30,167 bases of DNA, from IMG/VR virus record IMGVR_UViG_3300034407_000987, positions 1 through 30,167 of that record. The stretch is one strand, 5' to 3'. Below are positions 1 through 30,167 of this stretch, one piece after another; positions within the stretch are counted from its first letter, which is position 1, and every line of letters begins with the position of its first letter. The DNA comes from a virus. The translations under genes and the position numbers were made by a program. A model generated the notes under the pieces. That model was given only the letters and a program-made list of their open reading frames with translations. It searched no databases and was not told the origin of the DNA.

Positions 1-1569
1 AAATTCTAAAGCTGTTCCACCAGAATTAACTACTAATGCTTGACCTGCTGAACCTATAGCCGCAGGAGTATCTGTTAAATCTTTAATTGATATGTTAGCT
101 AATTGGAATGTACCATAAGCTACTACCATTAAAATATCGTTTACTGAAGCACCTGTACCTAATACAACGCTTGTACCTGTAGTTGCTGTGTAATCTGCGT
201 TCGCAAGTTTTACTCCGTTTAAATAAACGTCAATAAATCCTGCGTCGTAAGCCATTGTTGCAGAATTTGAATCTGCGCCTGTAAATGTTGTTTGACCTGC
301 AGTTGCAGTATATTCAAATCTATTTGATGTACCATTAACAGTTGAACCTGCCGCAGCCCACCCACTTGATTTATAGACTTTTAATTCATTAGCCGTGGTA
401 TCGAAGTAAAGATCTCCAATATCGTTTGAACTTGTCGGAGCTGTAGATAATATTCTGTATCTTTCAGCAAAACTGTTTACGCCAGCTACGTTTGTCGCAA
501 CTGTTCCTATATTTGTGTTCGCTGCCGCTACTGTATTTATGTTTGTATTATTACCGGCTACTGTATTAATATTAGCCGAATTTGAATTCACAGCATTAAT
601 GTTAGTCGAATTATTGTTCACCGCGGTTACTGCGGCACTAATTCCTGCAACGGAAGTTACATCCGATGCAATACCCGCAACACTATTAATGTTAGTTGCA
701 TTAGAAACCGCAGAATTAATATTACTACTGTTTCCTGCGACACTTGTAATGTTACTATTATTTCCAGCTACTGTATTAATATTGCTTATAGATCCCGCCG
801 CAGTATTTACATTCGCAATATCGTTTCCTACTAAATTTACATTAGCAATATTTGTTGCGACTGTATCAATTTCTGATGTTGCTTCGTTTAAATCATCGGC
901 AACTGTTTCTACTTCTGAAACTGCTTCTGCTAAATCGTTTGCTACCGCAATAACTTTTGTAATATCGGTCGCAACTGTATTGACTGACCCAATGTTTGTC
1001 GCTACGGTGTTGATGTTTGTAGCATTAGAATTTGTTGTCGTAATTGCCGACATGTTACTATTAACAGTATTAATTGCTGCTATATTACTGTTAACATTAG
1101 TTAGTGTGGCTTTATCGGTTGTAGATAACCATGTATTTTCTAAATAATTCTTTGTCGCAGCATCTGTGTTTGCTGTGGGATCTGCTACATTTTTGAGTCT
1201 TTTGTTTTGTGTGTCCCATTGAAAATCAACATTATCAAGTTTAATAACATCACCAGCGTCATCAATTGCTTCCTGTGACATATTAAATGATTGAATAGAG
1301 TCAGTATCTAGATCTGATTCTTTTAGTACTGATCCAGCTACGTAGTCTGTAAGTCTTGATGTTTGACTTGTTTTTCTTCTAAACTCAATTGCAACTCCAT
1401 TCGCCGGCGCTGATGATAGTGTCGCCGTGGTACCAGCCGCATTTAAAGTAAATGATGTGCTAACACCAGCAACAGTACAAGATAAATGTGCACTGTCTAT
1501 ATATGTAAAAGGTATTGAAAACGCAGTTGTGCTTCCGTTACCAGTGTATCTTACGAATGAATTTGCCAT
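1..1569 (-). CDS. Tail fibre protein, T7 gp17-like N-terminus (partial; C-terminus beyond window)
   Basis: The minus-strand frame from the ATG at 1569 is open for 523 codons and runs off the left edge. Residues 2 to about 100 resemble the T7 gp17 N-terminal domain that attaches the fibre to the tail: a start like SFVRYTGNGSTTAFSIPF, then an RRKTS..SRLTDY stretch and a final QSFNMSQEAIDDA-like helix. From roughly residue 157 to 365 the protein is a long run of heptad-like TNINTVA repeats rich in Asn, Thr and Val, as expected of a trimeric fibre shaft. A following section (about 370-520) with DVYLNGVKL and DYTATTGTSVVL resembles modules common in marine phage fibres. The receptor-binding tip is missing from the window. 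A promoter-like repeat lies directly upstream, matching the place of T7 phi17. The N-terminal call is firm; the host receptor is unknown. Confidence 0.9.
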   Translation of the reverse strand, partial: MANSFVRYTGNGSTTAFSIPFTYIDSAHLSCTVAGVSTSFTLNAAGTTATLSSAPANGVAIEFRRKTSQTSRLTDYVAGSVLKESDLDTDSIQSFNMSQEAIDDAGDVIKLDNVDFQWDTQNKRLKNVADPTANTDAATKNYLENTWLSTTDKATLTNVNSNIAAINTVNSNMSAITTTNSNATNINTVATNIGSVNTVATDITKVIAVANDLAEAVSEVETVADDLNEATSEIDTVATNIANVNLVGNDIANVNTAAGSISNINTVAGNNSNITSVAGNSSNINSAVSNATNINSVAGIASDVTSVAGISAAVTAVNNNSTNINAVNSNSANINTVAGNNTNINTVAAANTNIGTVATNVAGVNSFAERYRILSTAPTSSNDIGDLYFDTTANELKVYKSSGWAAAGSTVNGTSNRFEYTATAGQTTFTGADSNSATMAYDAGFIDVYLNGVKLANADYTATTGTSVVLGTGASVNDILMVVAYGTFQLANISIKDLTDTPAAIGSAGQALVVNSGGTALEF

Positions 1570-1572
1570 TGT

Positions 1573-1596
1573 TTTTTCCTATAGAGGTATCTGTTA
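1573..1596 (-). promoter_or_regulatory. Candidate phage RNAP promoter (phi17-like) upstream of the tail fibre
   Basis: On the minus strand this reads TAACAGATACCTCTATAGGA followed by A residues. Aligned without gaps to the T7 promoter it shares the leading TAA and the CTATAGG around the start site. The same string, extending on through CAATG, occurs once more at 15184-15212. It sits directly before the fibre gene, where T7 carries a class III promoter. The promoter call is inference from repetition, position and core similarity. Confidence 0.6.
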
Positions 1597-4500
1597 AAAG
1601 TTAAGTAATTGGTCTAGAGTTTTATTTGATCTGTTTAGACTATCTTTGTGTTTCCAAGCATCAGACCTCTCTAATGATGCGTTGTTAAAGTCTTCTAATA
1701 ATGTTGGATTATTACGAATTACAAAGTTTTTGATATTAGTTTTGTATTTATTATACACACTTTGAATCATTTTTCCTCGTTTTTCATTAAGGAACCCTGA
1801 TTGAGCTGGTCCTTTTGCCGCTTTATATTCTGGAGACTTAGTAACCATATCTTCTAAGGCTTGTTTTACAGTTTTTCCATAATCTGGATCATTCCTATCT
1901 TTTATTGTATATGTTTCTAATAAAGCCAACATACTGTCTAATGGTGTAACACCATCAATTTCATATTTAGGATCTGTTAAATCAATATTAGTATTTGTTA
2001 ATCTTTTACCTTGTTTAGTTATACCTTTACCAGGATCTGTACTACTAGTTGCTGCTAGTTTAGATAATTCTTCTTTTAGTATAGTACTTTCAGTTGTACT
2101 AGTTTTTCCAACAATAGGAATTAACCAATCTTTAATTGGAAAACCAAATACACCTTTTGGTTTATGCATTATTTCACCAAGTATATTTCTTTTTGGTGGT
2201 AATTTTTCTGCATCACCCCAAGTTATATTATCTAACGAATCAGCTAATGTTCTTACTTCTCTCATTGAAGCATCACTATTTGTTTGTCTCATAAAACTTG
2301 AAAAAGGTATAAAACTTATTGCAGTATCATTTAAAAATCTTTGCCATCTGGTTGGACTTTCAGTTCCAATTGCAGTCATCAAACTTGTAACACCTTGTAA
2401 ATATGTTTTTGATGCCATATTAGAAACTAAACTAACCATTAATCCAGCCATAATATTTCTATCTCGTTCTGGATTTGCTTGATCCATAAATTGAACTAAA
2501 TCGGCTATAATACCTACAAACATAAATCTCGGATCCATTCTGTTGTAAGCGACCCATTCAACTGTTCCGTCATCTTTAACTACTTTTTTAGAGTATGGTT
2601 TATGAGTTAATAACCAAGCTTCTCTTAACGCAGGATTTTTTGGTCCTCTTCCAGTAATCTCTTCATTAATCGCAAGATCGAATGCTTTGTACATAACCAT
2701 AGAACCTAATACTTGTCTTCCAATAACTTCTGATCTGTCAACTCCACCTTTTCTTAACATATCAAAATTACGTTTTTGTAAAAGTCCTGTTATAGGCATT
2801 CGTTGCATCTGATGTCTAAATAAGTTTGTTGGTGTTCTAACAAAAGGTAACATTAATCTAAATGGATTATAATTGCCTTTTGATAATGCTTGAAATCTTG
2901 AACCTAAATCTAACCAAGCTCCACCTTGTAGTTCTTGTGTAAATGTAGCTTCTCGAGAATACATTCTTGCTTCATCATTTACAAAACGACCTAATTTATC
3001 AAAACCTTTTTTCTCAAATTTTCTAACATAAGAATCAAAGTTAGCGCCTTTTAAACCTTTATTTAAAGCTCCATCAACTGCCATTTCATGTAATTTTGCT
3101 CTGTAATTTATTTGTTTAAATAATTCATCGGTTGTTACAAGTAGTCTTGATGGTAGTCTAAATGTACTGCCTATTAAATCAAATGTGGCTGCACCAAATT
3201 TATTTTTAATATTAAAGTTTTGAGAAGAAAAAGCTTTTGGAGCTTTGTTTTCTATAATTCTACCCATTTTATCAGCATATAGATCTTCTTCTTTAAATGC
3301 TCTTCCTACTGAAACTAATGTATCATCAATTCCTCTCATTAATCCTCTGTATCTTGAAAATGCTAATCTAACAGATCTTCGACCATTTTTAGTGTAAGCT
3401 GTTAATGTTCCGCCAATTAATAATTCTAATGGTCTTAAAAATGTTTCTATAAATGTAGAACTTAAGTTAATTACTTGTGTTAACGGCCCTGACAACAAAG
3501 CATTAATATAAACTTCTGTAATTACATCCCAAGATTTTGTCAAAAAAGATCTTTCAATAGTTTTCTTAAGACCAGCAAAATCTTCAATTTTAGAAATACG
3601 TTTAGCAAAATCTTCTATATTACCATCAAAGTTTTTAGTAATATCTGCAATTGCTTGTATATCTATTTTAGCTGCACCAGTTTTAATTCTTCCTGCTTGT
3701 GTTGTTCTTGCTGCTGCTTTAATTGCATCTTTTAATTCATCTGTAGTTTTAGCAATAATAGCAAGTGTTTTTGCAAGATCTGTTTTTAAAGAAACATCAG
3801 CGCCACCTTTAGCAACAATTTTTGATAATCGTTTTGCTTCAGTTCCTAAACCTTGTAATGCTTTTTTAGTTGCTATAACTCTAAATGGAAGTTCGGCTAC
3901 GTTGTCTACACTAGATAAACCTTTAACAAGTACATCTGCTTCCATATCCATCATGTCAGATACTTCGTCAACTTGTTTGTTAGTTAATACATTGTCCCAT
4001 TTATCTTTATAAGACTTATTCATTGACTTAACAACTTTTTCAATAACTACTTGCACATCAAGAGAACTTTTCCAGTTTTTAACATTAAATGGTAAATCAA
4101 TATTTACAATATCATTGGTATTTTTAATAGATTCATCTAATTGTTTTTCGTCTAATAAAACTTCTTTTTGTTTTGGAACTGGTTTTGGTTTTACTTGTTT
4201 TGGTCCAATAAATTCTGATTCTTTTATTTTAGCTGCTGCGTCTGCTGCATCGTCAACAATAATACCTTTTTTGTTTGCTTCTTCAATAATTTGTGCTTGT
4301 TCTAATTTTTTGCCTTTATATCTAGCAACAACACCTTGATTGTATTGTTTAAATAACCCTAAACCTTTAGCAATAATATGTATACCGCCAGTTATACCAG
4401 CACCTTCTAATGCTTGTTTTAATTTAATCATTGCATCAGAATCATCTTCATCTGTAGTTAAAAATTGAAACACAGGATTTTGTAATGATGGATAACGTGT

Positions 4501-5061
4501 TACTAAGAAATCTACAGCAGTTCCATCTTCTGGATCAAATGCTGTGACATCAGTTAACGCACCAATAACTAATTCTTTTCCTAATCTATATGGTTTAGTT
4601 GGATCTTTAGCTAACAAAGGTATTTGTTTTAATCCTTTTGTTATTAAGCCGTAGTTTGAAAAGAACGCAACTACATCACTATTAAATGCTGCAACTGAAC
4701 CTTCTTCTACTTCTAAAAAATCTGGAACAATATCCATTTTTTCTGCAAAGTATTCTTTTTGTATTAAATCTTTATCCCACTTACCTGTTGCGGTATATTT
4801 CCATGTAGCTTCACCAAGGCCTATCCATGGATTGATAACCATGTTGACAAATTCTGCCATACCTTCTACACCTTTAATACCACCTTGAGCTACACCTTTA
4901 GAACCTTCAATAAAATTATCTACAAAACCTCTTTCTTCTTCTACTTCTTGATCTGCTTTTTCAGCATTTTCAATTAATTCTTTTTTCTTTGTAAGCGAGT
5001 CAAAATCTATCTTTGTTTTGTTCGCATTGATTATAGAATCAAAATCAATTTTGTCTGTCAT
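1594..5061 (-). CDS. Large internal virion protein (gp16-like DNA ejection protein)
   Basis: This 1155-residue protein holds the T7 gene 16 position, between the gp15-like protein and the tail fibre. In T7 the corresponding protein is part of the internal core and is ejected into the host to form the trans-envelope channel. Residues 1-60 are charged and low in hydrophobicity. Gly-rich and amphipathic segments follow (about 55-170), and a hydrophobic patch near ITEVYINALLSGPLTQVINL (about 515-535) resembles a motif seen in phage internal core proteins. I see no clear lytic transglycosylase Glu motif at the N-terminus, which T7 gp16 does have, so the peptidoglycan-cutting activity may be missing or elsewhere. 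The start abuts the gp15-like stop at 5061. The role rests mainly on size and gene order. Confidence 0.7.
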   Translation of the reverse strand: MTDKIDFDSIINANKTKIDFDSLTKKKELIENAEKADQEVEEERGFVDNFIEGSKGVAQGGIKGVEGMAEFVNMVINPWIGLGEATWKYTATGKWDKDLIQKEYFAEKMDIVPDFLEVEEGSVAAFNSDVVAFFSNYGLITKGLKQIPLLAKDPTKPYRLGKELVIGALTDVTAFDPEDGTAVDFLVTRYPSLQNPVFQFLTTDEDDSDAMIKLKQALEGAGITGGIHIIAKGLGLFKQYNQGVVARYKGKKLEQAQIIEEANKKGIIVDDAADAAAKIKESEFIGPKQVKPKPVPKQKEVLLDEKQLDESIKNTNDIVNIDLPFNVKNWKSSLDVQVVIEKVVKSMNKSYKDKWDNVLTNKQVDEVSDMMDMEADVLVKGLSSVDNVAELPFRVIATKKALQGLGTEAKRLSKIVAKGGADVSLKTDLAKTLAIIAKTTDELKDAIKAAARTTQAGRIKTGAAKIDIQAIADITKNFDGNIEDFAKRISKIEDFAGLKKTIERSFLTKSWDVITEVYINALLSGPLTQVINLSSTFIETFLRPLELLIGGTLTAYTKNGRRSVRLAFSRYRGLMRGIDDTLVSVGRAFKEEDLYADKMGRIIENKAPKAFSSQNFNIKNKFGAATFDLIGSTFRLPSRLLVTTDELFKQINYRAKLHEMAVDGALNKGLKGANFDSYVRKFEKKGFDKLGRFVNDEARMYSREATFTQELQGGAWLDLGSRFQALSKGNYNPFRLMLPFVRTPTNLFRHQMQRMPITGLLQKRNFDMLRKGGVDRSEVIGRQVLGSMVMYKAFDLAINEEITGRGPKNPALREAWLLTHKPYSKKVVKDDGTVEWVAYNRMDPRFMFVGIIADLVQFMDQANPERDRNIMAGLMVSLVSNMASKTYLQGVTSLMTAIGTESPTRWQRFLNDTAISFIPFSSFMRQTNSDASMREVRTLADSLDNITWGDAEKLPPKRNILGEIMHKPKGVFGFPIKDWLIPIVGKTSTTESTILKEELSKLAATSSTDPGKGITKQGKRLTNTNIDLTDPKYEIDGVTPLDSMLALLETYTIKDRNDPDYGKTVKQALEDMVTKSPEYKAAKGPAQSGFLNEKRGKMIQSVYNKYKTNIKNFVIRNNPTLLEDFNNASLERSDAWKHKDSLNRSNKTLDQLLNF

Positions 5062-6599
5062 TATTCGTCGTCCCTAAAATAATTGTAGATGTTACTAAAT
5101 ATTCGTTCCGCTATATTAGGATCATCAGGATTGTCTTCTTTTTCTTCTTTGCTAGAAGCATCTAATGATTCAATTAAAGCAAATTGTTGTTTAATAATCA
5201 TCTCAACTCCTGACTTACCATCTAAATTATACTCTGTTAATAAATCAGCAATTTCGCCTGTTCCGTTAGTTTCCCATTGTTCTACAGCAGCTTTTAATTC
5301 TGCTGTTCCTTTAAATTGTAAAGGTAAACTTGTTAAATTCTTTTCGTTTTCTCTATTGTTAAATTTTTCAATACTAAATGGTACTAATTGACTTGCGTCT
5401 TTGTATTGGTAATGTTTAAACAATTCGTCTGATACATTATCTGCAAATAGTTTTGCTTGGTATGCATCTGATTCGTTTGACATATCTGGATTATTCTTTT
5501 TAAAATAACCTTCCATAAGAATAGCAAATGCATCTTTTGCAATTTTTGCTTTTTCTTTACTAAGATCTGTTGATATAGCCATTGGACCACCAGTAAATCT
5601 ATAAGCAAGATTTGAACTAGTTTCTTTTATATATGTAGATTGTAATGCTTCTTTTCTATTTTGATCTAATATATTTTCATGAGACTCTTGTTCAGTATAT
5701 AATTCTTGTTCTAATTCAGCCCATTTTTTACTTGTTTCTGCATTAAATAATGTAGAACCATTTTTTCTTTTATATTTTTTAACAGCTTCTAGTACTGCAA
5801 ACGCAGCTTTATAATCGGCATCTGGAGAACCTTTAATTGCATATTTTTCTATAAGTGATTGTGCTGCTCCTAATGCTATTTGATTAAATTCATTGCCTTT
5901 TAATCCAGCTAATAATTTAGCATTAGAACCTTCTGTATCTAATGTTCTATAAAATTCAGCCGCAATCATTTCGCCTTTGTCTTTATTTTGATCAGTGATA
6001 ACAATACTAGTTTCTAAAGAATCAATAATTACATTTTCTAAATTTGTTTTAAGAAGTGTGTGTTGTCTTTCTTTTATATAAGAAACATAACTAGTACCAA
6101 GATTAGCATTGGATTGTGCGACAATACCATCTAAACCTTTTTTAAAGAAATTACTTTCCTTACCTAAATTTTTATTAAAATATTCTGAATCAAAGTTAGC
6201 ACTCCATCTAAAGAACTGACTTCCATCTTTATCTTCCCATTCTGGATTTTCTGCAATATTAGTTTGAATCCATTCGTTCATCTTAGTTTGTTTAGTTAAA
6301 CTAAATTGAATACCATGGTTTTTACCTTTAACGTTATCGTATACTGATTGCCAATAAGGTGATTGTGTGCCATCTAATTCACCACTCTCAACTGCTGTTG
6401 CGTATGATTTTGCTTCAGTAGATCTTGCTTTTATTTCAGCTTCTCTATCTGTTTTTTCTGTTATTTCTTTACCTTTGTAATCTGTGTAAGCATTTAATGC
6501 TGGAGTTACATCTCTACGTAATATCGTAGCTAGTTGTAATAATCCACTTGGATCTTTTGAAACTCTGTTAACACCTGGAAATGTACTTTGATATGCCAT
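5061..6599 (-). CDS. Internal virion protein (gp15-like)
   Basis: This 512-residue, mostly helical and highly charged protein sits between a gp14-like and a gp16-like gene, with one-base overlaps to both (5061 and 6599). In T7 the middle core protein gp15 stacks with gp14 and gp16 in the capsid and helps build the ejection conduit. The N-terminus (FPGVNRVSKDPSGLLQLA) has the short Pro/Gly lead and helical start often seen in these proteins, and the tail is acidic (about 490-512). T7 gp15 is larger (about 747 residues), so this is a shorter version. No catalytic motif is visible. The assignment is by synteny and composition. Confidence 0.68.
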   Translation of the reverse strand: MAYQSTFPGVNRVSKDPSGLLQLATILRRDVTPALNAYTDYKGKEITEKTDREAEIKARSTEAKSYATAVESGELDGTQSPYWQSVYDNVKGKNHGIQFSLTKQTKMNEWIQTNIAENPEWEDKDGSQFFRWSANFDSEYFNKNLGKESNFFKKGLDGIVAQSNANLGTSYVSYIKERQHTLLKTNLENVIIDSLETSIVITDQNKDKGEMIAAEFYRTLDTEGSNAKLLAGLKGNEFNQIALGAAQSLIEKYAIKGSPDADYKAAFAVLEAVKKYKRKNGSTLFNAETSKKWAELEQELYTEQESHENILDQNRKEALQSTYIKETSSNLAYRFTGGPMAISTDLSKEKAKIAKDAFAILMEGYFKKNNPDMSNESDAYQAKLFADNVSDELFKHYQYKDASQLVPFSIEKFNNRENEKNLTSLPLQFKGTAELKAAVEQWETNGTGEIADLLTEYNLDGKSGVEMIIKQQFALIESLDASSKEEKEDNPDDPNIAERIFSNIYNYFRDDE

Positions 6600-7129
6600 T
6601 ATACTTTACCGTAATCTCCCTTCTTGTATTTAGAATAAGAACCAACACCAGCAGAACCTATTTGTAACATTAAACCTAATTTACTAGGTGGTGTAACTGG
6701 TGGTAATCCTGCTATAGTTCTTCTCATCGCAGCATAAGCATCATCACGACCAAAGGCTACTTGTTGATTAGATGCATCTATTCCTGCATCAATTATATTA
6801 GTATCTAGATCTGCATCAAAACCTACATCTCTCAACATACCTATTAAATCACCTTTACCTTCGCCTGCGTTTGCCTGTGCTGTTGCTAATGCGTCTAATT
6901 TATCTCTTTTAGCTTGAAACTTTTCTCTTGCACTTTTTTCGTTTGCAACAATTCTTTCTGCTTCTAATCTTGTTAAGTCTTCACCATATGCAATATTAGC
7001 GTCTCTTGCAGCTTGATCGTTTGCTGCGGCTTGTGCTTGCGCTGCTTTTTTCTGTCCTTGGTATTCTGCGTTAGCTGACGCAGCTTGCAAACCAAAGTTA
7101 GCTACTGCCATTGATACTGGATCACACAT
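6599..7129 (-). CDS. Internal virion protein (gp14-like)
   Basis: This 176-residue protein begins MCDPVSMAVANFGLQAASA, the short Cys/Asp/Pro start followed by an Ala-rich helix that is typical of gp14-like core proteins in T7-like phages. A long Ala/Gln/Lys/Glu helix (about 20-95) includes QGQKKAAQAQAAA and is likely coiled coil. The C-terminal part (about 145-170) is Gly/Leu-rich and could insert in the outer membrane, as proposed for T7 gp14. It overlaps the upstream gp13-like gene by 8 bases and the gp15-like gene by one base, so these genes are probably translated together as a virion-core module. Confidence 0.8.
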   Translation of the reverse strand: MCDPVSMAVANFGLQAASANAEYQGQKKAAQAQAAANDQAARDANIAYGEDLTRLEAERIVANEKSAREKFQAKRDKLDALATAQANAGEGKGDLIGMLRDVGFDADLDTNIIDAGIDASNQQVAFGRDDAYAAMRRTIAGLPPVTPPSKLGLMLQIGSAGVGSYSKYKKGDYGKV

Positions 7130-7592
7130 TTTTTTGCCTCATTACTAATAAAAACTCCTCGTTGTTAATTCCATATTTACGTTTTGCTTTTGGTTCAAAC
7201 CCACAAAATTGTAACCATTTTAAAGTTTTCCAATTTTCTGGATGTACCCAATTATAAATAATTTCATATTGTTCGTTTAATTTGTTTACCCATTGTCTGC
7301 ATTCTTTTATAAATTGTCTTGCATCAGTTAATAATTCGTCACTTGATAACATCCAAACTACACCATAACCTTTTACAAAAGGACAATCTGATACACCAAA
7401 CATACCAATACATTCATTGTTAGTACCAATCATTGTATAAACTTTTGAATTTTTTAATTCGAATGATGATAGCAAACCGACAATTGGTTTAACACCATGC
7501 GAAATCATTATTTCATCAATATCTTCTTGTCGCATAATTTTGCTAAGATGTATTGCATCTGTAGGTTTTGCTTTTCGTACATATCCTGGCAT
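7122..7592 (-). CDS. gp13-like protein with acetyltransferase-like (GNAT) fold
   Basis: This 156-residue protein lies between tail tube B and the gp14-like gene, the position of T7 gene 13, which is needed for correct assembly of the internal core. The sequence looks GNAT-like. It opens with a VRKAKPTDAIHLSKIM stretch like the first strand-helix of acetyltransferases, continues with a central IGTNNECIGMFGV beta segment, and ends with NWKTLKWLQFCGFEP, which matches the usual '.N..k.L..lGF' motif of the last GNAT helix and strand. Whether it acetylates anything is unknown. The adjacent genes overlap or abut. The fold call is moderate; the positional call is good. Confidence 0.7.
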   Translation of the reverse strand: MPGYVRKAKPTDAIHLSKIMRQEDIDEIMISHGVKPIVGLLSSFELKNSKVYTMIGTNNECIGMFGVSDCPFVKGYGVVWMLSSDELLTDARQFIKECRQWVNKLNEQYEIIYNWVHPENWKTLKWLQFCGFEPKAKRKYGINNEEFLLVMRQKNV

Positions 7593-10081
7593 TATCTTCT
7601 TGACCTTCTATGATAAAAGCTTTCTATTTCTGCTGCAACTACATGCATTGGTAAATAAGAATCTGTTTCAACTGTTACTGTATGTTGTGTATTTTCTGCT
7701 TGAACAGGTACATTAAATGTTCCTGAAACAATAGGCGCACTTCCAATAGTAAAAGATGAATTACTTATAATTTGACCATTCATAGTGTAACTTCTAAGTG
7801 TTCTATCGACTGGTTGCACTTTAACTTGAAAGAAACCTGTGTCTTCATAATCAAAAGCAATGTTTCTTACTTGTAAACGTCCTGATGTAACTGAAAGCTT
7901 ACCACCAGATGGTGATGGCTCTTTTACATACACAGTCGACATTTGATATTTTGTTGTATATTTAGTTCCAAATATTGCGTTAGGATAATTACCTTCGGCG
8001 TAATACGTGGCTCCTGAATTAGTTATAGTTAAATCAACACCAGTTGCTGCGTCTACACCAAATAAACCTGTTCGTTCTCCATAAGGAGATGTGTAAGTTG
8101 TTTTGTCTGTTGCTGAGTCGTAAGTACCTGTTAATGCAACTTTATGATCTAATGCTACACTAAATGTTAAATTTGTTTCGTTTAAGTTTTGAATATCTAT
8201 TGTGTATAATTTACAATTCTGTTTGTCATTAGCAATCATATACAATTTACTTTCGATAATCATCCCACCTAAAATCTCTACACCATCAAATATCCATTTA
8301 GACCATGATGCTTGTATTTTTTCATTACGATCCCAAAAGTATTTATAAACATAAATTTCTTTTGAATTAGTAGGATTTACATTTGAGTTTACTGTGTAAG
8401 GTGATGTTGATTCACCAACTTTTGTATCATACGGAAACGCAAACATTGTGTCTTCCATTGGACAAGCCAATAATGATGTTACATTAGAAGGTATATAAGA
8501 TGATATTCCTGCAGTAATATCTATTGAATCATTTGTTAATGTATCATTGTCTGCATAATATTCTCTAACAGCACTAAAATTTCCTTTTTTCTGAATAAAA
8601 TAAATATAACTACCAACAGCAACTGGTTCAACTTCAGCATTATGTTCAAATGTTGTTGTTGATACAATTGACGCTGATTCTGGTGTTAATGTACCATCAG
8701 ATTTTAATATAAATTGGTTTGTATCTGAAAATAATAATAATTGTTCGTTATACGCAATCGCGTGTTTTAATGTTGATACTTGTGTTGACGACGCTGCAAT
8801 ATCTATAGTATCTGTATCTAATGAATCTGTTCCTGTTGTTTTAAAGAAATTATAAAATTCTCCATTTTCACTAAATACAACATTTTCTTCTGATAAAATT
8901 CCTAATCTATTTTTATAAAATGTAAGATTATTTATAGTCTTTCCAATAAAAGTTGGATTAGGATTTGTATCTGCATCTCCTGAAATTCTTGAATTCCATG
9001 TTAATTGTTGGAATGTAAATGTACCATTGTTATTATTTACTAGTGCATGTGGCATTGTTGTTGCATCAAAACCTAACACAACACCAGGTCCAACTACTTC
9101 ATTCCAAATACCTTCAGTTTTAAAATTAACATAGTAATCAGATAATATATCACCTTCATCACCAGTAATTTTAAGTATTGCGTCTGTTGGCGCATAAAAT
9201 GGTAAATCTGCAAAATCTTGTACTTCATCTTTTACAGAATACATAGCGTTACCACCAAAACCATCAGAAGTTCCAACAGTGTAATTAACATTTCCGTCAG
9301 TTGGTTTTATATCTAATGTTGATGTGTATCTTGTAGTTGTAAAATAACTTGTAATTCCAGAATAATTTTTAAGTCCTTGTGTTGTACTTAATGTTGCACC
9401 TGTATCTGTTCTAATAGTTTTAAATCCAATATCATTTGCTGACCCGTTCCAATGTGTTGATCCTGTGCCAAAACATAGAATATCAGCAATTTTCATTGTG
9501 TCTCTAAATGCAGCATCAGTACTATAATCATTTCCAGATGGCATTTGAAATTGTACTTCTATTTCATATGACATATTTGGATGTTTAACTGCTACAGCAT
9601 AAATTCTTCCATAGTTACTTTGCTTTACATATACTAATGCTCTTTCAATTTTTGCTGGTGATGTTGCTGCAGCCATTGCTGGTATTTTTGATTTATTAAC
9701 AACAAAAGTAAAATCTGCAACAGTTACAAATTTAAAATCTTCTTTTGGATTTGTAGATGTTAAATAAGCATTTCCATTTGGAAAACTTACTGTTTTATTA
9801 ACACCATCTAAACTCCACACTTTAACATCTTGGTTTGTAAAAGCTGTTATAAAAGCATTGTTAGCATCACGTTGTACGCCATGAATCGCCGCGTTAGTTG
9901 GATATACATTTGATGAATCTAATGTTGCTGTATAATTTAATGCAGGTCTTTTAGATAAACCTTCAACCAATCTTGATTGTGCGTTTTCCTGTAGTTCAGC
10001 CTGAGTTTCATTTCGTTGTGTTGAAGTTTGTTGGCTGACCCCATTGATTAGATTTGGTATACTTTGTGATATTATGGGCAT
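7592..10081 (-). CDS. Tail tubular protein B (gp12-like nozzle)
   Basis: This 829-residue beta-rich protein starts MPIISQSIPNLINGVSQQ, a signature of T7-like tail tubular protein B, which forms the hexameric nozzle of the short tail. QR(N)ETQAELQENAQ and LSKRPAL just after it match the same family. The length is close to T7 gp12 (about 794 residues). It directly follows tail tube A (one-base overlap at 10081) and precedes the gp13-like gene, as in T7. Inside the middle region a GRIYAVAVKHPN-like stretch and NKQNCKLYTID-like beta strands fit a propeller-rich body. No enzymatic motif is apparent. Confidence 0.92.
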   Translation of the reverse strand: MPIISQSIPNLINGVSQQTSTQRNETQAELQENAQSRLVEGLSKRPALNYTATLDSSNVYPTNAAIHGVQRDANNAFITAFTNQDVKVWSLDGVNKTVSFPNGNAYLTSTNPKEDFKFVTVADFTFVVNKSKIPAMAAATSPAKIERALVYVKQSNYGRIYAVAVKHPNMSYEIEVQFQMPSGNDYSTDAAFRDTMKIADILCFGTGSTHWNGSANDIGFKTIRTDTGATLSTTQGLKNYSGITSYFTTTRYTSTLDIKPTDGNVNYTVGTSDGFGGNAMYSVKDEVQDFADLPFYAPTDAILKITGDEGDILSDYYVNFKTEGIWNEVVGPGVVLGFDATTMPHALVNNNNGTFTFQQLTWNSRISGDADTNPNPTFIGKTINNLTFYKNRLGILSEENVVFSENGEFYNFFKTTGTDSLDTDTIDIAASSTQVSTLKHAIAYNEQLLLFSDTNQFILKSDGTLTPESASIVSTTTFEHNAEVEPVAVGSYIYFIQKKGNFSAVREYYADNDTLTNDSIDITAGISSYIPSNVTSLLACPMEDTMFAFPYDTKVGESTSPYTVNSNVNPTNSKEIYVYKYFWDRNEKIQASWSKWIFDGVEILGGMIIESKLYMIANDKQNCKLYTIDIQNLNETNLTFSVALDHKVALTGTYDSATDKTTYTSPYGERTGLFGVDAATGVDLTITNSGATYYAEGNYPNAIFGTKYTTKYQMSTVYVKEPSPSGGKLSVTSGRLQVRNIAFDYEDTGFFQVKVQPVDRTLRSYTMNGQIISNSSFTIGSAPIVSGTFNVPVQAENTQHTVTVETDSYLPMHVVAAEIESFYHRRSRR

Positions 10082-10686
10082 TAGTAACTTCTTCTTGTTG
10101 TTCGATTAATAATATTATAAACATCGTTACTTCCGCTTAGAACATTATAATCACCATTGTTTGCATCAGAACGTTCACAATTAATAATTGCTTCTTGTTC
10201 GTCTACTTGTGTAAATCCAGCAAGTTCTGATGAACCTACCATTCTAGCTTGGAATTTTCTTCCTGCTTTTATTACTATTAATTTTCTTGCGTATTCTGGA
10301 ATATGTTCAAAGTGTTCTACTGTTACTTGATCAACAAGTGGAACAACTGTAAATACATCTGTTTTATTTTTTAAATCGTATAAGAAACCATTTCTAAAAG
10401 TTATATCATATTCTGTTCTGTAATCTTTACTAGTATCAATTTGTATTACATTACTACCGACTGGAATCTTGCTATTTTGGTCTAAGGCTAATTTTACTTC
10501 TGCTTCTGTATTAAAATGCCAACCACGAGATTGTACTTCTACATTAGTTTCATCTAAAATCTGTAATGCAATAGAAACATCAACGCCGGTATTACCTGTA
10601 ATACTGCTGACAGGAGCTTCACCTATAATACTTAGTAAAGTGTTAACTGCCTGTAATTCTGTTGTTGGTGTAATTCTAAATGCCAT
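10081..10686 (-). CDS. Tail tubular protein A (gp11-like adaptor)
   Basis: This 201-residue protein matches the gatekeeper ring between portal and nozzle. The N-terminus ELQAVNTLLSIIGEAPVSSI is the classic start of T7-like tail tubular protein A, followed by an LQILDETNVEVQSRGWHFNTE stretch (about 42-62) conserved in the family. T7 gp11 is about 196 residues, so the length is normal. It is the first gene after the hairpin that follows the capsid gene and has AAGGAAAAT upstream as a ribosome binding site. Its stop overlaps the start of tail tube B by one base, implying coupled translation. Confidence 0.93.
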   Translation of the reverse strand: MAFRITPTTELQAVNTLLSIIGEAPVSSITGNTGVDVSIALQILDETNVEVQSRGWHFNTEAEVKLALDQNSKIPVGSNVIQIDTSKDYRTEYDITFRNGFLYDLKNKTDVFTVVPLVDQVTVEHFEHIPEYARKLIVIKAGRKFQARMVGSSELAGFTQVDEQEAIINCERSDANNGDYNVLSGSNDVYNIINRTTRRSY

Positions 10687-10710
10687 TATTTTCCTTTAAT
10701 TAAATTATAA

Positions 10711-10740
10711 GAGGCGACTTCAGTCTCCCGTTGTCGCCTC
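10711..10740 (-). terminator. Hairpin terminator after capsid gene (T-phi-like)
   Basis: GAGGCGAC (10711-10718) and GTCGCCTC (10733-10740) form a perfect 8-bp GC-rich stem with a 14-nt loop, between the capsid stop and the tail tube A start. T7 carries its T-phi terminator in exactly this gap between genes 10 and 11. On the minus strand the stem is followed by TTATAATTTA, a weak U tract, so termination may be partial. Confidence 0.72.
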
Positions 10741-10771
10741 CCCTTATATAAGTATAAAGTAACGTAAATTA

Positions 10772-11749
10772 TTACGCTTCTTTAATTCCTACTGCTGCTT
10801 CTGGTCTTAATACACCATGACCCATAGCGTATTTAGCAACCATTAGCGTACCTTGTCTTCTAATGTCGTATTCCATTTCAGTTGCAAGATCCATTAATTT
10901 AACTGTTCCTGCCGCTGATGGGTGACAAACAAGTGCAACAAAGTTAGTTAAGTCAACCGCTTGCGGGTTAGAACCACCTTGTGTTGCTGAACCTTGGTCT
11001 ACACCAGAGTTTACGTTAGCTGCTACGAAATGAGGAGTTGGAATTAATTCAATTCCAGCTACTTTCATTACTTTACCTTCTGCTACACCACCATTAGCTC
11101 CACCACTAAAGTCAATATTAACTGCATTAGTTGCGTTTGCTAATTTGTAGTATTCTTCTAGTCTTAAGAAACATTTTCTACCTTCTTTTGGAACGTAGTG
11201 TGAATCTAAAGCTGAAGCTGCATCAAATAATGAATCAATCATTGCGTTTGCTGCTGTTGCTGCTGTTGCTGATGCGATACCTGTATTAGTTAATGCTGTA
11301 CCTGCATCTCCACCAGTTATGTTTGCTGATGCTAAAGTCGCTTGACCAATAGTTTGTAAGATATGTTTATCTTTTTGAAAAGCTAATGCTCTTCCGATCT
11401 CAGCTGAATAAGCTGATCTTACGTCCCAATGATTTTTTGCTTCTTCGATGTTAGATAAGAATGCTGAACTAACAAGCAAGTCATTAATTGTAATAACTTT
11501 TTCGTTATGATTAACATCTGTTCCAACAATCTCTGCACCAGGTGTGTGGTAAGCTGCCGCGATTCTGCCCATTACTGGGAATGACGCTGACTTACCGTTA
11601 GAGATAGATCTAACCATCTCTGCTCCTTGCGTTACACTAGCTCTTTCAAAGGCAGTTAAAACTTCCCCTGAAAAAACTTTAAGAAATAACGCGTCTTCTG
11701 TTCCAGCTGCATTTACTCGTCCAATGCTAGCCGGTGCTGCTACTGCCAT
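10772..11749 (-). CDS. Major capsid protein (gp10-like)
   Basis: This 325-residue protein fits the HK97-fold major capsid protein of T7-like phages. An early segment, ALFLKVFSGEVLTAFERAS (about 20-38), is a hallmark of this family and is followed by the QGAEMVRSISNGKSASFP stretch. Later come RAAYHTPGAEI-like and NDLLVSSAFLSNIEEA E-loop-like sequences, and a C-terminal ATEMEYDIRRQGTLMVAKYAMGHGVLRPEAAV region. The length is close to T7 gp10A (345). The ATG at 11749 is preceded by AGGAG at good spacing. The upstream gap (11750-11899) contains a promoter-like motif and a hairpin, and the hairpin downstream should separate its transcript from the tail genes. This agrees with high expression. Confidence 0.95.
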   Translation of the reverse strand: MAVAAPASIGRVNAAGTEDALFLKVFSGEVLTAFERASVTQGAEMVRSISNGKSASFPVMGRIAAAYHTPGAEIVGTDVNHNEKVITINDLLVSSAFLSNIEEAKNHWDVRSAYSAEIGRALAFQKDKHILQTIGQATLASANITGGDAGTALTNTGIASATAATAANAMIDSLFDAASALDSHYVPKEGRKCFLRLEEYYKLANATNAVNIDFSGGANGGVAEGKVMKVAGIELIPTPHFVAANVNSGVDQGSATQGGSNPQAVDLTNFVALVCHPSAAGTVKLMDLATEMEYDIRRQGTLMVAKYAMGHGVLRPEAAVGIKEA

Positions 11750-11828
11750 AATTATTCTCCTATATTTTATGGTTAATTGTTATTTAATAAAGCTCGACAT
11801 AAACTAGTTTTGATAAATCAAGATTGTC

Positions 11829-11848
11829 CTCCTTAGAGGGTCAAGTTA
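11829..11848 (-). promoter_or_regulatory. Possible weak-match phage promoter upstream of the capsid gene
   Basis: The minus strand reads AATAACTTGACCCTCTAAGG. With one-base gaps it shares TAAC, ACC, TCTA and AGGA in order with the repeated promoter candidate at 1573-1596 and 15189-15212. T7 has its strongest promoter (phi10) at this place. The match needs gaps and lacks the CTATAG core, so it is only suggestive. Confidence 0.25.
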
Positions 11849-11870
11849 TTTTGACTTATTATGTTTCGCA

Positions 11871-11896
11871 GTTGCCACCTGTGAAGGTCGCACAAC
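11871..11896 (-). other. Imperfect hairpin between small basic gene and capsid gene
   Basis: GTTG..CACCT and AGGT..CAAC arms flank a short loop, with a two-base bulge. It begins just after the stop of the 44-aa basic ORF. It lacks a U run, so an RNA processing site or attenuator is as likely as a terminator. Confidence 0.3.
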
Positions 11897-11899
11897 TAT

Positions 11900-12034
11900 T
11901 TATTTTTTCTTTTTAGGAAAACCTTTTTTCATATTAGAATAAGATTTTGCACTAATAGTACTTTTAGATTTAGATCTAGAAGTTCCTGCTTTTTTTCTAG
12001 CATTTATATTTGCGTAAAGTCCTCGTCTAGCCAT
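11900..12034 (-). CDS. Small highly basic protein, 44 aa
   Basis: ATG at 12034, stop TAA at 11900-11902. The product starts MARRGLYANINARKKAGTSR and ends in a run of Lys (KKGFPKKKK). Over a third of the residues are Lys or Arg, with many Ser and no hydrophobic core. Its start is one base after the stop of the preceding 35-aa basic ORF, so the two form a pair between scaffold and capsid genes. I recall similar tiny RGLYANINARKKAG-type proteins in marine podoviruses, without known function. The charge suggests binding to DNA, RNA or the acidic scaffold protein. Coding status is supported by the tandem arrangement and the position. Confidence 0.7.
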   Translation of the reverse strand: MARRGLYANINARKKAGTSRSKSKSTISAKSYSNMKKGFPKKKK

Positions 12035-12035
12035 A

Positions 12036-12143
12036 CTATTTCTTCTTTCTCATTTTTGACGGTTTTGTTTTTGCAGCTTTAGCTTTTACTGCTTTACTTG
12101 GTCGTCCTCTTTTAGAACCATAAGTTCCTTTTCCATAAGGCAT
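12036..12143 (-). CDS. Small highly basic protein, 35 aa
   Basis: ATG at 12143, stop TAG at 12036-12038. The product begins MPYGKGTYGSKRGRPSK and ends MRKKK. It contains a GSKRGRPSK segment resembling an AT-hook core (RGRP), a minor-groove AT-DNA binding motif, which is notable in an AT-rich genome. An AGGAGAT ribosome binding site, 6 bases from the ATG, overlaps the scaffold stop codon region. Tandem with the 44-aa basic ORF downstream. Possible roles are packaging-associated DNA binding or charge neutralisation; this is inference. Confidence 0.68.
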   Translation of the reverse strand: MPYGKGTYGSKRGRPSKAVKAKAAKTKPSKMRKKK

Positions 12144-12154
12144 ATTTTTATCTC

Positions 12155-12913
12155 CTATAGTTTTGATTTAGATATTTTATCTTGTACTTCTGATCTAAAT
12201 GCTGGATCATTTGCATATCTAGCATCTTTCATTGCCGCAGTAACTTGTGCCCACGAATTATATCCACCACCAGTATCTGTTCCTGCTTTTCCTGAAATTA
12301 ATTTAGGATCTGTACCATTTACAGCATCATGTCTTGCTTTAAGACCTGTCACTGCAAGTTTAACAGCTTCTATATCGTTACTATTAACTGTTTTATTAAA
12401 TGCAGCAATTTCTTGTGGATTTAATGCATTTTTTGCCCAAGTAACAATTTCAGTGTATGATTCTTCGCCACCTACTTCTGCTTTAATTGTATTTTGCATT
12501 TGTGTAGCAACAGCTTCTTGACCTTGAATAAAAGCATCTACATATGATTTAGGAATACCTGCTTTTTCTAACGCAGCAAAAGATTTTTCATCTAATGTTC
12601 CGTTTGTATCATACTCTGATTGCAACTGATCCATATTTAAACCAGCTGATTCAACTGCTTTTTCTGCAGTTTTTTGATCTGCTTCTATTTCTAAATTATC
12701 TTTTTTAGGTTCAGGTTGTGTCTTTTCATTTTCAAAAGATTTATCTTCTGCACCTAATTTAGATTCCAGTTCACTATAAGACTTAGCCATATCTTCGACA
12801 GTCTTAAATTTTTCTGGTAAACCTTCCGGCCTTTTTACTTCTTCTACTTTTGTTTGTTCTACTGGTTTTTCTTCAGTAGTTTCTTCTTGTTTTATTTCAA
12901 CGGCTTCAACCAT
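12155..12913 (-). CDS. Capsid assembly scaffolding protein (gp9-like)
   Basis: This 252-residue, very acidic, Glu/Lys/Gln-rich protein lies between portal and capsid genes, the T7 gene 9 position. The N-terminal part (1-70) is low-complexity and Glu/Pro/Thr-rich, followed by PEKFKTVEDMAKSYSELE, a motif common in podovirus scaffolds. The middle region is helical (about 75-190). The C-terminal 20 or so residues (AFRSEVQDKISKSKL) form a basic helix of the kind scaffold proteins use to contact the capsid protein. It starts six bases after the portal stop, so translation is probably coupled. Scaffold proteins leave the shell before or during packaging. Confidence 0.88.
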   Translation of the reverse strand: MVEAVEIKQEETTEEKPVEQTKVEEVKRPEGLPEKFKTVEDMAKSYSELESKLGAEDKSFENEKTQPEPKKDNLEIEADQKTAEKAVESAGLNMDQLQSEYDTNGTLDEKSFAALEKAGIPKSYVDAFIQGQEAVATQMQNTIKAEVGGEESYTEIVTWAKNALNPQEIAAFNKTVNSNDIEAVKLAVTGLKARHDAVNGTDPKLISGKAGTDTGGGYNSWAQVTAAMKDARYANDPAFRSEVQDKISKSKL

Positions 12914-12918
12914 TTGTA

Positions 12919-14490
12919 TTACTCCTGAGTTTGTTGTTGTTGCATAGCAGCGTCAACCATTTTACCTGCTACACCAGGCGCTGCCTGTTGCATAGTATCA
13001 TTAATTTGTTGGTTTGCCGCTTGCTCTTGTGCTGCTTGTTGCTCCGCTGCTAATTGATCTTCTGACTTAATAAGTCCTTCAGTATCAATACCATGACCTG
13101 TCGCAATACGCTTAATTAAATCTGTTAAATTTAACATTTGTACTACTTCAGGATTCATTTTAGCGATGCTTCCTATTTCTGCCGTGAATTCTCTTAATTT
13201 TTGTAAGTCATTCCCACGTCCAAGTGCCTCAACACCTGTTATGATAGTAGGTCTTACAGTTCCTTTTGGTAACTTTGGAATTGTGCCTTTTGCTGACATT
13301 CGTTCCATTAATATTCTAACTAAAGGTAATTGGAATTCTTGTGATAACAATGAATAAACACCACCTAAGGCAGTTTCTAATTCATTTGCCATATATCTAA
13401 TTTCTTCTGCTGTAACTCTATCTGCGTCTCTTTGTACTGCAGAATTTAAAAGAAAGGCGTATGACATTCGTTCCTCAAAACGTTGTATTGCTTCCGATAC
13501 GACTCTTAAGTCATATTGTTTTTCTACTTGTAATGTAGAAACATCATCTCTTGATCCTGTGATAATATCTCCATTACTTGCTCTAGATAATTCTATTTTC
13601 TTTGTTGAAGAATTTGGTCTAACCATAAATACAACTTTACTTGATGCTGCAGCTGATTCTACCAACGCTTGACTTAAACCTTCTAAAGATTTTAAATCTC
13701 CTAAATACTCTTCAACGTAACCTCGACCGTAGTCTTCGTTATCTTGTCTTACCATACGCAACACTTGCCATGGCATATTATCTTTATTATAATAACCTTC
13801 TGATTCAGGTAATTTATATTCGTTTGCTTCTTGACAAACATAATATTTGTCTTTGCCAATTAAACATACCTTAGTATATAAATCGATTTCGTCTGTTGAC
13901 TGTGGATCATCAACATTTTTCAAAACTTCTTTCATTGTTTCTTCATTAAATGTTAAAGGAGACACAGTTTCTTTTACAACAAGTTCTAATAAATTTCCCT
14001 CAGGATCTCTACGACAAACATATTGTGAAATTGGAAATACTCTCATTGTAGTTTTCTTCGGCATATACACAAGTGTATTACCTGTTACAATTAAGTGTTT
14101 TAATGCTTCGAATACCGGAACTCTAATTGCTAATTGTTCAATTTCCGACATTACTTCTCGTTCTATTTTGGCTAAAGATTTTTCTATTTCAGTTCTTACT
14201 TCTGGAGTTTGATCCATTTCGTCTTTAGTTTTTCCACCTACATTTAATCTAAAGAATGGTTGGTTTGGTGGTAACAATAATAATAATAATTTAGATGCTA
14301 AATTGTTGACGCCTCTTGCACCAACAGATTGATAAGGTGTGTATAAGTCTGACGTATGATTAACACCATCATCGGGTAATAACGCAGGTAAAGTTAATTC
14401 AGAACATTCACGACCACGATTTAAAAAGTGCTCACGATATTCCTTCATAGCTTCATAACGTTGTTTCGCCGTTTTATCTAAATAATGCAT
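12919..14490 (-). CDS. Portal / head-tail connector protein (gp8-like)
   Basis: This 523-residue protein is close in length to T7 gp8 (536) and forms the dodecameric channel for DNA entry and exit. Family features include ANNLASKLLLLLLPPNQPFFRL-like sequence (here GVNNLASKLLLLLLPPNQPFF, about 57-77), YVEEYLGDLKSLEGLSQAL (about 257-275), and ADRVTAEEIRYMANELETALGG (about 352-373). The C-terminal tail is Gln/Ala-rich (about 480-523), as in many podovirus portals. It is flanked by a small virion-type gene upstream and the scaffold gene downstream, in standard T7 order. Confidence 0.95.
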   Translation of the reverse strand: MHYLDKTAKQRYEAMKEYREHFLNRGRECSELTLPALLPDDGVNHTSDLYTPYQSVGARGVNNLASKLLLLLLPPNQPFFRLNVGGKTKDEMDQTPEVRTEIEKSLAKIEREVMSEIEQLAIRVPVFEALKHLIVTGNTLVYMPKKTTMRVFPISQYVCRRDPEGNLLELVVKETVSPLTFNEETMKEVLKNVDDPQSTDEIDLYTKVCLIGKDKYYVCQEANEYKLPESEGYYNKDNMPWQVLRMVRQDNEDYGRGYVEEYLGDLKSLEGLSQALVESAAASSKVVFMVRPNSSTKKIELSRASNGDIITGSRDDVSTLQVEKQYDLRVVSEAIQRFEERMSYAFLLNSAVQRDADRVTAEEIRYMANELETALGGVYSLLSQEFQLPLVRILMERMSAKGTIPKLPKGTVRPTIITGVEALGRGNDLQKLREFTAEIGSIAKMNPEVVQMLNLTDLIKRIATGHGIDTEGLIKSEDQLAAEQQAAQEQAANQQINDTMQQAAPGVAGKMVDAAMQQQQTQE

Positions 14491-14500
14491 GATAATTTAT

Positions 14501-14725
14501 TTATTGAGGGATTGCTAAACCAGCACCTGTAACTGAACCTGTGCCTAAACTTGTGTTTAATGCTTTAGTACCTTTTGCTGATTTTTTGATTTTCTTACCT
14601 AATGCGTCCATTCCGTCTTCGCCCGCAATTTCAATCTTTGGAGCCATATCTTCCATTGGCTGTGATCGAACTATTGGTGGCGGAGCAACCGGTGCTGGTG
14701 GTGCAACTGATCTACTTCCACACAT
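14501..14725 (-). CDS. Small virion-type protein, gp7.3-like (74 aa)
   Basis: The product starts MCGSRSVAPPAPVAPPP, followed by a Pro-rich stretch, a basic segment with GKKIKKSAKGTK (about 43-54) and an ending TGAGLAIPQ. Short MCGG/Pro-rich proteins with a C-terminal 'SLxIP'-like ending lie just upstream of the portal gene in many T7-like phages and correspond to the gp7.3 tail assembly/host-range protein. The ATG at 14725 has AAGGAG upstream at 9 bases. It ends 10 bases before the portal start. Function is by position and general resemblance. Confidence 0.65.
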   Translation of the reverse strand: MCGSRSVAPPAPVAPPPIVRSQPMEDMAPKIEIAGEDGMDALGKKIKKSAKGTKALNTSLGTGSVTGAGLAIPQ

Positions 14726-14742
14726 ACTTGTTTTCTCCTTTA

Positions 14743-15000
14743 TTATGTATACATACTAGCATTATAAGCTGCGTTAGAAGTAAAAGATGCCTTTTGACTT
14801 CCTGAAACACCCGTAGGTATTCCTAGCCCACTGCTAAGATTTGTAGTTGGTTTATTATCGTTATTATTGTTATTAGTAGAAACGGACGTATTATCTGTTG
14901 TAGCACTTTTGGGTTTTGGATCAAATACATTACCATTATAATATAAATCCTGCGGGTCCTGTTGTACAGGCGCCGAAATTTTACTACTTCCCAAGCACAT
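14743..15000 (-). CDS. Small virion-type protein with MCxGS start (85 aa)
   Basis: The product starts MCLGSSKISAPVQQDPQDLYY and includes an Asn/Thr/Ser run (about 38-58) and an SSGLGIP segment (about 56-62). Both the MC..S start and the GLxIP segment echo the next gene (14501-14725), so the two could be diverged duplicates or cooperating virion proteins of the gp6.7/gp7.3 type. The low-complexity Asn run suggests a disordered linker. An AAGGA site lies 6 bases before the ATG at 15000. The start overlaps the end of the 77-aa ORF by 17 bases. I do not recognise a specific function. Confidence 0.6.
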   Translation of the reverse strand: MCLGSSKISAPVQQDPQDLYYNGNVFDPKPKSATTDNTSVSTNNNNNDNKPTTNLSSGLGIPTGVSGSQKASFTSNAAYNASMYT

Positions 15001-15217
15001 TGTTGTCCTTCCTATTTTTAAGTTCTAATAACCAATCGACAACATCTCTCTGACCAGCTTTGCGCTGTATATCTGATATTGATGCTGTCGGTGTTGGATT
15101 AACTAATGGAAAAGTTTCATCTAAAAGTGTGACTAAATCATCAATATTTGATGGTAAACCAACATCTTTTACTTCACTTTTTTCATTGTTTTTCCTATAG
15201 AGGTATCTGTTACTCAT
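14984..15217 (-). CDS. Hypothetical protein, 77 aa, with an embedded promoter-like repeat
   Basis: The ATG at 15217 is preceded by a strong GGAGGT site at 5 bases, which supports this start. The first codons contain the 29-nt repeat shared with the tail fibre leader, so the promoter-like sequence is translated as SNRYLYRKN. Residues 17-77 look like a small helical domain with an IDDLVTLLDETFPLVNPTP segment and a WLLELKNRK helix. No known family is recognised. The gene sits at the junction between replication and structural genes, where T7 has small genes 6.3-6.7. Confidence 0.6.
   Translation of the reverse strand: MSNRYLYRKNNEKSEVKDVGLPSNIDDLVTLLDETFPLVNPTPTASISDIQRKAGQRDVVDWLLELKNRKDNNVLGK
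15184..15212 (-). promoter_or_regulatory. Candidate phage RNAP promoter (phi6.5-like), repeat of the tail-fibre leader
   Basis: The minus strand reads TAACAGATACCTCTATAGGA, then AAAACAATG. It is identical to 1567-1596 except for one fewer A in the run. The CTATAGG core and leading TAA match the T7 promoter layout. It lies inside the first codons of the 77-aa gene and precedes the head gene block, where T7 has phi6.5. The trailing ATG here opens only a five-codon frame. Confidence 0.6.
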
Positions 15218-15420
15218 TTGATACCTCCATCGATTAGGAAGTCTATATATTTACGTGCTTTCAATAAGTCTTCTTTTCCGCCTTTATCTTTATACCGACA
15301 AATATACTTGATAATGTTGCCTTCACAAAAGCCTAAACCTAACGCTAATATAAAATTAATTGGTTGTATTTTATGCTTTTTGTAGTGTTTAGGATCTACG
15401 CTATTTTGTACGGGGTCCAT
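15214..15420 (-). CDS. DUF3310 protein (phage nucleotide-kinase-associated small domain)
   Basis: This 68-residue protein has the DUF3310 pattern: VDPKHYKKHKIQPINFI (about 8-24), GFCEGNIIKYICRYKDKGG (about 31-49) and EDLLKARKYIDFLI (about 51-64). The family appears in many phages and as part of the T7 gp1.7 nucleotide kinase, and is often annotated 'nucleotide kinase'. No P-loop is present, so any kinase activity of this stand-alone copy is doubtful. GAGGT precedes the ATG. Both ends overlap neighbouring genes: its start lies in the end of the exonuclease gene, and its stop overlaps the next start by four bases. Confidence 0.88.
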   Translation of the reverse strand: MDPVQNSVDPKHYKKHKIQPINFILALGLGFCEGNIIKYICRYKDKGGKEDLLKARKYIDFLIDGGIK

Positions 15421-16202
15421 TTTCTTACCTCTTTTGTTTCAAAATTATAATCTTTTGGTAGTCTTAATATATATGCCATACGTGCTTGTTGTATTGCATC
15501 GTCTTCTGTCAAGTCTACTTTTTCGTATGCTTTAACAATAGCAGGCCAATAGAAGTTATCTGCTGCTTCTAGTATTTGTCTAGCTTTTGCTGGACCGACA
15601 CCAGGACAACCAGAAAAGTTATCGGTCGAATCGCCTGTTAAACATTGTAAAGCAAAATTATAATTAGCTTCTTGCGAAGATATATTTATAATTTCTTCAC
15701 CGTCTACTGATAGTTTACAAGGAATAGTCCGCATATCTTTATCTATGCTAACAATAATACGTTCATCTGTGTTCGTACATTGTTGACTATATAAACCCAT
15801 AATATCATCAGCTTCTAAAGCATTTTCACAAAGACAATCATATTTGCCTTGTACATACTCTCTTAAAGCTTGTAATATTAATGGCTTTCTTTTTGCTACT
15901 CTATTAAGTTTATATTCTGGAAATATATCTTTTCTAAAGTTAGCTCTTCCAGTTAAACATATTTTGACACTATCTGCTTCTAGGTCTTCGACATACTTTT
16001 CTATTTGTGTATCAAATGCTGGTATACCTTGTTTTAAGTCAGAATGTAGTGTCCACATTCCTTCTCCCCAGTCAGTCGCTACTTCGACTTTACACGCTAT
16101 TTGATATAGCGTTATATCTCCATCTATTAACAAAGTTCTAGATGGTTTACTTATAGGCACTTCTGTTGGTGTGCCTGGTGTTGTTTCACTTGTCTGCATC
16201 AT
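15396..16202 (-). CDS. 5'-3' exonuclease (T7 gp6-like, FEN/PIN superfamily)
   Basis: The protein degrades the 5' ends of duplex DNA and removes RNA primers; in T7 this supports replication and host DNA breakdown. RTLLIDGDITLYQIA carries the first metal-binding Asp. EADDIMGLYSQ and RIIVSIDKDMRTIPCKL carry the central acidic cluster. CLTGDSTDNFSGCPGVGPAKARQIL is the helix-hairpin-helix and second acidic site (TGDSxDN..G.pGvG). The frame is open further upstream to 16304, but an AGGAGAAG site at 16203-16212 sits directly before the tandem ATG codons at 16202 and 16199, so the start is placed there, inside the 3' end of the HNH gene. It is about 268 residues; T7 gp6 is 300. Confidence 0.93.
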   Translation of the reverse strand: MMQTSETTPGTPTEVPISKPSRTLLIDGDITLYQIACKVEVATDWGEGMWTLHSDLKQGIPAFDTQIEKYVEDLEADSVKICLTGRANFRKDIFPEYKLNRVAKRKPLILQALREYVQGKYDCLCENALEADDIMGLYSQQCTNTDERIIVSIDKDMRTIPCKLSVDGEEIINISSQEANYNFALQCLTGDSTDNFSGCPGVGPAKARQILEAADNFYWPAIVKAYEKVDLTEDDAIQQARMAYILRLPKDYNFETKEVRKWTPYKIA

Positions 16203-16668
16203 CTTCTCCTGTGTTGTTTGCATTAGTGTATGGTTCTGGATAAAACTTTTTATATATTTTATCTGCGAACCGCCCGACTTTGATAACCTGAGTTGGATGA
16301 GCATATGTCATTATTAAGTTTGCCATAAAACTTACCCATACTACATTACCAATAACGTATCCTTTTTCAGGAATTACTCTATCAATGGTTGGTAAGTTTG
16401 ATCGATCACCAAACCAATTGAATCTTGTCCCTAAAGCGGGACATTTAAAATCTTTAGGAAAAATATCTAACAAATAATCTGATGTTAAATCAAAAGGCAG
16501 ATTTTTTATTTTAGCTCTTTGTTTTAATTTATATATTCTTTTTCTTAATTTTTCTTTAATGAATTGTTGACCAATCTGTTCCAGTTCTTGCGTCTCCTGT
16601 GAGTTTAACTCGGAGTTGCAAGCTTTCACCAGCAAGTCTAATTGCATCAACTGCTTTTTCTGCGACAT
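16186..16668 (-). CDS. HNH-type endonuclease overlapping the DNA polymerase 3' end
   Basis: The C-terminal two thirds carry a phage HNH-like motif set: LPFDLTSDYLLDIF, then CPALGTRFNW, then TIDRVIPEKGYVIGNVVWVS with the conserved Asp-Arg and Gly-Asn-Val-x-Trp (about 94-113). Related free-standing endonucleases (T7 gp5.3 class) sit beside replication genes and can act as homing nucleases. The ATG at 16668 lies 113 bases inside the DNA polymerase gene. Residues 1-37 therefore share DNA with the polymerase C-terminus, and the true start could be later. A second classical Cys pair is not visible, so the zinc-ribbon form is not assured. Confidence 0.75.
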   Translation of the reverse strand: MSQKKQLMQLDLLVKACNSELNSQETQELEQIGQQFIKEKLRKRIYKLKQRAKIKNLPFDLTSDYLLDIFPKDFKCPALGTRFNWFGDRSNLPTIDRVIPEKGYVIGNVVWVSFMANLIMTYAHPTQVIKVGRFADKIYKKFYPEPYTNANNTGEDDADK

Positions 16669-18301
16669 ATTCTGATTTTTCCTTTGTTGTTTCTATGATT
16701 ATTTCATCATGAACCCAAGCTACCAGTTTTGTCTCTCCATCAAAAATAGAACCAAGCTTACATATCCATTCTTTACATACGATTGCACCCGCTCCTTGTA
16801 GTAACGTATTGAGTGATGCGTACGAGGATCTTACTGTTATTTTTCTTTTATCTAATCCAACTAAATATCCCCGTTCGGCTTTTGTTTGCACGTGTTGGAT
16901 TAATTGATCTAATGCTGGCATCTGTTCTAAAAATTTCTTTTTTAATTTAGAACCATCTCTTATATTTCCACCAACTACTTGACCAATCTTTGCTGCGCCA
17001 GCTCCGTATAGAAAAGAATAAATAAATCTTTTTGCTAAATCTCTTGTTTCTATACCTGCTGCTTTTTGGTTGTGTGTATGTATGTCGCCATTAACTACAA
17101 TGTCTGCATATTCACCATTATCGTATCTAGCCATATAATGAGCTAACATACGTAATTCTAAACCTGATACGTCAATACCAATTAATACTTTATCTTTTGG
17201 TGAACAAAATAATTCTCTGCATTCTTTTCCAAAAGGAGTATAAAAAGCTGGTACTTGTGCCAAGTTTGGATTTGAATGTGTTGCTCTTCCAGTAACGGCA
17301 CCATTTGGATTTATACTTCCGTGAATTCTTCCATTTTTTTCTTGTTTTAGCCATGCTTGTTTTCCTTCTGCTAACATACCAATTCTTTTTTGTATCATAA
17401 AATATTCAGATAATAATTTTGCCTCAGGATATTTTAAGTCATTTAAAATTTCTTCATCCATTTTTGGCTTACCATCCGGTGTAAAACTTTTAGGTTTCCA
17501 ACCTCTTGTTGTTATTAATCTATTTGTAATATGGTCTCTTGACCCAGGATTAAAAACTATTTCTTTAACTTTAGCAGTCGGCACACCTTTTACATAACCC
17601 TTAGATTTATTATTCACCTTAGGAATAAATGGTGTGCTGACTGTCCAGGGAGGAAACACAATTTGTAATTCATTTTCTAATTCAGTTCTTCTTTGACAAA
17701 ACTTAGAATATAATGTTTGAGCTTTATCTTTGTTAAAAGCAATACCATTAGATGACATTTCAAAACAAAGCGTTTGTATATTATGTTCTAAATCTAATGA
17801 TTGTTGTGAATAGTTTTGCTTTATAATTTTATCGTATAATTTATAAGTAACTTCAACGTCTTGCGCACAATACTCTAACATTGTTTCATTATATTCTTGC
17901 CAATCTGTATCTATTTGTTCTTTATATTCTCCAATTCTATAGCCCCATGCTTTTAAACTATGTCTACCAATTAATTTTGTAGGAAATCCAGCATTAATCA
18001 TTTTAAAATCTTTATCTTTTATATCAGCCCATATTAATCTAGTAGCAACTAAAGTATCAAAGATTTTTGCTTTAGGTTTAAACTTAAATAATTTTTTTAT
18101 TACTGGTATATCGTACGCAATAATATTGTGGCCAATTAATAATTCAGCATTTTTTAATCTATCTACTGCATCATTTAATTTATCTGGTCCGTATTTAAAA
18201 ACTTCTTTTGTATCGATGTCTTTAAATACAACACAATGTATTTTACTGACAGAATCTAATAATCCATCTGTTTCCACATCAAAACAATATTTATTTGTCA
18301 T
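16556..18301 (-). CDS. Family A DNA polymerase (T7 gp5-like) with 3'-5' exonuclease
   Basis: This 581-residue replicative polymerase has a 3'-5' exonuclease domain at residues 1 to about 180: CFDVETDG (Exo I, D8 and E10), LIGHNIIAYDIP (Exo II) and EYCAQDVEVTYKLY (Exo III). Palm and fingers follow: LIGIDVSGLELRML (motif A), DLAKRFIYSFLYGAG (motif B) and AWVHDEIII (motif C with catalytic HDE). T7 gp5 is 704 residues, so this protein is about 120 shorter; the thioredoxin-binding thumb insertion is probably absent or reduced. An AGGA site precedes the ATG at 18301. The downstream HNH gene overlaps its last 113 bases. Confidence 0.96.
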   Translation of the reverse strand: MTNKYCFDVETDGLLDSVSKIHCVVFKDIDTKEVFKYGPDKLNDAVDRLKNAELLIGHNIIAYDIPVIKKLFKFKPKAKIFDTLVATRLIWADIKDKDFKMINAGFPTKLIGRHSLKAWGYRIGEYKEQIDTDWQEYNETMLEYCAQDVEVTYKLYDKIIKQNYSQQSLDLEHNIQTLCFEMSSNGIAFNKDKAQTLYSKFCQRRTELENELQIVFPPWTVSTPFIPKVNNKSKGYVKGVPTAKVKEIVFNPGSRDHITNRLITTRGWKPKSFTPDGKPKMDEEILNDLKYPEAKLLSEYFMIQKRIGMLAEGKQAWLKQEKNGRIHGSINPNGAVTGRATHSNPNLAQVPAFYTPFGKECRELFCSPKDKVLIGIDVSGLELRMLAHYMARYDNGEYADIVVNGDIHTHNQKAAGIETRDLAKRFIYSFLYGAGAAKIGQVVGGNIRDGSKLKKKFLEQMPALDQLIQHVQTKAERGYLVGLDKRKITVRSSYASLNTLLQGAGAIVCKEWICKLGSIFDGETKLVAWVHDEIIIETTKEKSEYVAEKAVDAIRLAGESLQLRVKLTGDARTGTDWSTIH

Positions 18302-18518
18302 TTATTTTTCCTTGCATTTCCTTAGAAATTTTAGTTCCTAGTTCGTATAAATGTTTATCTAGTTCTGTCTCGCCAGCTTTGTTTCCTCTTTTTAAAAAGA
18401 ATACTTCTACCGGGACTTGAACATCTTTATACGGAACAAAAGATATAGAAACCGTAAACGGTCCCACTTCTATGGTTGTTGTTTCTCTTCTTGTTGGTAC
18501 TTTTAATGTATTCGACAT
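18291..18518 (-). CDS. Small protein resembling a TSCPD-type domain (75 aa)
   Basis: I place the start at the ATG at 18518; the reading frame also extends upstream to a TTG at 18557 without a good reason to use it. The middle reads VEVFFLKRGNKAGETELDKHL and the end LGTKISKEMQG. This resembles the TSCPD domain found next to or fused with ribonucleotide reductases ('EvFi..GKaGs...lgr.iS..lq'). The domain is thought to bind nucleic acid or metal, but this copy lacks obvious Cys ligands. It lies between the 70-aa ORF and the DNA polymerase, overlapping both. The family call is tentative. Confidence 0.5.
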   Translation of the reverse strand: MSNTLKVPTRRETTTIEVGPFTVSISFVPYKDVQVPVEVFFLKRGNKAGETELDKHLYELGTKISKEMQGKINDK

Positions 18519-18715
18519 AATTCTACTTCTATAAACATTGCTTCTGGGTAATCCCAAGAAAGTTCATCAATCATTGACAACATTCTTACTGCATCAATTT
18601 TGTTATGTACATGAACTTTAGAATTACCTTTCTTTTTTAAACGCTCTATTGCTTTCATTAATTCATTTGTTAAATACAAATCATATTCATGTTTCAGTAC
18701 TTTTATCATATTCAA
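18503..18715 (-). CDS. Hypothetical protein, about 70 aa
   Basis: The frame runs from a TTG at 18715, which has AGGAAG five bases upstream, or from the ATG at 18709, two codons later. The product is helical and charged, with an ELMKAIERLKKKGN helix and a MLSMIDELSWDYPEAM segment. No known family is recognised. It overlaps the primase-helicase 3' end and the next small gene, fitting a tightly packed replication operon. Confidence 0.55.
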   Translation of the reverse strand: MNMIKVLKHEYDLYLTNELMKAIERLKKKGNSKVHVHNKIDAVRMLSMIDELSWDYPEAMFIEVELCRIH

Positions 18716-20222
18716 TTAATCTTCCTGTGACAGAGTTATAAATTAGCTGGCCGCACACCCCAGTCTCTCCACTGAAACGATTCTTTAGAATACGAAGCGT
18801 TGTTAAATTTGCATTCTTTGCACTTTGTTGGTTACGTTCTAATCCAATTACTATATCGGATAATTGACCTATACCTGCAGATCCTCTTAATTGTGACAAA
18901 GATGTATGTGCTCCTTCTTCGTGACCTTTATCTGCTGGTCTTTTTAAATGCGAAACTAATATTAATCCAATTCCTGTTTCTTCTACTAATGATCTAAGTC
19001 TTGTCATTGCGTTATCAATCGCACGACGTTCATCACCACCTTCTAAACCTGATACAACAATACTTATATGATCTAATATAATATAATCACAAGCACAGCC
19101 TTTTGCTAAGTACCTAATTCTACTTATTAAATTATCTGAATCTAAAGATCCAAAATGATCATAAAATAAAACATTACCGTTTGATAATACTTTATCAAAA
19201 CTTTGTTTTAATTTATCTTCTTTAACAGAGCTGTCTATATGTAATGGTGTATCTAAATCAATTGATAACAAACCTAATGCAGTTTTCTTTACTGATTCTT
19301 CTAAAGCAATATAACCAATTTTTTTCTTATGATTTGTAATTAAATCAAAAGCTATTTCTTTGCATATAAGAGATTTACCAATACCACTTCCAGCAGTTAT
19401 AGTTACTAATTCTCCTCTTCTTAGTCCATGTGTTTTTAAATTTAATTGTTTAAAATGATAAGGAACAAACTCATTTACATTTTTAGTAGATATTTCTTTG
19501 TACAATGTACTACCATCAATAATACCATCTGGCCTATATACTTGTGCATCATAAATTGAACTAATTAATTCTTGCACTTTATTTTGTAGCAACATTTCAT
19601 TAGCATCTTTTAATTGCAAACTAACTATTCGTGCTTGACCTGGTGTAAACAATTCAGCACATTTTTTTGCGGCTTCTTTTCCAGGTGTATCTTGATCAAA
19701 ACATATAACTACATCTTCGTATTTATGTAAAAAGTCTAAACTATTTTTTAAATCTTTTTCTGCACCAGCAGCGCCATTTTTTATTGAAACAACTGGCCAT
19801 TTATTTCCAAAGACTTGTGATATAGTTAAAGCATCAATCTCGCCTTCAGTAATAACAATTCTTTTACCAGAACTTTTAAATAATTTTTCACCAAATAGTT
19901 TACTTAATTTAGTATCGCCTTTCCATGTAAATGATTTGTCTTTAAATCTAAACTTTGTAGCAGAACCATAATCCATTATATGACATTGTTTGCCATCGAC
20001 AGTACCAACTCTGTAATTAAATTTTCTACAGGTTTCTTCTGTTATTTTTCTAGCATTTAATTTTTTAAACTCGCCTATGATAGTACCTGTCTGCATTACT
20101 TCTTTCCCTCCATTTTCAAAATATTTACAACCGAAACAATATGCAGAATCATCATCATATCTTGCTAAATTGTCTTTCGAATCACAATTAGGACAAGGTT
20201 CATGTTGTATGAAGTTGGCCAT
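18687..20222 (-). CDS. DNA primase-helicase (T7 gp4-like)
   Basis: This 511-residue bifunctional replisome protein makes primers and unwinds the fork. The N-terminal zinc-binding domain has C10, C13, C29 and C32 (CPNC...CFGC). The TOPRIM primase core follows with VITEGEIDAL (about 125) and VICFDQDTPGKEAAKKC (about 170). The C-terminal RecA-like DnaB helicase domain has Walker A GSGIGKS (about 283-289), Walker B with YIILDHISIVV (about 385), and an LVSHLKRP segment (about 425) typical of the family. T7 gp4 is 566 residues. The start overlaps the 3' end of the hydroxymethylase-like gene by 23 bases. Confidence 0.96.
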   Translation of the reverse strand: MANFIQHEPCPNCDSKDNLARYDDDSAYCFGCKYFENGGKEVMQTGTIIGEFKKLNARKITEETCRKFNYRVGTVDGKQCHIMDYGSATKFRFKDKSFTWKGDTKLSKLFGEKLFKSSGKRIVITEGEIDALTISQVFGNKWPVVSIKNGAAGAEKDLKNSLDFLHKYEDVVICFDQDTPGKEAAKKCAELFTPGQARIVSLQLKDANEMLLQNKVQELISSIYDAQVYRPDGIIDGSTLYKEISTKNVNEFVPYHFKQLNLKTHGLRRGELVTITAGSGIGKSLICKEIAFDLITNHKKKIGYIALEESVKKTALGLLSIDLDTPLHIDSSVKEDKLKQSFDKVLSNGNVLFYDHFGSLDSDNLISRIRYLAKGCACDYIILDHISIVVSGLEGGDERRAIDNAMTRLRSLVEETGIGLILVSHLKRPADKGHEEGAHTSLSQLRGSAGIGQLSDIVIGLERNQQSAKNANLTTLRILKNRFSGETGVCGQLIYNSVTGRLIEYDKSTET

Positions 20223-20958
20223 GTGCTTGTTCCCATAAGTAATCTATAAATTCTTGACCGTTGTTAAACATCCAATAAGGTATCTCACCAATCGACGGAG
20301 ATAAATTATCTAAACATATTTTTGCTTGTTCCCAATTACGTTCATATAAATGTTGCGATCCTGCATTAATACTTAAGTTACCTAGTTTATAAGTCTTTTT
20401 GTGTTGATGCATTAATTGCAATAATGTATAGATTGAAATACAAGTAAAATTAAAAGCATCATAAGGCCAACCTAACCAAGCATCGCTTGATCTCATTGTC
20501 GCAATACAATGTAATCTTTCATCTCGTAATATAAATTGTAAACTACAAGTACATGGAATGTCTTTACTAGGACCTGGCTTTTCTCTCCATATATTAATTA
20601 CTGCTTGTCTTGAGTAATCATCGTTTGCTAATGTGTCTATTACATAACTTATTTGATCTACAATTTTTGGTCCATAACTTCCATAGAATCTTACATTGTC
20701 ATCGCTAAATTCTGGAATCATTTTACTATAAGGTGCAATAGTACTAACTCTATTATCTCCTGATAATATCCACGCAGCTTCAGCGTATCTAAATGCTGTA
20801 CCAATTTCTCTTTGCCATATATTTAAAAATGGAAAGTTCATATCAATAGTAGAATTATAGTTAAGTATTTCTTTAGTAACCATACCTCTTGGTAATCGTA
20901 CCATATCTTGTTTAAGGATATTACGAACTATATCTTGCCAAACTTGATTTATGTTCAT
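20200..20958 (-). CDS. Thymidylate-synthase-fold dNMP C5 (hydroxy)methyltransferase, dCMP-hydroxymethylase-like
   Basis: The protein is 252 residues and aligns with ThyA without gaps between the catalytic Cys and the pyrimidine-reading residue. E60 (E. coli E58), Y92, R117 (R126), C136 in IPCTC (C146), R156-S157..D159 (R166, S167, D169) and H203-L-Y205 (H207, Y209) are all present. At the position of E. coli Asn177, which recognises uracil, there is Asp (D167 in GWPYDAFNF). T4 dCMP hydroxymethylase has Asp here, and Asn-to-Asp change in thymidylate synthase switches preference to dCMP. This points to dCMP hydroxymethylation or methylation rather than dTMP synthesis; dUMP hydroxymethylation is less likely. 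It follows a P-loop kinase gene and has GAGGAG before the ATG. Family certain, reaction inferred. Confidence 0.85.
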   Translation of the reverse strand: MNINQVWQDIVRNILKQDMVRLPRGMVTKEILNYNSTIDMNFPFLNIWQREIGTAFRYAEAAWILSGDNRVSTIAPYSKMIPEFSDDNVRFYGSYGPKIVDQISYVIDTLANDDYSRQAVINIWREKPGPSKDIPCTCSLQFILRDERLHCIATMRSSDAWLGWPYDAFNFTCISIYTLLQLMHQHKKTYKLGNLSINAGSQHLYERNWEQAKICLDNLSPSIGEIPYWMFNNGQEFIDYLWEQAHGQLHTT

Positions 20959-21466
20959 GTTTAAACTCCTCTATAAATTTTTCTACTGATGTTTCTTCAT
21001 AATCAAATATTTTAAATTCAGGACACAAATCAAAAATTACTTGATAATGGTCATAAACAGAATCAACACTAGAAAAGTCTTCAGTGTCTAATCTACGTTG
21101 AAAGTATTTCATGACTAAATGTTTTGGTGGTAAACAACCAATATATAATGGTTTATATTCTTCACAAATCTTTTTGACTTGTGAAACATTATATTGGCAA
21201 CCGCCTCTAAACACATTTCCGTATATTAATTCAGATGGCCATAAACGATCTACAATTGCGTTCTTGTGCAATCTTAATGAATCAATATGTGAGTGATAAA
21301 GATCTTTATATTTTTTAATAATTTTACCGTCTTCGTTACGCCACACTAACTGACCACGATCTAAACTATTATGTATATATTTAAACTTTCCATTAAACTC
21401 TTTATGCAAAGCTTGGCCTAAAGTTGTTTTGCCAGAACAATCAGGTCCTTCTAGTACAATAATCAT
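20921..21466 (-). CDS. P-loop deoxynucleotide (or DNA 5-hydroxymethylpyrimidine) kinase
   Basis: This 181-residue protein starts MIIVLEGPDCSGKTTL, a thymidylate-kinase-type Walker A (GPDCSGKT, residues 7-14). IVDRLWPSELIYG (about 71-83) matches the DRx motif with the following 'SE.vYg' of dNMP kinases. A REDD-like lid is not clear; QRRLDTEDF (about 123-131) may serve. Its 3' end overlaps the start of the hydroxymethylase-like gene, so the two are probably made together, like T4 gp42 and dNMP kinase gp1. It could phosphorylate the hydroxymethylated nucleotide toward the triphosphate. P-loop kinases also act on 5-hydroxymethyl bases within DNA in hypermodified phages, so that role stays open. 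Its ATG overlaps the preceding gene's stop (ATGA). Confidence 0.85.
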   Translation of the reverse strand: MIIVLEGPDCSGKTTLGQALHKEFNGKFKYIHNSLDRGQLVWRNEDGKIIKKYKDLYHSHIDSLRLHKNAIVDRLWPSELIYGNVFRGGCQYNVSQVKKICEEYKPLYIGCLPPKHLVMKYFQRRLDTEDFSSVDSVYDHYQVIFDLCPEFKIFDYEETSVEKFIEEFKHEHKSSLARYSS

Positions 21467-21834
21467 TTTATTATTTTTGTCTCTCCTATGTTATAGTTTT
21501 TCTTAACAAACGCTTTTACTTTATCTACAGCGTCTTGTTGTTGGTTGTTAAAGAACGGTAATTCTAATTGACCAGTATTACTCATCCCACCGACAACACA
21601 AACAGAAATTGATTCAGGATTGCCTATTCCAACTTTATGAATGTCTCTTCCTTTTTCTATTGTGCCATCAAGTTTTATTACAAAGTGGTAACCTATTCCT
21701 AAGTTACCTGCTTCTAATTCTTGTTTATGAATATCGTGTCTGGATATATGTTCATTTGGCCCAGTCTTTGTTCTATGTATTTCTATAATTGTAGTTTTAT
21801 CTCTGTCTTTTAAACCAGGATTTTTATTTAGCAT
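21463..21834 (-). CDS. T7-lysozyme-like amidase domain, C-terminally short (likely RNAP regulator)
   Basis: The start is placed at the ATG at 21834, which has AAGGAG seven bases upstream; this gives 123 residues against 151 in T7 gp3.5. IIEIHRTKT carries the first zinc His (T7 H17), GIGYHFVIKLDGTIEKGRD carries the catalytic Tyr (T7 Y46), and ISVCVVGGM follows. The protein stops at NYNIGETKIIK, before the segment holding T7 H122, K128 and C130, so two of three zinc ligands and a catalytic Lys are missing. T7 lysozyme both cuts peptidoglycan and inhibits the phage RNA polymerase; amidase-dead forms can still inhibit. I infer regulation of the RNAP encoded upstream rather than lysis. No displaced His/Cys segment is seen after the stop. 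Confidence 0.82.
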   Translation of the reverse strand: MLNKNPGLKDRDKTTIIEIHRTKTGPNEHISRHDIHKQELEAGNLGIGYHFVIKLDGTIEKGRDIHKVGIGNPESISVCVVGGMSNTGQLELPFFNNQQQDAVDKVKAFVKKNYNIGETKIIK

Positions 21835-22237
21835 CGATCCACTCCTTTGGTACATTTTCATCTGCATATTTGAATCCATGAGTTTCACACCACATGCCAT
21901 ATGTTGTCTTGGATTTTTTATTTAATTTTAATTTTGAATTACTAAATACAAATCTAATATCTAATTTTGGATTTTGTTTTTGTATCAATAAATGTTTTTG
22001 TCTGTCTTTAGTACTAAACAAACCTTTTGCCTCAATAATAATTTTATTTGGTAGGACAAAATCGGGAGTGTAAGTAGTTTGCTTCTGTGGACGTGTGTAA
22101 GAAACTTTCAATACTTCATATTGATAATTTACTTTCATTTTATCCAATTGTGATGCAATTCTCACTTCAAATCCCGATCTAAATCCTAATTTCCTTGCGT
22201 TCTTTGTTGTCTTCGAATTAAAAGTCGTCCACGTCAT
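21824..22237 (-). CDS. Endonuclease I, Holliday-junction resolvase (T7 gp3-like)
   Basis: The protein resolves branched DNA and helps degrade host DNA. GFRSGFEVRIASQL, YTPDFVLPNKIIIEAKG, and DRQKHLLIQKQNPKLDIRFVFSNS match T7 endonuclease I, including the catalytic Glu, the PDF Asp, and the ExK (E.KG) metal site. CETHGFKYADENVPKEWI closes the domain as in T7. The frame is open upstream to 22336, but the ATG at 22237 leaves 18 residues before the FRSG motif, as in T7, so I chose it. The start then lies 20 bases inside the SSB gene. Its stop overlaps the amidase-like gene start by 11 bases. Confidence 0.94.
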   Translation of the reverse strand: MTWTTFNSKTTKNARKLGFRSGFEVRIASQLDKMKVNYQYEVLKVSYTRPQKQTTYTPDFVLPNKIIIEAKGLFSTKDRQKHLLIQKQNPKLDIRFVFSNSKLKLNKKSKTTYGMWCETHGFKYADENVPKEWIDAK

Positions 22238-22766
22238 TTGAAGAGCCTTCATCTTTTGGTTGATCAGTCTCTCCACTGTGTTTGTAACCTTCTTCAGCAG
22301 TAAATCCAAAACCTCCAGAGTCACCACCACTTCCACTTACTAATTCAATTACTTGTACTGCATTTAAGTATAAAGTTATTCCGTTATTACCTGCCGCACT
22401 ATAAGGTGCCGCGGTAGCAGAAACTTTTACTTGTGATCCACCAAATACATTTATATTATGTAATGGCTTTCCGTCTGAATCGAACAACGCTGGTTTGTTT
22501 TTAGTTTTAAATCTAAATACAATATTACCAGTTTCTTTTTTGTTATCGTCAAGTTCCTTAAAGTAAGGCATTTTACCTGTACTTTTTGGAAAATGTTTAG
22601 CAAACATCTCTTTTATTTTAGCCGCTAAAGGTTTTGCTTCTTCTGATGATAGCAGAAGATCTGTCTTGTATACTCCGTCTGGATTAAACTTAGTATCCGC
22701 TTTTGTAAGCCACGGATATTTAGCTGTGCCTTTTGGGGTTACAAGCTTTACATATTTGTCGTCCAT
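22218..22766 (-). CDS. Single-stranded DNA-binding protein (gp2.5-like)
   Basis: This 182-residue protein fits the T7 gp2.5 type: an OB-fold region with GTAKYPWLTKADTKFNPDGVYKTDLLL (about 13-39), NIVFRFKTKNKPALFD (about 81-96) and GGSQVKVSATAAPYSAAGNNGITLYLNAVQVI (about 109-140). A Gly/Ser linker and a strongly acidic tail ending DDF follow. The acidic tail with a terminal aromatic residue is the contact point for polymerase and helicase in T7. An AAAGGAAAATAACT leader precedes the ATG. It is the first gene after the RNA polymerase, and the gap between them holds promoter-like and palindromic sequence. Confidence 0.92.
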   Translation of the reverse strand: MDDKYVKLVTPKGTAKYPWLTKADTKFNPDGVYKTDLLLSSEEAKPLAAKIKEMFAKHFPKSTGKMPYFKELDDNKKETGNIVFRFKTKNKPALFDSDGKPLHNINVFGGSQVKVSATAAPYSAAGNNGITLYLNAVQVIELVSGSGGDSGGFGFTAEEGYKHSGETDQPKDEGSSNDVDDF

Positions 22767-22830
22767 AGTTATTTTCCTTTATGTTCTATAGTTACTAATA
22801 AGTGTACCTATTAATACACTAGTGTATAGA
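22767..22830 (-). promoter_or_regulatory. Regulatory region upstream of the SSB operon: GTGTA half-sites and CTATAG
   Basis: Between the RNAP stop and the SSB start lie GTGTA (22802-22806), TACAC (22815-22819) and GTGTA (22822-22826); the last two form the perfect 12-bp palindrome TACACTAGTGTA. The minus strand then reads GGTACACTTATTAG and AACTATAGAACATAAAGGA up to the start codon. A closely similar arrangement occurs at 30070-30105. T7 has promoter phi2.5 in this place. Both a phage promoter and an operator array are possible. Confidence 0.5.
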
Positions 22831-25245
22831 TTAACTGAAAAAATAGTCAGCTTCTAACACTTTGTTAATATCTAACTTACCTTTTTTTGGTAACTCAGGT
22901 ATTTTGTGATGTAATTTTTCTGGTATTAATGCATGAGCATGTTGCAGAAAAACTTCTAATGGATCTATTTGTGTGTACATATCAACAAAAGCCTGACGTA
23001 AACAATCATTTAACTTTTTTTGATTCGCCGCAAGAGTTCCAAAAGAATCGTGGACCATCGCAAAATCCACAATGCCTTTTTGTTTAGCATAAGCAACAGT
23101 CAACAACATAACTGTAGCATCAAGAGAATGGACAAAGTTTGGTGATATACCATTTGCTTGTCTTCTCTTATCTACTTTGTTTGTTGTAGATCTGATTCTT
23201 ATTCTACCCATCATTCTAGTTTTCAATACAGTCTCAGCTTGTGAATAATAAGCTTGACGTACTGGAAACCCTAATGGTGTTACCCAAAAGACTGGTGTTT
23301 TTTGTTCTGCACATAATCGTGCAACTTTTTGTAACCACTCCATTGCTTCAGGAGCTTTTACAACTACTTCACCAATTGAATCCCATATATTACCTGCTAA
23401 ATAAATTGCCGCTTGTTGTCTATTTTGAAACTGCAGGTCTTCTTTGTTGTCTAATCTTTTTTGTATATATTCATCTACAAATTCAGTTGCTGAGTATCTG
23501 GTAGATCCATATGGCAAAGTCATAACAGATCTTTTACAGGCTTTTCTATCAATGCCATATTCGTTCCATTCACTAGCAATCCATTTTTTCTCTGATTCAT
23601 CTTTTTCTAATTTATCTTCTACAACTTTAGATACCATACCATAAATATCTTTTGGTCTATCTGTTGGTAATAAATTAACAGCTTCTCCACCAACTTCGTC
23701 TCTTAACATTGCACTAAAATGTTGAAGACCATTACAAGAACCGTCTGAGTGTAATGGTAAATGAGAAACAAACTTTTCTCCATGTTTTAAATAACCTGCC
23801 CATTCAATACACGCAGCTAAAAATTGAAATGGTTCTTCCGCATCTTCCCAAAAATTATGTTTAAATGGTTCATCACCACATTTTTTAATTATTTCTGAAT
23901 TATCAAAAGTCCATTTAACACGTTCGTCTAAAGATAATTTATCTTGACCATATAAGTTTGCAATATGTATTGCTAAATATCTTACTCCATCTTTTCCTAA
24001 TGGTAATCCATCAGCAAATAATAATAAAGCTTTAGCAAAGTCTGGACCTTGTGGATTTAAGTATGGTGGAACTGGGTATGCTCTACCTCTAAAGTCTAAT
24101 GTCCACACAAAATATATTCCATCTTCTTTTTCAAATTTATTTGCTAAGTGTATTGTTTTTGCTAAACCTAAACGTTTTGATTTAGTTCTTTCATTAGCTG
24201 TATAAACAGCAACAGCTTTAGCTTTCCATTTTTTCAACGCTACTTTGTTTGTAGCAATATCGTGTGGTTTAGGTGGTAAATCTAATAATTCATTATTAAT
24301 TAATTTACCTCTACTTCTATTACCATAATTGTAACAAGTGTTAAGTACTAATAAAATATTTCTATTAACTTTCCATCTTGTTTTTTGTAAATCATTTATA
24401 GAATTATAAACTTCAGGCATATCATATTGTTTTAACTCTTCTAAGTAATTCATATGCGAAGTTATTCTATGTCCTTTAACTAAATATATTCCTTTTGTAT
24501 TTCTATAACCACCATTAAATGGATTAGTCCAGTCTGTTGGTTCAACAATCATTGGGAAATGTTCTGGATTTAAAAACTCATTAAACTTTTTAGAATTATT
24601 AATCCATTCTAAAGTTTTAGGTTCACATACAATAACATTATATGTTTTACCTCTATGTGGTTTTGCTTTAATACTTACTAAACCTGTCTTTTCTATAAAC
24701 ACTTGAAACAATGCTTCTCCTACATGGAGTTTTTCTCTTGTTGTCCAAGGTGTCCATTGAAAATTAACTTTATCTTTTTGTTGACTTAACTTATATTTTT
24801 TATATCCATAATGTACTGATCTGCTGTCAATATCTTTTAATACTTTATCTATTAAATATGGTTCTTTGTCATACATACCTGTCGACCATATTTCATCTTC
24901 TATTTTACCACCTAATGCGATTGCAGTTGCTGTAAATTTTCTGTCTTTTGTACTTATAGCGTCAATTATAAATCGTATAGTGATAGTTGATGCAACTAAA
25001 GGATCTATTTTCTTTAGTAATTCATCTGATATAAGTTTTGGTCCTGATTGTACCACACTTAATCTGTCTGTTATTCCTGTCGCTACTTCTTTAACTGTTG
25101 CTGATGTAATACGTTTTCCGTATGGAGTTAAAGACTCTGATTTTTTTTCAGCATGTTTAATAACACGATCTGTTTCACGTTTACCACCGTTCAGTCTCGA
25201 TTCTTCTTCAAGCTCTAATTGTCTGCGCTCTAAGTTATGTTGCAT
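22831..25245 (-). CDS. Single-subunit DNA-dependent RNA polymerase (T7 gp1-like)
   Basis: This 804-residue enzyme transcribes the middle and late phage genes. Catalytic motifs are clear: HSDGSCNGLQHFSAMLRDEVGG (motif A, T7 D537), KACKRSVMTLPYGSTRYS (motif B, T7 K631 and Y639) and FAMVHDSFGTLAAN (motif C, T7 D812). FVWTLDFRGRAYPVPPYLNPQGPD (about 380-403) is the expected region before the palm. The C-terminus ends DYFFS, recalling the FAFA-type foot of T7 RNAP. Length is lower than T7 (883), mainly in the N-terminal half, so promoter specificity and regulator contacts could differ. GGGAG precedes the ATG. It follows the terminator that ends the integrase transcript. Confidence 0.97.
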   Translation of the reverse strand: MQHNLERRQLELEEESRLNGGKRETDRVIKHAEKKSESLTPYGKRITSATVKEVATGITDRLSVVQSGPKLISDELLKKIDPLVASTITIRFIIDAISTKDRKFTATAIALGGKIEDEIWSTGMYDKEPYLIDKVLKDIDSRSVHYGYKKYKLSQQKDKVNFQWTPWTTREKLHVGEALFQVFIEKTGLVSIKAKPHRGKTYNVIVCEPKTLEWINNSKKFNEFLNPEHFPMIVEPTDWTNPFNGGYRNTKGIYLVKGHRITSHMNYLEELKQYDMPEVYNSINDLQKTRWKVNRNILLVLNTCYNYGNRSRGKLINNELLDLPPKPHDIATNKVALKKWKAKAVAVYTANERTKSKRLGLAKTIHLANKFEKEDGIYFVWTLDFRGRAYPVPPYLNPQGPDFAKALLLFADGLPLGKDGVRYLAIHIANLYGQDKLSLDERVKWTFDNSEIIKKCGDEPFKHNFWEDAEEPFQFLAACIEWAGYLKHGEKFVSHLPLHSDGSCNGLQHFSAMLRDEVGGEAVNLLPTDRPKDIYGMVSKVVEDKLEKDESEKKWIASEWNEYGIDRKACKRSVMTLPYGSTRYSATEFVDEYIQKRLDNKEDLQFQNRQQAAIYLAGNIWDSIGEVVVKAPEAMEWLQKVARLCAEQKTPVFWVTPLGFPVRQAYYSQAETVLKTRMMGRIRIRSTTNKVDKRRQANGISPNFVHSLDATVMLLTVAYAKQKGIVDFAMVHDSFGTLAANQKKLNDCLRQAFVDMYTQIDPLEVFLQHAHALIPEKLHHKIPELPKKGKLDINKVLEADYFFS

Positions 25246-25280
25246 TATTGCTCCCTTTTATACATTGATACAAATAGTTT
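25246..25280 (-). promoter_or_regulatory. Possible host-type promoter and leader for the RNAP gene
   Basis: Immediately after the terminator, the minus strand has TTGTTT, 17 bases, then TGTATAAAAGG and the RNAP start. This roughly fits a sigma70 -35/-10 pair, as would be needed to express the phage RNAP with the host enzyme. AT-rich sequence makes such matches common, so confidence is low. Confidence 0.25.
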
Positions 25281-25317
25281 AAAACAAAAGAATGTGCAGT
25301 AACTATCGGACTGCACA
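25281..25317 (-). terminator. Rho-independent terminator after the integrase gene
   Basis: TGTGCAGT (25293-25300) and ACTGCACA (25310-25317) form a perfect 8-bp stem with a 9-nt loop; on the minus strand the stem is followed by TTCTTTTGTTTT. It lies just past the integrase stop and before RNAP. It would separate the right-hand early block from RNAP transcription. Confidence 0.85.
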
Positions 25318-25328
25318 CTCTTATTTGT

Positions 25329-26342
25329 TTATGCATTTATGTCATAATTTGCCTCCAACACTTTAACAGCATCTTGTAAATTTTTTGGCGCAAGATGTGC
25401 GTAAGTTAATGTTTGATTTATATTTTTATGGCCAAGCCATTCTTTGACCACTTGTAAAGAGATACCTCTTTGTACAAGTCTAGACGCGCATGTGTGTCTA
25501 CAAGCATGCAATACAAATTGTTTGTCTTGTAACAAACCCATTTTTTCACGCACATAATTCCATTGAAATCTAATATCTGAATCTTTTAAATCAGCAAAAG
25601 GATATTTAGTTGTGTATCTTAAAAATATTTCTTGTACTCTTTTTGTTAAAGGTATAGTTCTCGGTTTTTCATTTTTAGTTTCATACACAGATAAATTACC
25701 ATTAACAATATCAGTTTTACAAGCATTTAATAATTCTGTTTTTCTTAAACCTGTATCTATTAACACAATAACAAAATCTAAAAAATAAAAGAATTCTGCA
25801 TTAAACAATATATCTAATATTTTATTTTCTTCGTCAAGTGAAAAAAATCTGGTTCTACCTTTGCCTTCTTTAAGCCATTCAATAACTGGTTTAGCAGGTA
25901 TATATTTTCTTTTATGTGCAAACGTCAACATTTTAGATAATGACGCTAATTTTCTATTTATAGTTCCGTTAGAATTACCTTGGTCTTTTAAAATATTTAC
26001 TAAATCATCAATAGTAGTTTCATCTATATTGTTAACATCAGTATTTTTTCCGATTAATTCTACAACATTGTTTGCGTTGTATAATTGTTTTACATCTGTA
26101 TTATACCAATAACGATCTGTAGTTTTTTTAAATAAATTTTGCAATGATAGTACAGAGTATTTTAATGGATCTAATTTTTGTAATTCGCTTTTTATATCTT
26201 TATTATGTTTCATACAATCTAAAACAACAGCAGAAATAATGTCTGCGTTGCTTTTTGTTCCATTAAAACTTTCACGAAATCTTTTACCGTCGTGTGTCAC
26301 ATCAACTTGATATGAATCTTTACCTCTTTGTCTTACTGGCAT
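25329..26342 (-). CDS. int: Tyrosine recombinase / phage integrase
   Basis: This 337-residue integrase has the full catalytic set: R200 in DTGLRKTELL, H279-x-x-R282 in LHACRHTCASR, H305 in WLGHKN, and the nucleophile Y314 in TLTYAHL. The N-terminal part (about 3-60) looks like an arm-binding region (RQRGKDSYQVDVTHDGKRFRESF), followed by a SAM-like core-binding domain (about 70-155). It indicates that this T7-like phage can integrate. T7-like pelagiphages are known to carry integrases that use host tRNA genes. I found no tRNA-like attP sequence in the flanking gaps. AAGGAG precedes the ATG. The 3' end is followed by a strong terminator. Confidence 0.95.
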   Translation of the reverse strand: MPVRQRGKDSYQVDVTHDGKRFRESFNGTKSNADIISAVVLDCMKHNKDIKSELQKLDPLKYSVLSLQNLFKKTTDRYWYNTDVKQLYNANNVVELIGKNTDVNNIDETTIDDLVNILKDQGNSNGTINRKLASLSKMLTFAHKRKYIPAKPVIEWLKEGKGRTRFFSLDEENKILDILFNAEFFYFLDFVIVLIDTGLRKTELLNACKTDIVNGNLSVYETKNEKPRTIPLTKRVQEIFLRYTTKYPFADLKDSDIRFQWNYVREKMGLLQDKQFVLHACRHTCASRLVQRGISLQVVKEWLGHKNINQTLTYAHLAPKNLQDAVKVLEANYDINA

Positions 26343-26742
26343 TTTCTCTCTCCTTTAATTTCTTTTTATGTTGATCTATAACTTTTTGTATATCGGGTGA
26401 TTGCCAACCTTTTGGTTTAACACAATCATAATAATAACTACGTTTAGATCTACCTCTAACTTTTTTCATGTTTGCTTTATGGACTTCTTTCCACGCAGCG
26501 TTGAATGGTAAGTTAAATAACCACGCTGTACCAATGATAACATAAGTTAAATCGACTAACGCATCTAATGCATCATCGGTTTTGTTTTCACCAATCGCAG
26601 CTTTTAATTCATTTAGTTCTTCTTCAATAAATTTTATTCTAAATGTAATTAAATCTGTTCTTACTTGAGGGATTGCTGGTTTTTTCTGTTGACGCCAACC
26701 AAACTTTTTGTGGAATGCTTCTATGTCTGACCAAAAACTCAT
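26320..26742 (-). CDS. MazG-like nucleoside triphosphate pyrophosphohydrolase
   Basis: I place the start at the ATG at 26742, which follows GGGGGAG; the frame is open upstream but overlaps the previous ORF. The product is about 140 residues. The all-alpha NTP-PPase pattern is visible: FIEEELNELKAAI (EExxEL) followed by DDALDALVDLTYVIIGTA (DALvDl.YV..G). ANMKKVRGRSK and CVKPKGWQSPDI near the end are typical of phage members. Such enzymes hydrolyse dNTPs to dNMPs; some phage forms are dCTP-specific and serve base replacement. Substrate cannot be read from sequence. With the hydroxymethylase-like gene in the same genome, a dCTP-removing role is an attractive inference. Its stop overlaps the integrase start. 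Confidence 0.8.
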   Translation of the reverse strand: MSFWSDIEAFHKKFGWRQQKKPAIPQVRTDLITFRIKFIEEELNELKAAIGENKTDDALDALVDLTYVIIGTAWLFNLPFNAAWKEVHKANMKKVRGRSKRSYYYDCVKPKGWQSPDIQKVIDQHKKKLKERENASKTKR

Positions 26743-26939
26743 AATCTCCCCCATTGTATGTCTCTGTGTAATTGAAACACTGATGTTTTCAATTTTAATC
26801 TTAATTTGCCCAATGTACATAGCTTCTTTACTATTGGATCCTTAGGATTTTCTCTAATAAAATTAACAAAATGCTCTTGTTGGCCATAAAACGCCAAGCC
26901 AAGACTATTTAATAATGCAATTGTTTCTCTTCTATTCAT
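26739..26939 (-). CDS. Hypothetical protein, 66 aa
   Basis: The ATG at 26939 overlaps the stop of the preceding 57-aa ORF in the string ATGAATAG, which suggests coupled translation because no separate ribosome binding site is obvious. The product begins MNRRETIALLNSLGLAFYGQ and has a basic C-terminal half (LGKLRLKLKTSVFQLHRD). I recognise no family. Its stop overlaps the start of the MazG-like gene by four bases, so it belongs to the same operon. Confidence 0.5.
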   Translation of the reverse strand: MNRRETIALLNSLGLAFYGQQEHFVNFIRENPKDPIVKKLCTLGKLRLKLKTSVFQLHRDIQWGRL

Positions 26940-27105
26940 CGTAAATTACCAGTTTCATTTTATCTTTTAATGCTAAATATTTTTCTTTGTAATCTATCTC
27001 ATGATGTTTTTTTAATTTAGCTTTTAAATCTATATTTTCATCTATTGCTTTATCTAATTCTTTTTCTAATTGAATTATTTTTAGTTGTGCGTTTTGTTCT
27101 GACAT
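26932..27105 (-). CDS. Small coiled-coil protein, 57 aa
   Basis: ATG at 27105, stop TAG at 26932-26934. The product starts MSEQNAQLKIIQLEKELDKA and continues as one charged helix with Leu/Ile at heptad spacing (LEKELDKAIDENIDLKAKLKKH), ending in KLVIYDE. This is likely a coiled coil. It begins directly after the PLP enzyme stop (27106), with AGGT about 8 bases upstream, and its last codons overlap the start of the 66-aa ORF. The function is unknown; helical multimerisation or partner binding is possible. Confidence 0.6.
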   Translation of the reverse strand: MSEQNAQLKIIQLEKELDKAIDENIDLKAKLKKHHEIDYKEKYLALKDKMKLVIYDE

Positions 27106-27921
27106 TTAATAACCTGCTACATTCCAAAAATATGCACCATCGGAAGCATATTCTTTAATAAATCTCCAAGCTTTGGCGTCATAGTTTGGAGCCGACGGAA
27201 AGGGTGGTAAAAATTTTTTATTCTCATAAGTAGTAAACGCCATCGGGTGAGAATAAACTTTTGCTTTTCCTAATTCGCCAGCTTTCATATTTCTTGCTAC
27301 TGCAACTGCATGAAACTCACAATCAGGCCAAGCTATTTGCATTGATCTTTGTAAAACACCGGTTGATACAACTGACCACATCTCTTTTGGTTTTATATTC
27401 ATTTGTAACATAGCCTTTACAAGACAAGCGATGATAGTTGGGTCATCTCTAAGTCCTGGTTGGAAATAATATGAAGAAGGATTGTTCTCGCAGTATTCAC
27501 GTGCAGATTTGCGTAGTCCATTCATACCATAAATCTTTTTAAAATAAACCTCAGCTCCGTAGTCTATACATCGCTGAACATGTGGTGTTATTTCTTTAGA
27601 TTCAGGAACAAACAACACACAAGTTTTTCCCCATTTTCTTGCCAACCATGACAAAGAGATTCCCGCATAACCAAATCTCGGTTGTACATAAACAACGTGT
27701 GTAGCGTTGAGCTTCGACATTCTGTAATGTATCGCTCGTGCTTTTGTTCCGACTTCTAATAAGTCTTCACGAACCACGTTAATACCTTCATGTTCAACGA
27801 TCTTCGGTGCTGGATAAGGACTTTCATAATCCTTAACCAAATCCAAATACGATTGTGCATTTGGAAACTGTAAATTTATATCTTTATTTATTCCGTCAAT
27901 TAAATGTTCTGAATAACCCAT
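27106..27921 (-). CDS. Fold-type II PLP-dependent enzyme (ACC deaminase / D-cysteine desulfhydrase-like)
   Basis: This 271-residue protein resembles the tryptophan-synthase-beta superfamily. VVREDLLEVGTKARAIHYRM (about 49-68) matches the 'kReDl..gGNKxRkl' motif, and K60 is the expected PLP Schiff-base lysine. THVVYVQPRFGYAGISLSWLARKWGKTCVLFVP (about 73-105) corresponds to the 'sNHa.a.A..a...g' nucleotide-like helix, though the usual Asn-His is absent. A late SVVSTGVLQRSMQIAWP (about 183-199) replaces the usual Gly-rich phosphate loop. At 271 residues it is shorter than typical members (about 325-340), so it may be specialised. It lies between a DNA-modification-transferase-like gene and a coiled-coil ORF. 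PLP enzymes occur in phage thymine hypermodification loci; a role acting on a base-linked amino acid is inference. Confidence 0.75.
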   Translation of the reverse strand: MGYSEHLIDGINKDINLQFPNAQSYLDLVKDYESPYPAPKIVEHEGINVVREDLLEVGTKARAIHYRMSKLNATHVVYVQPRFGYAGISLSWLARKWGKTCVLFVPESKEITPHVQRCIDYGAEVYFKKIYGMNGLRKSAREYCENNPSSYYFQPGLRDDPTIIACLVKAMLQMNIKPKEMWSVVSTGVLQRSMQIAWPDCEFHAVAVARNMKAGELGKAKVYSHPMAFTTYENKKFLPPFPSAPNYDAKAWRFIKEYASDGAYFWNVAGY

Positions 27922-28858
27922 TCTTATTTCCTTCTATTTTTAATTTAGACAATCTTGTTATTTGATGTGGTTGTAAGTGTTCATATCCTTTTGGAACATA
28001 ATTTCCCCAATATCTAACTGCGTCACAAACTACATCTTCAAGTGAGTATGGTTGGTTGCCTGTTAGATCTACAAGATCTTGCATGCATTGTTCGTACCAA
28101 AATTGTTTCTTAATTTTTTCGTCATTGACGTACATCAAATCAAAACCTCGAATACAATTAGAACCATAATAACAATGACTATCAGGATCCACGAGTTGAG
28201 GTTGATACTCTGCTATATCCATTACGAATGCAGTTAAAACAAAATGGTATCTTTTAAGACCATTCTTTACATGCCAATTTAAACAGAAATCTACGGCTTC
28301 TTTTATTCCACGTAGTTGCCAATTTTGAAACCATTCGAGGACGTCATCAACTAATCTTGGTGCGTATTCGCACAAGTATAGTTTGCCACCAGTTTTATAT
28401 CCAGATCCCGACGGCTTTGGAAAGGGAGGAATCTGGTTTCCTAGTGACGTGAACATTACGCCCTCGAAGGCTTTAATATAGTCGACCATTTTTTCAAGTG
28501 TACCTTGTTCGGCAACTTTGGCGGCTATACTATTCCGATAACCGTGATCTTTAGGTCCGAAGCTCGCACCTGACCCGGTCATTCTGTGGAATAAATATAA
28601 GTATAACCACTCTCTCAACGGAAATACATATTTTTTATATCGTCTTTGTGCAGGTGATTCATCACCATATGTTAAGTCTTCAAGTACATTTGAAAACCCT
28701 GCGTATCGACGGTTTACACAATTATAAATTGTTACGTTATCCTGCAAAGGATCGTTACAAAGAGTTGAGGGAGGAAGTAACCCATTGTTCCGATCTTGCA
28801 GGATTTTTGCTCGATGATAGTAGGACATAAAATCGTTTACAAAATTAGTCCTTAACAT
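27896..28858 (-). CDS. Amino-acid:DNA transferase / 5-hmdU DNA kinase helical-domain family protein (putative)
   Basis: This 320-residue protein resembles the alpha-glutamyl/putrescinyl thymine pyrophosphorylase and 5-hmdU-DNA-kinase helical family from hypermodified phages. The order of motifs fits: SYYHRAKIL.. (12-20), then a P....NDPL....YNCVNRRYAGFSN segment (about 29-57, like 'PWtdDpil..ykf.NvyR..DR.t'), then AFVMDIAEYQPQL with YYGSNCIRGFDL (about 210-241, like 'f.aYqi..Dl.y....GpGa.rGl'), then SLEDVVCDAVRYWGNY (about 272-287, like 'dvEhslCeydKY.r'). In such phages these proteins attach amino acids or amines to pyrophosphorylated 5-hydroxymethyluracil in DNA. The gene overlaps the PLP enzyme and SGNH genes by 26 and 7 bases. 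Similarity is by eye, so the family is likely but the reaction is not established. Confidence 0.62.
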   Translation of the reverse strand: MLRTNFVNDFMSYYHRAKILQDRNNGLLPPSTLCNDPLQDNVTIYNCVNRRYAGFSNVLEDLTYGDESPAQRRYKKYVFPLREWLYLYLFHRMTGSGASFGPKDHGYRNSIAAKVAEQGTLEKMVDYIKAFEGVMFTSLGNQIPPFPKPSGSGYKTGGKLYLCEYAPRLVDDVLEWFQNWQLRGIKEAVDFCLNWHVKNGLKRYHFVLTAFVMDIAEYQPQLVDPDSHCYYGSNCIRGFDLMYVNDEKIKKQFWYEQCMQDLVDLTGNQPYSLEDVVCDAVRYWGNYVPKGYEHLQPHQITRLSKLKIEGNKNGLFRTFN

Positions 28859-29835
28859 AATGGACCTCTATAAAACTTAGGTGCTATGTGCACTGACTGA
28901 GGTTTTTCCATTACATCGAATGATAATTCTTTTTGATCATTCAAGAAATCTTTCGGGTGTTTGTAACACTTCCATCCATGTTTATGAGTAAAGCGTTCTA
29001 TTTGTTGTGTCATGTGATCTACAAGATGTTGGCGTTCTTCTTGTGAACCATAGTATGGTGTGTTTTTATACCAACCTGTTTTAGGTATACGTCTTGATAT
29101 ATTTTCAATTGGCAACGGACACACAACTTCGATACTTGGTATTTTAAACTCAGCCACAACCTCTTGTATTTGTTTTTCATATTCTCTTAACAATACATGT
29201 AAAGTTCTTGTCGGCATTCTTCGTCTTAAAATATGATGACGAATGTCTATGTTACCAAAGTAAAATGTAATATGTTTTAAATTACTTTTACCATCTACTA
29301 AGTGTGCAATATATGGTCTTACATAATTAACTAATCTATATTGTAATGCACCATGTAAAGTCTTTGCATCATTACGATCAACCATTGTATCTGGCATCCA
29401 AACCGAATTAGCGTGGCTGTCTCCGACAATTAAACTTTGTAAGCCTAATTTGTGCATACGAACAACAGGCATATTTCTGCATTTTTCAGTAAGTGCATTC
29501 CAATCGAAATCATTCCATTCTTTAGAACCACTTGAACATCTTGCTTTACCAAGTGCACCGAAATCTGGACAAGGTATATCTAATGACATAAATCCATTCT
29601 TTGCGTCAAGAAACTTTTGAAACGGCGATGGATCTTTTGCGCCTCCAAACATATTTAAGGCACCACTCCATTCCATACCATGATACAGTAAAATCATATC
29701 ATAATCTTTCCAATCGTCATTCGCGCCGATGATAGTCGAGTTTGTGAGTTTACCCCATATTCTTGGCCAACTTCCTCGATGCGAGTATTGACTTTTTGAT
29801 ATTGCGTAATGTATACTTGCTATTGCTTTTTTCAT
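28852..29835 (-). CDS. SGNH/GDSL-type hydrolase-like protein
   Basis: This 327-residue protein has an N-terminal region of unknown type (about 1-130, with YDMILLYHGMEWSGALNMFGG) followed by an SGNH-like domain. LIVGDSHANSVW (S140 in GDS) fits block I with the nucleophile Ser, ITFYFGNIDIRHH (about 189-201) fits block III with G.N.D, and PQSVHIAPKFY (H316) fits the C-terminal His block; the Asp three residues before that His is absent here. Family members are esterases or acyltransferases. The gene is in an overlapping set with the transferase-like and PLP genes, so it may add or remove an acyl or ester group in the same pathway. GGAG precedes the ATG. Confidence 0.65.
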   Translation of the reverse strand: MKKAIASIHYAISKSQYSHRGSWPRIWGKLTNSTIIGANDDWKDYDMILLYHGMEWSGALNMFGGAKDPSPFQKFLDAKNGFMSLDIPCPDFGALGKARCSSGSKEWNDFDWNALTEKCRNMPVVRMHKLGLQSLIVGDSHANSVWMPDTMVDRNDAKTLHGALQYRLVNYVRPYIAHLVDGKSNLKHITFYFGNIDIRHHILRRRMPTRTLHVLLREYEKQIQEVVAEFKIPSIEVVCPLPIENISRRIPKTGWYKNTPYYGSQEERQHLVDHMTQQIERFTHKHGWKCYKHPKDFLNDQKELSFDVMEKPQSVHIAPKFYRGPLC

Positions 29836-29850
29836 TTGTTTATCTCCGTG

Positions 29851-30054
29851 TTAACAATAACAACCAACAAAAGAAAACCCTTGTTTGTCTGTAACTTCCC
29901 AAACATTTGCTTTGTCATTGTAAGTTGCGTATTGTTCTCTAAGAACGTCGCATTGATCAAAACAATCCATTGTAAGATTGCGTGGTATATCAACGTATAC
30001 CAAACCTTGCGGTCCAAAGAGTATTACTGTTATTTTTAATAGTGTTGTTATCAT
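29851..30054 (-). CDS. Small Cys-containing protein, possible secreted or membrane-anchored (67 aa)
   Basis: The ATG at 30054 has AAAGGA at good spacing. The product starts MITTLLKITVILFGPQGLVY, a short basic-hydrophobic segment resembling a signal peptide or membrane helix, followed by a polar domain with four Cys (DCFDQC near 30-35, GCYC at the end) and DKANVWEVTDKQG. Small proteins of this style, ending in one or two Cys, recur at phage operon starts, with unknown function. A second frame in the same DNA (29832-30017) lacks these features and I did not choose it. It is the first gene after the promoter-like region at the right edge. Confidence 0.6.
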   Translation of the reverse strand: MITTLLKITVILFGPQGLVYVDIPRNLTMDCFDQCDVLREQYATYNDKANVWEVTDKQGFSFVGCYC

Positions 30055-30167
30055 AAAATCCTTTGCGTTCTAATAGGTGTACCAATTACACTAGTATATT
30101 AGTTAACACCAGGAAAATAATAATAATAACATTTGTCACTCATTGCACACAATACAATACAAAACAT
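30055..30167 (-). promoter_or_regulatory. Regulatory region at the right edge with GTGTA half-sites, repeat of the SSB leader
   Basis: It holds GTGTA (30077-30081), TACAC (30087-30091) and GTATA (30094-30098) in the same order as 22802-22826, and the minus strand shares ACTAGTGTA, then GGTACAC, Y, TATTAG, and AAC..AAAGGA up to the start codon. A 22-codon frame from an ATG at the edge (30167) ends at 30099; it may be the tail of another gene beyond the window. The shared elements suggest common control of the modification cassette and the replication operon. Confidence 0.5.

Follow-up and report, generated by a model that had tools for sequence, protein, structure and literature searches.

A gene set in a pelagiphage fragment probably encoding a cytosine-based variant of phage DNA hypermodification

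The window analysed here, a 30,167-nt stretch of viral DNA, derives from an HTVC019P-like pelagiphage (SAR11-type phage) fragment. Its minus strand holds a hydroxymethylase gene, a kinase-like gene, a MazG-like gene and a cassette of SGNH-like, transferase-fold and PLP genes (Table 1). Most likely, this six-gene set makes hydroxymethyl-cytosine (hmC), incorporates it into phage DNA and adds an amino-acid-derived group, which is probably a cytosine-based variant of known phage hypermodification. Related cassette sets are found in hundreds of viral contigs and point to a widespread DNA modification. The gene content is established, as are the intact motifs, the residues that select the substrate, the folds and the linkage across lineages.

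Table 1. Coordinates of the six genes in the window
Feature	Coordinates	Strand	Remarks
Predicted dCMP 5-hydroxymethylase (thymidylate synthase family)	20200..20958	-	Cys136 nucleophile, Asp167, Ser157, Arg117
P-loop dNMP-kinase-like protein, candidate hm-dCMP kinase	20921..21466	-	38-nt overlap with hydroxymethylase gene
MazG-like (PF01503) NTP pyrophosphohydrolase, candidate dCTPase	26320..26742	-	longer ORF to 26820
PLP-dependent fold-type II enzyme	27106..27921	-	phage M6 gp052 family; Lys60 invariant
Predicted base-flipping transferase	27896..28858	-	fold of amino acid:DNA transferases (PaMx11 gp46)
SGNH-like protein (phrog_13881), cassette marker	28852..29835	-	N-terminal alpha/beta domain + SGNH/GDSL-fold domain

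The set of a hydroxymethylase gene, an overlapping kinase gene and a MazG-like gene downstream of the cassette, as described in the original prediction, is confirmed. Many divergent phages group MazG, kinase and hydroxymethylase genes, and their grouping is thus more than chance. The overlap between the kinase and hydroxymethylase genes had been read as the sign of an hm-dNMP kinase. It is real but weak evidence on its own, because neighbours in the same operon overlap too (amidase/kinase by 4 nt, hydroxymethylase/primase by 23 nt), and this unspecific argument for the kinase role was dropped. The MazG-like gene had also been assigned to the modification transcript; it is indeed downstream of the cassette and co-directional with it, but the idea of one transcript found no backing, since promoter-like sites were no more frequent in a promoter scan than in shuffles. 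The longest MazG-like ORF spans 26320-26820, and the ATG at 26742, preceded by GGGGGAG, is the likelier start, in agreement with the end coordinate first proposed.

The hydroxymethylase matches the Pfam family Thymidylat_synt (PF00303) with an E-value of 3.4e-22 and 79.3 bits, well above the curated cut-off of 24.3 bits; for scale, such hydroxymethylase matches occur in 1033 of 50,697 phage records. Its active-site Cys136 is present, and Asp167 lies at the position of ThyA Asn177. At this selector position, those of the MilA, BcmA, T4 and SPO1 enzymes that act on cytosine carry Asp and those that act on uracil carry Asn (PMC5175136). Arg117 and Ser157 occupy the positions of MilA Lys133' and Ala176, where Arg and Ser favour deoxyribose over ribose substrates (PMC5175136). 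The window protein is thus predicted from its residues to be a dCMP 5-hydroxymethylase; it would add a hydroxymethyl rather than a methyl group. The same Asp is found in every cassette-linked hydroxymethylase scored, across several lineages, and the tree associates the cassette with three separated hydroxymethylase groups. Asn is restricted in the alignment to three canonical ThyAs; M6 gp058, compared separately, also has Asn, so that the window, with Asp167, lacks the dUMP-type selector of the M6-type pathway. In the MetaGPA study, Asp177-type thymidylate synthases (TS) and PF01503 were both associated with modified-cytosine contigs (PMC8670742). Cytosine is favoured over uracil as the modified base because of the Asp selector, the published rule (PMC5175136) and this association (PMC8670742). 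The choice between the two bases had originally been left open, Asp pointing to cytosine and the transferase to a family known for uracil; the first part holds, and the second does not extend beyond the fold, given the lack of an ADDT sequence match.

The kinase-like ORF matches the PHROG thymidylate kinase family (E-value 1.3e-13), with no Pfam model above its own cut-off. Its Walker A and DRxW motifs are invariant in 17 aligned kinase sequences (G7, G12, K13, D73, R74), and it is a candidate for acting on hm-dCMP. Only kinases adjoining a hydroxymethylase were considered because the third-round profile drifted to T4-type clamp loaders (gp44-like); the corresponding matches in large contigs were discarded. 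The MazG-like protein matches PF01503 with an E-value of 4.8e-13 and 49.8 bits (cut-off 21.3 bits), and its EExxE...DxxxD metal site is invariant in 20 aligned sequences; it is a candidate dCTPase.

Linkage was followed in two samples of cassette loci, obtained with different queries and comprising many close relatives, so that the loci are not independent. In the first, 57 loci carry the complete three-gene cassette. A hydroxymethylase gene is nearby in 34 of them, 30 of which also have a MazG-like gene; in the remaining 23 loci the cassette begins no more than 1,016 nt from the upstream contig end. In the second sample, for which the transferase alone was the query, 78 viral loci were retrieved, with a PLP gene in 73, an SGNH gene in 70 and a hydroxymethylase gene in 63, all 63 of the Asp type. 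Three loci lack a hydroxymethylase despite 5 kb on each side, and an Asp-type copy is found elsewhere in the contig. Over both samples, a contig end truncates most of the loci that have no hydroxymethylase nearby. The linked Asp-type enzyme is typically encoded on the same strand, about 1 kb or less away. All six genes are contiguous in two loci (L065 and L096), and another (L063) has a related cassette (identities of 68% for the transferase, 75% for PLP and 46% for SGNH) beside a T4-gp42-type hydroxymethylase. The kinase-hydroxymethylase pair is common without the cassette, and the cassette nearly always comes with a hydroxymethylase; their dependence is therefore one-way, pairs lacking a cassette being frequent and the reverse case not. 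The contiguity of all six genes and the co-travel of the hydroxymethylase lend good support to the proposal that the precursor genes feed the modification cassette.

A two-stage cytosine hypermodification encoded by the window is the reading that we consider probable, with some reserve. At the nucleotide level, the hydroxymethylase would convert dCMP into 5-hydroxymethyl-dCMP, the overlapping kinase would form the diphosphate and the host nucleoside-diphosphate kinase the triphosphate. The MazG-like enzyme would degrade dCTP; this destruction is proposed both to keep plain cytosine out of DNA and to recycle dCMP to the hydroxymethylase. Hydroxymethylase, kinase and MazG-like enzyme would act like T4 gp42, gp1 and gp56. 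After replication, the transferase-fold protein would flip hmC out and add an amino acid, possibly Gly or Ser by analogy with M6 and ViI, and the PLP enzyme may trim the added group, for example by decarboxylation, to give an aminoalkyl-type cytosine. We infer here every catalytic step, dCTP as the MazG substrate, which amino acid is added and what structure results. The SGNH-like protein, a regular partner, perhaps activates or caps the hydroxymethyl group. It is rather unlikely, yet conceivable, that it activates hmC without a DNA kinase (e.g., through an ester leaving group), after which the transferase would substitute hmC with an amino acid and the PLP enzyme would tailor the product, in a widespread scheme.

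The SGNH fold is recognized with a Z-score of 14.9, with invariant GDSH and GNIDIRHH-type motifs. In 12 of 35 members, a weak similarity to T4 beta-glucosyltransferase is seen in the N-terminal part (best E-value 6.2e-5, below the curated cut-off), and the 44RR type has the SGNH gene without transferase and PLP genes. This type belongs to T4-like phages of Aeromonas and represents an SGNH + HMUDK_hel variant. These features would suit an acyl or sugar decoration of hmC, with the SGNH-like protein as main decorator and the transferase-fold and PLP proteins as secondary ones. This reading looks quite unlikely, since the T4 similarity stays under the cut-off and is absent from the window protein, and since in the main cassette type transferase and PLP genes occur just as regularly as SGNH.

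For the transferase, the model aligns best with PaMx11 gp46 (8z2n; Z 11.6 over 206 residues, rmsd 3.6), although helical folds can reach such Z values by chance. It also matches a viral model named ADDT-domain (E-value 6e-18). A DNA-glycosylase-like, base-flipping fold is predicted, and the protein may transfer an amino acid to a 5-substituted pyrimidine in DNA. The likeness to the thymidine-modifying ADDT enzymes is one of fold only. The window transferase has no Pfam match and no matching record in the phage collection; PF18724 (ADDT) has no match in 32 transferase members or 13 viral records, whereas M6 and PhiW-14 do match, and the transferase profile matches neither M6 gp051/gp055 nor the 44RR C-half. 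Profile comparison places the PLP enzyme in the family of phage M6 gp052 (hhalign probability 97.4, E-value 1.3e-11, 221 columns). Iyer et al. reportedly predicted many such modification genes in 2013. Thymidine hypermodification pathways use a DNA kinase, HMUDK_hel (5-hmdU DNA kinase). It was found neither in the 30-kb window and its 37.8-kb relative, both possibly fragments, nor in ten cassette records, nor in records carrying the SGNH-transferase-PLP cassette. Counted against the cytosine pathway were the lack of an ADDT Pfam or M6 gp051 profile match, the lack of HMUDK_hel, the deaminases of several cassette phages and the close relatedness of many loci.

A uracil-based hypermodification (thymine replacement) of the M6/PhiW-14 kind, in which hm-dUMP is made or hm-dCMP deaminated and the cassette decorates hmU, is decidedly unlikely. 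In its favour, thymidine-modifying phages have the same transferase fold and PLP family, and hm-dCMP deamination is possible in principle given the dCMP-deaminase-family protein (PF00383) of several cassette phages. Against this stand the Asp of all scored cassette-linked hydroxymethylases versus the Asn of the M6 enzyme, the HMUDK_hel searches in the cassette records, and the window and its 37.8-kb relative, in which no PF00383 deaminase was found. A simple base replacement, with hmC (or an XP12-like 5-methyl-C) as final base and the cassette serving another task such as small-molecule or surface chemistry, is very unlikely: HTVC200P and HTVC119P do have the kinase-hydroxymethylase pair without any cassette, which indicates that the pair alone is viable, but cassettes are nearly always accompanied by an Asp-type hydroxymethylase, typically a close one on the same strand, and the predicted transferase fold is a base-flipping one.

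If the two-stage cytosine pathway is correct, hundreds of viral contigs contain genes for a chemically undescribed cytosine base, and amino-acid transferase/PLP chemistry, known from thymine, also serves cytosine. This would matter for restriction resistance in ocean phages, including SAR11 phages, for virome sequencing quality and for efforts to find new DNA-modifying enzymes.

Several known systems share part of this design. HTVC023P-type pelagiphages, with TS and aGPT-PPlase1 described as thymidine-type and M6-like (PMC9599517), are also SAR11 phages and have a TS-family gene close to a transferase with a predicted role in base modification, but no SGNH/PLP cassette is reported there. The MetaGPA contigs for 5-hydroxymethylcytosine carbamoyltransferase (PMC8670742) likewise combine an Asp177 TS and PF01503 with modified cytosine. 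The related trio-bearing records differ from them in lacking the carbamoyltransferase C-terminus domain (PF16861, none in 23 trio-bearing or comparison records). CmoX/CmoY make 5-carboxymethylcytosine-glycine amide through a carboxymethyltransferase and an amide ligase (PMC12783734); an amino-acid-decorated cytosine in phage DNA is also predicted here, but their route does not pass through hmC and a transferase/PLP pair. Thymidine hypermodification in M6/PaMx11 (Pseudomonas), PhiW-14 (Delftia) and ViI (Salmonella) shares the TS-family hydroxymethylase and, in M6 (gp051-gp052), the gene order, in which a PALP-type PLP gene comes after the gene with the HhH-type amino acid:DNA transferase fold. 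The window set differs from it by the Asp selector and the extra SGNH gene, and the cassette set by the lack of a detected HMUDK and of a sequence-level ADDT match. Of the T4 and XP12 logics originally invoked, T4 would be the better fit and a 5mC product appears less likely, both by inference. T4 decorates through glucosyltransferases instead of SGNH-like, transferase-fold and PLP proteins, and the window hydroxymethylase comes from another TS lineage. The T4 system nevertheless offers the same precursor enzymes (a dCMP-type hydroxymethylase, a dNMP kinase and a small pyrophosphohydrolase), a gp42-type enzyme that recurs in some cassette contigs, and the order proposed here, with cytosine replaced before replication and decorated afterwards.

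The SGNH-like, transferase-fold and PLP genes form a cassette. In the window, an HTVC019P-like pelagiphage fragment of 30,167 bases whose nearest annotated relatives are Pelagibacter phages, they lie upstream of the MazG-like gene in the reading direction. In a first sample, derived from the first queries and comprising 57 loci with all three genes, the hydroxymethylase was also found in 34, of which 30 contained the MazG-like gene; in the other 23, the cassette begins at most 1,016 nt from the contig end on the upstream side, the window and most compared contigs being fragments. A second sample, for which only the transferase served as query, comprised 78 viral loci, of which 73 had the PLP gene, 70 the SGNH gene and 63 a hydroxymethylase; the two samples have a few contigs in common and contain many close relatives, so that their counts are not independent, and co-occurrence is confounded by relatedness. 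Transferase relatives are encoded in at least 563 viral contigs; the only 8 loci found in 84,980 genomes of bacteria and archaea, all in metagenome bins, are probably phage DNA that was binned with them. The MazG-like gene just downstream of the cassette also neighbours an integrase-like gene (42% identity to the annotated HTVC200P integrase).

Locations of the window genes and of related features in compared viral records
Feature	Location	Strand	Remark
Hydroxymethylase-like ORF	window 20200-20958	minus	PF00303 match
Kinase-like ORF	window 20921-21466	minus	
Integrase-like gene	window 25329-26342		adjoins MazG-like gene
MazG-like gene	window 26320-26742	minus	ORF up to 26820; PF01503 family
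PLP protein gene	window 27106-27921	minus	
Transferase-fold protein gene	window 27896-28858	minus	
SGNH-like protein gene	window 28852-29835	minus	
44RR2.8t ORF233c	L005:6001-8388		SGNH-like half; C-half weakly matching HMUDK_hel
R6L PLP + DNA methylase	L007:2326-4764		
ZS04 PLP + DNA methylase	L003:10846-13268		
Mae-JY30 PLP + DNA methylase	L004:9111-10702		
AP013540 precursor block	L167:19657-21678		
DUF1599 gene	L063:9023-9334		nucleotide modification associated domain 1
ORF after SGNH	L105:11517-12368		sub-threshold glycosyltransferase matches
ORF after SGNH	L097:11149-12117		sub-threshold glycosyltransferase matches

Kinase and hydroxymethylase occur without the cassette in HTVC200P and HTVC119P, and AP013540 carries MazG, kinase, Asp-type TS and deaminase genes. 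A search of 23 records, comprising such cassette-less precursor records and comparison records, yielded no transferase. This fits a precursor module able to stand alone and a cassette dependent on it. The split is one-way (the pair exists without the cassette) and not equal in both directions, as would have counted against the original prediction. In AP013540, the adjacent genes, with a TS of ThyA-like lineage and a dCMP deaminase, fill the slot held in the window by amidase, kinase and hydroxymethylase.

All six genes are contiguous in two contigs, in the order SGNH, transferase, PLP, MazG, kinase, hydroxymethylase (L065) or MazG, SGNH, transferase, PLP, kinase, hydroxymethylase (L096). On the hydroxymethylase tree, which has long branches, the cassette label must change three times, and supported branches make at least two of these changes unavoidable. 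In contig L063, a T4-gp42-type enzyme replaces the window-type hydroxymethylase beside a related cassette (identity to the window's: transferase 68%, PLP 75%, SGNH 46%). The cassette has therefore been paired with different kinds of hydroxymethylase, each of them Asp-type. In L063, MazG and hydroxymethylase are also separated by a DUF1599 gene, and a small ORF resembling it stands before the hydroxymethylase in L105 and L097, two large T4-like cassette contigs in which the ORF after SGNH lies shortly before a clamp-loader-like gene.

The window hydroxymethylase (PF00303, E 3.4e-22) has CMP 5-hydroxymethylase MilA as its best match among solved structures. Comparison of MilA, BcmA, T4 dCMP hydroxymethylase, SPO1 dUMP hydroxymethylase and E. 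coli ThyA associated Asp with cytosine and Asn with uracil, Arg/Ser with deoxyribose and Lys/Ala with ribose (PMC5175136). The corresponding residues of the window enzyme are Asp167, Ser157 and Arg117. In the combined TS-family alignment of 139 rows, the selector is Asp in 135, Asn in 3 (all canonical ThyAs) and a gap in 1, while 138 rows carry Ser and 137 carry Arg. A separate comparison shows Asn in the M6 enzyme as well. All 63 hydroxymethylases of the second sample have Asp, as do those found elsewhere in the contig for three loci lacking a nearby one despite 5 kb on each side. Asp177 is enriched in modified-cytosine contigs along with PF01503 (PMC8670742), the family of the window MazG-like gene. 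The selector thus suggests cytosine, by a rule inferred from a few characterised enzymes.

No Pfam family matches the transferase, and its profile does not match the M6 ADDT. The closest structural match to its model (pLDDT 79.8) is the 5-PmdU glycinyltransferase PaMx11 gp46 (Z 11.6, 206 residues, rmsd 3.6); next come 8-oxoguanine glycosylases. The model also matches a viral one that bears the name amino acid:DNA transferase (E 6e-18). The SGNH-like protein is modelled confidently (pLDDT 91.0), its second domain having an SGNH/GDSL fold. Its homologue in Aeromonas phage 44RR2.8t is fused to an HMUDK_hel-related domain (aligned relatives of this half match HMUDK_hel in 9/9 cases, best E 1.6e-17), and unfused HMUDK_hel relatives adjoin SGNH homologues in other records. 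The 44RR2.8t type is a second cassette type, in T4-like genomes with a second TS-family gene besides ThyA. The same PLP domain is embedded in a DNA-methylase ORF of Erythrobacter phages R6L and ZS04 (37% identity) and follows such an ORF in Microcystis phage Mae-JY30, a second DNA-modification context for this family; in R6L and Mae-JY30 no TS-family gene turned up.

The window yielded no HMUDK gene, and nothing in its ORF list stood out as a radical-SAM gene; the SGNH-like protein is a tentative candidate for the activation step. Most likely, cytosine would be replaced by hmC in the nucleotide pool, as in T4, and amino-acid transfer and then PLP tailoring would follow on the DNA; this whole cytosine pathway is predicted from genes. 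The window PLP protein groups with M6 gp052, with Lys60 invariant, and the gp052 gene likewise comes after an ADDT gene. A natural guess for the product would be a cytosine analogue of 5-(2-aminoethyl)- and 5-(2-aminoethoxy)methyl-deoxyuridine, the final products in M6 and ViI (PMC6449724).
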